This document shows, piece after piece, positions 1-64,000 of a stretch of DNA of 64,000 nt; within the stretch, counting starts at the first letter, position 1, and each line of letters begins with the position of its first letter. The DNA is taken from contig NZ_JAGQBB010000011.1 of assembly GCF_024345415.1 (NCBI RefSeq), positions 1 to 64,000 on the forward strand. Reading direction: 5' to 3'. Below the pieces are notes generated by a model. It did no database searches and was not told where the DNA came from. It was given only the letters and a program-made list of their open reading frames with translations. This DNA is from Synechococcus sp. Tobar12-5m-g (lineage in GTDB: Bacteria > Cyanobacteriota > Cyanobacteriia > PCC-6307 > Cyanobiaceae). The position numbers and the translations under genes are program-made.

Positions 1-114
1 GATCTGTTGGCTCGTCAGTGGTGCCGGCATCACCAGGGCCATGCGCATCGGCCCCAGGGTCAGCAGCCCCGCTCCCAACCGGCCAACGAGCTTGTCGCCA
101 ACCGGTCAACCTGA

Positions 115-705
115 TTGTCGCCGGACATCCGTGAAAAGGGTTGGCAGGAGGCGATCGAGGTGCTTGAGTTGGTACAGGCACGGAGTGAACGCCGGGTTCA
201 CCTCCTATTGATTGGTGAGGGAAGGGAAGCAGATCGCCTCAAGCGAAATACTAGGGTGAATGGAATTCATTTCCTTGGATTCAGGCCGAACATCCGTGGT
301 TTCTACGCCTGCTCTGATATCGGTATCCTGCCTACTTCTTATCCCGGCGAAAGTCAGCCACTCACTCTGATTGAGTGCCTTTCTGCTGGACGTCCATTCA
401 TTGCTTCCGATTTAGGAGAAATTCGCTCCATGCTGTCCGCGACAAGTGGCGAACTGGCCGGTGCTGCCATCCCATTGCAGGATGGAGCCGTTTCTTGTCA
501 GGTGTTTGCCGACACGATAGCTCTTTACCTTGCGCAGCCCGATATTCATGCCCATCACTGTTCTCTAGCCGTAAATGCAGCCAAGAAGTTCAACTCGGAT
601 GCGATGGCTGAAGCCTTTGAAACTATTTATCGCAAAGCCCTATCATCTGGTTCAAAAGGTTCTGCTCCGTTGGAGTTATCCAGGGGAGCTTCCCTAACCC
701 TCTAG
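115..705 (+). pseudogene. Glycosyltransferase family 4, C-terminal fragment
   Basis: This is the C-terminal GT-B half of a glycosyltransferase that adds sugars to a cell-surface polysaccharide. The readable part begins with EKGWQEAIE, continues through LLLIGEGREADRL and HFLGFRPNI, and contains the donor-binding stretch PGESQPLTLIECLSAGRP followed by IASDLGEIRSML. Family members are about 360-400 residues, whereas only about 195 remain, so the whole N-terminal acceptor domain is missing. The open frame can start only at a TTG next to the junction near position 115-125, which marks a recombination break rather than a natural start. The locus downstream (aminotransferase, Wzm, Wzt) supports a former role in polysaccharide synthesis. 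The domain call is firm; that it is non-functional is inferred from the truncation. Confidence 0.75.
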
Positions 706-730
706 CTTATTCCAGCTGGACTATTTTCAA

Positions 731-1843
731 TTATGCTGCATTCCTGATGATCTCGCAAGTCCGCTCAATCACCGAGGTCTCTTGCCCGGGATAGATCGGC
801 AGGCAGAGCACGCTCCGCGAGGCATTCCATGAACACGGAAACAATCTTCTGGAGTCAGTTCCGTTGAGATAGTGCTGATAGGGCTTGTGCTCTGGAATGA
901 GAGGATAGAAGTATCTGCGAGCATAGATCTTGTCTTTCCTCAGCTCTCTGACAATCCGTTCTCGGGAGATTTCGCCTGCTTTAAAGGCGATTGGAAAGTA
1001 TCCGAAGCTGCTTCTCTTGACTTCATTCGCCATTAAAAGAGAGATGGACTTCACGTCTTCCAAGCCTGAGAGATACATGTGTGCAATCTTCTTTCGAGCA
1101 GCCAGTATCTCTCCGATGTGGGGCAATCCTGCTAAGCCAACTGCAGCGTGCAACTCGCTCATCTTTGCATTAAGCCCATCTTCGATGACCGTGTCTTCAC
1201 CGGCAAAGCCAAAGTTTCTAGTCAGTCTGCATATCTGGGCAAGTTCAGAGTTATTGGTCAGGATCACCCCACCTTCAAAGGTATTGTATAGCTTCGTGGC
1301 ATGAAGGCTTATCACTGAAGCATCACCATGGCCAAAGAAGGTTCCACAATGGCAATCAGCCTTGAAGCAGTGGGCGGCATCGTAGATCAGTTTGAGCTGA
1401 TGCTCCTCTGCAAGGTTTTGCAGTCCTTCGACATCGCATGGAATTCCGTACACGTGTGTGGGCATGATGGCGCGTGTAGCAGAGGTCACCTTCCTCGCGA
1501 CATCCTCAGGGTCCAGTCCGAACGTGGTCGGATCGATATCGGCGAACACCGGCTTGCATCCCGCAAGCAAGATGGCCTGTGTTGTTGCCACAAAGCTGAA
1601 TGGGCTGGTGATTACTTCGCCGCTAACTTTCAGCGCCTTGAGGGCTACGGCAAGGCCAAGCGTGGCATTGCAAACCAGTAGCGCGTGTCTGGCGCCGAGT
1701 TCATGTTGGAGCTTTTCTTCCAGTTCCTGACATAAGGGCCCATTGTTTGTCAGGATGTGCGACGCCCAAATTCTCGACAGGTAAGGCTCCAGATCCTGTA
1801 GGGGGGGGAGAAATGGCTTGGTAACATGAATTTCTTCTTTCAT
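731..1843 (-). CDS. DegT/DnrJ/EryC1/StrS family sugar aminotransferase
   Basis: PLP-dependent aminotransferase of 370 residues that makes an amino sugar from a nucleotide-linked keto sugar. The family pattern is complete: LTNNGPLCQELEEKL near residue 31, the PLP-contacting aspartate in YDAAH (about D155), and the internal-aldimine lysine in SLHATKLYNTFEGG (about K184). The start ATG at 1843 leaves a normal-length N-terminus. The VioA-like sub-branch makes 4-amino-4,6-dideoxy sugars; a hexapeptide acetyltransferase that could acetylate such a sugar lies at 7846-8445, separated by insertion debris. The substrate cannot be fixed from sequence alone. Wzt and Wzm lie upstream on the same strand and may share its transcript. 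Confidence 0.88.
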   Translation of the reverse strand: MKEEIHVTKPFLPPLQDLEPYLSRIWASHILTNNGPLCQELEEKLQHELGARHALLVCNATLGLAVALKALKVSGEVITSPFSFVATTQAILLAGCKPVFADIDPTTFGLDPEDVARKVTSATRAIMPTHVYGIPCDVEGLQNLAEEHQLKLIYDAAHCFKADCHCGTFFGHGDASVISLHATKLYNTFEGGVILTNNSELAQICRLTRNFGFAGEDTVIEDGLNAKMSELHAAVGLAGLPHIGEILAARKKIAHMYLSGLEDVKSISLLMANEVKRSSFGYFPIAFKAGEISRERIVRELRKDKIYARRYFYPLIPEHKPYQHYLNGTDSRRLFPCSWNASRSVLCLPIYPGQETSVIERTCEIIRNAA

Positions 1844-2264
1844 TTCTGGTGCCTGCCCAGGGCGCCTGGGCTCAGCAGATGGGAAGGCTCCGATGAGGAA
1901 CTTCTTGAATCTTGGCCAGAGATCCCAGTCTTGATCAACACGAGCATGGCGCCTGCTGATAACTTCTCAATGGAGCTCCTGCTGATTGGCAGATCTGGCA
2001 TGTGCTTCTGAAAATGCGCACACCAATGCAAGGATGAACCTCTTGCGAGGGATTTGAAGTGCTCGGTGTTGCGATTTTCAATTCCAATCCTAGCCTTACC
2101 ATAGCAGTCTGGTCATCGGTGGCTGATCAAGGGAGCAGTGCTTGAAGGGACCCGCAATTCTTCTTGGACATGGTTTATCCGGGAAATCGTTAGAAAGCCT
2201 GGAAACGAATGCTCCTGGCATTGAAAGTTGATCCTTTTCTCATTCTGGTCAGGAGGTGTTAAGG
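1844..2264 (-). other. Gene-free leader between wzt and the aminotransferase
   Basis: About 420 bases without a recognisable gene in any frame. The composition is AT-richer than the core genome to the right. It probably carries the leader of the aminotransferase gene. No convincing promoter hexamer pair or terminator hairpin with a T-run was seen. Confidence 0.4.
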
Positions 2265-3599
2265 CTAGGCAATTGATACGTCAGCATCAATCCGAGTTAA
2301 GCCAAAAAGAGGTAGTGCTGAAGGCGTAATTGTGAGAACCTGGGCGAATGGGATCCAGTCGATTGGGCTGACTTCAAACGTTGTCGGATTAATGACGTTC
2401 GAAAGCATCACGGCAAGAACGTAGTCTCCTGGTTGTAGTTGTACGCGAAAACTCCACTTGATCGTTGCTGTTGTTCCAGTGGCTTCAGTCCATTGAAGGC
2501 CTTCAAGGAAGGAATCCGTGTAGGCAATGTCCAGTCCTTCTTTGTTTCGGAGCTGAATTGCCATCCCAGTTGCTGTTCCAATGTTGGCCATTTTCAATGA
2601 CACGGCGACATTCATGGTTTCGCCATGACCCACGCTGGCGCATCTTTGGTTGGTTTCATCACGAATATCAACTCCGAGTATGGCTCCAACGTGGGTTCCG
2701 GACCGTCCGACATCGGAATGCACTCCATGAGCTTCTTCTGGCTCGCTGTTGGGGTTCTGTTTTTGCCGACTACTTTCGTCTGAGGCGCCCTCCGTCGCTT
2801 CAATCTGCATGAAGTCTCTGAAGTATGCTTCACAGGCTCCTTGAATCGGGCCGAAGTAAGCCTGTCTTCCTTCCTTGAGATACAGACCAGTTGAGCAGAA
2901 GGACTTGACTGTATTCATGTCATGACTGACAAACAGAAGCATGGTGCCATCATCAATCAGACTGGCAATCTTTCGGCTGCACTGTTGCTGAAAGATGATG
3001 TCTCCGACGGCCAAAGCCTCGTCAATCACGAGAACTGCCGGCTTTACGTGAGCCATTACAGAAAAGGCTAGTCTGACGACCATGCCGCTGGAGTAGGTCT
3101 TTACTGGCTGATGCACGAAATCTCCGATGTCCGCAAACGCCAGAATATCGTCCAGTTTTTCCTGTGTTTCCTCATGGGTTAATCCCAAAAGGGATGCGTT
3201 CAGAAAAACGTTCTCCAAACCACTAAACTCTGGATTGAAGCCACTACCAAGTTCCAGCAATGCAGCCACACGTCCAATCACATTGACATGGCCTTGTGTG
3301 GGTGTGAGTGTGCCACAGATCAATTGGAGCAACGTGCTTTTACCACTGCCGTTCCGGCCGATAATGCCCATCGTTTCTCCTTGCCTGACTACAAAGCTGA
3401 CATTCTGTAAGGCCCAGAACTCTCTGTAGTATCGCTTTCTTCCTCGGACGAGAGCTTGTTTGAGCCGATCCGTTGGGTTGTTGTAAATGTGGTAGCACTT
3501 GCCAAGACCATCTACTTGAATGACCACATCATCGGCCTTTGTCTCAGAAGGCTTTTCCGCTGCGTCCAGCTCCTTCTCGTCGGCACACTCTTGACGCAT
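2265..3599 (-). CDS. wzt: Polysaccharide ABC exporter, ATPase subunit (Wzt type)
   Basis: ATPase that powers export of a finished undecaprenol-linked polysaccharide through the Wzm channel in the inner membrane. The nucleotide-binding domain has Walker A (GRNGSGKS), the KTYSSGM signature loop, Walker B (PAVLVIDEAL) and the switch histidine in FVSHD. After residue about 280 there is a linker and then a beta-rich C-terminal domain (VAVSLKMANIG, VQLQPGDYVLAVML) like the Wzt carbohydrate-binding domain that recognises the glycan end. The frame is open to 3734, but that would overlap the permease gene; the ATG at 3599 lies 14 bases after the permease stop and has a purine-rich AAGAGAG stretch upstream, so it was chosen (444 residues). 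It forms an operon with the Wzm gene. Confidence 0.9.
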   Translation of the reverse strand: MRQECADEKELDAAEKPSETKADDVVIQVDGLGKCYHIYNNPTDRLKQALVRGRKRYYREFWALQNVSFVVRQGETMGIIGRNGSGKSTLLQLICGTLTPTQGHVNVIGRVAALLELGSGFNPEFSGLENVFLNASLLGLTHEETQEKLDDILAFADIGDFVHQPVKTYSSGMVVRLAFSVMAHVKPAVLVIDEALAVGDIIFQQQCSRKIASLIDDGTMLLFVSHDMNTVKSFCSTGLYLKEGRQAYFGPIQGACEAYFRDFMQIEATEGASDESSRQKQNPNSEPEEAHGVHSDVGRSGTHVGAILGVDIRDETNQRCASVGHGETMNVAVSLKMANIGTATGMAIQLRNKEGLDIAYTDSFLEGLQWTEATGTTATIKWSFRVQLQPGDYVLAVMLSNVINPTTFEVSPIDWIPFAQVLTITPSALPLFGLTRIDADVSIA

Positions 3600-3612
3600 G
3601 GTTTCGACTCTC

Positions 3613-4440
3613 TTAGATGACGTCAGGGAAAGCACGTCGAGACTTTTCGAACATTCTGAAGGCTGCTTCACAGGCCAGTACGCCGAGGATGCTTCCAGCA
3701 ATGACATACGGGGCTGAGGGTAACTTACCATCAACCAATACTGCTCGAGTCTGCTCGATAACCAGTGCCAAGGGATTGAGATTCAGAATAGGTCTCCATT
3801 TGGCGGGCAAAGCAGTGATTGGGAAAAAGACGGGACTTAGATACATTAACATGCTCAACAGCACTCCAATTAGCTGGCCTATATCACGTAGAAAAACACC
3901 CAGGCTTGCGAGGATCCAGCTGATCGCCATCGTACCAAGCAGCAATGGCATCCATGCCAGAGGCAGAAGAATGGCGGTCAAGGGGATGGTTTTTAGGGAA
4001 GCGAGCTCGAAGAGTCCCAGAATCACCAGGCTGCAGGCCGCGTGAAAGACCGCATTTGCCAGCGAAACCGGCACCAGGATTGCCAGTGGAAACACCACTT
4101 TCTTGACATAGCTAGGATTTGCCAGCACGAGAGTTGGAGCTCTACTGACACATTCTGAAAACAGGTTGAAGACAATCAAACCTGTAAAGATGTTGATGGC
4201 GAAGACCAGTGGCCCATCGACATCTTGGCCTGCCCACCGCGCTTTGAATACCTGGGAAAAGACAAACGTATAGACAGCCAGCATCAGCAGCGGTTGAAGA
4301 ACCGTCCAGCCAACCCCGAGCAGAGAGCCACGGTACCGCCCCTGAACCTCCCGTTCGGTGAGTCGCCACAAGAGCTCTCGGCTTTGCCAGATGGACTGCT
4401 GAAATCGGAGCTTCATTTCGAGCCAGCATTTCATTTTCAC
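3613..4440 (-). CDS. wzm: Polysaccharide ABC exporter, permease subunit (Wzm type)
   Basis: Inner-membrane channel subunit of an ABC-2 polysaccharide exporter, 275 residues with about six hydrophobic segments. The cytoplasmic lead-in LLWRLTEREVQGRYRGS and the segment LLGVGWTVLQPLLMLAVY are typical of the family, as is LSPVFFPITALPAKWR followed by LNLNPLALVIEQTRAVL in the second half. It is immediately upstream of its ATPase. The pair would export an O-antigen-like glycan made by the nearby sugar-modifying enzymes and the now truncated glycosyltransferase. The first ATG of the frame is used; two further in-frame ATGs follow within ten codons, so the start is uncertain by a few residues. Confidence 0.9.
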   Translation of the reverse strand: MKMKCWLEMKLRFQQSIWQSRELLWRLTEREVQGRYRGSLLGVGWTVLQPLLMLAVYTFVFSQVFKARWAGQDVDGPLVFAINIFTGLIVFNLFSECVSRAPTLVLANPSYVKKVVFPLAILVPVSLANAVFHAACSLVILGLFELASLKTIPLTAILLPLAWMPLLLGTMAISWILASLGVFLRDIGQLIGVLLSMLMYLSPVFFPITALPAKWRPILNLNPLALVIEQTRAVLVDGKLPSAPYVIAGSILGVLACEAAFRMFEKSRRAFPDVI

Positions 4441-4909
4441 GTTATCCCATCGTCTGTTCGCACCCCTTCTCAGACCGTGTTCCTAAAACCCATATTGGCC
4501 CCCAAAAGGATTGTGGGCCGAGAGGCTCCGGCTGGCCCTTGCTCCCGTGCGATGACCTGACTCCTCGCTTCTACCTGGGATGGCACAGAACGATCCTGAA
4601 GAGGCAAACATTTCCGCACCTCACCCTACATCCAGTCATCGCATCGAATGGAGGCTGATCTGGTTGACCTGGATGTCTCTCACGAGGACATGAAGCTGCA
4701 TTCCCCGAGCGATTGGTTCTGGTGCAGCACCGTGTCACTGGCACCGCCACGCTGTTCACCGACACGGCCCAGTCTTCACTACTGAACCATACCGGGGTTT
4801 CTCAATCCCCCGGGGCCAGCTCCTCCAACTGGGTCTGTGATCCGGCCGTCCTCCTCCGTGACGTCGGCCCTCGGGACCGTTCAGCTCTCCGTCGTGGGTC
4901 AGGCATTCT
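4441..4909. other. Gene-free region at the left edge of the IS graveyard
   Basis: About 470 bases with only short unsupported frames on both strands. I recognise no protein family and see no RNA gene. It separates the exporter from the first insertion-sequence debris and is probably part of the rearranged zone. Confidence 0.4.
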
Positions 4910-5005
4910 TTAGAGCTTGGTCCCGAACACTTTCTCGTTGAAGTCCTTGGCACGCACACCGTCTTTAACCTCGATCTCGAACCAGTTAACCGCATTCAGT
5001 GCCAT
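4910..5005 (-). pseudogene. VOC/glyoxalase-fold protein, 31-residue N-terminal remnant
   Basis: An ATG at 5005 opens a 31-codon frame that begins MALNAVNWFEIEV and continues RAKDFNEKVFG before a TAA. This lines up with the first strand and helix of the intact VOC gene at 59893-60264 (MASNPVTWFELNV, RAKAFYGAVF). Everything after the first beta-alpha unit is missing, so it cannot form the metal-binding fold. It lies about 100 bases from an ISAs1 remnant. The homology is read directly from the two translations; that both derive from one duplicated or moved gene is inference. Confidence 0.7.
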
Positions 5006-5102
5006 GGTTTGGGGGTCTTGAGAGGAATCCGTTTAAGGTGCGATTCCTGAAGATCCTCCGCTCTGGTGTCTTGGCATACCCCGGGGCTGACTGAAAGTCA
5101 AT

Positions 5103-5482
5103 TCACCCTGTTCCTGCCGGGATGGCGCCAACCCAGCCGAGCATTCGGCAGATGTCATGCGCCACGGCCATCAGGCCAGCACGGATTGACCGAAAGCCAT
5201 TGCAGCGCAAGAGGTTCAGGGCCAGTGTGCGCAGCAGGGCCAGGACCTGAACACCATTGCGTTGGCTGCAGCGGTTTGCATCCTCACCGAGTTGGGTGTC
5301 ACGGGGCCAGTGCCACTGGTTTTCGATTGCCCACCACTGCCTGACCAGTCGTAGCAATGCTTTTGGGCTGGTGCGCAGGGTGGTGATGTAGACGCAGTCG
5401 GCCGGAGGCCATAGTAGTGGTCGTGGTGAAACGCCTTCCGATCTCGCCGGCCGGTGCTCACAAGCTCGATGATCCGCACCAC
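5103..5482 (-). pseudogene. ISAs1-family transposase, frameshifted C-terminal fragment
   Basis: C-terminal part of a DDE transposase of the ISAs1 family. One frame carries LVSTGRRDRKAFHHDHYYG; the next frame carries ITTLRTSPKALLRLVRQ, then WHWPRDTQLGEDANR and LLRTLALNLLRCNGFRSIRA, so there is a frameshift near 5400. The N-terminal two thirds, including most of the catalytic core, are absent. A second, clearly different ISAs1 fragment at 8461-8814 faces the opposite way. Confidence 0.85.
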
Positions 5483-5483
5483 A

Positions 5484-5600
5484 GGGCATGAGGGTTACGC
5501 CAAATCGAACAATGCCCGGCGCGGCATCGAGAAAGTCTTTGGCTGGATCAAACAGTTCGGCGGCCTGCGCCAGTTCCAGCTGCGGGGGCGGGACGCGCCA
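5484..5600 (+). pseudogene. IS5-type transposase, C-terminal fragment
   Basis: About 38 residues containing GHEGYAKSNNARRGIEKVF followed by GWIKQFGGLRQFQLRG, the conserved C-terminal block of IS5-group transposases. The frame then passes into unrelated sequence. An N-terminal piece of the same transposase type lies on the other strand at 7081-7188. Confidence 0.8.
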
Positions 5601-5866
5601 TCGCTGCCGAAGTGGAGCGCTGGGAGCTCCCCAGCCTGTCGGTGATCGAACGGACCCAGCTCACCCCTGAGCTGGGTCCGCAGCTGGCCGCCGCCCGGCG
5701 CGTGCTCTTCGTGGATACGGAAGCGGAAGCGGCGGCGGGCCCAGGTGGTTGGCGGCTGGAGCTTCGACTTCGTATCCCGGCGAAACTGCGGATCTCCAAC
5801 GATGAAGTTGTACAAGTCTTACAAAAACATCGTGCAGCCTTCCGTCTTTCTCTTCATGCGAGCTAG
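5588..5866 (+). pseudogene. Probable hydrogenase maturation protease (HoxW/HycI-like) fragment
   Basis: This frame starts inside the end of the IS5 piece and reads AGRAIAAEVERWELPSLSV, then TQLTPELGPQLAAARRVLFVD. That pattern (variable VAE..WxLP segment, QLTPEL, then a hydrophobic strand ending VD) matches the endopeptidase that trims the large subunit of NiFe hydrogenases after metal insertion. The upstream glycine-rich start with its first metal-binding residue is lost, and the match fades after about residue 60, where the frame runs into low-complexity sequence. No hydrogenase gene is seen in the window. The assignment rests on short motifs and should be taken as probable, not certain. Confidence 0.5.
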
Positions 5867-6073
5867 TTGATCTGATTGTGATGATACATCCGATTCATGC
5901 CTTGGCTGACTGGGCAGCACCCCTAAGCTCCAGCCCACTCAGAAAGCTCACTCGTGCTTCTAACGTTAAGCGTCTCTGGCGCACGGTAGCGCGGACGGAG
6001 CACCCTGTTGTTAGCATTCCATTATTTTCATAGGGTACTCTGTAATCTAAGCCATGCGGTCACTGCAAAGTGG

Positions 6074-6898
6074 TCAGAAGCCTTTCCAATAGTCCATGAA
6101 TCCATCCTTAAAACAGAACCAGTCACTTTGGAGTTCCTCGTTCAGGGTTTGAAGGCGTTCTGCAATGCGAGAATCTCTGTTCTTAAGCAAGACCCAGCAT
6201 TTGCTCTTTGGACAATAGATCGAGCAACGATATTGCCATTGCTCCATCAGGATTCCCATACTCTTGTTTGTGTGGAACGCGGTGTGAACGGGGGGGCGGA
6301 GATAGAACCACTCTGGATCTTTCGGCACGGTCTCACAAACAACCGTATGGAGAATAAGACAACCACCATCACCGTCTACCAGATGATTGACCTGGTCGAG
6401 ATGGTCTCGGCGCAGGACATGCTCGAACATCGCTGAGTTAATAACTGTCTTATAGGAGCTCAAGTCCTCTTTGTGAATGTATCTTGACCTGTCGCCATCG
6501 TGCACATACGGATCGAATATCGGCAGGTGCATTTGGAAATACCTCTCCAAGAGTCTACTCAGTGTTCCGTAGCCAGCAGCGTAGTCGATCATGCTCTCCA
6601 CATCGATAATACCGTTCTTGCTCAACAAACGCAGCATTAATGCCTGCTCTGGATAGGGCGGCTGGTTGCCCTTCCTTTCATTCTTCTGGTCTTCGAAATA
6701 GTGATGGCACTCACTATTCAGCATGGCCCATCGAGTCGGATCAAGGTCGGCGTGTGTTTTCGAGATAACGAAGCCACAACTCTTGCACTTGTGGTAATCC
6801 ACCGTGCCAATATCGCGCATGAACTGGTCAAAAGGATGTTCGGAATAAGTTTTCGAGAAGTAGTATTCGGTTTCTGATCCGCAAATCAAGCAAGGCAT
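6074..6898 (-). CDS. Class I SAM-dependent methyltransferase with N-terminal zinc motif
   Basis: Intact methyltransferase of 274 residues. The chosen ATG at 6898 places the family-typical CLICG zinc-knuckle cysteines at the very N-terminus, paired with CKSCGF about 50 residues later. The SAM-binding motif I is IDYAAGYGTLSRLLE, followed by an acidic strand end (PIFDPYV) and the motif around INSAMFEHVLRRDHL. This architecture is common among enzymes that methylate sugars or lipid-linked glycans in polysaccharide clusters; the acceptor is not known. The codon use is less GC-rich than the core genome and it lies between insertion-sequence remnants, which suggests transfer. It has no close co-directional partner. 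Confidence 0.8.
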   Translation of the reverse strand: MPCLICGSETEYYFSKTYSEHPFDQFMRDIGTVDYHKCKSCGFVISKTHADLDPTRWAMLNSECHHYFEDQKNERKGNQPPYPEQALMLRLLSKNGIIDVESMIDYAAGYGTLSRLLERYFQMHLPIFDPYVHDGDRSRYIHKEDLSSYKTVINSAMFEHVLRRDHLDQVNHLVDGDGGCLILHTVVCETVPKDPEWFYLRPPVHTAFHTNKSMGILMEQWQYRCSIYCPKSKCWVLLKNRDSRIAERLQTLNEELQSDWFCFKDGFMDYWKGF

Positions 6899-7080
6899 TT
6901 GAATCCTCCGTTTTGTTGTCACATCCATGCTAACGGTCGCAATCACCTGCCCGCAATGTGTACTGGCGAGAGCTCGTTTCAGGCCAACGGGAGTGCATGG
7001 TGGCGGATCAGGTGAATTGCGATGTTAGATGACCTGTAAGAAGTGACAACGCTTTCCTGCTTCTCTAGTTGAGCAACCCC

Positions 7081-7188
7081 ATGATCCGCCAACTTGCGAA
7101 TCCGCCTGAGCGGATGGATGGTCGGGATCCGCTCCTCGATCGAGACGTAGGAGAACAAGGAGCCGCTGCGCTCCTGCTTGCCTCGCAT
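7081..7188 (-). pseudogene. IS5-type transposase, N-terminal fragment
   Basis: From the ATG at 7188 the frame reads MRGKQERSGSLFSYVSIEER and then IPTIHPLRRIRKLAD, the standard start of this IS5-group transposase, before the homology stops after about 36 residues. It is on the opposite strand to the C-terminal fragment at 5484-5600, so the two are not simply the ends of one interrupted gene. Confidence 0.75.
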
Positions 7189-7191
7189 CAA

Positions 7192-7845
7192 CGAATGGGC
7201 AGTTGATCCATTCTCGCAGAGATTGCAGTGTTTTTCAGCGGACTCTTAAGCAGCCCTGCGGTGCTTCTGGGATCGGTAGTCCTGGCCACTACCACCGTGG
7301 CGATGGTGGCCAGACAGGTTACGAAAACCCTTGACCCGGCCGACAGCCCTAGACCTGTTGGCATTGCACAACTGGCGCTGTGCGCGGGGAGACAGGCCAA
7401 ATGGTAGTTGTGGTAGCTGTTGAGGCTGGGCTGGAAGGCTAGACTGAATTAGAAGTCTTTTCCAACCTCAAATAAAACGTTGGCAACCTAGCGCTGATCA
7501 TCACCCTTAAGCATTGTTGCGGCACATCCATCGGTGGCCTGCAGTCTGACATAATCAGCGGGTTCCATGGCTAGGCACATGGGCCTGCGCATCTACGAAG
7601 CACTTAATCCGGCTTGGGCGTGAATTCTTCATCAAATTGAACAAAATCAAATACTTAGCGAGCCAGATGCATCCGAGACAGTAAACAACTGAATATTATG
7701 CTCTGGCATACAAGTCGATCCAAACCTAGTGGCATGCATTCTCCTCCACTAACATCAGAAGGCAGACTTTTATAAGAATGAGATCAGCAAGCGAAGCGTA
7801 CCTTCAGAGACAAACAGTACACAGATCATTTCAGGGATTCCAGCG
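7192..7845. other. Gene-free region in the IS graveyard
   Basis: About 650 bases with no recognisable gene. The first 60 or so bases are probably the left end of the IS5-type element whose transposase starts at 7188. The rest holds only short frames without family resemblance. The last 100 bases are AT-rich and likely contain the promoter and leader of the acetyltransferase. Confidence 0.4.
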
Positions 7846-8445
7846 ATGAGCGATCCCGTGGGAGAAGGGCATAGCTCATTTTACTCAGAGAAGCAACTTT
7901 CGTCACTTGGATTAAAGTGCTATGGGAGCAATGTCCTCATCAGCAATAAGGCCTGCATCTACAAGCCAGATCAAATAAGCCTAGGAAGCTATGTACGCAT
8001 TGATGATTTCACGCTGTTAAGCGGAGGAAGCGGGATATCCATTGGAAACTTTGTTCATATCGGTGCCTATTCCGCGCTTTATGGGGGTGGAGGTATTTTG
8101 ATGGAGGATTTTTCTGGCCTAGCGCCAAGATGCACGGTTTTATCCGAAATGGATGATTTTTTAGGCAAGTCTTTAACCGGACCAACCATCCCACGAAAAT
8201 ACAAGCCATCATACAAAAGTGCAATTATTGTATTTCGCCAGCATTCCGGGCTTGGTGTTAATTCCACAATTCTGCCGGGTGTGGAATTGGGAGAGGGATC
8301 AGGCAGTGGCGCTCATACTCTGATAACTAAAGACTGCGAACCTTGGATGATGTACATTGGCAACCCGATTAATCGCGTAATAAGACGAAGCAAGAATATC
8401 TTGAAACTAAAGCATCAGTTCCTGGAGGAACTAGGCGAGATCTAG
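7846..8445 (+). CDS. Hexapeptide-repeat sugar acetyltransferase (WbbJ/VioB-like)
   Basis: Left-handed beta-helix acetyltransferase of 199 residues that transfers acetyl from acetyl-CoA to a sugar hydroxyl or amine. The hexapeptide turns are visible (ISLGSYVRIDDFTLLSGG, ISIGNFVHIGAYSALYGG), followed by the loop and active-site region RQHSGLGVNSTILPGVELG, whose histidine is the likely catalytic base, and the CoA-end signature PWMMYIGNPINRVI. The C-terminal helix KNILKLKHQFLEEL is also typical. It is lower in GC than the core genome. Together with the aminotransferase at 731-1843 it would form an N-acetylated amino sugar, although an O-acetyltransferase role is equally possible. Confidence 0.85.
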   Translation: MSDPVGEGHSSFYSEKQLSSLGLKCYGSNVLISNKACIYKPDQISLGSYVRIDDFTLLSGGSGISIGNFVHIGAYSALYGGGGILMEDFSGLAPRCTVLSEMDDFLGKSLTGPTIPRKYKPSYKSAIIVFRQHSGLGVNSTILPGVELGEGSGSGAHTLITKDCEPWMMYIGNPINRVIRRSKNILKLKHQFLEELGEI

Positions 8446-8460
8446 CAGAACTCAATCAAC

Positions 8461-8814
8461 ATGAAAGTCGCAGTGGAGGTGATTGCCTCCGGCACGCGTG
8501 ACGACAAGCCGTTCTCGGCCACCCACGTGTTCCTCTCGAGCCTGCGCGCCACTCCAGAAGCCTTGCTGCAACCGGTGCGAGATCGTTGGAGCATTGAGAG
8601 CTGGCACTGGATCCGTGACACCCAGCTCCATGAGGATGCCCACCGCTACCGGGGCAATGGTGCCGGCGCCCTGGCAACCCTCAGGACGGCAGCTCTCAAC
8701 CTGCTCCGGCTGGCTGGATCTCAGCAGATCCGCGCCGGCCTACAGGCCGTGTCCCGCGACATCAATCAGCTTCTGGGGATGGCCTGGCGACAGCCGAAGC
8801 AAAGCCCTTGCTGA
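8461..8814 (+). pseudogene. ISAs1-family transposase, C-terminal fragment
   Basis: Unbroken frame of 117 residues covering only the C-terminal end of an ISAs1 transposase: VIASGTRDDKPFSATHVFLS, SLRATPEALLQPVRDRWSIE, WHWIRDTQLHEDAHRY and LRTAALNLLRLAGSQQIRAG. It differs at many positions from the fragment at 5103-5482, so the two come from different family members. The ATG at 8461 is only an internal methionine of the original protein. Its downstream end abuts the amidase remnant. Confidence 0.85.
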
Positions 8815-8832
8815 CACTTTAAATCAGCCCTG

Positions 8833-10241
8833 GTGCCGGTGGCGGTGAAGAACAACTTCGCCAGCTTTGATCAGCCTATGACCGCCGGATCGTTGACGCT
8901 GCTTGGCAACCAGCCGGCCACCGATGCCGATGCGGTGGCCCACCTATGAGCAGCGGGGGCGATCGTGATCGGCAAGACCACGATGGACAAGTTCGCCTCC
9001 GGGATCCGCGGGCTTTCGGGAGCGGCGAGCCGGGTCGGCAACGCCTTCGATCCCTGGCTGAGCCCTGGGGGTTCCTCCTCCGGTTCCGCCTTGGCGGTGG
9101 CGACTGGTTTCGTACCGCTGGCCCTGGGCAGCGACAACTGCGGCTCCCTGCGCCTACCGGCCGTGTGCAACGGGGTCGTGACGCTCAGGGCCACACTGGA
9201 TCGCTTTTCCAGCCAGGGCTTGTTGCCGATCGGCTTCCTCAACGGCACCCCTGGCCTGATCGCCCCTGACCTGCCCACCCTGGCCCTAAGGCTGGAGGTG
9301 CTCGATCCCCCCTGGCGGGCTGAGCGGGCGGGCGCCCCACAGGATCTGCGTGGTAAGCGTCTTGCGGTGCTGGCCAGGTCCTGTATCAGGATCTGGCCCC
9401 CCTCAACGACTCCGCCGCCACGGCCCTGCGGCAGGCCGTTGATCTGCTGCGGGCCGCTGGAGCAGAGGTGATCGAGGGTCGGGTAGGGCAGGGTCACGAC
9501 ACGCGACTGGGCGCGGACTTCGCTAAGGGTTCGGGGCGCCCCATCGATGCCCAGCTGGCGGCCTATCCGGGCAGCTGTCGCAACTGGATCGACATCTGCG
9601 GTTCCGGTCGATTGCCCCCGGAGTGGACGCCGGCGAAGTGCCTGACGCTGATGGCCTCCGGCATGGAGGCGCAATGGCGGGTTCGGCAGCGTCTGGCGGC
9701 GAACCGCCGGTTGCTGGAGGAGGCCCTCCGCGTCGGCGGTCTGGATGGGATGCTGCTTCTGCCCGATCGCCGCGGCGGCGACCGGCGGGATACATCCCCC
9801 GCCATCACCTGCATGGTGAGCAGCACGAGCGGCCTGCATGCCGTGGTTCTGCCGCTGGCCCTCGACGGACGCGGGATGCCCGTGGGACTGGAGATCCTCG
9901 GCGCCGCTGGTGGGGATGAGGAGCTGATCGCCATGGCCGGGGTGTTGGAGAATCGGCGGGGCCCGCAGCCGGCACCACGCCCTTCGGCGCAATCCGAGCT
10001 GACGATGCCAGCCGAGCCGCCCCTGGATCTGAGCGGCCACAACCGGCTGGTGCCGCTGCTTGGCTGGCAGGTCTGGCGCAGCCGCCGCGGTGAGGCTCTG
10101 GAGGATCTCGAGCAGGCCCGCTTCCGCCAGCTCACCCGGGCGTTGCTGCGGCGCCATGGCTCCCCGACGGGTCCGGTGGAGCGGCAGGGTGGCGATGGAA
10201 GAAGATCGAGGGCGAAGCCCCCACCCGCTGCTTCCCCATGA
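8833..10241 (+). pseudogene. Amidase-signature family hydrolase, broken
   Basis: Remnant of an amidase-signature enzyme that hydrolyses C-N amide bonds with a Ser-cisSer-Lys triad. Visible motifs are the lysine region PVAVKNNF, the linker IVIGKTTMDKFASG, the serine loop SPGGSSSGSALA, and the nucleophile strand GSDNCGSLRLPA. The N-terminus is missing, an in-frame TGA lies at 8947-8949, and the frame shifts near 9375 (continuing as VLYQDLAPLNDSAATALRQ). The C-terminal part then runs to a TGA at 10239-10241 that overlaps the ATG of mtnA. Three separate lesions make it a pseudogene; the overlap suggests the intact ancestor was translated together with mtnA. Confidence 0.85.
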
Positions 10242-11365
10242 ACATCGACGGCACCCCCTGGCGCACGATCTGGCTGGAGAAGGGCGGCCGCTCGATCGGC
10301 GTGATCGACCAGACCCTGCTGCCGCATCGGTTCGAAACCCGCCCCATCGGCACGCTCGATCAGGCGGCCGAGGCCATTGCCACGATGGTGGTCCGCGGTG
10401 CCCCGCTGATCGGTGTGACCGGGGCCTATGGCCTGATGCTGGCCCTGCAGGTGGATCCCAGCGACGCCTCCCTGGCTTCCGCCTTCGAGCAGCTCAACGC
10501 CACCCGACCCACGGCGGTGAACTTGCGCTGGGCCCTGGAGCGGGTGCGGGCCAAGGTGACGCCCTTGCCCCCCGAGCAGCGCGCCGAGGCCGCGAAGGCT
10601 GAGGCCGCCGCCATCGCCGAGCAGGACGTGGCCATGGGCGAGGCGATCGGTGAGCACGGCCTTGCGCTGCTTCGGCAAATCGCGGCCGCCCGCCCGTCAG
10701 AACATCTGGGTCAACCCCTGAACGTGCTCACCCACTGCAACGCCGGCTGGCTGGCCACCGTGGACTGGGGCACCGCGTTGGCGCCGATCTACAAGGCCCA
10801 TCGCGCCGGGATCCCGATTCATGTGTGGGTGGATGAAACCCGCCCGCGCAACCAGGGGGCCAGCCTCACTGCGTTCGAGCTGGGGCGGGAGGGGGTGTCC
10901 CACACCGTGATCGTCGACAACGCCGGCGGCCACCTGATGCAGCACGGCCGGGTCGATGCGGTGATCGTGGGCACTGACCGCACCACCCGAAACGGTGACG
11001 TGTGCAACAAGATCGGCACCTACCTCAAGGCCCTCGCCGCCCACGACAACGGCGTGCCCTTCTACGTGGCCCTGCCCGCCTCCACGATCGACTGGACAAT
11101 CGCCGACGGGCTGGGCCAGATCCCAATCGAGGCCCGCTCCCCAGGCGAAGTGACCACCATCCAGGGGCAGATCGTTGATGGCGCCCGTGCCGGGGAGATC
11201 GCCAGCGTGCAGCTCAGCCCGGAGGGAAGTGGGGGCTTCAATCCAGCCTTCGACGTGACCCCGGCTCGGCTGGTCACGGCCCTGATCACCGAGCGGGGGG
11301 TGGCCCCGGCCAGCGAAGCGGGGCTGCGGGGCCTCTACCCCGATGGTCTGCCCAGCTGGGGGTGA
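10238..11365 (+). CDS. mtnA: S-methyl-5-thioribose-1-phosphate isomerase
   Basis: Isomerase of the methionine salvage pathway that converts methylthioribose-1-phosphate to methylthioribulose-1-phosphate, 375 residues. It belongs to the eIF2B-like fold family. Clear landmarks are VVRGAPLIGVTGAYG in the N-terminal half, the catalytic cysteine in THCNAGWLATVDWGTAL, the ETRPRNQGASLTAFEL segment, and the catalytic aspartate in VIVGTDRTTRNGDV with NKIGTY after it. The ATG at 10238 overlaps the stop of the broken amidase by four bases. No other methionine-salvage gene is seen nearby. Confidence 0.95.
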   Translation: MNIDGTPWRTIWLEKGGRSIGVIDQTLLPHRFETRPIGTLDQAAEAIATMVVRGAPLIGVTGAYGLMLALQVDPSDASLASAFEQLNATRPTAVNLRWALERVRAKVTPLPPEQRAEAAKAEAAAIAEQDVAMGEAIGEHGLALLRQIAAARPSEHLGQPLNVLTHCNAGWLATVDWGTALAPIYKAHRAGIPIHVWVDETRPRNQGASLTAFELGREGVSHTVIVDNAGGHLMQHGRVDAVIVGTDRTTRNGDVCNKIGTYLKALAAHDNGVPFYVALPASTIDWTIADGLGQIPIEARSPGEVTTIQGQIVDGARAGEIASVQLSPEGSGGFNPAFDVTPARLVTALITERGVAPASEAGLRGLYPDGLPSWG

Positions 11366-11478
11366 ACGGCGCGTCCTGACGCATTGAACACCGTTCATCG
11401 GCGGACCAGAGGATAGGGTCTTGAGCGCAGAAAGAACCCATGCGTTAGTGGTATGTCCATGGCTGGAATCGGTGATCC

Positions 11479-12051
11479 ATGAATCCCAACCATGCCCTCG
11501 ACAGATTGAAGGCTGGCAATCATCGCTATGCCCATGGTGAGGTGTCCCATCACCATCAATCGATCAGCCGGATGCGGGTGATTTCAGCGGGCCAGCATCC
11601 CTTTGCCATCATCCTGGGTTGTGCTGATTCGAGGGTGCCGCCCGAGATCATCTTCGACCAGGGCCTTGGTGACCTGTTCGTGATTCGGGTGGCCGGCAAC
11701 ATTCTTGATGATGCGATTCTGGGCAGCATCGAGTATGCGGTCGAGGAGTTCGGCACCGGACTGGTGCTGGTGCTGGGCCATGAGCGCTGCGGCGCCGTGG
11801 CAGCCACCCTCAAGCATGCCGAGATTCCCGGCCACGTCAGCACCTTGCTCAAGGCGATCCAGCCGGCGGTCGATCGCGCCAGGGATCAACCGGGAGATCT
11901 GCTCGACAATGCTGTTCGGGCCAACATTCAGCTCGTGGTGGCACAGCTGAAATGCTCCATGCCGGTGGCGAAACTTGTGGAAGCCGAACGGCTCAAGATC
12001 GTCGGTGCCCAGTACAACCTCGATTGCGGAACTGTGGTGATGGTGGCGTGA
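11479..12051 (+). CDS. Beta-class carbonic anhydrase
   Basis: Zinc enzyme that interconverts CO2 and bicarbonate, 190 residues. The zinc ligands are present as C48 and D50-R52 in LGCADSRVPPE and H101/C104 in LGHERCGAVAAT; the beta-CA core DLFVIRVAGN and the C-terminal IVGAQYNLDCGTV are also there. It is at the short end of the family (usual length near 210-220). There is no signal peptide, so it should be cytoplasmic. It is not a carboxysomal CsoSCA-type protein, and its place beside pseudogenes suggests an accessory copy. A possible role is balancing inorganic carbon, but nothing in the neighbourhood fixes this. Confidence 0.92.
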   Translation: MNPNHALDRLKAGNHRYAHGEVSHHHQSISRMRVISAGQHPFAIILGCADSRVPPEIIFDQGLGDLFVIRVAGNILDDAILGSIEYAVEEFGTGLVLVLGHERCGAVAATLKHAEIPGHVSTLLKAIQPAVDRARDQPGDLLDNAVRANIQLVVAQLKCSMPVAKLVEAERLKIVGAQYNLDCGTVVMVA

Positions 12052-12059
12052 TGGCTGAG

Positions 12060-12540
12060 GTGCCCTGAAGACGTTCTGTTTGTACCAGAACTCTGGGAAT
12101 ATCTCATTCCAGAGAATCGTCCGAGGCCAATCCTCGCAACAGAATCCATTGGCATTGAACAGCTCCTGCCAATCCTCAGGCCATTGACAATTGATTCGTC
12201 CCATGCCACTTTGGTGCAGGATTGCTGCTGTGAAAAGAACTAGATCTGCATGCTTGCATAATGATTCCACAAGCACGGAGGCTGAACTGACTGGCAAGTG
12301 CTCTGCAACCTCAAGGCAAGCTGCCAGGTCAAACTTCCTTCGGAGATCAAACTTCTTGCTGAGATCAAGGCACCGAAAACGAGATCTATCTGCAAGATAC
12401 TCACGTGAATCGATATCTATCCATCAACACCGTAGATATCTTTAATGCTATCCAGATTGAACTGATTTAGCCCTGCACCGGTGCCGTAGCCTATGCCTAG
12501 AATTGAATGAGCATCGTATGCTTTCAACGTATTCATTCAG
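12060..12540 (-). pseudogene. SAM-dependent methyltransferase, frameshifted fragment
   Basis: Reading the minus strand from 12540, one frame gives SILGIGYGTGAG (degenerate SAM motif I) and KDIYGVDG; after a frameshift near 12430 the next frame gives RFRCLDLSKKFDLRRKFDL, ACLEVAEHLPVSSASVLVES, HADLVLFTAAILHQSG and FPEFWYKQNVF. This is the order found in Methyltransf_23-type enzymes common in polysaccharide loci. The N-terminus is missing, and the 3' end runs out where the convergent carbonic anhydrase gene ends, without a native stop. Confidence 0.75.
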
Positions 12541-12619
12541 AGGGGATTCAGGTAGCCAGCTGAGGCTGCGCCCTTGACAGAGGCCCGGAGTGAGCTGAGA
12601 TCTCAGGTAGAGACAGCCT

Positions 12620-13735
12620 GCGATCACGAGCCCTCCCGCCGGCTATCCCCCACGCTGACTTGGAAGCGACACCAGCCAGCGTGGGCTCCCTGCTGCTGGA
12701 GCTGGTTGAGCAGAACCAGGAGCAGGCTGCGGGGATCGCTGCCCTTGCCACCCAGGTCGCCAAGCTGGAGGAGCAGAACGACCGCAGCTCCAGGAATTCC
12801 TCCTAACCGTAAGGCTTCCGCGTAGGCGCAGCCTTCTCGAAGAGAAGCGGTGGCCACCCTCCACCCACGGACCCGGACAACGCGGATCTGGCAACGGTGG
12901 TTTCGGTGGCGGCATAGGCCGATGGCAAGCGCCGTCAGAGGGGCGGGCAGAAGGGGCATCCGGGCCATGGCCGTGATCTGCTGCCATCGGAGCGCTGCGA
13001 TCAGGGGTTCGACCATGTCCCCGACCACTGCGGCAGCTGCGGATCGAGCCTCACAGGGGGCAGCTGAGGGTGCGGCGCCCTGGCCTCATCAGATCCACTG
13101 CTGCGCAGAAGCCTGCGGCTACGACATCCCACCGGTGACGCCGATCGTGGAGGAACACCGCCTGCATCAGCGGATCTGCCCCTGCTGCCAGACGGTTGAC
13201 CGTGCCGCGCTGCCCGCCGATGTGGAGAGCGGCGGCTACAGCCCTCGCCTCACAGCCCTGGTGGGGACGCTGGGAAGCACCTTTCACCTCAGTCACCTCA
13301 AGATCCAGCGCCTACTGCACGAGGCTTTTGGCGTACGGATCAGCACCGGCGGGATCAGCTGCATCCGCCGCCGCCTCAACAGCCTCCTGGAGCAGCCGGT
13401 GAAAGAAGCCCACCTCTGGCTGCAGGGGCAGCCCATCCTGCAGGCGGATGAAACGATCTACCCCGTGGGCAATGCGGATGGCAACAACCCCGACGGCCGC
13501 GCCGGCTGGGTGTGGGTGCTGCGCAACCCGTTGGTGACGGTGTTTGAGCTGGGTCTCAGCCGCTCCAAAGCGGCCGCCCAGCAGCTGATCGGTGACACTT
13601 CCTCGGCATTTTGATCTGTGATCGCTACGGCGCCTACAACGGCCTGCCGCTGCTCCGCCTGCAGAGGCAACTGTTTGACCGCTGGCATGACTGGCTCAAC
13701 CAGCACATCAGCCGCGCTGAACTGGAGGCCGGATT
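12620..13735 (+). pseudogene. IS66-family transposase remnant
   Basis: Degenerate IS66 (ISBst12-like) transposase. The N-terminal leucine-zipper-like segment reads LLLELVEQNQEQAAGIAAL and KLEEQNDRSSRNSS; the zinc region GGQKGHPGHGRDLLPSERCD lies in the same or a neighbouring frame after stops. The core is better kept: SPRLTALVGTLGSTFHLSHL, FGVRISTGGI, the first catalytic aspartate in ILQADETIYPVGN, and after another frame change the second in ICDRYGAYNGLPLL. The C-terminal third, with the last catalytic glutamate, is missing: the sequence switches at about 13735 to an antisense serine recombinase. Several stops and frameshifts exclude function. Confidence 0.85.
12803..12850 (+). repeat. Short GC-rich dispersed repeat, copy A
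   Basis: A segment interrupting the IS66 remnant directly after its NDRSSRNSS codons. It contains inverted repeats AAGGCT...AGCCTT and CTTCTC...GAGAAG. Blocks GGCTTCCGCGT and GTAGGCGCAGCCTTC recur, the second with one change, in the reverse complement of copy B at 59598-59673. Confidence 0.55.
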
Positions 13736-14090
13736 CATGACCGAAAGCACTCCAGCGATGATGAAACCGCTGCAGGTCTCCACCTCGATGACCCCGCCGG
13801 TGAGGGCTCGCACCGTCACCTCTTGGGTCGCGCAAGCGGCCAGGAAGGCCATGTCGTCCCCCTTGCGGCTCATCCGACTCTGATCCACGACCAACACCTC
13901 CGTCACCACCCCAGACGCGACGAGGCTCCAGTGTTCATCCCATGCCGGCCGCCGCTTGCCCAGGTAGGCGCGGGCCCTCTCCGCCAGGCCCCGATCGCAA
14001 GCCGGCCTGCTCCAGCTGGGCCACCTGGCCCTCGATCGAAACGTCCTGGGCCCGCTTGGTGGTCGAGACCCTGGCGAGCCCTACCCTCAT
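13735..14090 (-). pseudogene. Serine recombinase (resolvase-type), truncated and frameshifted N-terminal domain
   Basis: From an ATG at 14090 the minus strand reads MRVGLARVSTTKRAQDVSIE and GQVAQLEQAG, the resolvase-fold N-terminus with the nucleophile serine in RVST. After a frameshift near 14000 it continues ARAYLGKRRPAWDE, VTEVLVVDQSRMSRKGDD, VTVRALTGGVIEVET and GFIIAGVLSVMN, all typical of this family. The homology ends at about 13735, where IS66 sequence begins, so the DNA-binding C-terminal part is missing. Its start codon overlaps that of htpG on the other strand in a shared CATG. Confidence 0.85.
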
Positions 14091-16002
14091 GGAAGACACC
14101 ACCCCTAGGACAGTGCTCCAGAAAACACACGGCCAGATTCAGATCCACACCGAGAACATCTTCCCGATCATCAAGAAGGCCGTCTATTCCGGCCATGAGG
14201 TGTTCCTGCGGGAGCTGGTGAGCAACGGTGTCGATGCGATCAGCAAGCGCCGCATGGCCGCCATGGCGGGGGATTGCAGCGAAGGGGAGGAAGGCAGGAT
14301 CCAGATCCGCATCAACCGGGAAGCCAGGACCATCACCATCAGTGACAACGGCATCGGCATGACCGCCGATGAGGTGAAGCGCTACATCAACCAGGTGGCC
14401 TTCTCCAGCGCCGAGGAATTCCTGGAGAAATACAAACGGGAGGACGACGCCATCATCGGCCACTTCGGCTTGGGCTTTTACTCCAGCTTCATGGTGGCGG
14501 CCAGCGTGGAACTGGTCAGCCTCAGTGCCAAGCCCGGCGCCGAGGCGGTGCGCTGGAGCTGTGACGGCTCCCCCAACTTCAGCCTTGAATCAGGCGAAAG
14601 GAAGGAAGCCGGAACCGATGTGATCCTGCACCTGCAGGAGGAAGAGATCGAGTACATCGAACCGTCTCGGATTCGCACGCTAATCACCACCTACTGCGAC
14701 TTCCTGCCAGTGGAAGTGCAGCTGGAGGGGGAAACGGTGAACAAACGCCAGGCCCCCTGGCGCCAGAGCTCTCGCGAACTCGCCGACAAGGACTACATCG
14801 ATCTTTACCACTACCTCTATCCCTTTCAGGGCGATCCCCTGCTCTGGGTGCATCTCAACACCGACTATCCCTACACCCTTCAGGGCATCCTCTACTTCCC
14901 CAGGCTCAGCGGCCGGGGCGACTGGGAAAAAGGTGAAATCCGCCTCTACTGCAACCAGGTGTTCGTGTCCGATTCGATCAAGGAGGTGGTGCCCCGCTAC
15001 CTGCTGCCCCTGCGCGGCGTGATCGATTCACCGGACATCCCCCTCAACGTGAGCCGCAGCGCGCTCCAGACCGACCGCCGGGTGCGCTCGATCGGTGGCT
15101 TCGTGGCCAAGAAGGTGGGCGACCGGCTCAAGCAACTGCAGAAGGATGAGCCGAAGCGGTTCGCCGAAATCTGGGAGGGGATCGCCCCCTTCATCAAGAT
15201 CGGCGCCATGGAAGATGACAAATTCGCCGAGCAGGTGGCGGATCTGGTGCTGTTCGGCACCACCGCCGAGGCGGCCGACACCGATCCGATCGCGGCCGAC
15301 GGCAAGACATTCACCACCCTGGCCGGCTACCGCAGCCGATTGGAGGCCAGCAATGACAAGCGCATCCTCTACTGCACCGATGAGGCGGGCCAGGCTGGCG
15401 CCCTCGCCCTCTGGCGCGGCCAGGGCGTCGAGGTGCTGCTGGCCGATTCGTTGATCGACGCCCAGTTCATCCCCTGGCTGGAATCCCGCCACAGCGAGCT
15501 CACCTTCCGCCGGGTCGATGCCGAACTCGACGACAGCCTCCAGGAGAAGGAGAGCGAACTCACCGATGCCCAGGGGAAAGACAGCTCTGAACAGCTGCGC
15601 AGCCTGTTCAAACAGGCCCTCACCAACGACAAGATCACCCTTCAGGTGCAGGCGCTCAAGGGGGAGAACGCCCCAGCCGCCCTGATCCTGCTGCCGGAGC
15701 AGATGCGCCGCATCAACGACATGGGCGCCCTGATGGAACAGCGCCTGCCCGGCCTGCCGGACCACCACGTGCTGCTGATCAACCGCCGCCATCCCCTGGT
15801 GGAAGGGCTGCTGAAGCTTTCCGCCGGGGCGGTGATCACCGGCGGCGGCGTCTCACCCAGCCGCCAACTGGCCGAGGAGCTCAGCCGTCACATCTACGAG
15901 CTGGCCCGTCTGTCGGTCGGCGGGCTCGAGCCCAACCAGCTGGCAGGCTTCCAGCAGCGCAGCTCCGACCTGATGGGACGGCTGATGCAACGGGGTCTCT
16001 GA
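14089..16002 (+). CDS. htpG: Molecular chaperone HtpG (Hsp90)
   Basis: Bacterial Hsp90 chaperone of 637 residues, which remodels client proteins with ATP; in cyanobacteria it is linked to heat and light stress. The GHKL ATPase domain shows FLRELVSNGVDAISK, ISDNGIGMTADEV and GHFGLGFYSSFMVA. The middle domain (LYCNQVFVSDSI, DSPDIPLNVSRSALQ) and the C-terminal dimerisation region are complete. I place the start at the ATG at 14089, which gives MEDTTPRTVLQ before the conserved GQIQIHTENIFPI; the frame stays open upstream into mobile-element debris. No Shine-Dalgarno-like sequence is visible ahead of this ATG, and the recombinase remnant occupies the normal promoter position. Confidence 0.95.
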   Translation: MEDTTPRTVLQKTHGQIQIHTENIFPIIKKAVYSGHEVFLRELVSNGVDAISKRRMAAMAGDCSEGEEGRIQIRINREARTITISDNGIGMTADEVKRYINQVAFSSAEEFLEKYKREDDAIIGHFGLGFYSSFMVAASVELVSLSAKPGAEAVRWSCDGSPNFSLESGERKEAGTDVILHLQEEEIEYIEPSRIRTLITTYCDFLPVEVQLEGETVNKRQAPWRQSSRELADKDYIDLYHYLYPFQGDPLLWVHLNTDYPYTLQGILYFPRLSGRGDWEKGEIRLYCNQVFVSDSIKEVVPRYLLPLRGVIDSPDIPLNVSRSALQTDRRVRSIGGFVAKKVGDRLKQLQKDEPKRFAEIWEGIAPFIKIGAMEDDKFAEQVADLVLFGTTAEAADTDPIAADGKTFTTLAGYRSRLEASNDKRILYCTDEAGQAGALALWRGQGVEVLLADSLIDAQFIPWLESRHSELTFRRVDAELDDSLQEKESELTDAQGKDSSEQLRSLFKQALTNDKITLQVQALKGENAPAALILLPEQMRRINDMGALMEQRLPGLPDHHVLLINRRHPLVEGLLKLSAGAVITGGGVSPSRQLAEELSRHIYELARLSVGGLEPNQLAGFQQRSSDLMGRLMQRGL

Positions 16003-16107
16003 GCTCCAGCCCCCGCAGGGCCAACAAGCTCCACGCCATGGGTGATCGAGCTGTTTGGTAGGGTTTCTTCTGGGCTGTGGCCCTGGATTCATATCGGTTC
16101 TGATTTC

Positions 16108-16344
16108 ATGTCCCGGGTCTGCCAACTCACCGGCAAGCGCGCCAACAACGGCATGGCTGTCAGCCACTCCCACGTGCGCACCAAGAAGCTCCAGCAGGTG
16201 AACCTGCAGGAGCGGCGCCTTTGGTGGGCAGAGGGCAACCGCTGGGTCAAACTGCGGGTCGCCACCCGCACCCTGCGCACCATCCAGAAAAAGGGCCTCG
16301 GTGCCTACGCCCGCGAGCTGGGCATCAACCTCGCCAAGATCTGA
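16108..16344 (+). CDS. rpmB: 50S ribosomal protein L28
   Basis: Large-subunit ribosomal protein of 78 residues. The start at 16108 gives [20 protein letters not shown], the standard bL28 N-terminus, followed by [13 protein letters not shown] and [20 protein letters not shown]; it ends [16 protein letters not shown]. Length and ending are those usual in cyanobacteria. It follows htpG with a 105-base gap. Confidence 0.96.
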
Positions 16345-16397
16345 GCGTCCAGCGTGGGCCTTGAAGCCCTCGCTCCGTCGCCAGGGGGCCTGAATTG

Positions 16398-16967
16398 GTG
16401 AACCGCCGCCAACTGCTTCACGGGGCTGCTCAAGGAGCCGCAGTTGTCGTCATCGGCCTGCTGGACGTTCCCCGGCAGGCCTTTGCACTGGGCGGCAGTT
16501 TGCCAGAGCTCAACCAACCTGCCCCTGATTTCGAGTTGTCGGGGGCGGGATTGGAGGAACTGGGAACCAGCGGGCTGGCCAGCCTGGCTAGCTTCCGGGG
16601 CCGCTGGCTGGTTCTGTATTTTTATCCCAAGGATTTCACCGGTGGCTGCACCCTGGAGGCCCGCGGGTTCCAGCGCGATCTCGCCGCCTTCCGCACCCGA
16701 GGCGCTGAGGTGGTGGGCGTCAGTGCCGACAGTCCTGACCAGCACGCCTCCTTCTGCGACAGCGAAGGCCTCCGCTTCCCCCTGCTCTCCGATCCCGGCG
16801 GACTGGTCAGCCGCCGGTACGGCTCCTGGATCCCACCGTTCTCCCAGCGCCACACCTTTCTGATTGATGCCGATGGGATGGTGCGGGCCCGCTGGGTGGC
16901 TGTGCGTCCCCTGGGCCACAGTCAGGAGGTCCTGGGGGAGCTCCAACGGCTGACCGAACCGGTCTGA
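16398..16967 (+). CDS. Peroxiredoxin, PrxQ/BCP type, exported
   Basis: Thiol peroxidase of about 190 residues that reduces hydrogen peroxide and organic peroxides. The N-terminus NRRQLLHGAAQGAAVVV has a twin-arginine-like pair and a hydrophobic core ending at QAFA, suggesting export to the periplasm or thylakoid lumen. The thioredoxin-fold core carries the peroxidatic cysteine in PKDFTGGCTLEARGFQ. In PrxQ a second cysteine normally lies five residues later; here that position is arginine, so the protein looks like a 1-Cys enzyme. A GTG at 16398 (or TTG at 16395) is the start. The metallophosphoesterase downstream also has a twin-arginine-type leader. Confidence 0.85.
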   Translation: MNRRQLLHGAAQGAAVVVIGLLDVPRQAFALGGSLPELNQPAPDFELSGAGLEELGTSGLASLASFRGRWLVLYFYPKDFTGGCTLEARGFQRDLAAFRTRGAEVVGVSADSPDQHASFCDSEGLRFPLLSDPGGLVSRRYGSWIPPFSQRHTFLIDADGMVRARWVAVRPLGHSQEVLGELQRLTEPV

Positions 16968-17041
16968 ACAGGGGGCATCAGGATTGGTTCTGGCGGCGCT
17001 GGGCAGGCCGATAGTTTGGGCATTGACTTACGCCTCCACCA

Positions 17042-17947
17042 ATGGAACCGAGGCCCATCACCCGCCGCGCCCTTTTCCGTTTGCTGGCAGGCTGCGGTCT
17101 GCTGGGAAGTCTCTGGCTTCGGCGGGCAGCCTGGGGCCAGCCGACCGCTCCAGGCAAGACCTCGGGTGATGGTCTCCGCTGGCTCGCAGTTGCCGACACC
17201 GGCGGCGGCAATGAGGCCCAGCGGTCTGTGGGCCGAGCCATGACGGCCGTCCATCGCAACCGGCCGGTGGACCTGGTGATCCTGGGGGGCGACAACATCT
17301 ACCCCAACGGCGACATCAGCCAGGCAAGGGAGAAGTTCACCATCCCCTATAAGGGCCTGCTCGATGCCGGGGTGCCCTTCCACGCCGTGCTGGGCAACCA
17401 CGACATCCGCACCGCCAATGGCAACCCCCAGGTGGCCTACCCCCCCTTCGGCATGAAGGGGCGCTGGTACACCCTGCGCCGCGGTCCGGTGGAATTCTTC
17501 ATGCTCGACACCAACGTCAATGCCCAATGGCGTCGGCAAATGCCCTGGCTGATGGAGGCCCTGGCCGCCAGCACGGCACCCTGGAAAGTGGTGGTGGGGC
17601 ACCACCCGATGCAATCCTCGGGCCACTACGGAAATGATGAGGCGGCCATGAACCGGCTTGCCCCCCTGTTTCGCACCGCCGGGGTTCAGCTGTACATCAA
17701 CGGGCACGACCACAACTACGAGCGCAGCAAGCCCATCAACGGCACCACGTACCTGGTGGTGGGTGGTGGTGGCGCCTACCTGCGGGATGTCGACCCAGGC
17801 CCCAACAGCGCCAGGGCCATCAGCGTGCACAGCTTTGCGGAACTCACCGCCAGCAAGGACAGGCTGGAGATCCAGGCCTGGGACAGCCGCGGCCGCTCGA
17901 TCGACCGGGCCGTGTTGGGACGTGATGGTCGCGTCGTCGGGGGTTGA
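17042..17947 (+). CDS. Metallophosphoesterase, purple-acid-phosphatase-like, exported
   Basis: Binuclear-metal phosphatase of 301 residues. The leader TRRALFRLLAGCGLLGSLWL, with paired arginines and a hydrophobic stretch, points to Tat export. The metal-binding motifs are in order: VADTGGG, ILGGDNIYPNGD, AVLGNHDIR, VVGHHPMQSS and YINGHDHNYER. A GGGGAYLRD stretch near the end is also seen in exported tartrate-resistant-like phosphatases. The likely role is releasing phosphate from organic phosphoesters outside the cytoplasm, but the substrate is unknown and no Pho-box-like repeat was recognised upstream. Confidence 0.88.
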   Translation: MEPRPITRRALFRLLAGCGLLGSLWLRRAAWGQPTAPGKTSGDGLRWLAVADTGGGNEAQRSVGRAMTAVHRNRPVDLVILGGDNIYPNGDISQAREKFTIPYKGLLDAGVPFHAVLGNHDIRTANGNPQVAYPPFGMKGRWYTLRRGPVEFFMLDTNVNAQWRRQMPWLMEALAASTAPWKVVVGHHPMQSSGHYGNDEAAMNRLAPLFRTAGVQLYINGHDHNYERSKPINGTTYLVVGGGGAYLRDVDPGPNSARAISVHSFAELTASKDRLEIQAWDSRGRSIDRAVLGRDGRVVGG

Positions 17948-18013
17948 GCGCAGGTCAGCGGCGAAGCATCGGCTGCTGATGGGATCGGAAACGATCCTTT
18001 AGACACCAGCCAA

Positions 18014-18208
18014 TTGTCTCTGCAAGCTCCCTTGCCGAACCTGGTGCCCGAAGCGATCCTTGCCGTCGTCGTTCCGTTCCTGTTCAAGCTGGTGGGGGCG
18101 GTCGCCAACGGGTCCAAACAGATGGCACCAGACGTGGAGGGGCTCGGCGGCAACGGCTTTCCCGGGATCCTGATCCCGCTGGCCCTGCAAAGCCCCGCGC
18201 CGAACTGA
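18014..18208 (+). CDS. Small hypothetical protein with one hydrophobic segment
   Basis: A TTG-initiated frame of 64 codons in the gap between the phosphatase and the pyruvyltransferase. Third codon positions are mostly G or C, as in real genes here, and it contains a hydrophobic stretch PEAILAVVVPFLFKLVGAV. No ATG, no clear ribosome-binding site and no recognised family. It may be a small membrane protein or a chance frame. Confidence 0.25.
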   Translation: MSLQAPLPNLVPEAILAVVVPFLFKLVGAVANGSKQMAPDVEGLGGNGFPGILIPLALQSPAPN

Positions 18209-18230
18209 ACCGGCGCTTCCAGGGAGCGGC

Positions 18231-19295
18231 TCAGGGCAAGGCAGTGGGCGGGCTGACCAGCCCCTGGACCAGCAACGCCCGGTGAACATGGGTGCCCTGT
18301 CTTTGGCGTTGGATCGCCGCCGAATCGGTTGGACGATCCAGAAGCCCTAGCCAGCTTTCGCAGAGCCGCTCGGCCACGAGAGGTTCATGGAGATCCACGC
18401 ACGGGCAGCCGATTCCCTCAGCTGCTGAGCGCACCTTGGGGTCGTAGCTGAGGGCTGCGCAGGGGGCTCCGGAGAGGGCCGCCAGGATCAACCCGTGGAG
18501 CCTCATGGCGATCACCAACCCGGCGCCGGCGAACCAAGCCTGGGCGGCTTCGGGGCTGCTGACCTCCACCAGGCTGCTGCGGCTCGCGAGTCTTGCAGGC
18601 AACCAGCCACGTCGATCCAGCTCCTCGAGCAGTCCCCGATCCTGGTCGAGGTGAAAGGGAAGCCAATGCACCGGCCGCCCGCCCTGCTCCGCCAGCTGAT
18701 CGAGGGCGGCGAGCAGCACCAGCCATCGCCCCTGATCGAGCAGGGGGCTCTGGCGCCAGCAAAGGATGATCGGGCCACCGGCCCCCGTCCAGGGCTGGGG
18801 CGGCAGTCCCCACACCGGGTCCGTGCCGATCGGGGCGTGAACCCCCCAGCGGGCCGCCAGGGCGGCGGAATCCGGATCGCGCCAGCTGATCCCACTGGCC
18901 AGGGGCAGCACCATCCGCACCAGGGCCCAGCTACGCCGGCGCCTCAAGGGACCCAGTCCCTGGCCCCAGAGCAGCACCGGCTTGCCCTGGAGCCGGGCGG
19001 CCACGATCAGTGCCACGTAGTAGAGGAGGCTGTTGAAGCTGGTGGCGTCCTGCAGCAGGCTGCCGCCGCCAAGCACCACGGCATCGCAGCCACCAAGAGC
19101 CCTCAGCACCGCCCGCAGGTTGCGGCGGGGGCAGGTGGCCACGGCGAAGCAGGCTTCCACCTGGGCCTGGTCGTGGGCAGTGACCACAGGCACCTGGTCT
19201 GGCGGCAACTGGCCCAGCAGAACCGCCAGCAGGGCGTCGTCGCCGAGGTTGTGTTCCCCGTAGTAACCGCAGAGCAGCACTTTTTTACACAACAC
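18231..19295 (-). CDS. csaB: Polysaccharide pyruvyl transferase (CsaB-like)
   Basis: Transferase that adds ketal-linked pyruvate from phosphoenolpyruvate to a cell-wall-associated polysaccharide; in CsaB systems the pyruvylated glycan anchors S-layer proteins. The family signature is clear: LCGYYGEHNLGDDALLAVLL at the N-terminus, DAVVLGGGSLLQDATS, GKPVLLWGQGLGPL, GISWRDPDSA and the C-terminal VIAMRLHGLILAALSGAPCA. The frame is open far upstream, but family proteins start just before KKVLLCGYYG; the GTG at 19295 gives 354 residues. The gene is divergent from the zinc-ribbon gene at 19536. Confidence 0.88.
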   Translation of the reverse strand: MLCKKVLLCGYYGEHNLGDDALLAVLLGQLPPDQVPVVTAHDQAQVEACFAVATCPRRNLRAVLRALGGCDAVVLGGGSLLQDATSFNSLLYYVALIVAARLQGKPVLLWGQGLGPLRRRRSWALVRMVLPLASGISWRDPDSAALAARWGVHAPIGTDPVWGLPPQPWTGAGGPIILCWRQSPLLDQGRWLVLLAALDQLAEQGGRPVHWLPFHLDQDRGLLEELDRRGWLPARLASRSSLVEVSSPEAAQAWFAGAGLVIAMRLHGLILAALSGAPCAALSYDPKVRSAAEGIGCPCVDLHEPLVAERLCESWLGLLDRPTDSAAIQRQRQGTHVHRALLVQGLVSPPTALP

Positions 19296-19535
19296 CGGCT
19301 GGGCAGCCAAAAAGCCTGAAGAACTCTGCGGCGAAGCATCGCACCACCACCGCGGCCCCGCCCGATGCCTGCCCCTGCATCTGCTGCCGACCCCCTGAAC
19401 CCTCTGCTGGCTGCTGTGTTCTCGCCTTCCCGCTCGAAGGCCCGCTCCGGCATCCTTCGACCCCGGCCCGCCTGGCTCCCCCATCCCCGCCACCTGCTGC
19501 CCAGGTCGCGCGGGGGGCTTGAAGCCTTGGGGACC

Positions 19536-21110
19536 ATGCCTTCTACACCTATCTGTCCCATGATCGGCTGGATTGGATCTATCCCGGCATTGGCACAACT
19601 CGTTCCTGGCGTCAACGACCTTGCCACCCTCTACCCAGAGGTGGCGAAGGAAGCTGACGGCTGGGACCCTTCGTCGGTCACTCCTGGCAGCAGCAAAAAG
19701 CTGTCCTGGCGATGCGAAAAGGGACACACCTGGCTCGCAAAGGTAAACGATAGAACACCTCCACAAAACAACGGTTGCCCTGTTTGTGGAGGTAGGCAGG
19801 TACTTGCAGGGTTCAACGACCTCGACACTCTTTTTCCGGAGGTTGCAGCAGAGGCTGATGGGTGGGACCCAAGAATAGTGACAGAAAAATCGCACAGGAA
19901 GCTGCCTTGGCGTTGTGAGAAAGGCCACACTTGGGAAGCGGTAGTGGCTAACAGAACACCACCAAACCCAGCTGGCTGTCCTTTCTGCTCAGGGCTCTAC
20001 GCAATAAAAGGTATCAATGATCTTGCCACTCTATTCCCTGAAGTCGCATCGGAAGCAGATGGCTGGGACCCTTGTATAGAGTTACCTAAGTCACACAAGA
20101 AGCGTCGTTGGCGTTGTGCAAAGAGTCACAACTGGCAAGCAAGGATAAGCAAAAGAACTCCCCCCGTTAGTCAGGGATGCCCAGTATGTTCAGGCCATCA
20201 AGTGCTTGTTGGATACAATGACCTTGCCACCCTTTACCCAGAGGTAGCAAAAGAGGCTGTGGGCTGGGACCCAACAACGGTTACGGCTGGGAGTAACAAA
20301 AAACTTTCGTGGCGTTGTGAAAAAGGCCACACTTGGAACGCAATGGTAAACATCAGAACTCCTCCCTCAAGTCATGGCTGTCCCTTTTGCTGTGGAAAAC
20401 AAGTGCTTGTTGGTTATAACGACCTTGCCACCCTTTATCCAATGGTGGCAAAGGATGCCGTGGGCTGGGACCCAACAACTGTTACGGCCGGGAGTAACAA
20501 AAAACTTTCGTGGTGTTGTGCAAAAGGCCACACCTGGAACGCCGCTGTTGGAAGCCGAACTCCTCCAAGAAACGGAAGGTGCCCAACTTGCCTTGGCAAA
20601 CAAGTGCTTGCTGGGTTCAACGACCTCACTTCCCAGTTCCCAGAAATTGCAGCTGAGGCTGACGGATGGGACCCCACAACAGTTACTGTGAAGTCCAATA
20701 GAATTTTACCCTGGAACTGCAACCAAGGGCACACTTGGCTTGCATCCGTAGCAAACAGAACGCCCCCAACTAGCAGCGGTTGTCCAGAGTGTGCTGAATA
20801 CGGCTTCAAACCAGGTTTACCAGCCTGGTTCTACCTCCTTGAGCGACCAGGAGAGCAGCAGCTCGGAGTCACCAACTACAAGGAGGACCGCCTCCGCACC
20901 CACGCCAATTTCGGCTGGCAGGAGCTGGAGGTGATTGGACCCTTCCCTGGCGACCAGGTGCTGGCTCTTGAGACGAAGCTGAAGCAGTGGCTCCGCAAGG
21001 AGGTGGGTCTGGTGCCAGGCACTCGCGAAAACTGGTTCACCGCACAGCTGGAGGTGAGGTCGTTGGCTGAGCTGAAGGCACGAAGCGGCGTAGTCAATCA
21101 CCTCTTCTGA
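19536..21110 (+). CDS. Six-fold treble-clef zinc-ribbon protein with C-terminal GIY-YIG-like domain
   Basis: Accessory protein of about 524 residues. It contains six tandem units of about 67 residues, each running from NDLATLYPEVA through GWDP and WRCEKGHTW to RTPP and a final GCPxC; the cysteine, the histidine of GH and the CPxC pair look like zinc ligands of the DUF4379 treble-clef domain. Residues after the sixth unit (WFYLLERPGEQQLGVTN, RLRTHANFGWQEL, LALETKLKQWL) resemble a GIY-YIG nuclease; the usual second tyrosine is Gln in QLG, while arginine and glutamate candidates remain. Start uncertain: ATG at 19536 or 19560; the frame is open from 19365. The repeat part has lower GC than its neighbours, suggesting transfer. 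Family members are linked to DNA-restriction-type enzymes, but its function is unknown. Confidence 0.75.
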   Translation: MPSTPICPMIGWIGSIPALAQLVPGVNDLATLYPEVAKEADGWDPSSVTPGSSKKLSWRCEKGHTWLAKVNDRTPPQNNGCPVCGGRQVLAGFNDLDTLFPEVAAEADGWDPRIVTEKSHRKLPWRCEKGHTWEAVVANRTPPNPAGCPFCSGLYAIKGINDLATLFPEVASEADGWDPCIELPKSHKKRRWRCAKSHNWQARISKRTPPVSQGCPVCSGHQVLVGYNDLATLYPEVAKEAVGWDPTTVTAGSNKKLSWRCEKGHTWNAMVNIRTPPSSHGCPFCCGKQVLVGYNDLATLYPMVAKDAVGWDPTTVTAGSNKKLSWCCAKGHTWNAAVGSRTPPRNGRCPTCLGKQVLAGFNDLTSQFPEIAAEADGWDPTTVTVKSNRILPWNCNQGHTWLASVANRTPPTSSGCPECAEYGFKPGLPAWFYLLERPGEQQLGVTNYKEDRLRTHANFGWQELEVIGPFPGDQVLALETKLKQWLRKEVGLVPGTRENWFTAQLEVRSLAELKARSGVVNHLF

Positions 21111-21160
21111 CCTTCTGTGAGTTATTACCTGGCGCCTCTGGTGCTGCTGCATAGGGAAAA

Positions 21161-21272
21161 GTGCGTCGCTCGACCGCCTGCGGCTTCCAGCTGAGCGGCG
21201 CCCACAACGCCGCGAAGAACATCCTCAACCGAGCGCTCGAAGGTTGAACCGGAGGATCAGCCGATGCCTCCG
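21161..21272 (+). pseudogene. IS200/IS605 TnpB C-terminal tail and end hairpin
   Basis: A frame of 28 codons reads STACGFQLSGAHNAAKNILN and RALEG before a TGA at 21245-21247. This matches the extreme C-terminus of TnpB, after its zinc ribbon (CG...NAAKNIL). Three bases later lies an inverted repeat CGGAGG (21250-21255)/CCTCCG (21267-21272), fitting the subterminal hairpin of such elements. The rest of the gene is gone. Confidence 0.65.
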
Positions 21273-21410
21273 TTGTTGCAACATGCCGCAAGTTTCGGGG
21301 GTTCCTCTCCTTTGGGGCCGCCCTGCCCTGGCCCTGTAGGAGCTGGCCGCCGCCTCCCCTGCTGCCGCCCACCTTGCGGCGGAAGTTCTCGTGAGCCATC
21401 ATCGGTATGC

Positions 21411-21635
21411 ATGAATAGCCACCAATCAATGGACAACACTGATGTACTTTACAATGGAACGACATACAGAAACTGGCGGATAAAGTCAATCACCAAAACT
21501 CCATATGGTTACATGTACGAGACAGCCGGACCTGGTCAAGAATTTTCAGGGATCATGCCAGGACTTCCGCATGAATCTATTGATGAATGCCTTAGAGCTG
21601 CAAAGGCAAGCATAGATACTGCCTTAGGGGTTTGA
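21411..21635 (+). CDS. Small hypothetical protein
   Basis: Frame of 74 codons from the ATG at 21411 (a second ATG is at 21429). The sequence has a beta-like N-terminal half (YNGTTYRNWRIKSITKTPY) and an acidic helix at the end (HESIDECLRAAKASIDTAL), the layout of small single-domain proteins. It is AT-richer than the core genome and sits between two transposase remnants, so it is probably acquired. No family recognised. Confidence 0.5.
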   Translation: MNSHQSMDNTDVLYNGTTYRNWRIKSITKTPYGYMYETAGPGQEFSGIMPGLPHESIDECLRAAKASIDTALGV

Positions 21636-21639
21636 CAGC

Positions 21640-21861
21640 ACCGACCGACGGCAGTGACAGCAGCACCGCCGGAGCCCGCCCCTGTTGCCGCAGGGTGGCG
21701 GACACCGTCAGCAGTCGGCTGCAACGGGCGGCAGCGCTGGCGCCCTGGACACCAAGGCTGATTTTTCGCTGAATCACCGACAGGCGCAGTGCTCATACTC
21801 CTGCGGAGAAGCCAGCGTCTACGGCGGCGTTGTTGCTGAGTTCGATGCCGGGTTGATCCAG
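21640..21861 (-). pseudogene. IS66-family transposase, C-terminal fragment
   Basis: Minus-strand reading gives LLDQPGIELSNNAA, then a nine-codon intrusion ending in a stop, then ALRLSVIQRKISLGVQGASA and RCSRLLTVSATLRQQGR. This is the C-terminal region of IS66 transposases with the conserved NNAAERALR junction interrupted. It is the part missing from the remnant at 12620-13735, though on the other strand and 8 kb away. Confidence 0.7.
21798..21830 (-). repeat. Short GC-rich dispersed repeat, copy C (weaker match)
   Basis: The intrusion that splits the IS66 NNAA/ALR junction. Its minus strand contains CCGTAG and GGCTTC spaced as in copy B (59598-59673), followed by a CCGC-containing block. The similarity to copies A and B is partial. 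Confidence 0.35.
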
Positions 21862-22048
21862 CAAAGCAAGACCCAGGTGGCCGCTCTGCCCTGCAGCATC
21901 TCCGCCAGCTGCGCACGGTGTGGCCCCATGCTGTTCGTTTCATACTGTCCCGTGTCAACCCCCCGCAGCCGCAGGCCAGCTTCATTGTTGGCGCAGCGGT
22001 GGGGGCGCGGGATCCGTACATTACGGATCACCCAGGGCGAAGCCAGCC

Positions 22049-22348
22049 ATGCATGCCCTCTCCCTGCCCACCTGGTGGATCCACATCGCCTCGGTGATCG
22101 AGTGGTTGTTGGCGATCGTGGCCGTGGTGAGCTGGGGTGAACGGCGCCAGGAAGGGGAATGGCGCTGGATTGCCATGGCGATGCTGCCGGCCCTGGTGAG
22201 CGCCATGGCGGCCTGCACCTGGCATCTGTTCGACAACCCCGAACAGCTCAAGGGCCTGGTGGTGTTGCAGGCGTTCACCACCCTGCTCGGCAATGGGGCC
22301 CTGGCCGCCGCCGCCTGGAATCTGCTGCCAGCGGAGACGAGGGCATGA
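22049..22348 (+). CDS. DUF2499 (Ycf49-like) membrane protein
   Basis: Membrane protein of 99 residues of the DUF2499 family, found in cyanobacteria and plastids (Ycf49). It starts MHALSLPTWWIHIASVIEW, a well-conserved opening, and has about three hydrophobic segments (LLAIVAVVSWG, MLPALVSAMAACTWHLF, AFTTLLGNGALAAAAW). Its TGA overlaps the ATG of the DUF3593 gene by four bases, so the two are probably translated together. The role is unknown; conservation in phototrophs suggests a thylakoid or plasma membrane function. Confidence 0.88.
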   Translation: MHALSLPTWWIHIASVIEWLLAIVAVVSWGERRQEGEWRWIAMAMLPALVSAMAACTWHLFDNPEQLKGLVVLQAFTTLLGNGALAAAAWNLLPAETRA

Positions 22349-22704
22349 GCGGGATCCTCTCCAGTACGGGCGTCTGGCTGCTGGAACCCCTGGCCTCGAT
22401 CGATCCCGCTCCCCTGTTCGTGCTCTCCCTGCTGCCCTATCTGGCCTTTCTGCGCTGGGCCGGCGCCAGCAAGCGGATGCCAAAGCTGGCCCTGCGGGGG
22501 TTCCAATTCACCCTGGTGTTCGTGGCCGTCACCATCGTCGCCGCGGTGATCGCGCAGCAGCAATTCGGCCGTCAGCTGGCCGATGTGGATGGATTGCACG
22601 GCGGTGCCGAGGCGTTCCTCACGGTCGGCAACCTGATGATCCTGCTGGGCTTCCGCCAGGACCCAACCACCACCATGGAACCGCCGGGTGATCCAGGCGC
22701 CTGA
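22345..22704 (+). CDS. DUF3593 membrane protein
   Basis: Small membrane protein of 119 residues of a family restricted to oxygenic phototrophs. Three hydrophobic segments are visible: LASIDPAPLFVLSLLPYLAF, FTLVFVAVTIVAAVIAQQ and AFLTVGNLMILLGF. The ATG at 22345 overlaps the stop of the DUF2499 gene. The next gene starts four bases after its stop, so three genes form one tight operon. No function is known. Confidence 0.85.
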   Translation: MSGILSSTGVWLLEPLASIDPAPLFVLSLLPYLAFLRWAGASKRMPKLALRGFQFTLVFVAVTIVAAVIAQQQFGRQLADVDGLHGGAEAFLTVGNLMILLGFRQDPTTTMEPPGDPGA

Positions 22705-22708
22705 TCCG

Positions 22709-23818
22709 ATGCCCTGCCTCCTGGCGACGCTGCGCAACGGCGCTTTGCTGGCTTTCAGCCTGGTGGCCCTGGGCCTTCCTGGGCAGGCGAACCCGGTCCT
22801 GCGGGTCGGAGTCACGGACGGATCCCAGCCCTGCAACTTTCGGGACGGGGGTTCCTGGCGCGGCATTGCGGTGGATCTGTGGAGCCGCATCGCCACCGAA
22901 GAGGGCCTTCCCTATGTGATCCAAGCCCAGCCCGACACCGCCACCCTCCTGGAGGCTGTGGAACGCGGTGATCTCGACATCGCCGTTGGCTGCCTGAACG
23001 TGTCGCCGGAGCGGTTGCAGCGGTTCCGGTTTACCTTGCCGTTCCAGGAGGAGGGCCAGGCGGTGCTGGTGCGGCGCAGCCGGCTCGACGTGGGCCGCGC
23101 CACGGCGCTGGCCCTGCTCAGTCCGGATCTGCTCCGGCTCCTCGGGGGGTTCCTGATGGCAACGGCGGTGGTGACCGTCGCCCTCTGGCGGATCGAGGGC
23201 CTTGGCCACCACCCCAGCACCGAGCGCGATGGCCGCAGGCGCTCCTTCGCCAAGATGTTTCAGATTCTGGCGACCGGTCCTGGCACCAACACCGTCGCCG
23301 TCACCACCCGCGGGCACGCCCTGGTGCTGGTGAGCTACCTCATCCGCATCGTCTCGGCGTCCTTGCTGGTCAGCTTCGTGACCCTGAACGTGGTGCGGCA
23401 ACCCCAGTTCGGCGGCCAGGATTCGATCCGTTCCCTCGACGATCTGGCCGGCAAGCGGGTCGGGGCCCGGCGGGGCAGCGTGAGCGAGGAGCTGCTCAGA
23501 AGCCTGAACCGAGGGTCCAGCCGGGCAGCGGTCGAGATCCTTCCCCTCCAGACGATCGAGCAGGCTGGCCCCCTGCTGCTCTCGAAGCGGGCCGACGCGG
23601 TGTTGGCCGACGATCTCCAGCTGCAGTACCTGAGCCAGCAACTCAGTGGCTCCCGCTTCGACCGGGTCCTGCGAGGAATCCGCCCGGAATCCCAGGCCTT
23701 CGCCCTCGGGCCTGCCCTGCCCGAAGCGATCGCCGAGCGGATCGATCGGCGCATCAGTGCGTTCAAGCGCAACGGAGTCGTGGCGGAGCTGCGCAGGAAC
23801 GAACTGAGCCCACCCTGA
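22709..23818 (+). CDS. Ionotropic glutamate receptor-like ligand-gated channel (GluR0-type)
   Basis: Protein of 369 residues with the prokaryotic iGluR architecture: signal peptide (cleavage after LPGQA, about residue 27), first half of a periplasmic amino-acid-binding domain (31-125, LRVGVTDGSQPCNF), first membrane helix (about 141-160), pore loop (about 180-200), second helix (about 203-226), then the second half of the binding domain (236-340, SLDDLAGKRVGARRGS). This split order distinguishes it from an ordinary ABC binding protein. The pore loop reads ATGPGTNTVAV instead of the potassium-channel-like TVGYG of GluR0, so ion selectivity is probably different. ATG 22709 is preferred over a GTG at 22688 that overlaps DUF3593. 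Ligand unknown. Confidence 0.8.
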   Translation: MPCLLATLRNGALLAFSLVALGLPGQANPVLRVGVTDGSQPCNFRDGGSWRGIAVDLWSRIATEEGLPYVIQAQPDTATLLEAVERGDLDIAVGCLNVSPERLQRFRFTLPFQEEGQAVLVRRSRLDVGRATALALLSPDLLRLLGGFLMATAVVTVALWRIEGLGHHPSTERDGRRRSFAKMFQILATGPGTNTVAVTTRGHALVLVSYLIRIVSASLLVSFVTLNVVRQPQFGGQDSIRSLDDLAGKRVGARRGSVSEELLRSLNRGSSRAAVEILPLQTIEQAGPLLLSKRADAVLADDLQLQYLSQQLSGSRFDRVLRGIRPESQAFALGPALPEAIAERIDRRISAFKRNGVVAELRRNELSPP

Positions 23819-23905
23819 GGGCGGCCGCCACTCCGGTGAACAAGTCTTAAGCAGTGGTGGTGGCAGGGGTGTTCCCCCGGAAGATGGGTCGTTGGTTACT
23901 GACCC

Positions 23906-24166
23906 ATGATGATCGCTCCGCTCCTGGCTCTGGCCCCCGCCTCGATCACCTGGTCCCCGAAGGTGGCCCTGGTGATGATCGTCTGCAATGTGATTGCCAT
24001 CGCCATCGGCAAGGCCACGATCAAGTACCCCTCTGAAGGGGCCGCCATGCCCAGCCCCCAGTTCTTCGGTGGTTTCGGCATCGGTGCAGTGCTCGGCACC
24101 ACCAGCCTCGGCCACATTTTCGGCATCGGCGCGATCCAGGGCCTTGCCTCCCGCGGCGTGCTCTGA
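23906..24166 (+). CDS. psaK: Photosystem I subunit PsaK
   Basis: Photosystem I reaction-centre subunit X, 86 residues, a peripheral two-helix thylakoid protein that binds chlorophyll and helps antenna coupling. Helix 1 is VALVMIVCNVIAIAIGKATI; the cytoplasmic loop YPSEGAAMPSPQFFGG and helix 2 with GAVLGTTSLGHIFGIGAI are characteristic. The N-terminal MMIAPLLALAPASITWSP is a short leader. Two ATGs occur at 23906 and 23909. A strong terminator follows at 24201-24227. Confidence 0.95.
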   Translation: MMIAPLLALAPASITWSPKVALVMIVCNVIAIAIGKATIKYPSEGAAMPSPQFFGGFGIGAVLGTTSLGHIFGIGAIQGLASRGVL

Positions 24167-24200
24167 AGCCGTTTAGGCCAACCGTGTTGCCCACAGCTTG

Positions 24201-24227
24201 GGCCGAGGTTTGTCCTCGGCCTTTTTT
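24201..24227 (+). terminator. Rho-independent terminator of psaK
   Basis: A perfect eight-base stem GGCCGAGG/CCTCGGCC with a five-base loop TTTGT is followed directly by six T residues. It lies 35 bases after the psaK stop and ahead of the convergent end of dxs. Confidence 0.9.
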
Positions 24228-24253
24228 GCTTGATCAGCCTTCGGGTGGCTTGA

Positions 24254-26164
24254 TCAAACAGCCAGCGGCTGGCGCCTGAGGGCAAGGACGAAGCGCCCGC
24301 GGATGCGTTCAGCCATCTGGCTCGGGGTGAGCCCCAGGGCCTGCAGGCTCTGGGATGGGCTGGCATGGTCCACCAGGACATCGGCAATGCCGATCCTGAA
24401 CACCGGAACCAGCACGTCGCTGTCGTTTAGGGACTCCACCACGGCGGCGCCGAACCCGCCAGCGATGGCTCCTTCTTCCATCGTCACCACCCGGCCGATG
24501 CGGCGGGCCAGGGGGACGATCAACGCCTCATCGAGGGGCCGCAGGAAGCGGGCATTCACCACCGCCGCCCTGACCCCGTTCTCCTGGAGCAAGCCGGCGG
24601 TGGCCATCGCCGGCGCCACCATGGCTCCGTAGGCCACGATCAACACGTCGTCCCCATCGGCGAGCTGCTCACCCCGTCCGATCTCGAGGGGTTCCCAGCC
24701 TTCCTCGGCGAGCGGCACCCCTTCCCCCTCACCCCTGGGGATGCGGATCGCGCAGGGTCCGTTGTGGTGGATCGCGGTGACAAGCATCCGCTGCAACTCA
24801 GCCTCGTCCTTGGGGGCCATCACCGTGAAATTCGGCACGGCCCGCAGGTAGCTGATGTCGTACTGGCCCTGGTGGGTGGGGCCATCAGCCCCGACGATGC
24901 CGGCCCGGTCGAGCACGAAGGTGACGGCAAGCTTCTGGATGCCCACATCGTGGATGAGCTGGTCGAAGGCTCGCTGCAGGAAGGTGCTGTAAATCGCCAC
25001 GACGGGTTTGAGGCCGGCGGTGGCCATCCCCGCCGCCATGGTGACAGCGTGCTGCTCGGCGATGCCCACATCGAAGTACTGGCTGGGCAGGGCCTTCTCG
25101 AGCAGGTCGAGGCCGGTGCCGGTGGCCATCGCGGCGGTGATCCCCACCACGGTGGGATCCTGCTCGCAAATCTTCACCAGGGTCTGGCCGAACACCTTGC
25201 TGTAACTCGGTGGCTTCGGCTTGCTGGAGGGGAAGGCCTTGCCGGTTTTCAGATCGAAGGCCGACTGGGCGTGGTAGCCCACCTGATCGGCCTCGGCATA
25301 GGGATAGCCCTTGCCCTTGGTGGTGGCCACGTGAACCAGCACTGGACCCTCGCAGCGGTGGGCCGCCTGGAAGGTGCGCACCATGTCGGCGATGTCGTGG
25401 CCATCGACCGGGCCCATGTAGGTGAAGCCCAGCTCCTCGAACACAGCACCCACCTTCGGCACGGACAGCCGTTTCATGCTCCCCTTGAGCGTCTTGAGCT
25501 CGGCCGGCAGCTCGCCGTGCAGGAAGGGCAGGTGCTTCACCGCCTCCTCGGCGCTGCCGGAGAGGAACTGCAGCGGCGGACTGAGCCGCATGCGGTTGAG
25601 GTACGTGGAGAGGGCCCCAACCGGCGGTGAGATCGACATGTCATTGTCGTTGAGCACCACCAGCAGCCGGGTTTTCGGCAGGTGGCCGGCGTGGTTGATC
25701 GCCTCCAGGGCCATGCCGCCGGTGAGGGCTCCATCGCCGATCACTGCCACGCATTTGAAGTCTTCGCCGCGGCGGTCACGGGCCAGGGCCATGCCCAGAG
25801 CCGCCGAGATGCTGGTGGAGGCGTGGCCGGCGCCGAAGTGGTCGAAGCGGCTCTCGCTGCGCTTGAGGTAGCCAGCCACCCCGCCCTGCTGGCGCAGGGT
25901 GTGGAACTGGTTGTAACGGCCGGTGATCAGCTTGTGGGGATAGGCCTGGTGGCCCACATCCCACACCACCCGGTCCCCATCCAGGTCAAGGGTTTGGTAA
26001 AGCGCCAGGGTGAGTTCCACAACCCCCAGGCCCGGGCCGAGGTGGCCACCGCTGGTGGAGACCACCTCCAGATGCTTCTCGCGGATCTGGCGGGCGATGG
26101 CTTCAAGCTCGCCGACGCTCAGTCCATGCAATTGGTTGGGATGGCTCAGCTCACTGAGGTGCAT
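24254..26164 (-). CDS. dxs: 1-deoxy-D-xylulose-5-phosphate synthase
   Basis: First enzyme of the MEP isoprenoid pathway: condenses pyruvate and glyceraldehyde-3-phosphate using thiamine diphosphate, feeding carotenoid, phytol and quinone synthesis. All landmarks of the 636-residue enzyme are present: [18 protein letters not shown], the ThDP/Mg motif [18 protein letters not shown] with NDNDMSIS, the VDGHD turn, [15 protein letters not shown] in the transketolase-type pyrimidine domain and [15 protein letters not shown]. The ATG at 26164 gives the family's usual [12 protein letters not shown] opening. Upstream it diverges from ilvA. Confidence 0.97.
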
Positions 26165-26258
26165 GCCCCGCCCCGTTCTTTGTTGTTCAATCTACGGGTT
26201 CCGTCCAGGGAAGGGGCCCCATGGCCTTCCCCGCAGGCGCTGTTGCCACACTGGGCCG

Positions 26259-27821
26259 ATGGACGACTATCTGCAGCGCATCCTGCGGGCCCGGGTGTAC
26301 GACGTGGCGATCGAGTCGCCACTCGAGCCGGCGCCCAACCTCTCCCTCCGGCTGGGGAACACGGTGCTGCTCAAGCGGGAAGACCTGCAGCCGGTGTTCT
26401 CGTTCAAGTTGCGGGGTGCCTACAACCGCATGGTCCACCTCTCGCCGGCGGAGCTGGAACGCGGTGTGATCGCCGCCAGCGCCGGCAACCATGCCCAGGG
26501 TGTCGCCCTGGCCGCCGCCAAGCTGGGCAGCCGGGCGGTGATCGTGATGCCGCTCACCACCCCGGAGATGAAGGTGCGAGCCGTGGCGGCCCGCGGCGCC
26601 GAGGTGGTGCTGCATGGCGACAGCTATGACGAGGCCTACCTGGAGGCCCGGCGGCTCGAGGTCAGCCGCGGCCTCACCTTCATCCACCCCTTCGACGACC
26701 CGGATGTGATCGCCGGTCAGGGCACGATCGGGCTGGAGATCCTGCGGCAGGCCTCGCCGCCACCCGACACGATCTATGTGGCCGTTGGTGGGGGTGGGCT
26801 GATCGCCGGCATCGCCGCCTACGTCAAGAGCGTCTGGCCTGAGGTGGAGATCATCGGGGTGGAACCGATCGATGCCGACGCCATGACCCGCTCCCTGGCG
26901 GCGGGTGAGCGGGTCTGCCTCCAGCAGGTGGGACTGTTCGCCGATGGGGTGGCGGTGCGCCAGGTGGGGGAGCACACCTTCACCCTGGCCCAGCGCCATG
27001 TGGATGCCATGGTGACGGTGGGCACCGATGAGATCTGCGCCGCCATCAAGGACGTGTTCGAGGACACCCGCTCGATCCTCGAGCCGGCCGGCGCCCTGGC
27101 GGTGGCCGGCATGAAGGCTGACGTGCAAAGGCGTGGCCTGAAGGGACGCACCCTGGTGGCGGTGGCCTGCGGCGCCAACATGAATTTCGAGCGGCTGCGC
27201 TTCGTGGCCGAGCGGGCCGAGCTGGGCGAGGAGCGGGAGGCCATGCTGGCGGTGGAGATTCCCGAGCGCACCGGCAGCCTGCGGCGGCTCTGCGAGCAGC
27301 TGGGCGCGCGCAGCCTCACCGAGTTCAGCTACCGGATGGCCGATCCGAATCTCGCCCACATCTTTCTGGGGGTGCAGATCAGTGGCCGCAGCGACACCGA
27401 CACCCTGATCGCCCAGCTCAGGGCCGGGGGGTTTGCCTGCCTCGATCTGAGCGGCAACGAGCTGGCCAAGCTCCATCTCCGCCACATGGTGGGTGGCCGC
27501 CTGCCCCAACCGGCGGCGCGGGAGCTGGCGGCAAGCACCGTGGAGCTGCTCTACCGATTCGAATTCCCGGAGCGGCCAGGCGCCTTGATGGCCTTCGTCA
27601 GCGCCCTGCATCCGAACTGGACGATCAGCATCTTCCATTACCGCAACCAGGGCTCCGACGTGGGGCGGATCGTTGTGGGGGTGCAGGTTGCGGCGGATGA
27701 ACGCCAGGCCTGGCAGGACTTCCTCGACGGTCTGGGCTACCGCCACTGGGAGGAGACCGGCAATCCCGCCTATCAGCTGTTCCTCGGTGCGGCCCCCAGC
27801 CCGCTGCCCGCCGTGGCCTGA
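26259..27821 (+). CDS. ilvA: Threonine ammonia-lyase, biosynthetic
   Basis: PLP enzyme that deaminates threonine to 2-oxobutanoate, the first step to isoleucine. The start at 26259 gives MDDYLQRILRARVYDVAIES. The catalytic lysine is in VFSFKLRGAYNRM, the phosphate-binding glycine loop in VAVGGGGLIAGIAAY, and SAGNHAQGVALAA contacts substrate. At 520 residues it has two C-terminal ACT-like domains (EIPERTGSLRRLCEQLG and FEFPERPGALMAFVSAL), which mark the isoleucine-feedback-regulated biosynthetic form. The frame is open to 26010 but those codons are antisense to dxs. Confidence 0.95.
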   Translation: MDDYLQRILRARVYDVAIESPLEPAPNLSLRLGNTVLLKREDLQPVFSFKLRGAYNRMVHLSPAELERGVIAASAGNHAQGVALAAAKLGSRAVIVMPLTTPEMKVRAVAARGAEVVLHGDSYDEAYLEARRLEVSRGLTFIHPFDDPDVIAGQGTIGLEILRQASPPPDTIYVAVGGGGLIAGIAAYVKSVWPEVEIIGVEPIDADAMTRSLAAGERVCLQQVGLFADGVAVRQVGEHTFTLAQRHVDAMVTVGTDEICAAIKDVFEDTRSILEPAGALAVAGMKADVQRRGLKGRTLVAVACGANMNFERLRFVAERAELGEEREAMLAVEIPERTGSLRRLCEQLGARSLTEFSYRMADPNLAHIFLGVQISGRSDTDTLIAQLRAGGFACLDLSGNELAKLHLRHMVGGRLPQPAARELAASTVELLYRFEFPERPGALMAFVSALHPNWTISIFHYRNQGSDVGRIVVGVQVAADERQAWQDFLDGLGYRHWEETGNPAYQLFLGAAPSPLPAVA

Positions 27822-27841
27822 GCAGGAACCGCTGCGGTACC

Positions 27842-28498
27842 TTGCGGGCAACGCTCCAGGGGTCAAACAACTTGGCCAGCCCAGGCGAATTCCCTGAACC
27901 GGCCCCCGGCCCAGGCCAGTCCGGCGTGAGGCTGGCGGGCGAGGTGGTGGCGGGCGAAAGCGTTTCCCTGGCAGCCCGGCTGGAGGCCATCCTGTATCTC
28001 AAGGGCCGGCCCCTTGGCCTCGGGGAGCTCGCCGAGATCGCCGCCCGCGACCAGCCGGGCCTGGTCAGCCGCGAAGACGTGGAGCTGGCCCTGATCACCC
28101 TGATGGCCGACTACGCCCACCGCGACACCGCCCTGGAAATCCGCCAGGACGGCCAGCGCTACAGCCTGCAGCTGCGCGAGAGCCTCGCCGATCTGGTGCG
28201 CAACCTGCTGCCGGTGGAACTCTCCACCGCCACGCTCCGCACCCTGGCCACCATTGCCCTGAAGAAGCGCCTGCTGCAATCGGAACTGGTGGAGCTGCGC
28301 GGCTCCGGCGCCTACGACCACATCAAGGAGTTGCTGGCCCAGAACTTCATCGAGCGCCGCCGCCAAAGCGAGGGCCGCTCCTACTGGATCAGCCTCAGCG
28401 AAAAATTCCACCGCACCTTCGCCGTCAAGGCGGAGCTGGCAGAGGCGGATCCGGCAGTGGCGGCCAAACCAGGCAACGCAGGGGGCCAGGCTGCATAG
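27842..28498 (+). CDS. scpB: Segregation and condensation protein B
   Basis: ScpB partners ScpA and SMC in the condensin-like complex that organises and separates chromosomes. Two winged-helix domains are visible: SLAARLEAILYLKGRPLG with the first recognition helix, and LSTATLRTLATIALKKRLLQ followed by VELRGSGAYDHIKELLAQNF and IERRRQSEGRSYWI, the best conserved part. The start is uncertain: TTG codons at 27842 or 27872, as no ATG fits. The last 20 residues are a low-complexity tail. The yggT-like gene follows after 36 bases. Confidence 0.88.
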   Translation: MRATLQGSNNLASPGEFPEPAPGPGQSGVRLAGEVVAGESVSLAARLEAILYLKGRPLGLGELAEIAARDQPGLVSREDVELALITLMADYAHRDTALEIRQDGQRYSLQLRESLADLVRNLLPVELSTATLRTLATIALKKRLLQSELVELRGSGAYDHIKELLAQNFIERRRQSEGRSYWISLSEKFHRTFAVKAELAEADPAVAAKPGNAGGQAA

Positions 28499-28534
28499 AG
28501 TCGGGAATCGATTCCTTTTTTTCCGGCGAACACC

Positions 28535-28828
28535 GTGACAATCCTCAGCTCGATCTTTGCCGTTCTGGCCCAGACCTTGAGCATCTACAGCCTTGTGCTG
28601 CTGGTGCGGGTGCTGCTGAGCTGGTTTCCGAATCTGGATTGGAGCAATCCGCTTCTCTCCACCGTCAGCTCGATCACCGATCCCTATCTCAATGCCTTCC
28701 GCGGCCTGATCCCGCCCCTGGGTGGCATCGACCTCTCGGCCATCATCGCCTTCCTCGCCCTCAGCCTCGCCCAGGGGCTGCTGGGCAGCCTCAGCAACGC
28801 CCTGCCCTCCTCAGGTTTCGGCTACTGA
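28535..28828 (+). CDS. YggT family membrane protein
   Basis: Small membrane protein of 97 residues with two hydrophobic regions: SIFAVLAQTLSIYSLVLLVR and LSAIIAFLALSLAQGLL. The stretch SWFPNLDW, then SITDPYLNAFRGLIPPLGGI, is the YggT/Ycf19 signature. In plastids and cyanobacteria these proteins are tied to thylakoid organisation and division-site or cytochrome b6f functions, but the role of this copy is not known. It starts with GTG at 28535. Confidence 0.88.
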   Translation: MTILSSIFAVLAQTLSIYSLVLLVRVLLSWFPNLDWSNPLLSTVSSITDPYLNAFRGLIPPLGGIDLSAIIAFLALSLAQGLLGSLSNALPSSGFGY

Positions 28829-28858
28829 AGCCGTCCCTGATTTCGCGCTGATCACCAG

Positions 28859-29188
28859 TCAGCGCTGATCGCCGCTGCCCCCGATCATGTTGCGCTCCGC
28901 CCGGCTGGCCAGCTTGGCCAGATTGGCGGCGGCGATCTCGTTGAGATCGAATCCGAGCTCGCTGGCCAGCTGGGCCACGTACCAGAGCACATCGCCGAGT
29001 TCCAGCTTGAGGCCCTCCAGAACCTCCACATCGAAGACGCCTCCGCGATCGCGCAGCACCTTCTTGACCTTGTCGGCCACTTCACCGGCCTCCCCGCAGA
29101 GCCCCAGGGTCGGGTAGATAGGATTGGCGCCCACGAGGGGGTAGCGGGCGGTCAGCCGGGCCTGTCCCTGGTACTGGTTGAGATCCAT
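28859..29188 (-). CDS. MazG-like nucleotide pyrophosphohydrolase
   Basis: Single-domain all-alpha NTP pyrophosphatase of 109 residues that would remove damaged or excess nucleoside triphosphates. The metal-binding motif GLCGEAGEVADKVKK and the second acidic motif LELGDVLWYVAQLASELG match MazG-like proteins. Half the size of full MazG. It diverges from pyk: its start at 29188 lies inside the upstream part of the pyk frame, which argues for a later pyk start. Confidence 0.88.
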   Translation of the reverse strand: MDLNQYQGQARLTARYPLVGANPIYPTLGLCGEAGEVADKVKKVLRDRGGVFDVEVLEGLKLELGDVLWYVAQLASELGFDLNEIAAANLAKLASRAERNMIGGSGDQR

Positions 29189-29255
29189 CGGTTCCGTTAT
29201 GGCGGCGCCAAAGCAGGATCGGATGGTAGTTTCCGCTCAACCTTCGGCCCCTTCG

Positions 29256-31043
29256 ATGGCCAAACCCGATCTGTCGCGTCGCACCAAGATCGTGGCCACC
29301 ATCGGTCCTGCCACCGAATCGCCGGAACGGCTGCGCCAGTTGATCATTGCCGGTGCCACCACCTTCCGCCTCAACTTCTCCCACGGCGACCATTCCGAGC
29401 ACGCCACCCGCATCGCCACCATCCGCCAGGTGGCCCATGAGCTCGGGATTCACGTGGGCATCCTCCAGGATCTGCAGGGCCCCAAGATCCGGCTGGGTCG
29501 CTTCATCGGCGGGCCAATCACCCTGGCCAATGGCGACAGCTTCGTGCTCACCTCCCGCGATGTGCCCTGCAACCAGGACATCGCCACCGTCACCTACGAC
29601 AAGCTGGCCGACGAGGTGCTGGCCGGCAACCGGATCCTTCTTGATGACGGTCGCGTCGAGATGGTCGTCGACCGTGTTGATGGTCCCGAGCAGACCCTGC
29701 ACTGCACGGTGGTGGTGGGGGGCGTGATCTCCAACAACAAAGGGGTGAACTTCCCCGATGTGCAGCTCTCGATCCGGGCCCTCACCGACAAGGACCGCCA
29801 GGATCTGGTCTTCGGACTGCAGCAGGGGGTTGACTGGGTGGCCCTGAGCTTCGTGCGCAACCCCTCCGACATGGAGGAGATCCGCGAATTGATCAGCAGC
29901 CATGGCCACACCATCCCGGTGATCGCCAAGATCGAGAAATTCGAGGCGATCGATCAGATTGATGCCATCCTGCCCCTCTGCGACGGCGTGATGGTGGCCC
30001 GGGGTGATCTCGGCGTGGAGATGCCCGCCGAAGAGGTTCCCCTGCTGCAGAAGGAGTTGATCCGCAAGGCCAACACCCTCGGCATCCCGATCATCACCGC
30101 CACCCAGATGCTCGACAGCATGGCCAGCTGCCCCCGGCCCACCCGGGCCGAGGTGAGCGATGTGGCCAACGCCATTCTCGATGGCACCGACGCGGTGATG
30201 CTCTCGAACGAAACCGCCGTTGGCGACTACCCGGTGGAGGCTGTGGCCACCATGGCTCGGATCGCCTGCCGCATTGAGCGCGACTACCCCCGCCGCGCCG
30301 TGGACAGCCACATGGCCAGCACCATTCCCAACGCGATCAGCCAGGCGGTGAGCACGATCGCCCGCCAACTCCAGGCCGCGGCGATCCTGCCGCTCACCAA
30401 GAGTGGTGCCACCGCCCGGAACGTGAGCAAGTTCAGGCCCTCCACCACGATCCTGGCCATCACCAGCGACGTGAAGGTGGCTCGCCAGCTCCAGATGGTC
30501 TGGGGGGTCAATCCCCTGCTGATCGACGACCAGGACTCCACCTCCAGCACCTTCACCCTGGCCATGGGCATTGCCCAGGAGCAGGGGCTGCTCAAGGAGG
30601 GGGATCTGGTCGTCCAGACCGCCGGCACCCTCGCCGGGGTGAGCGGCTCCACCGATCTGGTCAAGGTGGGGATCGTCTCGGCGGTGCTGGGGCGTGGTCT
30701 GGGAATCGGCAGTGGCTCGGTCAGTGGCAGGGTGCGGGTGGCCAACAACGCCGAGGAGGCCGCCCGGCTGGTGAGCGGCGAGATCCTGGTGGTGCGCGAA
30801 ACCAGTGCGGCATTTCTTGGCGCGATCCGCAAGGCCAGGGGGGTGATCGCCGAACAGGATGGCAGCGAGAGCCACGCGGCGGTGATCTCCCAGCGGCTGG
30901 GCGTTCCGGTGATCGTGGGGGTCAGCAATGCCACCACCGACCTGCGCCACGGGGAATACGTGACCCTGGAGCTCCGGGAGGGGCTGGTGCATCGGGGCGC
31001 CCGAAACCACACCCAGTCGAAGCGGCTGGGCACCTTGCTCTGA
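29256..31043 (+). CDS. pyk: Pyruvate kinase with C-terminal PEP-utiliser domain
   Basis: Converts phosphoenolpyruvate and ADP to pyruvate and ATP. From the ATG at 29256 it begins MAKPDLSRRTKIVATIGPAT, the usual cyanobacterial start. The catalytic barrel shows FRLNFSHGDHSEH, LQDLQGPKIRLGRF, IAKIEKFEAIDQID, VARGDLGVEMPAEEV and ITATQMLDSM. At 595 residues it is longer than E. coli PykF because of an added PEP-mobile-like domain (GEILVVRETSAAFLGAI, QDGSESHAAVISQRLGVPVI), as in other cyanobacteria and Bacillus. Earlier in-frame ATGs at 29199 and 29223 are possible but less likely. Confidence 0.96.
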   Translation: MAKPDLSRRTKIVATIGPATESPERLRQLIIAGATTFRLNFSHGDHSEHATRIATIRQVAHELGIHVGILQDLQGPKIRLGRFIGGPITLANGDSFVLTSRDVPCNQDIATVTYDKLADEVLAGNRILLDDGRVEMVVDRVDGPEQTLHCTVVVGGVISNNKGVNFPDVQLSIRALTDKDRQDLVFGLQQGVDWVALSFVRNPSDMEEIRELISSHGHTIPVIAKIEKFEAIDQIDAILPLCDGVMVARGDLGVEMPAEEVPLLQKELIRKANTLGIPIITATQMLDSMASCPRPTRAEVSDVANAILDGTDAVMLSNETAVGDYPVEAVATMARIACRIERDYPRRAVDSHMASTIPNAISQAVSTIARQLQAAAILPLTKSGATARNVSKFRPSTTILAITSDVKVARQLQMVWGVNPLLIDDQDSTSSTFTLAMGIAQEQGLLKEGDLVVQTAGTLAGVSGSTDLVKVGIVSAVLGRGLGIGSGSVSGRVRVANNAEEAARLVSGEILVVRETSAAFLGAIRKARGVIAEQDGSESHAAVISQRLGVPVIVGVSNATTDLRHGEYVTLELREGLVHRGARNHTQSKRLGTLL

Positions 31044-31052
31044 GCACGGCCG

Positions 31053-32279
31053 ATGGCCTCCAAGCTCCCTCTCGCCGAAACCGTGACCATGGCCCTCAGC
31101 ACCCTGAGGGCGAACCGCCTGCGCAGCCTGCTGACAATGCTCGGCATCGTGATCGGCAATGCCTCGGTGATCACCCTGGTTGGGGTGGGCCAGGGGGCCC
31201 AAAACCTGGCGGAAGGCCAGCTCAACACCCTCGGGGCCAACGTGCTGTTCGTGGTGCCGGGCAACAACGACACCCGACGCCAGGGGATCAATAGCCCGCG
31301 CACCCTAGTGCTGAGCGACGCCGAGGCTATCGCCGAGCAGGTGCCCAGCATCCGCCGGGTGGCCCCCCAGATCACCCTCAATGAAGTCGTCCAGGCCGGG
31401 GCGAACAGTGCCAATGCCTCCGTTTCGGGCATCACACCGGAATTCCTGCCGGTGCGGCGTTTCGAGATCGCCCAAGGGCGATTCTTCAGCCAGCAGGACC
31501 TGGACGCGGCCCGCAACGTGGCCGTGATCGGCCCCGATCTACGCGACAAGCTGATTCCAAACGGCTCGGCGATCGGACAGACCCTGCGGATTCGGGACCA
31601 GTCCTTCGAGGTGATCGGCATCACTGCGCCGAAGGGGGCCGCCTTCGGCAGCAACCAGGACGAAGCGGCCTACATCCCGCTGACAACGATGGTGAGCCGG
31701 CTGGGCGGACGGACCAGCTTTGGCGTCAGCCTCACCTTCATCAGTGTGGAGGCGCTCGATGAGGCCAGCACCGGCGCCGCCAAGTTCCAGATCACCAACC
31801 TGCTGCGCCAGCGCCACCGGATCCTGCGGGACGACGACTTCGCCGTGCGTTCCCAGCAGGACGCCCTCTCGATCGTTGGAACGATCACCGGAGGGCTGAC
31901 CCTGATGCTTGCCGCCATCGGCGGTGTGTCCCTGCTGGTGGGCGGCATCGGCATCATGAACATCATGCTGGTGTCCGTCAGTGAGCGCACCCAGGAGATC
32001 GGCCTGCGCAAGGCGCTCGGGGCCCGCAGTGGCGACGTGTTGCTGCAGTTCCTGGTGGAGTCCCTTGTGCTGGCCAGCCTCGGTGGGGTGATCGGCAGCG
32101 CCTTGGGGTTGGGCACGGTTGCTGCGGTGGCCCGCTTCACGCCCCTGCCGGCCGCAATCGAGCTCAGCAGCGTGGCCTTCACCGTGGGGCTCTCGGGCGG
32201 AATCGGCCTGTTCTTTGGGGTGTTGCCGGCTCGCCGCGCCGCCCGGCTGGACCCGATCGTGGCCCTGCGCAGCCTCTGA
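31053..32279 (+). CDS. ABC transporter permease, MacB/FtsX type
   Basis: Membrane subunit of a mechanotransmission-type ABC transporter, 408 residues. The first helix is in NRLRSLLTMLGIVIGNASVI, followed by a periplasmic MacB-type domain of about 220 residues and three C-terminal helices in the FtsX domain, starting LMLAAIGGVSLLVGGIGIMN and continuing RTQEIGLRKALGARSGDVLL. Such permeases move lipoproteins, peptides or drugs out of the membrane with a separate ATPase. No LolD/MacB-like ATPase gene lies beside it, so the partner must be encoded elsewhere. It follows pyk by nine bases. Confidence 0.9.
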   Translation: MASKLPLAETVTMALSTLRANRLRSLLTMLGIVIGNASVITLVGVGQGAQNLAEGQLNTLGANVLFVVPGNNDTRRQGINSPRTLVLSDAEAIAEQVPSIRRVAPQITLNEVVQAGANSANASVSGITPEFLPVRRFEIAQGRFFSQQDLDAARNVAVIGPDLRDKLIPNGSAIGQTLRIRDQSFEVIGITAPKGAAFGSNQDEAAYIPLTTMVSRLGGRTSFGVSLTFISVEALDEASTGAAKFQITNLLRQRHRILRDDDFAVRSQQDALSIVGTITGGLTLMLAAIGGVSLLVGGIGIMNIMLVSVSERTQEIGLRKALGARSGDVLLQFLVESLVLASLGGVIGSALGLGTVAAVARFTPLPAAIELSSVAFTVGLSGGIGLFFGVLPARRAARLDPIVALRSL

Positions 32280-32369
32280 ACTCCCAAGAAAACCTTAAAT
32301 CGCTGGATTTGTGGTGATGGCAACCAACGATCAGCGTCAATGATGGCTTGATGAGAGTTCTCTGATGTG

Positions 32370-32639
32370 ATGTCTCCCGTGGCCAGGCTCCCCTGCGGTT
32401 TCCGCAATTCCAGCGACCGCATGGTGATCGTGCGCTGTTGCGGGCCCAAGGAGTTTTATCTGGAGCGGGTGGTTTTCCCGTTCGAACTGCTCAGCTTCGA
32501 AGCTCCGTTGGGATCGGAGGTTGAAATCTGGACCCACGGCCTCGGCGGCCCGGAGTTGCTCGAGACCCTCGCCAGCAGCGAGCTGCTGGTGGAGGCGACC
32601 GACCGGGAGCCCTGCCTGAGCGGCGAGACGCATGGTTGA
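32370..32639 (+). CDS. DUF1830 protein
   Basis: Protein of 89 residues in a cyanobacteria-specific family of unknown function. Matching segments are CGFRNSSDRMVIVRCCGP and YLERVVFPFELLSFEAP, followed by SEVEIWTHG. Start at ATG 32370 (or GTG 32367). It stands alone between the permease and ftsH. Confidence 0.8.
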   Translation: MSPVARLPCGFRNSSDRMVIVRCCGPKEFYLERVVFPFELLSFEAPLGSEVEIWTHGLGGPELLETLASSELLVEATDREPCLSGETHG

Positions 32640-32741
32640 GGCCCCAGCGCCCATGGGAGACTGCCACTAGGTTGAGGCCTGCGTGATCAGCCCACGGCTG
32701 GTCAAGTCGAGCTTTACAGTTCTTAAACTTTCAGCAGGACC

Positions 32742-34670
32742 ATGAAGCAGCGCTGGCGTCTGATCGCTCTCTGGATCCTGCCGATCGTCGTGGCCCTCTT
32801 CCTGGGCTGGCAAGTTCTCGGCAACGGAGCCGCATCTCGCTTCTCACCCCAGCCCGGCGGCACCAGCACCGCCGGGCCCCGCAACACCGCCGTGGCCCGC
32901 ATGAGCTACGGACGCTTCCTCGACTACGTGGAGGCTGGCCGGGTCACCGCCGTGGACATCTACGACGGGGGCCGCAGCGCCGTGGTCGAAGCGGTCGACC
33001 CTGATCTCGACAATCGGGTTCAGCGCCTACGGGTTGACCTGCCGGGGCTGGCCCCCGAGCTGATCAACAACCTCAAGGAACGGGGCATCAGCTTCGACAT
33101 CCATCCGCCTCGCACAGGCACGCCGGCCCTGGGGATCCTTGGCAACCTGCTGTTTCCGCTTCTGCTGATCGGCTCGTTGATTTTTCTGGCACGCCGCTCC
33201 TCCTCAATGCCGGGTGGACCCGGCCAGGCCATGCAGTTCGGCAAGACCAAGGCCCGTTTCGCCATGGAGGCCGAAACCGGCGTCAAGTTCGATGACGTGG
33301 CCGGTGTGGAAGAAGCCAAGGAAGACCTCGAAGAAGTGGTCACCTTTTTGAAGCAACCGGAACGGTTCACATCGGTGGGGGCAAAGATTCCCCGGGGCCT
33401 GTTGCTGGTCGGCCCGCCGGGAACCGGGAAAACCCTTCTGGCCAAGGCAATTGCCGGAGAAGCGGGCGTTCCGTTCTTCTCCCTGTCCGGCTCCGAGTTC
33501 GTCGAGATGTTCGTGGGCGTCGGGGCCTCCCGGGTCCGTGATCTCTTCAAAAGGGCCAAGGAGAACAGCCCCTGCCTGATCTTCATCGACGAAATTGACG
33601 CCGTCGGGCGTCAACGGGGTGCCGGCATCGGCGGCGGCAACGATGAACGGGAGCAGACCCTCAACCAGCTGCTCACCGAGATGGATGGTTTTGAGGGAAA
33701 CACCGGCATCATCATCATCGCTGCCACGAACCGTGCCGATGTGCTCGATTCAGCCCTGTTGCGGCCCGGTCGATTCGATCGCCAGGTCTCGGTCGATCCC
33801 CCCGACATCAAGGGACGGCTCTCGATCCTCCACGTGCACGCCCGCAACAAAAAACTGGCCGAGAGTGTGTCACTCGAAGCGATCGCCCGCCGCACCCCTG
33901 GGTTCACTGGTGCCGATCTGGCCAACCTGCTCAACGAGGCCGCCATCCTCACCGCCCGACGCCGCAAGGAGGCCACCACCCCCGCCGAAATCGATGATGC
34001 CGTCGACCGGGTGATTGCCGGCATGGAGGGCAAGCCCCTCACCGATGGGCGCAGCAAGCGCCTGATCGCGTATCACGAAGTCGGCCATGCCCTGGTCGGC
34101 ACCCTGGTCAAGCACCACGACCCCGTCCAGAAGGTCACCTTGATACCTCGGGGCCAGGCCCAGGGCCTCACTTGGTTCTCGCCGGATGAGGATCAGATGC
34201 TGGTCAGTCGTGTCCAGCTGCGCTCCCGGATCATGGGTGCCCTGGGCGGCCGGGCAGCCGAAGCCGTCGTGTTCGGCCATGCCGAGGTCACCACCGGTGC
34301 CGGCGGAGACATCCAGCAGGTGGCCGGCATGGCCCGCCAGATGGTCACCCGGTTCGGCATGAGCGAGCTGGGCCCAGTGTCCCTGGAAGGTGGTAGCCAG
34401 GAAGTGTTCCTGGGAAGGGACCTGATGACTCGCAGTGATGTCTCCGAGGCGATCTCGCGCCGCATCGACGAGCAGATCCGCGCCATCGTTGACAATTGTT
34501 ATCGCGATACCGTGGAGCTTGTGGCCGGAAACCGTGCCTGCATGGACCGGCTCGTGGAGATGCTGATCGAGAGGGAGTCCCTCGATGGCGATGAGTTCCG
34601 CCGGGTGGTGGCCGAGTTCACCGAGATCCCGGACAAGGAACGGTTCTCTCCCCTGGTCGAATCTCACTGA
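32742..34670 (+). CDS. ftsH: ATP-dependent zinc metalloprotease FtsH
   Basis: Membrane-anchored AAA protease of 642 residues; in cyanobacteria FtsH hexamers degrade photodamaged D1 and other thylakoid proteins. Two N-terminal membrane helices ([40 protein letters not shown]) flank a lumenal domain. The AAA module has Walker [18 protein letters not shown], Walker [15 protein letters not shown] and the second region of homology [19 protein letters not shown]. The zinc site is [11 protein letters not shown], with the third ligand in the TGAGGDIQQ region. An AGGA element lies just ahead of the ATG. Thf1 and ClpP genes lie just downstream. Confidence 0.96.
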
Positions 34671-34789
34671 ACCCTCGACGAGCTGCTTGCAGCAGAGCAA
34701 CCCTTAACCAAAACCTCTTCCCCTTGACCACTGGCTCCTTTAGATTGATTCCCTAACGCAACGTCGTCTTGAGCAATATCCAGTCCCCG

Positions 34790-35008
34790 ATGGAGTCGTT
34801 CAGCCACTACCGGGGCGAAGACTGGTCCCCAGAGCGGGTGGCGTTTCACCAGAATCTCGAGCAGTTCGCCGAGCGGGTCGGCCTGATCGTTGGGCTCCAG
34901 GGCAACGGCAAGATCAGCCAGGACAACGCCTACGCCGAGATCCGCCAACTCTGGAATGAACTCAAGGGCAGCAAAAGCCATTTGCTCGATGCCAAACCCT
35001 CAGACTGA
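34790..35008 (+). CDS. Conserved cyanobacterial small protein (DUF7219-like)
   Basis: Protein of about 72 residues from ATG 34790 (a TTG at 34769 is a possible alternative). The layout SHYRGEDWSPERVAFHQNLE, then FAERVGLIVGLQGNGKISQD and AYAEIRQLWNELKGSK, matches short cyanobacterial proteins with an all-helical fold. Function unknown. It lies between ftsH and the convergent clpP. Confidence 0.65.
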   Translation: MESFSHYRGEDWSPERVAFHQNLEQFAERVGLIVGLQGNGKISQDNAYAEIRQLWNELKGSKSHLLDAKPSD

Positions 35009-35051
35009 GAGCCTGCAGCTCAACGAGCGCACGGCTGCTTGAAAGTAAACC

Positions 35052-35651
35052 TCAATCCACAGGCCGGATCGGACGGCGCTCGATCACCTTGTCAATCAGG
35101 CCATAGGTGACGGCTTCGGCCGGAGACATGAAGAAATCACGGTCGGTGTCCTGCTGGATTCGCTCCAGGGGCTGACCGGTGCGTTCGGCGAGCTCGTGGT
35201 TGAGCTTGTCCTTGAGGAAGAGGATCTCATCGGCCTGGATGCGGATGTCGCTGGCCTGGCCGCGGGCGCCGCCCAGGGGCTGGTGAATCATGATCCGGGA
35301 ATGGTGCAGGCTGCTGCGTTTGCCCTTGGCTCCGGCGGTGAGCAGGAAAGCGCCCATGCTGGCCGCCAAGCCCACGCAGACCGTCTGCACATCCGGCTTG
35401 ATGTGCTGCATCGTGTCGAAGATGCCGAGGCCGTCGTAGACGGAGCCACCGGGTGAATTCACATAAAGAAAAATGTCTTTGTCGGGATCTTCCGCCTCCA
35501 GGAAAAGCAGCTGGGCCACCACCCGGTTTGCCGATTCCGAGGTGACGGGTTCGCCCAGGAAGATGATGCGCTCCCGCAGCAGACGGGAGTAGATGTCGAA
35601 GGCGCGTTCACCTCGGCCCGAATCCTCAATCACGATCGGGATCATCGGCAA
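35052..35651 (-). CDS. clpP: ATP-dependent Clp protease proteolytic subunit
   Basis: Serine protease of 199 residues that forms the barrel of the Clp protease. The start [20 protein letters not shown] is typical of cyanobacterial ClpP1. The catalytic triad is complete: serine in [13 protein letters not shown], histidine in [14 protein letters not shown], aspartate in [11 protein letters not shown]. The loop [18 protein letters not shown] is also canonical. It is therefore an active ClpP and not a ClpR paralogue. It diverges from thf1 and lies about 2.7 kb from the ClpS adaptor gene. Confidence 0.96.
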
Positions 35652-35775
35652 ACCATCAGCACTCGGACGATCCTACCGAGATGGGCTCAGGCTCCGGACC
35701 CCGGCCCATCCCGGGAATCGAATGAAACGGCCAGGAGGGGACGGCGCTATGGTCCAAGAACCATGAAAAACAAGT

Positions 35776-36558
35776 GTGGGCGCCAGTCTCACCGTCGCTG
35801 ACAGCAAGCGCGCCTTCCACCACGCCTTTCCCTATGTGATCGGTCCGCTCTATCGGCGCCTGGTCGATGAGCTGCTGGTTGAGCTCCATCTGCTCAGCCA
35901 CCAGAAGGGTTTCATCGGCGATCCGCTTTTCGCCGTGGGGCTCACCCAGGTGTTCGACAGTTTTGCCCGGGGCTACCGACCCGAACAGCAGCAGGAGCCC
36001 TTGTTCGTCGCCCTTTGTGCGTCCTCTGGCTTCGATGCGGCCAGAATTCGCGGCGAGCGGGATGCGGCGATCCAGAGCGTCGGCAATCACAGTCTGGAAG
36101 AGGTCAGGCACTGGCTGGAAGCGCAGGGCGATGGGGCTCCCGAACCGATCGCCAGCGTTCTCGCTGCGGTGAAGCGTGCTGATTTTCACTACTCCCGGCT
36201 GTTCGCCGTAGGCCTGCTCAGCCTCTTGCAGAAAGCCCAGGGTGCCGAGAGCCTGGAGCCCCAGGCGCTGCAGCAGGCTGCCCATGAGATCGGTGGCTCG
36301 ATGGGCCTGCTCAAGGACAGGGTCGACAAGGACCTCAGCCTTTATGGCAGCAACCTCGAGAAGATGGCCCAGGCTGTCGAGCTGATGGAGGAAACCGTGG
36401 CCGCCGAACGGCGACGGCGCCAACGGCAGAAGGAGGAGGCCGAGGCCCGCAGTGAAGTCAATGCGGCGATGCCGGCATCCTCCGACCCGGCGTCCTCCCA
36501 ACCTGCAGCCAGCGGCGAGGCCACCCCCGCCTCATCGGCGCCCACCACCAGCAGCTGA
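35776..36558 (+). CDS. thf1: Thylakoid formation protein Thf1/Psb29
   Basis: Thf1 (Psb29) supports photosystem II assembly and repair and stabilises FtsH complexes in thylakoids. The helical core is well conserved: TVADSKRAFHHAFPYVIGPL, YRRLVDELLVELHLLSHQKG, FIGDPLFAVGLTQVFDSFA, and DFHYSRLFAVGLLSLL. A coiled-coil stretch follows (LEKMAQAVELMEETVAAERR), then a Ala/Ser/Pro-rich tail of about 40 residues. Its stop lies inside the 3' end of the convergent gene (27-base overlap). ftsH is 1.1 kb upstream on the same strand, consistent with the known partnership. Confidence 0.93.
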   Translation: MGASLTVADSKRAFHHAFPYVIGPLYRRLVDELLVELHLLSHQKGFIGDPLFAVGLTQVFDSFARGYRPEQQQEPLFVALCASSGFDAARIRGERDAAIQSVGNHSLEEVRHWLEAQGDGAPEPIASVLAAVKRADFHYSRLFAVGLLSLLQKAQGAESLEPQALQQAAHEIGGSMGLLKDRVDKDLSLYGSNLEKMAQAVELMEETVAAERRRRQRQKEEAEARSEVNAAMPASSDPASSQPAASGEATPASSAPTTSS

Positions 36559-37974
36559 GGGCGGTCCCAGCTGCAACGACCCCCAGAGCCAAGACTGGGG
36601 AGCGGGCTCCAGCCCTTTCGCGCCTGCAGAGACACTCACCATCTCCAGCTGCCTGGCTCGGCGCACGACCGCCGGCAGGCCCGGGGGCAACAGGGCAGCG
36701 GCTGCCAGGGCGTCTGGGCGTGCCCTGAGCTGCAGGGACACCCCTGCTGGGGGACGGGCTGTGGAGGAGGCACCAGCGGCAGGGGGTGGCACAGGGCCGA
36801 GAAAGAACACCAGCTCGGCGGGCACCCCGGCCATGGGTTGCATCCAGCGCCACCCACCCACAACCGTGCCGTCGTCGCGCTGCCAGATGCTGGGCGGCGG
36901 AAGTGGGGAGCGGATCGATGGGGTGAACGGCGCCACGCTCTGCCGGATCAGGCCCTGCGCTTCAAGGGCCTTCTGCAGCGACGGCAGCCAGGCCTCCCAG
37001 GCCAGGCGTTGCTTGCCGACCACCAGCTGGAGTTCCAGGGAGGCCTGGAACGGTCCCGTGAGCAGCGGACGCAGGCGCAACTGGAAGGGGATGGTGGCCA
37101 GGCGATCGGCCAGGGCCGGTGTGAGTCCGTAGCGCTCCGCAAGGGGCTGGCGAATCAGCTGGCGGGTGAAGAGAGCCTGAAACAGCCGATCAAGCCGTTC
37201 CCCCTGCACATCGAGCAGCAGGGAGGGAGGCAAGGGGCGCCGTGATGCGGCGACGGGCCGCGACGGAGCGGAAGCCAGGCCGGAGGCCAAGGGCGGACCA
37301 ACCCGGTCTTCACTGGCACTCGACTCCCCCTGCCAGAGCAGGTCGGGCCCATCGCTGCTGAGCTCCAGGCAGCCCTGTTGATAAGGCTGCAGCAGAGCCG
37401 AGAGGGCGCCGGCCAACTGGGAGAGGGCCGTCTTGCCCCAGGCGACCGACTGACCCCCTCGCAATCGCTCGACGCAACGCGCCTGCAGTCCCTGGGGTGT
37501 TCGGAGATTGCGGCGGAGGTCGTCCTTGAGCAGCTGGCGGGAGAGCGGATCGGGGGCGATCACCACCAGGTCATCGAGGCGCAGGCCGTTTGGTGGCAAG
37601 GGACCGGATGACCCAACACCAAAGGCCCTGGCCGGCAGCGCAAGAAAGGCTTCGGCGCCATCGTCATGGCGGCCCCAGAACTGCCACCAGTAGCTGCGCT
37701 GCCGCACCCAGAGCTGACCGGCCAAGTCTGGGCCGAGCCGCTGCTGCCAAAGCGTGGGGGGGGCGCGGCGCGGATCGGCGGCAAAACTCTGGATCAGGGC
37801 CGAGGCGGTCAACAACCGCTCCAGGCCAGCGGCGTTGGAGCGGGGGAAGCGGCGCAGCTGCAGGGCTGGCACCAGGATCAGCAGCGTCACCAGCGCACTG
37901 GTGACGGGCAGCACCGCCTGCCACGGAAGACCCTGCCGCCATTTCCACTTCCACCCAGGCAAGGAGAGGCTCAT
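36532..37974 (-). CDS. Membrane-anchored protein of unknown function
   Basis: Protein of 480 residues with one membrane helix near the N-terminus (AVLPVTSALVTLLILVPALQ after a basic WKWKWRQG start) and a large soluble part. The soluble part has several hydrophobic-strand/helix units (LDDLVVIAPDPLSRQLLKDD, VSLQLRARPDALAAAALLPP) and a Pro/Ala/Ser-rich linker around residues 250-265 (counted from the start). No catalytic motif or family was recognised; the architecture resembles anchored periplasmic or lumenal proteins of the DUF3352 kind, but I cannot confirm this. Its 3' end overlaps thf1. Confidence 0.7.
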   Translation of the reverse strand: MSLSLPGWKWKWRQGLPWQAVLPVTSALVTLLILVPALQLRRFPRSNAAGLERLLTASALIQSFAADPRRAPPTLWQQRLGPDLAGQLWVRQRSYWWQFWGRHDDGAEAFLALPARAFGVGSSGPLPPNGLRLDDLVVIAPDPLSRQLLKDDLRRNLRTPQGLQARCVERLRGGQSVAWGKTALSQLAGALSALLQPYQQGCLELSSDGPDLLWQGESSASEDRVGPPLASGLASAPSRPVAASRRPLPPSLLLDVQGERLDRLFQALFTRQLIRQPLAERYGLTPALADRLATIPFQLRLRPLLTGPFQASLELQLVVGKQRLAWEAWLPSLQKALEAQGLIRQSVAPFTPSIRSPLPPPSIWQRDDGTVVGGWRWMQPMAGVPAELVFFLGPVPPPAAGASSTARPPAGVSLQLRARPDALAAAALLPPGLPAVVRRARQLEMVSVSAGAKGLEPAPQSWLWGSLQLGPPSAAGGGRR

Positions 37975-38034
37975 CGAGACTGCGATGTCACGGCAGGGAG
38001 CCCGGGGCCGGTGCTGCCCAGCCGAAACGAAGGT

Positions 38035-38184
38035 TCAGCGGCGCTTGATCGCGGCGCGGTCACGGCGACGGCGGTCACGCCATTCGATCGCCGAGAGGTA
38101 AACGACGCCTCCACTGACGAACACGAGCAGAGCGGAGGCCACCACAGCAAGGACTGAAGTGCCGCTGGTCAGGGTCTCTGACAT
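38035..38184 (-). CDS. Small single-helix membrane protein next to petN
   Basis: Frame of 49 codons from an ATG at 38184: a short polar start (MSETLTSGTS), one membrane helix (VLAVVASALLVFVSGGVVYL) and a strongly basic tail (EWRDRRRRDRAAIKRR). It starts 23 bases after the petN stop on the same strand, so the two are probably co-transcribed. The size and shape are like small photosynthetic-complex subunits, but no named family was recognised. Confidence 0.65.
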   Translation of the reverse strand: MSETLTSGTSVLAVVASALLVFVSGGVVYLSAIEWRDRRRRDRAAIKRR

Positions 38185-38207
38185 GCGAACAGGATGGGGC
38201 GGCTGGA

Positions 38208-38309
38208 TCAGAAATTGATGCTGCCGTCGCCGTTGCGGCCCCAGACGACCATGGCGATCGAGAAGCTGAACAGGGCCGCAAGGGAAGCCCAACCCAGGGT
38301 GATCAACAT
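38208..38309 (-). CDS. petN: Cytochrome b6f complex subunit PetN
   Basis: The 33-codon frame from ATG 38309 reads [20 protein letters not shown] and ends [13 protein letters not shown]. The single membrane helix followed by the MVVWGRNG signature identifies PetN (subunit VIII), a structural subunit of the cytochrome b6f complex in the thylakoid membrane. Length and sequence fit the alpha-cyanobacterial form, which has a slightly longer tail than the 29-residue plastid protein. It lies on the minus strand, 60 bases from the divergent clpS start. Confidence 0.93.
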
Positions 38310-38369
38310 GCGGAGCCAGTTCAGCGTTCCCCATGAGCTTACCTAGGCTTGGAACGGCCCGACATCACC

Positions 38370-38669
38370 ATGGCAACAGCCACCCCCACCCGCAGCAGCC
38401 CCGCAAGCGAAGCGGTGCGCCTGCGGCAGACCTACCCCCACTTCAAGGTGGTGGTGCTCGATGATGATGTGAACACCTTTCAGCACGTGGTCGAGTCCCT
38501 GGTGAAGGTGTTGCCGGGCATGGGTTCCGAACGGGCCTGGGAACTGGCCCATCAGATCGATGGGTCGGGCGCAGCCGTGGTGTGGTCTGGCCCCCAGGAA
38601 CAGGCCGAGCTCTACCACCAGCAACTCGGCGGAGCCGGGCTCACCATGGCCCCCCTGGAGCGGGCCTGA
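38370..38669 (+). CDS. clpS: ATP-dependent Clp protease adaptor ClpS
   Basis: ClpS delivers N-degron substrates to the Clp ATPase ClpC/ClpA. The 99-residue protein has the flexible N-terminus (SPASEAVRLRQTYPHFKVVV) and the core LDDDVNTFQHVVESLVKVLP, where the D-D-x-x-T/N-T-F segment forms part of the substrate pocket; AWELAHQIDGSGAAVVWSGP and EQAELYHQQL complete the fold. The ATG at 38370 gives a normal length. It diverges from petN. Confidence 0.92.
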   Translation: MATATPTRSSPASEAVRLRQTYPHFKVVVLDDDVNTFQHVVESLVKVLPGMGSERAWELAHQIDGSGAAVVWSGPQEQAELYHQQLGGAGLTMAPLERA

Positions 38670-38707
38670 CCGGACTTGACTAGATTGGGTACAATTGGAG
38701 CAGAGGT

Positions 38708-38983
38708 ATGGGCCGGGTGGTGATCACCCACAGCACCTACCTCGAGGGGTTGATCCCGGTGCTCAGGGCCCTCGCCACCCGGGAAGGAATCAATACGATC
38801 ACGCCTGCGGTGATCTGCCGGGTGAAGGGGCGCAGCCCCCAACTCAGGTTGAAGATTTCCACGCCGATCACCGGAGGCTTCAAGGTGATGGCTCGCCGGG
38901 GCAGCTCCGCCCAGGAGGTGTTCGTGATCACCCGCTGGGAGAGGGAACATCTGCAGCGGGAACTGGACGGACTGGTGGGCTGA
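38708..38983 (+). CDS. DUF2103 predicted metal-binding protein
   Basis: Protein of 91 residues of the DUF2103 family. It opens MGRVVITHSTYLEGLIPVLR and continues ITPAVICRVKGRSPQLRLKI and GGFKVMARRGSSAQEVFVIT. A TACAAT -10-like element lies at 38690-38695, only about 13 bases before the ATG, which would give a very short leader; an AGAGG stretch precedes the ATG. Biological role unknown. Confidence 0.8.
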   Translation: MGRVVITHSTYLEGLIPVLRALATREGINTITPAVICRVKGRSPQLRLKISTPITGGFKVMARRGSSAQEVFVITRWEREHLQRELDGLVG

Positions 38984-38997
38984 TCAAGTAGCCGCGC

Positions 38998-39027
38998 TGA
39001 ACAACATCCACGCCATTTCGTAAGAAT
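38998..39027 (+). promoter_or_regulatory. Possible promoter of the structured RNA
   Basis: A TGAACA element at 38998-39003 and a TAAGAA(T) element at 39021-39027 are 17 bases apart. The predicted start, seven bases past the -10, coincides with the first bases of the outer stem of the RNA candidate. The matches to consensus are moderate. Confidence 0.35.
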
Positions 39028-39030
39028 GGG

Positions 39031-39240
39031 GGTGGGGAATGGGATCGAAAGGGGTGAACCGCCATGCCGTCTTGCCCCAGGTTTCGACCTGGATAAACCA
39101 GAGGAGAGATCAAAGCGGGGCTTCGTTTCCGGCAACGAGGCCGGTTTACGTCACCGTCGCGACAGACCTCCCACGTCGAAGAGGGAGTCAGATCAGAAAA
39201 CTGTGAAAGGCAGTCACCAACACAGCAGTTCCCATTCACC
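39031..39240 (+). ncRNA. Structured noncoding RNA candidate beside purK (6S RNA possible)
   Basis: The 250-base gap between DUF2103 and purK holds no gene but is rich in pairing. The ends 39031-39044 and 39230-39240 form an 11-bp stem with a 3-base bulge. Inside are CCAGGT-TTCG-ACCTGG (39077-39092), a nine-pair hairpin at 39119-39142 enclosed by AAACC/GGTTT (39095-39099/39143-39147), and CTCCC/GGGAG (39168-39187). A G-T wobble in the second hairpin is pairable only in the plus-strand RNA. Length about 210 bases. Cyanobacterial 6S RNA is of similar size and, as I recall without being able to check, has been reported near purK, but the branched shape is not a clear 6S fold. Confidence 0.5.
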
Positions 39241-39247
39241 TTAAGCC

Positions 39248-40450
39248 CTATTCCGGGGGAAGCGGCCAGAGCCGGCGTACCTCCCGCAGGCGCGAGCGGG
39301 CTTCGTCGAGCCGCCGCTGGGGGTCGGCCTCGGCCAGGGCGAGGGTGAGATGGCCCAGCTTGCGGCCGGGCAATGATTCCGCCTTGCCATACCAGTGCAA
39401 CGTTGCACCCGGCAGGGCCCCGAGGGCTCGTCGCTGCTCCTCGTAGCCGTGGTCGGAGCTTCCATGGCCGAGCAGATTGACCATCAGGGCACCGGGCAGC
39501 TTCAGACCCGTCTCGCCGAGGGGCTGACCGCAGACGATCCTCACCTGCTGGGCGAACTGGCTGGTGTGAGCCGCCTCGATCGTGTAGTGGCCGGAGTTGT
39601 GGGTGCGGGGGGCAAGCTCATTGATCTGCAGCCCGGCGGGCCCGTAGAAAAACTCGATCGACAGCACGCCGGTGTAGTCGAGGGCGGTGAGCAGGGAGGC
39701 CGCCACGTTGCGGGCCCGGGCTTCCACCGCCTGGCTGACGGCGGCGGGGGCGAGCACCCAGTCGCAGATCCGGTGATGCTGGTGGGTCTGGACCAGGGGA
39801 TAGCAGGCCACGGAGCCGTTGCTGTCGCGGCAGGCCACCAGGGCCAGCTCCTGCTCGAAAGTCACCAGCTCCTCTAGCAGCCAGCCGGCCGGATCCCCCC
39901 GGGCGATCAAGTCGATCAGCTCGTCCTGGTTGCGGATCACCAGGGTGCCTCTGCCGTCGTAGCCGCCGGTGGAGGCCTTGGCCATGAGCGGAAAGCTGAA
40001 GCCATCGGGCAGGCGGGGAGCCACAGCGGCGGATCCTGCTGCCCTGGAGGCTCGACTGGACAGCGAAGGAACCAGCAGCTCGTGGAGAGAAAGCCAGCGG
40101 GGCGAAGGCAGGTGGAGCCGCTCCAGCAATTCCCGCTGGGCGCGCTTCGAGACCAGGGGCCTCAGGGCGTCCAGTTTCGGCACGAACCGCACCCCTTCCG
40201 CCTCCAGGACCTTGAGGGCGTCAAGCTTCAGCCACTCGTTCTCGAAACTGATCGCATCGGTGCGCTGGGCGAGAACAGCGGTGGCGGCGAGGTCGTCGAG
40301 GGGAGCCTGCACCACGCTGGTGGCCAACCGGGTGGCCGGATCGTCCGCCAGGGGTGTCTGCACATGCAGCTCCACGTTGGACTGCCGGGCCGCCTCGGCC
40401 AGCATCAGGGCCAGCTGCCCGCCACCCACAATGCCGATCCTGCAGCCCAT
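39248..40450 (-). CDS. purK: 5-(carboxyamino)imidazole ribonucleotide synthase
   Basis: ATP-grasp enzyme of purine synthesis that carboxylates AIR to N5-CAIR, 400 residues. The ATG at 40450 gives MGCRIGIVGGGQLALMLAEA, the dinucleotide-like N-terminal motif. The ATP-grasp domain shows PLMAKASTGGYDGRGTLVI, LLEELVTFEQELALVACRD, VLSIEFFYG and INELAPRTHNSGHYTIEA, followed by the C-terminal HWYGKAESLPGRKLGHLTL. Its 3' end points toward the structured RNA candidate on the other strand. Confidence 0.95.
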   Translation of the reverse strand: MGCRIGIVGGGQLALMLAEAARQSNVELHVQTPLADDPATRLATSVVQAPLDDLAATAVLAQRTDAISFENEWLKLDALKVLEAEGVRFVPKLDALRPLVSKRAQRELLERLHLPSPRWLSLHELLVPSLSSRASRAAGSAAVAPRLPDGFSFPLMAKASTGGYDGRGTLVIRNQDELIDLIARGDPAGWLLEELVTFEQELALVACRDSNGSVACYPLVQTHQHHRICDWVLAPAAVSQAVEARARNVAASLLTALDYTGVLSIEFFYGPAGLQINELAPRTHNSGHYTIEAAHTSQFAQQVRIVCGQPLGETGLKLPGALMVNLLGHGSSDHGYEEQRRALGALPGATLHWYGKAESLPGRKLGHLTLALAEADPQRRLDEARSRLREVRRLWPLPPE

Positions 40451-40543
40451 GACCCCCGTTCCACACCCCACGCCACCCGGAACGGTTGGCAATCGGAAAG
40501 TTTGGCATCCGCTCCGCCCCCCATCCCGCCACGGCGAGACCGT

Positions 40544-41482
40544 TCAGCTGAGGCCCCGCTCGCCGGCCGCCAGGAAGCGCACCAGGCTGAACAGCAGCAC
40601 GATCAGGAACAGGGCCAGCCCCACCGTGCAGGCATAGCTGATGTCCAGCTCGGAGAAGGCCTGGTCATAGACGTAGTAGACGAGGGTTCGGGTGGACTCG
40701 GCCGGCCCGCCCTGGGTCATCAGGAACACCTCCTCGAACACCTTGGTGGCGGCGATCGCCGAAATCACCGCCACCAAGGTGAGGTAGGGGCGCAGCAGGG
40801 GAAGGGTGATGTCGAGGTGGCGGCGCCAGCCCTCGCTGCCATCGAGGGCCGCCGCCTCATAGAGCTCCGGAGCGATGCCCTGCAAGCCGGCCAGGAAGAT
40901 CACCATGTAGTAGCCGAGGCCCTTCCAGAGGGTTACCAGCATCACGGCAGGCAAGGCCAGCAGCGGGCTGGTGAGAAAGCCGATCGGCAGGAAATCGGTA
41001 CCCAGAAGGGTGGCCAACCAGCCGTTGATCAGGCCGTTCTCCGCATAGAGCCAGCGGAAGGCGATCGCCGCCACCACGATCGACACCAGCACCGGGGTGT
41101 AGAAAGCGGCGCGGAACCAGTGGATGCCGGGCAGGTTGCGGTTGACCAGCACGGCCAGGGTGAGGGAGCCCAGCACGATCGGGGGCACCACCCCCACCAG
41201 ATACAGAACGGTGGTGCCCAGCACCTGGAAGAACATCGGGTCGGCCAGCAGCCGGCGGATGTTGGCCAACCCCACGAACCGCAAGGGCTCGCCCATGTCG
41301 AGGCCGGTTTCGGTGAAGCTGATCCCCAGGGCCATCAGGGCAGGCAGCAACACCGACAGGGCCAGCAACAGCAACGCCGGGGCAAGGAAGCCCCAGGCGC
41401 TGGCGTTGGCGCGTCGGGACTGTGCGATGGCGCCGCGGGCCTGTGGCGTCGGCTGGATCGGTGAGCTGGAAGCTGTAACCAT
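40544..41482 (-). CDS. Sugar ABC transporter permease, MalF type
   Basis: Inner-membrane permease of 312 residues for uptake of a sugar or compatible solute such as glucosylglycerol. Six hydrophobic segments are seen, and the cytoplasmic EAA loop that contacts the ATPase reads [20 protein letters not shown] followed by TLPLLRPYL. The ATG at 41482 is used since the open frame upstream overlaps recQ. The second permease, binding protein and ATPase normally found with it are not adjacent: neighbours are purK and recQ. The partner subunits are probably encoded elsewhere, as is common in marine picocyanobacteria. Confidence 0.88.
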
Positions 41483-41538
41483 GGGCCCATTGTGGCCGGC
41501 CCCATCCCCGGTTTCACACCCTGACCCGCCCCTGGACC

Positions 41539-43392
41539 GTGGCATCATCTGCGCTTAGCTCCGATCCGCTCGACCTGCTGCGTCAGGTGTTCGGCTACCC
41601 CAGCTTCCGCGGGCCCCAGGAGGCGATCGTGCGCCATGTGGTGGCAGGCGGCTCGGCCCTGGTGCTGATGCCGACCGGGGGCGGGAAATCACTCTGCTAT
41701 CAGATCCCGGCCCTGTGCCGCTCCGGCACCGCCGTAGTGATCTCACCACTGATCGCCCTGATGCAGGACCAGGTGGAGGCCCTGCGCCAGGCCGGTGTCC
41801 AGGCCGCGGCGCTGCATTCCGGCCTGGAGGCGGCGGCGGCCAGTGCCACCTGGCGGCAGCTGCAGGCGGGAGGCCTCGATCTGCTCTACGTATCGCCGGA
41901 GCGGCTGATCGGTGGCCAGCTCCTCGACCAGCTGCCGGAGAGCGCCATCGCCCTGTTCGCCATCGACGAGGCCCACTGCGTCTCGCAGTGGGGCCACGAC
42001 TTCAGGCCGGAGTATCTGCAGTTGGCGGTGCTGGCCGAGCGGTTCCCCTCCGTGCCGCGGCTGGCGCTGACCGCCACCGCCGACCCCCGCACCCGCGATG
42101 AAATCGTGGCGCGGCTGCGGCTCGAGCGGGGCCGGGTGTTCACTGCCAGCTTCGATCGACCCAACATCCGCTACCTGCTGCGGGCCAAGGACGACGCCCG
42201 CTCCCAGCTGCTGGCTTTCCTCGAGCCCCGCCGGGGGGAGGCGGGGATCGTCTACGCCCGCTCCCGGGCCCGGGTGGATCAGTTCGCCACGGCGCTGCGG
42301 GCGGCCGGCCACGATGCCTTGGGCTATCACGCCGGACTGGAGAGCGGACAACGCTCCACCGCCCTGGATCGGTTCCGGCGCGACAGCGGCGTGATCATGG
42401 TGGCCACCATTGCCTTCGGGATGGGCATCGACAAGCCCGATGTGCGCTTCGTGGCCCACGTAGACCTGCCCAAGAGCCTGGAGGCCTACTACCAGGAAAC
42501 CGGCCGGGCCGGCCGAGACGGGCTGCCGGCGGTGGCCTGGATGGTGCATGGCCCAGGTGATGTCCCCCAGCTGCGCCGCTTCATCGATGACTCCAGTGCC
42601 GGACTCGACCAGAAACGGATCGAGCACGGCAAGCTCGAAGCCCTGCTTCGCTTCACCGAGTGCGGCGGCTGCCGCCGCCAGCTGTTGCTGGCCCACTTCG
42701 GAGAAGCGTTGCTGGAGCCCTGCGGCAACTGCGACCGCTGCCTTGAGCCCCAGCAGCTGGTGGACATGACCGTGCCGGCCCAGAAGGCGCTCTCGGCGGT
42801 GCACCGCACCGGCCATCGCTTTGGGGCCGTCCACCTGGTGGATGTGCTGCTGGGGGCCAACACGGAGAAGATCCGCGCCCTCGGGCACCAGGAGCTGAGC
42901 GTCTACGGCATCGGCGGCGAGCTCGATCAGGAGCAGTGGCGGGCCCTGTTCCGCCAGCTCAGCGGCCTGGGGCTGCTCGAGCCGGTGCCCGAGGGCCGCG
43001 GCGGGCTGCGGTGGGGCCCGGAAGCCGAAGTGCGAGCCGTGCTGCGGGGCGAGCGGGCCCTGGAGCTGCCGCTGCCGCCCCCGCGCCAGGAGCGGCGGCG
43101 CTCCGGAGCCCGCAGTGCCCAGGCCAGCCCAGCCGGCCTGGTTGCCGCCACGGCCGAATGGGGAGCGGCCGATCCCGTGTTGGTGGCAGCCCTCAAGGCC
43201 TGGCGCACCGAGCAGGCCCGCCAACAGGCGGTGCCGCCCTATGTGGTGTTCCACGACCGCACCCTGCTGGAGCTGGCCGCCCGCCGCCCCCGCTCCCTGG
43301 CGGAACTCTCGGGTGTGGGCGGAATCGGCGCCGCCAAGCTGGAGCGCTACGGCGAGGACCTGCTGGTGTTGCTGCAGGGCCCCGCCGGGTGA
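41539..43392 (+). CDS. recQ: ATP-dependent DNA helicase RecQ
   Basis: 3'-5' helicase of 617 residues for recombination and replication-fork repair. Motifs in order: [13 protein letters not shown], Walker [52 protein letters not shown] and [10 protein letters not shown]. The zinc domain has CGGCRRQLL...CGNCDRC. After the winged-helix region, the C-terminus [19 protein letters not shown] is an HRDC domain. A GTG at 41539 is the start. Confidence 0.95.
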
Positions 43393-43449
43393 TCGCGGCG
43401 GGCAGCGGCAGGGGTGTGAGCGCCTTTTTCGGCATCCCCGCCACCGCAC

Positions 43450-43647
43450 CTACATCTGCGTTGCGGTTGTGGCGGCCAGGCTGTGGGGCTGGAACGGCAG
43501 CAGCGCTGGCTGAACCAACGGCAGAAACAGCTCGCCCTGGATCACTGCGGTGTCCGTGGCCACCAGACGCTTGGGGGGACGGGGCGGCGGGGCGGGCCAG
43601 GCCAGATCGGCAGCCCGGAACACCGCATAGGGAGAGGAAACAGGCAT
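43450..43647 (-). CDS. Small hypothetical protein
   Basis: ATG-initiated frame of 65 codons between recQ and aroB, with a Pro-rich middle (DLAWPAPPPRPPKRLVATDT). It opens MPVSSPYAVFRAADLAWP and ends in a Ala/Thr-rich tail. Codon choice resembles that of the surrounding genes. No family recognised; it may instead be a chance frame. Confidence 0.4.
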   Translation of the reverse strand: MPVSSPYAVFRAADLAWPAPPPRPPKRLVATDTAVIQGELFLPLVQPALLPFQPHSLAATTATQM

Positions 43648-43780
43648 GATCCCATTGCCTAGGGTACGCCTGTACTAGCGCTGTTTCTGTTGGCTGTCAA
43701 TGGCTGGCCTCGCCAGGCTGGGCCGTGTCCTTGAGCGCCAGGGCAGCCGCCTTAGCCTCAGGACACCGCTGCCCCACCCC

Positions 43781-44893
43781 ATGACCGCTGCGTCCACCGC
43801 GATTCGCACCATCCGGGTGGAACTGAAATCCAATCCCTATGCGATCGTGATCGGTGCGGGCAGCCTGGCGCAGCTTGGCGAGCAGATCCAAGCCCAGACG
43901 ATAAAGGTGGGCACCAAGGTTCTGGTGGTGACCAACCCGGTGGTCAACGCGCACTACGGCGCCACCGCCCTCGCCAGCCTGCAGGCGGCGGGCTTCGAGG
44001 CCAGCCTGCTGGTGATCGAAGCGGGCGAAGACCAGAAGACCCCCGCCAGTGTGGCGCTGATCCATGACGCCGCCTATGCGCGCCGGCTCGAGCGGGGCTC
44101 CCTGATCGTGGCCCTCGGCGGCGGTGTGGTGGGTGACATGGCCGGCTATGCCGCGGCCACCTGGTTGCGGGGTATCGCGGTGGTGCAGGTGCCCACCACC
44201 CTGCTGGCGATGGTGGATGCGGCGATCGGCGGCAAGACCGGTGTCAACCATCCCGGTGGCAAGAATTTGATCGGGGCGTTCCACCAGCCAAGCCTGGTGC
44301 TGATCGATCCCGCCACCCTCGCCACCCTGCCGGAGCGCGAGTTCCGGGCCGGCATGGCCGAGGTGATCAAGTACGGCGTGATCGGTGATGCGGAGCTGTT
44401 CGCTGACCTGGAGGCCGCCGCCGACCTCTCCAGCCTGGAGGCGGTGGGGCCGGCACTGCTGCCACGCCTGCTGGAGCGCTCTGCCGCCGCCAAGGCCAGG
44501 GTGGTGGCCGCCGATGAACGGGAAGGGGGCCTGCGGGCGATCCTCAACTACGGCCACACCCTCGGCCACGGCATCGAAACGCTCAGCGGCTACGGAACCT
44601 TCCTGCACGGCGAGGCGGTGGCGATGGGCATGCTGGCCGCCGGCGAGCTGGCCGTGGCGCTGGGCCTCTGGACCGCCGGGGAGCAGGCCCGGCAGCGGAC
44701 CGTGGTCGCCAAAGCAGGACTCCCGCTCCAGCTGCCCCGCCTCGATCCAGAAGCGATGCTGCGCGCCCTGCAGAGCGACAAGAAGGTGAAAGATGGCCAG
44801 GTGCGCTTCGTGCTGCCCACCGCCATCGGGCGGGTGGTCATCCGCGACGACATCGGTGAGGAGCTGATCCGGGGGGTCCTGCCTGGTCCATGA
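43781..44893 (+). CDS. aroB: 3-dehydroquinate synthase
   Basis: Second enzyme of the shikimate pathway, an NAD- and zinc-dependent synthase of 370 residues. Landmarks: [54 protein letters not shown] (containing a metal ligand Glu), and the zinc histidines in [12 protein letters not shown] and [12 protein letters not shown]. The ATG at 43781 is chosen; 27 open codons upstream look non-coding. Its TGA overlaps the start of the J-domain gene. Confidence 0.96.
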
Positions 44894-45387
44894 TCGGAGA
44901 GGATCGGCATGTCACGATGACGATGCCTTCGGGCAGGGGCTCTGGGTGGTGGTTCACCCAGAGCCTTTCCATCGAGCAACGGCTGATGCCCCAGGTCCTC
45001 CCGATCCGACGCGGCCAGCTGGTCGCGCCCCGGCTACTCACCAAGGCCTCGGCGGAGGCGGAGTCCGATGCGCCCCGGGAGCGGGAACCCTCTGGATTCG
45101 GTGCCAGGCCCCCGGCAGCCAAAGGAACCGGCAAGGGCCGCAAGCGCCGGGGAACCGGCCTTGCAGCGGCGGACCGCTCACCCCTGGGCAAGAGTCCAGA
45201 TCTCGATGCCCTCAGGGCACGCCAGCAGCTGGGGCTGGCCCTGGCAGGGCGGTTGAGCCCCGCCGATGTGACCCGGGCCTGGAAACGGGCGGCGGCCGAA
45301 CACCATCCCGACCGTGGTGGCCAGCACGGCACGATGCAGACGATCAATGTCGCCCGCGATGCGCTGCTTGGCCGGGGGGTAAGCTGA
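44890..45387 (+). CDS. J-domain protein
   Basis: Protein of 165 residues with a C-terminal J-domain-like segment: [20 protein letters not shown] and [19 protein letters not shown], including the HPD motif that stimulates Hsp70 ATPase. The N-terminal 100 residues are basic and Pro/Ala/Gly-rich, with no DnaJ zinc fingers. It may therefore recruit DnaK to a special client. The ATG at 44890 overlaps the aroB stop by four bases; a later ATG at 44986 is possible. Confidence 0.8.
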
Positions 45388-45403
45388 GCCGAGGCGGCTG
45401 GGT

Positions 45404-45943
45404 TCACACCCTGAGAACAAAGCCACCTCGGTGGTGAAAATCGGCGACGGGGGCGGGATGGGCCAGGGCCCAGTGGCTCAGGGCGCCCGCCCGCTCCTCG
45501 ATCACAGCGGCAACCGCTACCTCCAGGGGTTGCCCAGCTGGGTTGATCAGTCCCAGATCCAGGCCGACAGTCAGCTCGATGGAGGTGGCGTTGCGCTTCG
45601 AGCTGAAGGCCAGGGAATCGCAAGCCGGCTCTGGTTCGAGATCTTGCCGGTAGTCGGTGAGACGATAAACATTCCAATCACCCGTGGGTGAAAGGTTGAT
45701 CTCCCAGTAAGCAGGAGAGCCCGCCAGGGCGATGAAGGCCTCGAAGCAGGTGCTCTGCCAGAGATCATCGAGGCGGCGTGGTTGTTCGGCGGGGGCGGGC
45801 AGCACCAACGCCTCGATCGGGCCCTGAAGCTGATAGCAGATCTCCAGAGATCCTGTTCGTCGCCACACCTGGGTATCGAGGTTGAAGGCCCGCAGCCGAT
45901 GTTCTGCCTCGAACGGCATCAGGGCGAGGCTGGAGCTTCTCAT
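45404..45943 (-). CDS. DOMON-like domain protein
   Basis: Protein of 179 residues with a beta-sandwich pattern: LEICYQLQGPIEALVLPAP, DLWQSTCFEAFIALAGSPAY, WEINLSPTGDWNVYRLTDYR and HWALAHPAPVADFHHRGGF. This is the DOMON-like family that binds sugars or heme-like ligands; the ligand here is unknown. It overlaps the phosphotransferase gene (ATG of this gene within the stop of the other, four bases), so both are translated together. No signal peptide. Confidence 0.8.
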   Translation of the reverse strand: MRSSSLALMPFEAEHRLRAFNLDTQVWRRTGSLEICYQLQGPIEALVLPAPAEQPRRLDDLWQSTCFEAFIALAGSPAYWEINLSPTGDWNVYRLTDYRQDLEPEPACDSLAFSSKRNATSIELTVGLDLGLINPAGQPLEVAVAAVIEERAGALSHWALAHPAPVADFHHRGGFVLRV

Positions 45944-47085
45944 CGCATCGCCTCGATGATCGATCGGATCTCCGCTTCCTGGACCTCGATGCTTTCAGTG
46001 AGCTTGAACTGCACCAGGGCCCGATCGAGGTTGTGGCGTGGATGCTGGATCTTGAAGTAGTGGCTTCCGGCGAGATAATCGGTGAGGAAGCGCAGGCCAA
46101 GCTCGAAGGGAATCAGCCGGATGGCGGCGAAGAGATAGGCATAGTCGTGGCTGGTCAGGAAGCTGCTGGCCACGGCGCCGTATCCCTGCAGCACCGCTTC
46201 GCACAGCAGTGGATCGAACCGAACGGCCGGCCAGTCCGTGGTTTCTTCCCCCAGCCTGTTGCAACAGGAGCGCAGACAATCGCCAATATCGTAGTGAACA
46301 AGGCCCGGCTTAACCGTGTCGAGGTCCACCAGGGCGATGGCCTGGCCCGTGCTGGCATCGATCATCACGTTGTTGATCTTTGGATCGCCGTGAATCGGGC
46401 GGAGTGGCAGGATTCCCGCCGACTTGGCGTCCTCCAGCACCGACACGAACCCTTCGCGGGCACGCACGAAGGAGAGGCAATCCTCCAGCTCAGGACACGC
46501 ATTCAGCCCAGGATTCAGTGGCATCTCAGGGTTCGCCAAAACCTGATGAAAGAGGCTCAGATAGGTGGGAGTGATGTGGAAGCCCACCAGAGTGTCGGCC
46601 AGGGCACCCACCGGCAGGTCACTGATCAAGGCGTGAAACATTCCAAGGCCGTGGCCCACTTCCCTGGCATGGGCGAGGCTCGACACCGTTTCGAAGCAGT
46701 GGGCACCTTCCAGGAAGCTGAGCAGCCGCCAGAAGCAGCCTTCGTCCTCCACCCAGTGCAGGCCTCCGCTGCGAGCCGGCACGACCCGTGGCACCTCCCA
46801 GCGGCGGTCGGCCAGGAAGGGACAACCATTGCGCAGCTGCAGCGCCACATGCTCACTGAAAAGCAGCAGGTTGCCCATGACCAGCTCGGGCTGGGGAAAC
46901 ACCCGAGTGTTGAGCCGCTGCAGCACATAGGCCGGCGCACCTTGGGCCTGCAGCGTGACGCGGTAGGTGTCGTTGACATTGCCGTTGCCCAAGGGTTCGA
47001 TCGAGGCCACGGCCCCCCCGAGATCGAACTGGCCGGCGATCCGCTCGAGATCGTCCGGGAATTGCCATGGCTGCTGGGTTGTCAA
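45940..47085 (-). CDS. Aminoglycoside-phosphotransferase-fold small-molecule kinase
   Basis: Kinase-fold protein of 381 residues that phosphorylates a small hydroxyl compound. The nucleotide loop region is EPLGNGNVNDTYRVTL, and the catalytic site is RPIHGDPKINNVMID (HGDxxxxN) followed by ALVDLDTVKPG (metal-binding Asp) and HYDIGDCLRSCC. The closest known members act on N-acetylhexosamines or homoserine; nothing suggests antibiotic resistance. Coupling with a sugar-binding-like DOMON protein hints at a carbohydrate substrate, but this is inference. Confidence 0.82.
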   Translation of the reverse strand: MTTQQPWQFPDDLERIAGQFDLGGAVASIEPLGNGNVNDTYRVTLQAQGAPAYVLQRLNTRVFPQPELVMGNLLLFSEHVALQLRNGCPFLADRRWEVPRVVPARSGGLHWVEDEGCFWRLLSFLEGAHCFETVSSLAHAREVGHGLGMFHALISDLPVGALADTLVGFHITPTYLSLFHQVLANPEMPLNPGLNACPELEDCLSFVRAREGFVSVLEDAKSAGILPLRPIHGDPKINNVMIDASTGQAIALVDLDTVKPGLVHYDIGDCLRSCCNRLGEETTDWPAVRFDPLLCEAVLQGYGAVASSFLTSHDYAYLFAAIRLIPFELGLRFLTDYLAGSHYFKIQHPRHNLDRALVQFKLTESIEVQEAEIRSIIEAMR

Positions 47086-47130
47086 GGTGGTGATCGGAAG
47101 GGGTGAAGCGGAGCTGGTTCCATCCTCCGC

Positions 47131-47412
47131 TCAGTCGTCGGCGGGGATCAACACCCGGGTGTGCAGGCTGTCGGTGCCGAGGTTGTTGGTGATCACCCAG
47201 ACCTGCAGATCCCTGGCGACGAGATAAACACTGCGCAGCCGTCCCTGCTGCAGGTAAGCGGCCCGCACGTTGGCCCGGGCATCGCGGGCATCCACCTCGC
47301 CCCAGTCGCCCCTGCGGTGGCGGGCCACCAGCCGCTGAAGCGTTTCGGCGTCTACCCACTCCCGAACGCCGGGATCCACATCCACAGGGCCGATCACCAG
47401 ACGCGCTGCCAT
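47131..47412 (-). CDS. Small conserved protein, plasmid/phage-type
   Basis: Protein of 93 residues with the pattern [38 protein letters not shown] and [20 protein letters not shown], seen in short uncharacterised proteins often carried on plasmids and phages. Start at ATG 47412. Function unknown. It lies between the kinase and the divergent rfbA. Confidence 0.65.
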
Positions 47413-47460
47413 CAAGCCAGCGTAAGGTCATCCCCGTACAGGACTCGATCCATTGCTCCG

Positions 47461-48402
47461 ATGGGGCAGAAAACCGGACAAACCAGGGGCCGCAAGGGAT
47501 TGGTCCTGGCGGGAGGGAGCGGCACCCGCCTCGCCCCGCTCACCACAGCCGTCAGCAAACAGCTGATGCCGGTGTACGACAAACCGATGATCTACTACCC
47601 GCTCTGCACCTTGATGCTGGCCGGGATTCGCGAGGTTCTGATCATCACCACTCCGGTGGATCGCGGGGCCTTCGAGCGATTGCTGGGAGACGGGCGCTCC
47701 TGGGGCATGGAGATCCAGTACGCCATTCAGCCCAGCCCGGATGGATTGGCGCAGTCCTTCCTGATCGGCGAAACGTTCTTGAACCAGGCTCCAGCTGCCC
47801 TGGTCCTGGGAGATAATCTTTTCCATGGCCATGATCTGGCTCTGCAACTGCAGGCCACCAGCGCCATCGAGAGGGGCGCCACCGTCTTCGCTTACAGCGT
47901 GAGCGATCCCCAGCGCTATGGGGTGGTGGAATTCACCCAGGACGGCAGGGTGTTGAGCCTCCAGGAAAAGCCAGCCAAGCCGAAATCCCGCTATGCGGTC
48001 ACAGGGCTTTACTTCTATGACAACACCGTCGTGGAGCGGGCCAGGCAGGTGACCCCGTCCCCACGGGGCGAACTGGAAATCACCGACCTCAACCAACAGT
48101 TTCTCGATGAAGGGCTGCTTCGGGTGGAGCTAATGGGGCGCGGCATGGCCTGGCTGGACACCGGAACTCCGGATTCACTCCATGACGCCGCCAGTTACAT
48201 CCGCACCCTGGAGCATCGTCAGGGACTGAAGGTGGGCTGCCCGGAGGAAGTGGCCTGGCGGCAGGGCTGGATTGGGGAGGACCAGCTGGAACGCCTGGCC
48301 CAGCCCCTCAAGAAAAGCGGCTATGGCCACTACCTGCTTCGCTTGCTGGCGGAGAAATCAGCTGGATTGATCGAACAATCCGCCCCAGTAGGGACAGCCT
48401 GA
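47461..48402 (+). CDS. rfbA: Glucose-1-phosphate thymidylyltransferase
   Basis: First enzyme of dTDP-L-rhamnose synthesis: dTTP + glucose-1-phosphate to dTDP-glucose. The nucleotidyltransferase start is [20 protein letters not shown], with [16 protein letters not shown], then [11 protein letters not shown] and the sugar-binding [36 protein letters not shown] ends the core. 313 residues from ATG 47461. First gene of the four-gene operon rfbACDB, each next start overlapping the previous stop. Confidence 0.96.
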
Positions 48403-48974
48403 TGAACGTTGAATCGTTCGCGATCGATGGGCCACTGCTGCTTACCCCGACGGTGCATCGTGATCAGCGCGGCTCCTTCTTTGAAAGCTGGAATGCCCGG
48501 ACCTTTGCGGCCGCCCTAGGCGTCGGCGAAGCAGAGGCTCCGCTGTTTCTCCAGGACAACCAATCCCTCTCCCGCTGTGGCGTTCTGCGTGGGCTGCACT
48601 ATCAACTTCCCCCGGTGCCTCAGGGTAAATTGGTGCGCTGCGTGGTGGGTGTGGTCTTCGATGTCGCCGTCGATATCCGACGCTCTTCGCCCACCTTCGG
48701 TCAATCCGTAGGGGTGCACCTGAGCGCCGCCAAGCACCGGATGCTGTGGGTGCCACCGGGCTTCGCCCACGGCTTCCTCGCCCTCAGCGATGGTGCCGAG
48801 GTCCTCTACAAGGTCACTGGCCTGTGGAGCCAGCGCTGCGAGCGCGCGATCCTGTGGAATGATCCAACCCTGGCGATTGCCTGGCCCCTGGAGGAGTCGG
48901 GTCTAGCGATGCCCTTGCTGGCCGCGAAGGATGCGGCCGCCTCCCCCTTCGCCGCAGCGGAGGTGTTCCCATGA
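48402..48974 (+). CDS. rfbC: dTDP-4-dehydrorhamnose 3,5-epimerase
   Basis: Cupin-fold epimerase of 190 residues, third step of dTDP-L-rhamnose synthesis. Conserved parts: DQRGSFFESWNARTFAAAL, LRGLHYQLPPVPQGKLVRC (with the catalytic histidine), VVFDVAVDIRRSSPTFG and VPPGFAHGFLALSDGAEVLY. The ATG at 48402 overlaps the rfbA stop by one base (TGATG). Confidence 0.96.
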   Translation: MNVESFAIDGPLLLTPTVHRDQRGSFFESWNARTFAAALGVGEAEAPLFLQDNQSLSRCGVLRGLHYQLPPVPQGKLVRCVVGVVFDVAVDIRRSSPTFGQSVGVHLSAAKHRMLWVPPGFAHGFLALSDGAEVLYKVTGLWSQRCERAILWNDPTLAIAWPLEESGLAMPLLAAKDAAASPFAAAEVFP

Positions 48975-49879
48975 AGGTTTTGGTCACCGGCAAGGATGGC
49001 CAGCTCGGCCAGGCCCTGCAGGCAGCGGCCCCCAAGGGCTGGGAGCTGCTCTTCACAGGGCGTGATCAGCTCGACCTTGCCGATCCGCAAGCTTGCCGGC
49101 GCCTGGTGGCTGCCCACGGTCCGGATTGGGTGATCAATGCCGGCGCCTTCACCGCGGTGGACAGAGCCGAGAGCGAACCTGAACGGGCCCACGCCGTCAA
49201 CGAAGGTGCCCCCAGGGCCTTCGCCCAGGCCCTGGCTGAAACCGGCGGGCGCCTGCTCCAGCTCAGCACCGATTACGTCTTCAATGGCGCCCAGAGCCAT
49301 CCCTATCAGCCCGAACAGACGATGGAGCCCTTGGGTGTGTATGGCCGAAGCAAAGCGGCGGCAGAAGGGGCGGTGATCGCTCTGCTGGGTCAGGATCGCG
49401 CCACGATCCTGCGCACGGGCTGGGTGTATGGGCCGGTCGGGAAGAATTTCTGCAGGACGATGCTGAACCTGCACCACCAGAAAGCAGCCAGGGGCCAGGT
49501 GCTGGGTGTCGTCGCTGACCAGGTGGGATGTCCGACGAGCACCCTCGGCCTGGCGGCCGCCTGCTGGGCGCTGGTTCGCAGGGGGATCGGTGGGTGCCAT
49601 CACTGGAGTGACGCCGGTGCCGCCAGCTGGTACGACTTCGCCGTCGCGATCGGATCGCTGGGCACAGCGGCCGGCCTGCTGGAGAAAGCGGCTGACGTGA
49701 GACCACTCACCACCGCCGACTACCCCACGCCAGCGAAGCGACCGTTTTATTCGCTGCTGGACTGCACGGCCACCCGAGCGGCCCTCCAGTTGCCGCCCCT
49801 GCATTGGGGTGATGCCCTGGCCGATGTGCTGGCCCAGATCACGGCCCGGACCACCCCAGCACTTCACTCCTTCCGATGA
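48971..49879 (+). CDS. rfbD: dTDP-4-dehydrorhamnose reductase
   Basis: SDR-type reductase of 302 residues producing dTDP-L-rhamnose. The cofactor motif is VLVTGKDGQLGQALQAA; NAGAFTAVDRAESEP, LSTDYVFNG and the YGRSKAAAE catalytic tyrosine-lysine pair follow. The ATG at 48971 overlaps the rfbC stop by four bases. Confidence 0.95.
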   Translation: MKVLVTGKDGQLGQALQAAAPKGWELLFTGRDQLDLADPQACRRLVAAHGPDWVINAGAFTAVDRAESEPERAHAVNEGAPRAFAQALAETGGRLLQLSTDYVFNGAQSHPYQPEQTMEPLGVYGRSKAAAEGAVIALLGQDRATILRTGWVYGPVGKNFCRTMLNLHHQKAARGQVLGVVADQVGCPTSTLGLAAACWALVRRGIGGCHHWSDAGAASWYDFAVAIGSLGTAAGLLEKAADVRPLTTADYPTPAKRPFYSLLDCTATRAALQLPPLHWGDALADVLAQITARTTPALHSFR

Positions 49880-50982
49880 GCCTCCCGCCCGCAGGATCGA
49901 TCGACCTGCCGCACCTTCTGGCCGATCGCAGGCGGATCCTGGTCACCGGTGGCGCCGGTTTCATCGGCGGCGCGGTGGTGCGCCGACTCCTGCGCGACAG
50001 CAACGCCACTGTGTTCAACCTCGACAAGCTGGGCTACGCCAGCGACCTGACCAGCATCGAAGCGACGCTGGCAGAGCTGGGCCAGGCCGGATCAGACCGC
50101 CATCAACTGCTCCAGATCGACCTCGCCGAAGCCTCCGCCGTCGAGGACGCGCTCCGCCTGGCCGATCCCGATCTGGTCCTGCACTTGGCGGCGGAGAGCC
50201 ATGTGGATCGCTCGATCGAGGGTCCGGGCGCTTTCATCGCCAGCAACATCAACGGCACTTTTCACCTGCTTCAGGCCGTGCGATCCCATTGGGAAGGCCT
50301 CCCCGGAGGACGGAAGGATCGGTTCCGCCTCCATCACATCAGCACCGATGAGGTGTTCGGTTCGCTCGGAGCGGAGGGGGCGTTCTCCGAGACCACCCCC
50401 TATGATCCCCGCTCGCCCTACTCCGCCAGCAAGGCCGCCAGTGATCACCTGGTGAAGGCCTGGCACCACACCTACGGCCTGCCGGTGGTGCTCACCAACT
50501 GCAGCAACAACTACGGGCCTTGGCAATTCCCAGAAAAACTGATTCCCGTGGTGATCCTCAAGGCGGCCGCCGGGGAGCCGATCCCCCTCTATGGCGATGG
50601 CGCCAACGTGCGTGACTGGCTCTACGTGGACGACCATGTTGAGGCCCTGTTGCTGGCCGCCACCGGCGGCCGACTGGGGGAGAGCTACGGCATCGGCGGC
50701 CATGGGGAACGCACCAACTACCAGGTGGTGAAGTCAATCTGCGCCCTGTTGGATGAGCTCCGGCCCGGCGGATCTCCCCACGCCCGCCTGATCACACCGG
50801 TGAGCGACCGGCCCGGCCATGACCGCCGCTACGCCATCGACCCCAGCAAGATCCAGCGGGAGCTGGGTTGGCAGCCGCTCCATCCGTTCCGGGACGGACT
50901 AAATGCAACGGTGCGGTGGACCCTTGCCCACATGGACTGGATCCTGCAGATCAAGGGCAGGGAAGGTATGCCCGGAACCTGA
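49876..50982 (+). CDS. rfbB: dTDP-glucose 4,6-dehydratase
   Basis: SDR-type dehydratase of 368 residues, second step of dTDP-L-rhamnose synthesis and also the source of the keto sugar used by DegT aminotransferases such as that at 731-1843. Motifs: ILVTGGAGFIGGAVVRRLL, LHLAAESHVDRSIEGP, HISTDEVFGSLG, the catalytic YSASKAASDHLVKAW, and NCSNNYGPWQFPEKLIP. The ATG overlaps the rfbD stop by four bases. Last gene of the operon. Confidence 0.96.
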   Translation: MSLPPAGSIDLPHLLADRRRILVTGGAGFIGGAVVRRLLRDSNATVFNLDKLGYASDLTSIEATLAELGQAGSDRHQLLQIDLAEASAVEDALRLADPDLVLHLAAESHVDRSIEGPGAFIASNINGTFHLLQAVRSHWEGLPGGRKDRFRLHHISTDEVFGSLGAEGAFSETTPYDPRSPYSASKAASDHLVKAWHHTYGLPVVLTNCSNNYGPWQFPEKLIPVVILKAAAGEPIPLYGDGANVRDWLYVDDHVEALLLAATGGRLGESYGIGGHGERTNYQVVKSICALLDELRPGGSPHARLITPVSDRPGHDRRYAIDPSKIQRELGWQPLHPFRDGLNATVRWTLAHMDWILQIKGREGMPGT

Positions 50983-51103
50983 GCACACCGAGCTTCCGGC
51001 TGCGGAAAGCATCAGCCGGTGATTCCGGGCTGAAGTGTTCAAGCATCGCCTTACCATCAGCCGGCCGTTCCCTTGGCTGGCCTCGCCCCGGCGTTCTCCA
51101 CCG

Positions 51104-52282
51104 ATGATCCCCGAACCTTCCACAGCCCATCGGACCAGGCCTGGCCTGATTGCCCCCCATGGGGGCGTTCTGGTGGACCTCCAAGTCCCCGTCAGCCAGC
51201 ACGAAACCGTCAAAGCCGGCGTCACACGGGCCGTGGAGTGCTCCGATCGCAATGCCTGCGATGTGGAGCTGCTCACGGTGGGGGGCTTCTCACCGCTGCG
51301 CGGTTTCATGCACGAAGCCGATTACCACGCCGTGGTGGAGGGGAACCGCACCAGCTCAGGCCTGTTGTTCGGACTGCCGATCGTGATGGACACCGACGAC
51401 GCGAGCATCGCCGTCGGGGAGAGGGTGCTGCTGACCTACAGGGGCCAGGACCTAGCGGTGCTCACGGTGGAGAGCCGCTGGGAACCCGACAAGGTGCGGG
51501 AGGCGGCCGGCTGCTACGGCACCACGTCGATCGAGCATCCCGCCGTGCGGATGATCTGCTCGGAGCGGGGCCGTTTCTACCTCGGTGGCGCCCTACAGGG
51601 CCTGGAGTTGCCCAGCCGCGAGTTCCCCTGCAAAACTCCCGCCCTGGTCCGGGCCGACCTGCCGGACGATCAGGACGTGGTGGCCTTCCAATGCCGCAAC
51701 CCGATTCACCGGGCCCACTACGAACTGTTCACCCGCGCCCTCCACGCCACCAACGTGAGCGAAGCAGCCGTAGTGCTGGTGCATCCCACCTGCGGGCCCA
51801 CCCAGGAGGACGACATCGCCGGCACGGTTCGCTTCCAGACCTATGAGCGCCTGGCCGCCGAGGTGGCCAACCCGCGCATCCGCTGGGCCTACCTGCCTTA
51901 CGCCATGCACATGGCGGGGCCCCGGGAGGCCCTGCAACACATGCTCATCCGCAAGAACTACGGCTGCACCCATTTCATCATCGGCCGCGACATGGCCGGC
52001 TGCAAATCGTCGCTGAGTGGTGACGACTTCTACGGGCCCTATGCGGCCCAGGATTTCGCCCGTGACCACGCCACCGAGCTGGGCATGGAAACGGTGCCCT
52101 CGCTCAACCTCGTCTACACCGAGGAGGAGGGGTACGTCACCGCTGAGCACGCCGAAGCCCGCGGCCTGCACATCCGCAAACTCAGCGGCACCCAGTTTCG
52201 CAAGATGCTGCGCGGCGGCGAGGACATCCCGGAATGGTTCGCCTTCCGCAGCGTAGTGGAGGTCTTGCGTGATGCCGGCTGA
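51104..52282 (+). CDS. sat: Sulfate adenylyltransferase
   Basis: ATP sulfurylase of 392 residues that activates sulfate to adenosine phosphosulfate. The PUA-like N-terminal domain (GGFSPLRGFMHEADYHAVVE) is followed by the catalytic domain with FQCRNPIHRAHYEL (the nucleotide-binding QxRNPxHxxH motif) and FIIGRDMAGCKSS. The ATG at 51104 is preferred to 51035. It heads the operon sat-cysQ-cysC. Confidence 0.95.
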   Translation: MIPEPSTAHRTRPGLIAPHGGVLVDLQVPVSQHETVKAGVTRAVECSDRNACDVELLTVGGFSPLRGFMHEADYHAVVEGNRTSSGLLFGLPIVMDTDDASIAVGERVLLTYRGQDLAVLTVESRWEPDKVREAAGCYGTTSIEHPAVRMICSERGRFYLGGALQGLELPSREFPCKTPALVRADLPDDQDVVAFQCRNPIHRAHYELFTRALHATNVSEAAVVLVHPTCGPTQEDDIAGTVRFQTYERLAAEVANPRIRWAYLPYAMHMAGPREALQHMLIRKNYGCTHFIIGRDMAGCKSSLSGDDFYGPYAAQDFARDHATELGMETVPSLNLVYTEEEGYVTAEHAEARGLHIRKLSGTQFRKMLRGGEDIPEWFAFRSVVEVLRDAG

Positions 52283-53201
52283 TCTACTTCCCTCTGCCAT
52301 CGTCCTGCCTTCCGGTATCAACCAGGAGGCACTTCTGATGGTCGTTCGTCAGCTGGCCTGGGAAGCGGCGGCGATCCTGCGGGCCTATGCCCGCGGCGAC
52401 CAGCCTCCCTTCGGCTACCCGGCGGTGCTCTCCGTCGATGACGACCCCAAAGGCCCCGTCTCTGCCGCTGATCTGGCCGTCAACGATCACCTTTTGGCGG
52501 GCCTTGGCAACGCCTTTCCCACCGCCCCCTGGACCCTGTTGAGCGAGGAAACCGCCAGTCAGTGGGCCCAGGGGGAGCCGATCGACGCCGAATGGCTCTG
52601 GATTCTCGATCCGCTGGATGGCACCAAGGACTTTCTTCAGGGCACCGGCGAATACGCGGTTCATCTGGCCCTGATCCACCGCCAGCGGCCGGTGCTCGGT
52701 GCGGTGCTGCTGCCTGAGCTCGACCAGCTCTGGTTCGGACTGGTCGCAGCCTCCCAGGCCTGGTGCGAATCCCCTTCAGGGGATCTCCAGCCGGTGCGCT
52801 TCAGTCTTCGTCAGGACCTGCCCGAGCTGATCCCGGTCACCAGTCGCAGCCATCGGGACGAGCGCCTCGAACAGCTGACGGGCTCCCTGGGGGTGGCCCA
52901 GGGCCTTGCCAGGGGCAGCGTCGGCGGCAAGATCGGCGCCATCCTGCGGGGCGAAACCGATCTCTACATTTCGCTCTCGGGCCGCACCGCCCCGAAGGAC
53001 TGGGACATGGCCGCCCCGGAGGCCGTTCTGCTGGCGGCGGGTGGAGCCTTCAGCCATGCCGATGGCCGCCCCTTGCTCTACAACACAGGCGACTCCCGTC
53101 AGGCCGGCTGCCTGATCGCCAGCCATGGCAAGGCACACCAGGCCCTCTGCCAGGCAGCTGCGGCCGCGATGGCACGCATCGATCCTTCCTTTCCCCTCTG
53201 A
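52272..53201 (+). CDS. cysQ: 3'(2'),5'-bisphosphate nucleotidase CysQ
   Basis: Inositol-monophosphatase-fold enzyme of 309 residues that removes PAP, the inhibitory by-product of PAPS reduction. Metal-site motifs: KGPVSAADLAVNDHLLAGL, LLSEETASQW, ILDPLDGTKDFLQGTGEYAV and KDWDMAAPEAVLLAAGG. The ATG at 52272 overlaps the sat stop by 11 bases; its own stop overlaps cysC by one base. Confidence 0.92.
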   Translation: MPADLLPSAIVLPSGINQEALLMVVRQLAWEAAAILRAYARGDQPPFGYPAVLSVDDDPKGPVSAADLAVNDHLLAGLGNAFPTAPWTLLSEETASQWAQGEPIDAEWLWILDPLDGTKDFLQGTGEYAVHLALIHRQRPVLGAVLLPELDQLWFGLVAASQAWCESPSGDLQPVRFSLRQDLPELIPVTSRSHRDERLEQLTGSLGVAQGLARGSVGGKIGAILRGETDLYISLSGRTAPKDWDMAAPEAVLLAAGGAFSHADGRPLLYNTGDSRQAGCLIASHGKAHQALCQAAAAAMARIDPSFPL

Positions 53202-53857
53202 TGACCGCCAACCCAACCGCCAACCCGTCTGCAGGCGCCACCAACATCGTCTGGCATCAGGCGTCGGTCACCCGTGCCGACCGGGCCCAGCAGCGGGGCC
53301 ACCGCAGCGCCATCCTCTGGCTGACGGGCCTGTCCGGCAGCGGCAAGAGCACCCTGGCCAACGCCCTCAACGCCGAACTGTTTCGCCGCGGCCTGGCCAC
53401 CTATGTGCTGGATGGCGACAACGTGCGCCACGGCCTCTGCCAGGACCTGGGTTTCTCCGATGCCGACCGGGAAGAGAACATCCGCCGCATCGGCGAAGTG
53501 GCCAAACTGTTTCTCGATGCCGGGGTGATCGTGATCACGGCGTTCGTGTCCCCGTTCCGCGCCGACCGCCGCAGGGCCCGCGCCCTGGTGGAGACGGATG
53601 ATTTCATCGAAATCCATTGCGCCGCCGATCTGGATGTCTGCGAGCGCCGCGACCCCAAGGGGCTCTATGCCAAGGCCCGCGCCGGCCAGATCAAGGACTT
53701 CACCGGCATCTCCAGCCCCTACGAAGCCCCGGAAGCCGCCGAACTCGAAGTTCCTACGGGCAGGCAGAGCCTGGAGGAATCCGTGGCCCAGGTGATCACC
53801 TATTTGGAGGAGCACACGGTGGTCACCGCTGGCTCGACCCGTTCAGCTGGAGGCTGA
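53201..53857 (+). CDS. cysC: Adenylylsulfate kinase
   Basis: APS kinase of 218 residues making PAPS. P-loop WLTGLSGSGKSTLANAL, then VLDGDNVRHGLCQDLGFSDA and ENIRRIGEVAKLFLDAG, ITAFVSPFRADRR and the lid region RDPKGLYAKARAGQIKDFTG. Last gene of the sulfate-activation operon; its 3' end overlaps that of the convergent exporter gene by 15 bases. Confidence 0.95.
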   Translation: MTANPTANPSAGATNIVWHQASVTRADRAQQRGHRSAILWLTGLSGSGKSTLANALNAELFRRGLATYVLDGDNVRHGLCQDLGFSDADREENIRRIGEVAKLFLDAGVIVITAFVSPFRADRRRARALVETDDFIEIHCAADLDVCERRDPKGLYAKARAGQIKDFTGISSPYEAPEAAELEVPTGRQSLEESVAQVITYLEEHTVVTAGSTRSAGG

Positions 53858-54652
53858 GGTGTAGAAGCGCAGCGCAAAACCCCAGAACCAGCGGCTGATC
53901 AGCAGCGCCACCGCCGCCACCAGCAGGCTGGAGACCACCCACAGCGGCGAGGCCCGCCCCAGGATCGCCTCGGCCGGCACGGTGGTGAGGAAGGCCACCG
54001 GCAACACCACGGTGAAGAACAGGCGCAGGCCGGCGGGGTAGGCGCTCACCGGGTACCGGCCGGCCACCAGGGCGGAGCGCAGCACTTCGGTGGCGTTCCA
54101 GACCTTCACGAACCAGATGCTGGTGGCCGCCAGCACGAACCAGAGGCTGTAGAGGATCAGGGCGCTGGCGACCAGGAGCAGGGCGGCGGCGACCAGGTGG
54201 AGGGCATCGGGGCGGGCGCCGGCTCGGACGGCGGCCACCACCACCAGGACCGCCCCGGCGGCGAGGCCCGGCAGACCCCAGGGGGAGAAGGTGCGAGCCG
54301 AGAGCCAGAACTGGCTGTCGATCGGCTTGAGCAGCACGAAATCCAGGGTGCCAGTGCGCACATGGGTGACGATCGTGCTCAGGTTGGGCTGCAGCAGGGT
54401 GGTGGTGAGGCCATCCAGCAGGGTGTAGAGGCCGAGCACCACCAGGGCCGCGTCCCAGCTCCAGCCGCCGAGATCGTGGCCGTGGCCGTAGAAGAGCGAG
54501 AGGGTGAAGAGGCTGCCGGCCAGGTTGGCGCTCACCGCCAGCAGTTCGAGCACAAAATTGGCCTGATACTCAAGCTCCGCCGCCAGGGAGGCAGCCCAGA
54601 AGCGCCGCAGGGTGCGCAGGTAGCGCAACAGCTCTGGGGCGGGGCGCGCCAT
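53843..54652 (-). CDS. ABC-2 type exporter permease (DUF990 family), second subunit
   Basis: Membrane protein of 269 residues with six hydrophobic segments, of the ABC2_membrane_6 family. The segment IVTHVRTGTLDFVLLKPIDS, followed by QFWLSARTF, is the family's most conserved part. It overlaps the upstream permease gene by one base and shares its operon with an ATPase. Together the three form an exporter of unknown cargo resembling viologen or drug exporters. Confidence 0.88.
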   Translation of the reverse strand: MARPAPELLRYLRTLRRFWAASLAAELEYQANFVLELLAVSANLAGSLFTLSLFYGHGHDLGGWSWDAALVVLGLYTLLDGLTTTLLQPNLSTIVTHVRTGTLDFVLLKPIDSQFWLSARTFSPWGLPGLAAGAVLVVVAAVRAGARPDALHLVAAALLLVASALILYSLWFVLAATSIWFVKVWNATEVLRSALVAGRYPVSAYPAGLRLFFTVVLPVAFLTTVPAEAILGRASPLWVVSSLLVAAVALLISRWFWGFALRFYTSASS

Positions 54653-55470
54653 CAGGCCCCCATCGCCGAGTATCGGCGCAGTCCGGCCCGCCAGAGCAGG
54701 ACGGCGATCGGCAGGAACAGCAGCCCCCAGGCAGCCAGCACCCCAAAGCCCCGGGCGACGGGCACGGTGCCGCCGCTGAGCAGCTGGGCCGGGAACCAGA
54801 CCATCCAGGGAAAGGGGGTGTTGAGGGCGAAGGAGCGCATCGGCTCGGGGAAGGCCTCCAGGGGGGCCACCAGGCCGGAGAGGAAGAGGTAGGGGATCAG
54901 CAGCAGGCGCTCAAGGGCGGCGGCCCGCTCGCTCCAGAAGCAGAGCATGGTGAGGGCGCTCTGGATCACGAAGCGCACCAGGAAGGCCAGGTGGGTGGCC
55001 AGCAGCGCCAGCAGGAGCCCGGCCGGCGTGGGCCACCAGAGGGCCGCCGGATGCACCAGGGCCACCAGCGCCACGATCGCCAGCACGAAGGGCAGCCGGG
55101 TGGCCTGCTCCGAGACGTGGGCCGCCAGGTAGCGCCAGAAGGGGTTGAGCGGCTGCAGCAGGGCCGGTGAGAGGCGGCCCTGGAGGGCGTCCTCCTCGAA
55201 GGCGTGGATCACCCAGACGATCGTGAACTGGCGCACCACGAAAGCGGCCAGGAAGTAATGCACCAGCCGCTGGGGCGTAAAGCCCGGAATCGAGGCCACC
55301 CCGGTGCCGCTCCAGAGGCCGAGCATGATCAGGGGCAGCACCCCGGAGAGAGCCCAGAGCACGATCTCGGCCCGGAACTCGAGCATCAGGGCGTACTGGG
55401 AGGAGAGCAACACCCGGGCCAGACGGACGGCGTGGCGGAGGGAGCGGTCAGGGCCATGGTGCCGGCTCAT
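54652..55470 (-). CDS. ABC-2 type exporter permease (DUF990 family), first subunit
   Basis: Membrane protein of 272 residues, paralogous to the next gene in the operon. Typical parts are SSQYALMLEFRAEIVLWALS, FAFEEDALQGRLSPALLQPL-like segment (HAFEEDALQGRLSPALLQPL) with NPFWRYLAAHVSEQATRLP, and FNTPFPWMVWFPAQLL-like ending. Starts at 55470, overlapping the ATPase stop by four bases. Confidence 0.88.
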   Translation of the reverse strand: MSRHHGPDRSLRHAVRLARVLLSSQYALMLEFRAEIVLWALSGVLPLIMLGLWSGTGVASIPGFTPQRLVHYFLAAFVVRQFTIVWVIHAFEEDALQGRLSPALLQPLNPFWRYLAAHVSEQATRLPFVLAIVALVALVHPAALWWPTPAGLLLALLATHLAFLVRFVIQSALTMLCFWSERAAALERLLLIPYLFLSGLVAPLEAFPEPMRSFALNTPFPWMVWFPAQLLSGGTVPVARGFGVLAAWGLLFLPIAVLLWRAGLRRYSAMGA

Positions 55471-56450
55471 CCCACGACTCCCTGCTGGAACAGGCGCCCG
55501 ATCAACTCCTCGATCGGCGGTTCGCTCACCTCCAGATCCAGTACCGCAAACATGGCCAGCAGCCGAGCGACGGCCCCGGTGAGCTGCTCCTGGGGAATCA
55601 GCAGCCGCACCCTTCGGCCCTCCAGGGATTCGAGCGCCCCGAAGGGGGCGAATGCGGCGGCCGGCTGGGGTTCGGCCAGCTCCAGCCGCACCTCGCGACA
55701 GGGGGTGAGCCTCTCGGTGAGGGCATCGAGGCGGCCGTCGAAGAACAGGTGCCCCTGGTGGATCAGCAGCACCCGGGGACAGAGGGCGGTGATGTCGCCC
55801 ATGTAGTGGCTGGTGAGCAGCACGGTGGTGCCGGTGCGGCGGTTGATGTCGGCCAGGAACCGGCGGACCCTGGCCTGGGCGTTCACATCCAGCCCCAGGG
55901 TGGGTTCATCCAGGAACAGCACGGCGGGGCGATGGAGCAGGGCCGCCAGCAGCTCCGCCTTCATGCGCTCGCCGAGGGAGAGCTTCCGCACGGGCCGGGT
56001 GAGCTCATCGCCGAGCTCGAGCATGTCCGCCAGCTCCTGGATGCGCCGGTGGGCCTCGGCGTCCTCGATGCCGTAGACGGCGGCATTGACCCGCAGCGAA
56101 TCGAGCGGCGGCAGATCCCAGATCAGCTGCTGCTTCTGGCCCATCACCAGGGAGATCTGGCGCAGGAAGCGGCCCTGGCGCCGGAAAGGAACGCAGCCCG
56201 CCACCTCCACCGTTCCGGCGCTGGGGTGGATCAGGCCGCTGAGCATCTTGAGGGTGGTGGTCTTGCCGGCGCCATTGGGCCCCAGGAAGCCGACGATCTC
56301 GCCGGGCTCGATCGCGAAGCTCACCTCGCTCACCGCCGGCACGTCGCGGCTGCGGCGGGCGACAAAATGACGCAGGGTGCCCAGCAGTCCGGGCTGCTTG
56401 TCGGCGACCCGGTAGGTCTTGGAGAGGCCCTCGGCGCGAATGATCGGCAT
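55467..56450 (-). CDS. ABC exporter ATPase
   Basis: ATPase of 327 residues for the two DUF990 permeases downstream. Walker A GFLGPNGAGKTTTLKMLSG, Q-loop MGQKQQLIWDLP, signature RKLSLGERMKAELLAALLH, Walker B AVLFLDEPTLGLD and the switch histidine in LTSHYMGD. The C-terminal 80 residues vary as in DrrA/NatA-like proteins. ATG 56450 gives MPIIRAEGLSKTYRVADKQP; the frame stays open further upstream without family resemblance. Confidence 0.92.
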   Translation of the reverse strand: MPIIRAEGLSKTYRVADKQPGLLGTLRHFVARRSRDVPAVSEVSFAIEPGEIVGFLGPNGAGKTTTLKMLSGLIHPSAGTVEVAGCVPFRRQGRFLRQISLVMGQKQQLIWDLPPLDSLRVNAAVYGIEDAEAHRRIQELADMLELGDELTRPVRKLSLGERMKAELLAALLHRPAVLFLDEPTLGLDVNAQARVRRFLADINRRTGTTVLLTSHYMGDITALCPRVLLIHQGHLFFDGRLDALTERLTPCREVRLELAEPQPAAAFAPFGALESLEGRRVRLLIPQEQLTGAVARLLAMFAVLDLEVSEPPIEELIGRLFQQGVVG

Positions 56451-56542
56451 GGTCGAAAAGCTAGGGCTGGGCGCGGCCGCCCTGGACCGATCAGCGCGGT
56501 TGGCGCCGCTAGCGTCCACCAGGGTGAGACAGAAACCGCCGG

Positions 56543-57703
56543 ATGCCACGCAACCCCTGGCGGCTGCCGATCCTGGTGCTGCTGACAGCCATCCTGACCC
56601 TGCTGGTCGCCATGGCCCTGCCCGCCCCCAGCCGTACCCAGCCGCTGCGTCCTGAATTGCGCGGCGTCTGGATGACGGCCAATGACATGCCCACCCTGCG
56701 GGATCGCCAGCGCCTCGGGCTGGCCCTCGATCAGCTCAGCCGGTTGGGCTTCAACACCATCTATCCGGTGGTGTGGAACAGCGGCACCACCTACTACCCG
56801 AGTGCGGCGATGGGGCGGCGGGGCTTCCAGTCGTTCACCTTCAAGGGGCTGCAGGGGCAGGATCTGCTCGCCGAGGTGATCGCCCAGGGCCATGCCAGGG
56901 GCCTGCGGGTGATCCCCTGGTTCGAGTTCGGCTTCATGGTGCCGCCCAGTTCGGAGATCGCCGCCCTGCATCCGGATTGGTTGTCACAACGACGCGATGG
57001 GGGCACCACCTCGATCAGCGCGGCCGGGGAGGTGGCCTGGCTCAATCCCTTCCACCCGGAGGTGCAGGCGTTTTTGAGCGAGCTGGTGCTGGAGGTCGTT
57101 GCGGGGTACGACGCCGATGGCATTCAGTTCGACGATCACCTGAGCCTGCCCAACGCCTTCGGCTACGACCCGACCACGGTGGCTCAGTACCGCAGGGAAG
57201 CAAAGAGACCTCCGCCGACCAATGCCGCCGACCCGGCCTGGGTGCAGTGGCGTGCCGACAGAATCACCACCGTCGTGGCAGGGCTGCGCCAGACGATTCG
57301 CAGCCGGAAACCCATGGTCCTGGTGTCGATTTCACCCAATTACCACGACTTCGCCTTCAAGCTTCAACTGCAGAACTGGCTGGCCTGGGTACGGCGGGGC
57401 CTGGTGGATGAGGTGGTGGTGCAGCTCTACCGCCCGGACATCGAGAGCTTCTCCGCCCAGCTGAACCGCCCTGAGTTCGATGAGAGCCGCGCCAAGGTGA
57501 CAACGGCGATCGGGATCATGGCTGGCCAGCGCCAGGATCCGGTACCGATGGAGCGGGTCATCGCCCAGGCACGGGCGGCCCGGCAACGGGGGCTCGGGGT
57601 GGTGTTCTTCTCCTTCGAAACCCTCTGGGAGCACACCGCCGAACCCGAGGAGACGCGGTTGCAGGGGTTACGGGACGTTCTGGCCGGCTCTGTTGGTCCC
57701 TGA
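56543..57703 (+). CDS. Glycoside hydrolase-like family 10 (GHL10) exported protein
   Basis: Protein of 386 residues with an N-terminal membrane/signal segment (LPILVLLTAILTLLVAMALP) and a TIM-barrel domain of the GHL10 type (also DUF187). Signature stretches: LRGVWMTANDMPTLRDRQRL, LGFNTIYPVVWNSGTTYYPS, HARGLRVIPWFEFGFM, GYDADGIQFDDHLSLPNAFG and EVVVQLYRPDIESF. The conserved acidic pair in FDDH may be catalytic. It would act on a cell-wall or exopolysaccharide outside the cytoplasm; no substrate can be given. It diverges from the ABC exporter operon. Confidence 0.87.
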   Translation: MPRNPWRLPILVLLTAILTLLVAMALPAPSRTQPLRPELRGVWMTANDMPTLRDRQRLGLALDQLSRLGFNTIYPVVWNSGTTYYPSAAMGRRGFQSFTFKGLQGQDLLAEVIAQGHARGLRVIPWFEFGFMVPPSSEIAALHPDWLSQRRDGGTTSISAAGEVAWLNPFHPEVQAFLSELVLEVVAGYDADGIQFDDHLSLPNAFGYDPTTVAQYRREAKRPPPTNAADPAWVQWRADRITTVVAGLRQTIRSRKPMVLVSISPNYHDFAFKLQLQNWLAWVRRGLVDEVVVQLYRPDIESFSAQLNRPEFDESRAKVTTAIGIMAGQRQDPVPMERVIAQARAARQRGLGVVFFSFETLWEHTAEPEETRLQGLRDVLAGSVGP

Positions 57704-57714
57704 TCGGACCGGCT

Positions 57715-58359
57715 TCAGCGCAACCGCACCAGCTCTCCCCGCCCTTGGAGCTCGGCCAGATCGTCGTAGCCGCCGATGGCCTTCCCATCGATGAACACCT
57801 GGGGCAGGCTGCTGCGGCCGCTGCGCTGCTCCAGGTCCCGTCGTTCGCCGTCGCCAGTCACCCACTGCACCCGATGGGGAATGCCGAGGGTGCGCAGCAA
57901 GCGCAGGGCCCGGGCCGACCAGGGACATCCGCTCAACACGGCGATCTCGACGCGGGGGTGTGGCAACCGCTGCTGATCCAGCGGCGTCTGGTCAGCGCTG
58001 GTGGACGGCGACGCAGGAGCGGCAGGAAGCGGAGCCGCCAGAAAGCCCACCAGCAGGTCGGCCCCCTTGAGCACCAGCGTGCCGGGCTCGAGGTGGCCGC
58101 CCCACACCTGGCAGTCGCGATCAGAGAGGCTCAGGTGCAGGTGCACCCCCTGGGGCGAGACGGTGCCCTGCAGGGTGATGATCTCCAGATCCCCTGACAG
58201 CACTGTGGGCTCGGCACGCCCAGGGCACTGGAAGGTGGCGCGGGAGAGGTTGCCCACCACACCGAGCACGAACCCAGAGGCGTTCTGTTCGGTGGCCAGC
58301 TGCTCGAGGCTGAGGCGCAGGTCGCTGCCGGGACCGAGCTTGAGCGGCAGGGGGCGCAT
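57715..58359 (-). CDS. DUF296 (PPC) domain fused to glutaredoxin
   Basis: Protein of 214 residues with two domains. Residues 1-110: PPC/DUF296 domain (LKLGPGSDLRLSLEQLATEQ, ASGFVLGVVGNLSRATFQCP, EIITLQGTV) with the three conserved histidines in HLHLSLSDRDCQVWGGHL. Residues 138-214: glutaredoxin (EIAVLSGCPWSARALRLLRT, SLPQVFIDGKAIGGYDDLAE). The Grx active site is CPWS, i.e. monothiol rather than CPYC. The linker is Ala/Pro/Ser-rich. Start at ATG 58359 (58383 also possible). The redox and metal or DNA partner of the fused protein is unknown. Confidence 0.82.
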   Translation of the reverse strand: MRPLPLKLGPGSDLRLSLEQLATEQNASGFVLGVVGNLSRATFQCPGRAEPTVLSGDLEIITLQGTVSPQGVHLHLSLSDRDCQVWGGHLEPGTLVLKGADLLVGFLAAPLPAAPASPSTSADQTPLDQQRLPHPRVEIAVLSGCPWSARALRLLRTLGIPHRVQWVTGDGERRDLEQRSGRSSLPQVFIDGKAIGGYDDLAELQGRGELVRLR

Positions 58360-58417
58360 GGGTGGTCCTGCGGAGTTCGGCATGGAGGCTAAGTGGCGAA
58401 CCGATCGGGCCAGGAAC

Positions 58418-59221
58418 TCAACCCGCCGGCAGCACCTGCCGGTAGCCGTTCGCCACCAACACCTGCAGGGGTGTGCCGAACAGCGTGCTGAGAGGGGCGT
58501 CCCGCAACAGCGCGCTGACGGGCCCATCGCCCACCACCTCTCCTTGCCGCAACAGCACGGCGCGGCTGATCTCGGGGATGATCGCCTCGATCTGATGGGT
58601 CACCAGCAGCAGGGTGGTGCCGGAGCGGGCCAGATCCCCGAGGATTTGAAGCAACTGGTGTTTTGCCTGCAGGTCGAGGCCGTTGGTGGGTTCATCCAGC
58701 ACCAGCACCTCAGGGTGGTGCACCAGGGCACGGGCCAGCAGCGCTCGGCGGCGCTGGCCATCGGAAAGCTGGCCGTAGGGACGCTCCTCCAACTCGGCGA
58801 GCCCCAACTGCTCGATCAGCTCTGCCACCCGGACGCGCATGGCTGCGGTGGGCTGTTGGCTGCGGCCGATGCCGACGGAGCCGAAGAAGCCGGAGAGCAC
58901 CACGTCGGCGGCACTGACGCGACCCCCGTAGCCGGACTGCAGATCGGGGGACACCATCCCGATGCGGCGGCGCAACTCCCAGAGGTTCACCGTGGTGCTG
59001 CCGAAGATCCGCAGCCGCGAGCCGGGCTTGACCACGGGGTAGAGCTCGCGGCTGAGCAGCTTGATCAACGAACTCTTGCCGGAGCCGTTTGGACCCAGCA
59101 CCACCGTGTGCTCGCCTCTGTGAAACTGCAGGGAGAGGTTCTCGAACACCTTGCGGGGGCCCAGCCAGGTCTCGACCGCCTGGAGTTCGAGGTAGGGGGT
59201 GGTTGGGGTGGGGGCAGCCAT
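58418..59221 (-). CDS. ABC transporter ATPase, ModF/YfhA-like
   Basis: ATPase of 267 residues. Walker A VVLGPNGSGKSSLIKLLSRE, Q-loop region RIGMVSPDLQSGYGGR, signature YGQLSDGQRRRALLARALV, Walker B VLVLDEPTNGLD and LVTHQIEAIIPEI. Proteins of this shape are often soluble single ATPases related to molybdate ModF; no permease is adjacent. ATG 59221 is chosen because the longer open frame has no resemblance. Confidence 0.88.
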   Translation of the reverse strand: MAAPTPTTPYLELQAVETWLGPRKVFENLSLQFHRGEHTVVLGPNGSGKSSLIKLLSRELYPVVKPGSRLRIFGSTTVNLWELRRRIGMVSPDLQSGYGGRVSAADVVLSGFFGSVGIGRSQQPTAAMRVRVAELIEQLGLAELEERPYGQLSDGQRRRALLARALVHHPEVLVLDEPTNGLDLQAKHQLLQILGDLARSGTTLLLVTHQIEAIIPEISRAVLLRQGEVVGDGPVSALLRDAPLSTLFGTPLQVLVANGYRQVLPAG

Positions 59222-59296
59222 GGCGGAACCGTAGGCAGGTCTAGGAGCAGCGAAAGCGGAACACATCGGCCAGGATTCTGGCCAGACTGGGCCGTG

Positions 59297-59476
59297 ATGG
59301 ATCACTCCACCACCCACGGCCTCGCCCTGCTGCTCTGGTGCGGGGTCCTGGCTTTCAAACTGGTGGGCCTGGCTCAGTGGTGGCTGAGCCAGGGCGCCCT
59401 GGAACCGAGCCGGGCCTTCCGCCTGGAACTGCGGCGGCGGGGGCTGGTGAGATCTGAGGCCCCGCTGGAGCCATGA
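59297..59476 (+). CDS. Small single-helix membrane protein
   Basis: Frame of 59 codons from ATG 59297, starting 75 bases from the divergent ATPase start. One hydrophobic segment (GLALLLWCGVLAFKLVGLAQ) is followed by a basic tail (RAFRLELRRRGLVRSE). Codon use is like the core genome. Unknown family. Confidence 0.5.
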   Translation: MDHSTTHGLALLLWCGVLAFKLVGLAQWWLSQGALEPSRAFRLELRRRGLVRSEAPLEP

Positions 59477-59477
59477 G

Positions 59478-59760
59478 GCGCCGATCTGGAACACAGGCAT
59501 CGATGCCACCTTGATCGCGGCTCCCAGCTCCACCAAGAACGGGAAGGGGGAGAGGGATCCGGAGATGCACCAGACCAAGAAGGGCAACCAGTGGTACCGC
59601 CACTTCGCGGAAGGCTTCGCCTACGGAGTGAAGGTTCTCAACCGCCACGCGGAAGCCAAGGGCTACGGCGTGGAAAAGGACACAGGCCTGATCCACTCAG
59701 TGGAAACACGGCCGCCAATGGGCATGACCTCACTCCAGCAGCTGATCTCCTGCACGGTGA
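59478..59760 (+). pseudogene. IS5-type transposase, internal fragment
   Basis: Reads IDATLIAAPSSTKNGKGERD, PEMHQTKKGNQWY, then an inserted stretch, then KDTGLIHS; after a frameshift near 59700 it continues NTAANGHDLTPAADLLHGEE. These are the central DDE-domain blocks of IS5-group transposases. Both ends of the gene are missing. It lies just upstream of the intact VOC gene. Confidence 0.85.
59598..59673 (-). repeat. Short GC-rich dispersed repeat, copy B
   Basis: In-frame insertion in the IS5 remnant between the NQWY and KDTGLIHS codons. Its minus strand contains GGCTTCCGCGT and, further on, GTAGGCGAAGCCTTC, the same blocks as copy A (12803-12850) in the same order but farther apart. Copy A has GTAGGCGCAGCCTTC. 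Confidence 0.55.
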
Positions 59761-59892
59761 GGAGACAAGACCATGCCGCCCTTCCCCCAGCAAAGCATTG
59801 GAGCGCTCTGGAAGGTTAGGCCAAGTAACCAGAGCGAAAGATCATCATCAATCACACCTAATGTCGCATTGGTCTCGAGAATCCCCAAGCCC

Positions 59893-60264
59893 ATGGCCAG
59901 CAATCCCGTCACCTGGTTCGAACTGAACGTGCTCGACATGGAGCGCGCCAAGGCCTTCTACGGCGCCGTGTTCCAGGTGGAATTCCAAGACATGTCCAGT
60001 CCGGAGATGGCCTACTGGTGCTTCCCGATGGACAACGACCGGGTGGGCGCCGGCGGGGCGCTGATGCAGATGGCGGGCTGCGAGCCGGGCAAGGGGGGCA
60101 CGCTGGTGTACTTCAGTTGTGAGGATTGCGCGATAGAGGAAAGCCGTGTGGTGCCGGCCGGCGGCACGGTCTGCCGGCAGAAGATGGCGATCGGAGAGTT
60201 TGGCTTCATCTCGGTGGTGACCGACACGGAGGGGAATCCAATCGGCCTGCACTCGCTGAAGTGA
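59893..60264 (+). CDS. VOC family (glyoxalase/bleomycin-resistance fold) protein
   Basis: Protein of 123 residues with two beta-alpha-beta-beta-beta units: NPVTWFELNVLDMERAKAFY, GAVFQVEFQDM, LVYFSCEDCAIEESRVVPAG and FGFISVVTDTEGNPIGLHSL. This matches the short PhnB/lactoylglutathione-lyase-like subgroup whose substrates are mostly unknown. ATG 59893. The truncated copy at 4910-5005 matches its first 27 residues. Its TGA overlaps the start of the TspO-like gene. Confidence 0.87.
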   Translation: MASNPVTWFELNVLDMERAKAFYGAVFQVEFQDMSSPEMAYWCFPMDNDRVGAGGALMQMAGCEPGKGGTLVYFSCEDCAIEESRVVPAGGTVCRQKMAIGEFGFISVVTDTEGNPIGLHSLK

Positions 60265-60788
60265 GCGGCGACGTGAGCGTCACAGCGCCACAGCGCCGCT
60301 TCCGTTGGTGGCAGGCGTTGGCCATCCTGTTGGTGGCCAACGCCATCAGCGTCCTGCCGGCCGGCCTTCTGGGCGACGCCATCTTCTACAACGGCTTCCT
60401 CCTGCCCCCGTTCGCCCCACCCGACTGGGTGTTCGCGCCGGTGTGGTTTGTTCTGAACGTCACCTCGCTGGTGGCCCTGGCGCTCGTGGCCAACGCCCCT
60501 GTGCTCACCCGGCGACATCGGCTTGTCCTGATCTCCGAGGCCGCGGGTTGGCTGCTGTTCACCAGCTTCACCACCCTTTACTTCGGCCTGAACAGCCCGG
60601 TGCTCGGCGCGATCGATACGGTGGCGGGACTGGCGGTGGCCGTGGTCAGCTTCATCGGCGCGATCGGGCTGAACCGGATCGCTGCTGGTCTGATCCTCCC
60701 GCGCCTGCTCTGGCTGCTGCTCGCCAGCCTGGTTTCGGTGCAGGTGGCGCTCACGAACGTTGATCCTTTCCTGGCGGGGGTTCCCTGA
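60261..60788 (+). CDS. TspO/MBR family membrane protein
   Basis: Five-helix membrane protein of about 175 residues. The signature LLPPFAPPDWVFAPVWFVLN is that of TspO/MBR proteins, which bind tetrapyrroles and influence stress and pigment responses; later helices have fewer tryptophans than usual. Start is a GTG at 60261 that overlaps the VOC stop (GTGA) or a GTG at 60273. No ATG fits. Translation is probably coupled to the VOC gene. Confidence 0.78.
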   Translation: MSGDVSVTAPQRRFRWWQALAILLVANAISVLPAGLLGDAIFYNGFLLPPFAPPDWVFAPVWFVLNVTSLVALALVANAPVLTRRHRLVLISEAAGWLLFTSFTTLYFGLNSPVLGAIDTVAGLAVAVVSFIGAIGLNRIAAGLILPRLLWLLLASLVSVQVALTNVDPFLAGVP

Positions 60789-60831
60789 CAAGGAGCTGAT
60801 GGAGAGAAGACCGCAGGATTAAATCCACCCC

Positions 60832-61548
60832 ATGGACCTGTTCAACCGACAGGGGACCACCTACCGGCAGGTGGTGGATCAAGACCTGATGGAGCACCGG
60901 GCCCTCTCGACTGCGGTGGCCAAGGCGATCGACACCTGGATGGAATCGGTGGGGTCCGACCGGGGCAAGCGGGAGCCGCCCCGGCTGGTAGACCTGGGCT
61001 GCGGTGACCTGGGCCTGCTGGCCCCGCTGCTGCGCCGCCTGCCGCTGGGGTCCTACCTGGGGATCGATCTCTCGGCCCAGGTGCTGCCCCTGGCGGCAGC
61101 CGCCCTCGGGCCTGTTGCCTATCCCTGCCGCTGGCGGGAGCTGGATCTGCTCAGCTGGGCCGCAGCGGACAACCCGGCCCAGCCCGTCGACATCCTCCAT
61201 TCCGCCTTCGCCATCCACCACCTCAGCGACGGCGAGAAAGCGCGCTTCCTGGACCTCTGCCGCCGCCGCATCGCCCCCGGCGGCCTGTTTCTTTGGGCCG
61301 ATGTCTTCCGTCAGCCGGGCGAATCCCGCGACGCCTACGGGGCCCGTTACGTGGAGCGCATTCGCAACACCTGGACGGAACTGTCCCAGGAGGAACGGGA
61401 GCGGGTGGTCACCCACCTGCTCAGCTTCGATCACCCCGCCGATCCGGTGGTCATCCAGGCGGCAGCCGCGGCAGCCGGCTGGCGCTGGAAGTGGCTCTGG
61501 CGAGGGACCCACCAGGCCGAAGCCCTGGCGCTGCTGACACCGGCCTGA
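60832..61548 (+). CDS. Class I SAM-dependent methyltransferase
   Basis: Methyltransferase of 238 residues. Motif I is RLVDLGCGDLGLLAPLLRRL, motif II YLGIDLSAQVLPLAAAAL, motif III-like DILHSAFAIHHLSDGEKARF and IAPGGLFLWADVFR. Substrate unknown; this general small-molecule type is widespread. Convergent with sufS, with only four bases between the stops. Confidence 0.85.
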   Translation: MDLFNRQGTTYRQVVDQDLMEHRALSTAVAKAIDTWMESVGSDRGKREPPRLVDLGCGDLGLLAPLLRRLPLGSYLGIDLSAQVLPLAAAALGPVAYPCRWRELDLLSWAAADNPAQPVDILHSAFAIHHLSDGEKARFLDLCRRRIAPGGLFLWADVFRQPGESRDAYGARYVERIRNTWTELSQEERERVVTHLLSFDHPADPVVIQAAAAAAGWRWKWLWRGTHQAEALALLTPA

Positions 61549-61552
61549 CCGC

Positions 61553-62851
61553 TCAGCCGTGCTCCCGCAGGAAGGCCACGCTGCTCTGGAGCTCTTCGGC
61601 GAAGCGGTCGATCTCCTCGAAGGTGGTGGTGAAGCTGAGGCTGGCGCGGGCCGAGGCGGCAAGGCCGTAATGGCGGTGCAGGGGCTGGGTGCAGTGGTGG
61701 CCGCTGCGGATGCAGATGCCGCCGGCATCCAGCAGCGCCGCGAGGTCGTTGGCGTGGAGGCCGTCGACGGTGAAAGCGGCCAGGGCGCCACGGTCGGGCT
61801 GTTGCTCGGGGCTGGGGCCCAGCAGCCGCAGCCCCTCCATGACCCGCAGCCGCTCGAACAGGCGAGCGGTGAGCTGCTGCTCCCAGCTGTGGATGCGTTC
61901 CAGGCCGATTGCGCTGAGGTAATCGAGCGCCGCCCCCATGCCCACCGCTTCCCCGATCGCCGGGGTGCCCGCCTCGAACTTGTGGGGCAATTCGGCCCAG
62001 CTGCTGTGATCCAGGTAAACGTCCTGGATCATTTCGCCGCCGCCCAGGAAGGGAGGCATTGCCTCCAGCAGGGCCTCCCTGGCCCAGAGGAATCCCATGC
62101 CGGTGGGGCCGCAGAGCTTGTGGGATGAACCCACCAGAAAATCGGCGCCCAGCTCCGCCACGTTCACCGGCAGGTGGGCCAGGCTCTGGCAGGCGTCCAC
62201 CAGCACCAGGGCGCCGGCCCCGTGGGCCAGCTTGGCCACCGCGGCGATCGGGTTGAGGCAACCCAGGGTGTTGCTGATCTGCACCAGGCTCACCAGCCGG
62301 GTGCGCGGAGTGAGCTTGGCCTTCAGGTCCACCAAGTCGAGCTCGCCGGATTCGGTGAGGCCGACATGGCGCAGCACCGCACCGGTGCGGGCGGCCAGCA
62401 ACTGCCAGGGCACCAGATTGCTGTGGTGCTCCATCACCGAGAGCAGAATCTCATCGCCGGGGCCGATGGTGGTGTCCCCCCAGCTGCGGGCCACCAGATT
62501 GATCGCCTCGCTGGCGTTGCGGGTGAAGACGATCTCCCGCGGCGTGGCCGCACCGATGAACCCGGCGACCTTGGCGCGGGCCCCCTCGAAGGCGTCGGTG
62601 GCGCGGGCACTGAGCTGGTGGGCGCCACGGTGCACGTTGGCGTTGTCGCGGCTGTAGTAGGTGTGCAGGGCTTCGAGCACCTGGCGTGGCTTCTGGCTGG
62701 TGGCGGCATGATCCAGGTAGATCAGCGGCTGGCCGAGGCAGGCCTGCTGGGCCAGCAGGGGGAAGTCCGGGCGGGTCTGGGCTGCCAGCGTGATCGGCGA
62801 TGGCGTGGTGATCCTCGCGGCATCAAGCTGAACGGGGAGTGAGGCGGTCAT
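61553..62851 (-). CDS. sufS: Cysteine desulfurase SufS
   Basis: PLP enzyme of 432 residues that takes sulfur from cysteine for Fe-S cluster assembly. LIYLDHAATSQKPRQVLEAL near the N-terminus, the PLP lysine in LVGSSHKLCGPTGMGFLW, and the catalytic cysteine in IRSGHHCTQPLHRHYG mark the group II (SufS) type. The protein has an N-terminal extension of about 30 residues. It lies directly after sufD on the minus strand, matching the cyanobacterial sufBCDS order. Confidence 0.95.
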   Translation of the reverse strand: MTASLPVQLDAARITTPSPITLAAQTRPDFPLLAQQACLGQPLIYLDHAATSQKPRQVLEALHTYYSRDNANVHRGAHQLSARATDAFEGARAKVAGFIGAATPREIVFTRNASEAINLVARSWGDTTIGPGDEILLSVMEHHSNLVPWQLLAARTGAVLRHVGLTESGELDLVDLKAKLTPRTRLVSLVQISNTLGCLNPIAAVAKLAHGAGALVLVDACQSLAHLPVNVAELGADFLVGSSHKLCGPTGMGFLWAREALLEAMPPFLGGGEMIQDVYLDHSSWAELPHKFEAGTPAIGEAVGMGAALDYLSAIGLERIHSWEQQLTARLFERLRVMEGLRLLGPSPEQQPDRGALAAFTVDGLHANDLAALLDAGGICIRSGHHCTQPLHRHYGLAASARASLSFTTTFEEIDRFAEELQSSVAFLREHG

Positions 62852-62857
62852 CGACGA

Positions 62858-64000
62858 TCAGGCCTCCGCCAGCAGGCGTTGCAGGGGCTGCCAGACGGCA
62901 GCAGCGGCGGGAAGCTTCCCCAGCACCTCCTGGCAGAAGCCCCGCTTGAGCAGGCGGGCGGCGGTGGCGGCGTCGATGCCCCGACTCTGCAGGTAGAAGA
63001 GCTGATCAGCCTGCAGGCGGCTCACGGTGGCGCCATGGGTGCAGCGCACCTCATCGGCCACGATTTCCAGCTGCGGCTTGGTGTCGATGCGGGCCTGATC
63101 CGAGAGCAGCAGGTTGCGGCTGATCTGGTTGGCGTTGGTGCGCTGGGCCAGCCTCGGAACGCTCACCGCGCCATCGAACACACTGCGGCCACGGCCATCG
63201 GCGATGGCCTTGTGGACCTGCTCCAGGGCCCCGTCGGGCCCGAGGAAGCGGACCTGGCTGTGGGTGTCGGCCACCTGCGGCCCCTCCACCAGTTGCAACC
63301 CCAGAAGCTCCGTCTGGGCCGCCCCGTCCACCTGGCTGATCCGTGGCTCGAACCGGAAGAGGGCCCAGCCGCGGCTGGCCGCCACGGACCGGAATCGGCT
63401 GCCGCTGGCCTGCTCCACCGCCAGGTGCCCCAGGAAACAGGCACCGCCCTCGCCAAGGGCCAACAGGCCATGGAGCAGCTCGGCCCCTTGGCCAAGCTGC
63501 GCTTCCACCACCAGGCTGCTCAGACTCGAGCCCGAGCCAAGCTGCACCTGAAGCACCTTCAGGTTGGCGTTCTCCTCCAGCACCAGCAGCACCCGCACCG
63601 GCAGCAGCGTGTGCTGCTGGTCGGCCACGGCAACCAGCTCAAGGGTTTCGGCCACGCAGCCGCTCACCCTCAGGGCCAGGCAATGGCGGGCCGTGGCCTG
63701 GTTGAACTCCACGGGCCAGTGCTGCTCACTTCCGCAGCACGCCAGGGAGTGGCCCAGGTCCTGATCAAGTTGCTCGGGTGTGAGCCGGCTCAGGCCCGCT
63801 GGCAGAAACTGGCCAGCCAGGGGGTCGCTGAGGCCATCAAGCCAAAGGCGAACGGTACCGGCTGCCGGCGCGGGGCAGTCGGCGAGCTGGGCCAGGCCCT
63901 GACCGTCGGCGACCAGGGCGAGGGCGGCCGGATCGAGGGCCGTGAGGGGGGCCAGGTCGGTGAAGCGCCAGTCTTCCTGGCGGCGATTCGGCAGGGATTG
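62858..64000 (-). CDS. sufD: Fe-S cluster assembly protein SufD, 5' end outside the window
   Basis: Scaffold subunit that works with SufB and SufC. The frame is open to the window edge, where it reads NRRQEDWRFTDLAPLTALDP, the start of the SufD core, so only some 20-40 N-terminal residues are missing. The beta-helix core includes VLLVLEENANLKVLQVQLGS and the conserved C-terminal DTKPQLEIVADEVRCTHGAT, then FYLQSRGIDAATAARLLKRG. Six bases separate its stop from sufS. Confidence 0.93.
   Translation of the reverse strand, partial: QSLPNRRQEDWRFTDLAPLTALDPAALALVADGQGLAQLADCPAPAAGTVRLWLDGLSDPLAGQFLPAGLSRLTPEQLDQDLGHSLACCGSEQHWPVEFNQATARHCLALRVSGCVAETLELVAVADQQHTLLPVRVLLVLEENANLKVLQVQLGSGSSLSSLVVEAQLGQGAELLHGLLALGEGGACFLGHLAVEQASGSRFRSVAASRGWALFRFEPRISQVDGAAQTELLGLQLVEGPQVADTHSQVRFLGPDGALEQVHKAIADGRGRSVFDGAVSVPRLAQRTNANQISRNLLLSDQARIDTKPQLEIVADEVRCTHGATVSRLQADQLFYLQSRGIDAATAARLLKRGFCQEVLGKLPAAAAVWQPLQRLLAEA

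Follow-up and report, generated by a model that had tools for sequence, protein, structure and literature searches.

The closest described systems are selfish nuclease genes of bacteriophages. Passages of one paper devoted to them (PMC10448857) record that, of 229 putative homing endonucleases of the T5orf172 type in phages, 200 possess a zinc domain, namely CapR, DUF723 or a third one, which is printed as DUF4397 in the text and as DUF4379 in a figure legend. The same passages report recombination between the zinc repeats of these putative enzymes, a T5orf172 nuclease that requires a glutamate for activity, and a repressor, CapR, which is built of a related zinc domain; homing of the genes of phage ICP1 is there said to be without experimental verification. 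A further paper (PMC12350094) describes homing endonucleases of phage introns in which CapR/DUF4379-like domains are combined with an EDxHD/Vsr-like nuclease.

A comparable architecture is encoded on the chromosome of Synechococcus sp. Tobar12-5m-g (2.95 Mb in 47 contigs), of which we analysed one stretch of 64,000 nucleotides, hereafter the window (Table 1). The gene is an intact reading frame of 581 aa on the + strand, which runs from an ATG at 19365 to a stop at 21110. Its start is uncertain, as later in-frame starts are present, among them that of the tabulated span, and the part homologous to relatives begins only near 19605. As the initial annotation had stated, the gene is divergent from its neighbor csaB (PF04230) and AT-richer than its surroundings, with a GC content of 53.9% versus 64.2% for the window; values as low or lower occur in 58 of 625 stretches of the same length. 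Those relatives that lie in named genomes come from picocyanobacteria, namely Synechococcus sp. CS-1332 and two Prochlorococcus records.

Table 1. Features of the nuclease gene and of the insertion that contains it (window coordinates)
Feature	Position	Strand	Basis
Gene: six DUF4379 units and a divergent, predicted GIY-YIG domain	19536..21110	+	ORF, Pfam, unit alignment
Six tandem treble-clef (DUF4379) units, putative DNA-binding array	19605..20795	+	PF14311, E=6.2e-71
C-terminal predicted GIY-YIG-fold domain, T5orf172-like	20796..21107	+	Residues, AF2 model, hhalign
Inserted block of ~2.7 kb, csaB to DUF2499 gene	19278..21992		blastn; ends approximate (alignment ends)
TnpB-like C-terminal tail remnant, 30 residues, STACGFQLSGAHNAAKNILNRALEG and stop	21155..21247	+	Frame translation
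Small ORF of 68 aa	21429..21635	+	ORF call; AT-rich stretch, 43.6% GC
Repeat piece	21675..21794		Like two other places in the same genome: 74% over 120 bases, 85% over 48

The N-terminal array had initially been described as six near-identical units of 67 residues. The PF14311 (DUF4379) profile matches the protein in six stretches (234.9 bits against a gathering score of 24.5), each of which is individually above the cut-off, and at E<=0.001 finds no further place in the genome (2.95 Mb); two of 14 control genomes also gave matches to this profile. The six treble-clef units are thus borne out, but the last of them is 61 aa long, the other five being of 67 aa, and pairwise identities of 51-79% (the closest pair being units 4 and 5, at 79%) make them related rather than near-identical. 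We aligned 31 units from six proteins: six from the window, nine from L015, seven from L003, four from L017, and two and three from L016 and L004, respectively, both of which are truncated at a contig end. Among copies with both ends intact, the number of units is four, six, seven or nine. The invariant positions across the 31 units are N3, D4, P10, A13, A16, W19, W34, C36, H40, R49, C57 and C60, so that all four presumed zinc ligands (C36 and H40 in a C-x3-H motif, C57 and C60 in a C-x2-C motif) are kept throughout. Variation is greatest at positions 26, 29, 33, 37, 43, 45, 47, 48, 53 and 55; in the segment between H40 and R49, variable residues for the most part take turns with conserved ones, a pattern that by its spacing would suit a strand with one exposed face. 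At the variable positions pN/pS is 0.89, versus 0.39 for the rest (calculated from 35 of 82 unit pairs, after removal of those with pS of at least 0.70), which points to weaker constraint; as the ratio does not exceed 1, positive selection on these positions was rejected and retargeting driven by it is without support. In an AF2 model of two units together with the nuclease, the units were predicted with low confidence (whole-model pLDDT 66.7), and none of our claims on the unit fold is based on it. We tentatively raise the idea, to which we give a rather low likelihood, that the arrays in picocyanobacteria act as a modular, re-targetable DNA reader, in which gain, loss and divergence of units would reprogram the site cut by the GIY-YIG domain, for use either selfishly or against mobile DNA. 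Under this speculative scheme, the zinc frame of each unit would be held constant and one face of a hairpin, formed by alternate residues after the histidine of the GHxW motif, would vary.

The C-terminal domain had been likened to GIY-YIG nucleases, with Gln in place of the second tyrosine, and structure prediction, a survey of Tyr, Arg and Glu in homologs and a survey of their neighbors had been proposed as checks. The last 104 aa alone matched no Pfam or NCBIfam family. Their alignment comprises 12 rows, ten of them cyanobacterial and two from actinobacterial plasmids; Y13, G24 and E59 are present in 12/12 rows and R32 and H36 in 11/12, and the position of the YIG tyrosine (22) is occupied by Gln in 10/10 cyanobacterial rows, as claimed, and by Lys in 2/2 actinobacterial rows. 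We take Y13, R32 and E59 to be equivalent to the active-site residues of I-TevI and UvrC; the window protein would accordingly possess the GIY tyrosine, the arginine of the first helix and the metal-binding glutamate of the superfamily and lack the YIG tyrosine. The two actinobacterial plasmid proteins (L023 6001-6288 and L024 6001-6222) have cysteine-rich repeats and a KxG version of the domain. An AF2 model of the last 104 aa, built from four sequences, reached a pLDDT of 93.5 and has strands at residues 9-17, 20-26 and 42-51 and helices at 29-38 and 52-70, i.e. the strand-strand-helix-strand-helix order of the GIY-YIG fold (hairpin, helix, third strand, helix). Foldseek searches with this model gave nothing at E<=0.001, the best match being a UPF0213 protein at E 1.0, and a sequence search of solved structures gave 0 matches. 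VIA-align placed Slx1 or At-HIGLE in 8 of its top 9 rows at middling Z scores of 4.3-4.9 (4.9 being the highest); UvrC scored 3.1-3.3, and the top rows also included a phycobilisome chain, which is unrelated, at 4.5. Slx1, At-HIGLE, UvrC or UPF0213 make up 15 of the 27 rows listed; we count At-HIGLE and UPF0213 as GIY-YIG proteins, and the VIA-align result taken alone would be weak evidence for this fold. The GIY-YIG profile PF01541 matched 4/12 members of the family below cut-off (E 2.3e-4, 0.016, 0.018 and 0.25), the best match scoring 21.8 bits versus a gathering score of 22.6, and did not match the window protein itself; T5orf172 matched 1/12 members below cut-off (E 0.013). As unrelated families are listed from E 0.011, only the best PF01541 match (2.3e-4) carries weight.

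The strongest link was to a phage protein, in an hhalign comparison with a protein of Aeromonas phage Ahp1_CNU-2021 (96.7%, E=3.1e-10, 93 columns), for which an unrelated control gave 0.1%; a single-pair blastp of this phage protein against the C-terminal domain gave E=5e-6 over 37 columns. Profile comparison with a protein of the T5-like phage SelmaRatti, which is itself above the T5orf172 cut-off, reached only 26.8% (E=6.8e-4). The Aeromonas phage domain in turn matches 228 phage records, itself included, and a nuclease name appears in 10 of the 25 rows listed. Searches with the whole window protein recovered phage sequences mainly via the repeats: this holds for 20 phage records found by tblastn and for PHROG 681 'endonuclease' (E=1.3e-38) and PHROG 559 'HNH endonuclease' (E=1.5e-17). 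The C-terminal domain alone found no phage homolog by tblastn at E<=0.01, and three scans of viral_contigs yielded none that was confirmed. Four of the 20 phage proteins were examined. L066 has DUF4379, CapR, T5orf172 and MUG113 above cut-off; L064, from an Aeromonas phage, passes the cut-off for CapR and DUF4379, has a sub-threshold T5orf172 match and adjoins a gene annotated as rIIA/rIIB-like; L063 has DUF4379, DUF723 and CapR above cut-off and a sub-threshold GIY-YIG match, and directly follows a helicase gene; L065, whose gene is flanked by those for a helicase and a primase, combines DUF4379 with another kind of C-terminus. By its match to the Aeromonas phage protein, the window protein shares with the phage CapR/DUF4379-T5orf172 putative homing endonucleases a zinc-finger array joined to a homologous T5orf172-type nuclease domain. 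From the AF2 model, the sub-threshold GIY-YIG match of one relative and the 96.7% phage profile match we mark the C-terminal domain as a predicted, divergent GIY-YIG nuclease, in agreement with the initial annotation.

That annotation had also allowed for a catalytically dead DNA-binding protein. Such a regulator, resembling the CapR-type repressors and having a degenerate GIY-YIG domain, would fit the uniform Gln of the cyanobacterial rows and the repressor role of the related CapR (PMC10448857). However, the YIG position is Lys in the phage proteins L064 and L066 and Tyr (a canonical YIG) in L063, so Gln at this place is not a sign of a dead enzyme, and the Lys of the two phage proteins indicates that the YIG tyrosine alone does not define membership of the superfamily. 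The conservation of Tyr13, Arg32 and Glu59 and the glutamate-dependent T5orf172 nuclease described in the passages cited above (PMC10448857) likewise argue against loss of catalysis, and we consider a regulator without nuclease activity improbable.

The genomic setting of the gene suggests that it is a newcomer at this site. Blastn reveals an empty site in G083, where window positions 19277 and 21993 correspond to 1994 and 2018 of L031, and in G048, where 19280 and 22015 correspond to 7831 and 7690 of L032; csaB and the DUF2499 gene are adjacent in these genomes, with 23 and 140 bases, respectively, between the matched stretches. The site is empty in 2/2 other genomes of the same genus in which csaB was found, csaB not being found in the less complete G108. 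The inserted block additionally contains what appear to be remains of mobile elements. The TnpB tail reported initially is readable 45 bp downstream of the nuclease gene but has no Pfam match, and we presume its identity from a motif only. The repeat piece is possibly an IS relic, and one of its two counterparts elsewhere in the genome adjoins a possible transposase fragment (DUF772, E=0.035, below cut-off). The small downstream gene of the initial annotation is present, and matches to it occur in 2/300 family genomes (its own and G131), both within 1 kb of the nuclease gene, with no other match among 386 genomes of the phylum, no Pfam match and no plasmid match; it is a possible partner gene of the nuclease. 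A palindrome-like element, TCCGTACATTACGGA, at 22013-22027, upstream of the DUF2499 gene, is identical in G083 and has one difference in G048, and is possibly a regulatory site. Flank alignments displayed no precise target or target-site duplication. Terminal inverted repeats were sought and rejected, as none of seven imperfect pairs in 19200-22060 joins both ends of the insertion, and likewise an intron or structured RNA around the gene, there being no Rfam match at E<=1 in 19000-22300. A recoded target in csaB was also dismissed: identities of 69.1% (window-G083), 66.0% (window-G048) and 67.3% (G083-G048) mean that the window is no more diverged than the gene-free relatives are from each other, and hence there is no signal of target recoding. 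With no such target in view there and with other debris inside the block, the insertion does not look like a textbook case of homing. The TnpB-like tail and the repeated piece within the same insertion could even suggest that the gene is carried along as a passenger in the remains of an insertion-sequence block and has already lost its function in the present genome. We regard this as very unlikely: the reading frame is intact, no TnpB was noticed by eye beside the relatives, and purifying selection acts on the C-terminal domain, with a dN/dS of ~0.11 to the nearest relative (dS near saturation) and 0.09-0.40 in other, unsaturated pairs.

The distribution of the domain is patchy: it occurs in 8/300 family genomes, its own included, and in 0/3 other genomes of the genus, which together with the empty alleles in G083 and G048 is as in a homing gene. 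The point of insertion changes from genome to genome, which is unlike homing into a single conserved site. A profile search across 386 genomes of the phylum returned its own genome and three weak matches (E 1.2e-4 to 2.2e-4), which were dropped as a simple motif script listed no zinc-array protein at those loci. Copies lie downstream of argJ, at ~0.1 kb in G129 and AG-670-N10 and at 2.1 kb in AG-311-J23, and a broken, frameshifted copy lies 4.4 kb downstream of it in G275; in a chosen set of 19 argJ regions that were read, a copy is there in 4 and not in 15, though 3 of these 15 genomes carry one elsewhere. Gene content 3' of argJ (L003, L004, L017, L022) varies strongly among these 19 regions, which may be an island hot spot. 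The flanks downstream of nine copies have nothing common to all nine; the longest common stretch, of 20 bases between L017 and L003, is by position within argJ and was rejected as a conserved flank. A tRNA-Ser is located near the G021 copy, and no tRNA was found in 15000-26000 of the window.

Comparison of argJ with the C-terminal domain is informative as to descent. Between G129 and AG-311-J23 argJ is 91% identical and the domains 56%, whereas between AG-311-J23 and G021 argJ is 59% identical and the domains 62%; the descent of the gene is thus not simply vertical, though fast evolution or old paralogy could contribute. A small tree of the domain resolves only the pairing of the window with G131 (96/95). 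In the G133 and G073 copies the N-terminal part is divergent or of another kind, an indication of domain shuffling. The G073 protein (L020 6804-8012) is of the same nuclease type, and its different N-terminal region has no Pfam match and one zinc-like unit by eye. The gene was most likely acquired from elsewhere. Of the options offered by the initial annotation, that of a nuclease associated with mobile DNA is supported by the empty site in relatives, the patchy distribution, the phage homolog, the predicted fold and the conserved Tyr, Arg and Glu.

The neighbors of the relatives raise the question of defense. In G133 a UzuA gene (L019 5426-6268, PADLOC E=7.1e-74) is located about 0.6 kb from the divergent copy, which has a weak integrase match (E=0.0027, below cut-off) directly upstream; an HNH_2 gene is near the G100 copy, and a PD-(D/E)XK gene, also Cas4-like, near that of G129. 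In G073 the next gene encodes an MkoA-like helicase (PADLOC E=2.8e-50), which we suspect may be a housekeeping protein. Some relatives are therefore near defense-like or nuclease genes, but no defense gene was recognized by eye near the window copy. These neighbors were picked by eye, with 10 proteins per scan and other loci not scanned alike, and the proximity is hence suggestive and not a test. A restriction role, also suggested initially, finds nothing positive beyond a weak PADLOC match of the window protein (E=1.1e-5) within one repeat, and no cognate methyltransferase was recognized by eye among the ORFs at 15000-26000. A 253-aa protein near the G131 copy (L015 4420-5178, - strand), without a Pfam match at E<=0.1, has a segment, VLYLARMRNYPGFVKIGIA, which by eye resembles a GIY-YIG/T5orf172-type domain. 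A host-recruited defense nuclease, i.e. a derivative of a homing endonuclease that now cuts phage, satellite or plasmid DNA, would be consistent with these neighborhoods and with the purifying selection on the C-terminal domain, and has a precedent in Odn of phage ICP1, which is described as cutting a satellite origin (PMC10448857). The mode of choosing neighbors, the perhaps housekeeping helicase, the lack of a recognized defense gene at the window copy, the weak PADLOC match, and the rarity of copies, one of them broken, count against it, and we hold defense to be a minority possibility.

Based on these observations we propose, with a probability of about 0.65, that the gene encodes a horizontally moving, sequence-specific predicted endonuclease with the architecture of the phage CapR/DUF4379-T5orf172 putative homing endonucleases. 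What is observed is the domain make-up, the predicted fold, the active-site residues, purifying selection, the insertion relative to two genomes, and a patchy, non-vertical distribution. The mechanism might be envisaged as follows: the gene was probably inserted between csaB and the DUF2499 gene together with the apparent mobile-element remains; the six zinc-stabilized units of its product would hold DNA, and the C-terminal T5orf172-like domain would cut it by means of the conserved Tyr and Arg and a Glu-bound metal. The simplest account of its persistence would be selfish spread or repeated horizontal transfer, and changes in the number and sequence of units may retarget the nuclease, homing or such retargeting being the putative reason for which it is retained. 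Our best reading is that of a candidate endonuclease gene which is either still selfish or recruited by the host.

Selfish nuclease genes of phages are known to have this architecture, which seems little described in bacterial chromosomes; the cyanobacterial branch seems to be new, the open-access literature searched containing no recognized account of it. With it, an architecture described in phages is extended to chromosomes of cyanobacteria that are of major ecological importance, and the GIY-YIG enzymes gain a branch missed by the profile libraries used here. The long, evolving zinc arrays beside a nuclease also provide natural test cases for modular DNA reading by zinc domains.

Several known systems share parts of this organization. 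The Uzume protein UzuA near the G133 copy, which displays a sub-threshold GIY-YIG match of its own, is a different protein and was not recognized near the window copy. The plant EFFECTOR OF TRANSCRIPTION (ET) proteins (PMC6585611, passages) combine a variable number of zinc- and DNA-binding repeats with a GIY-YIG nicking domain; they are regulators found in plants, their nuclease lies in the N-terminal half, and they are likened by architecture alone. The phage-intron enzymes of the EDxHD/Vsr type, as presented in the paper cited above (PMC12350094), have three to five CapR/DUF4379-like domains of ~60 aa followed by a C-terminal nuclease of ~100 aa, but this nuclease is not of the GIY-YIG type and is intron-encoded, unlike the window gene, around which 19000-22300 holds no Rfam family. 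Odn of ICP1 is similarly a T5orf172 nuclease of homing-endonuclease origin turned on a rival element, but it is phage-encoded and its DNA-binding domain is RepA_N and not a zinc array (PMC10448857, passages on Odn). The nearest counterparts are the phage T5orf172 putative homing endonucleases with CapR, DUF723 or DUF4379 zinc fingers from ICP1, Vibrio phages and coliphages, which in the relevant passages of PMC10448857 have tandem zinc units at one end and a nuclease of the GIY-YIG superfamily at the other, change in unit number, and are patchy and sometimes broken. In contrast to these, the genes described here reside in cyanobacterial chromosomes, belong to a nuclease branch without a Pfam match above cut-off, bear QxG at the YIG position, and have arrays of up to nine units.
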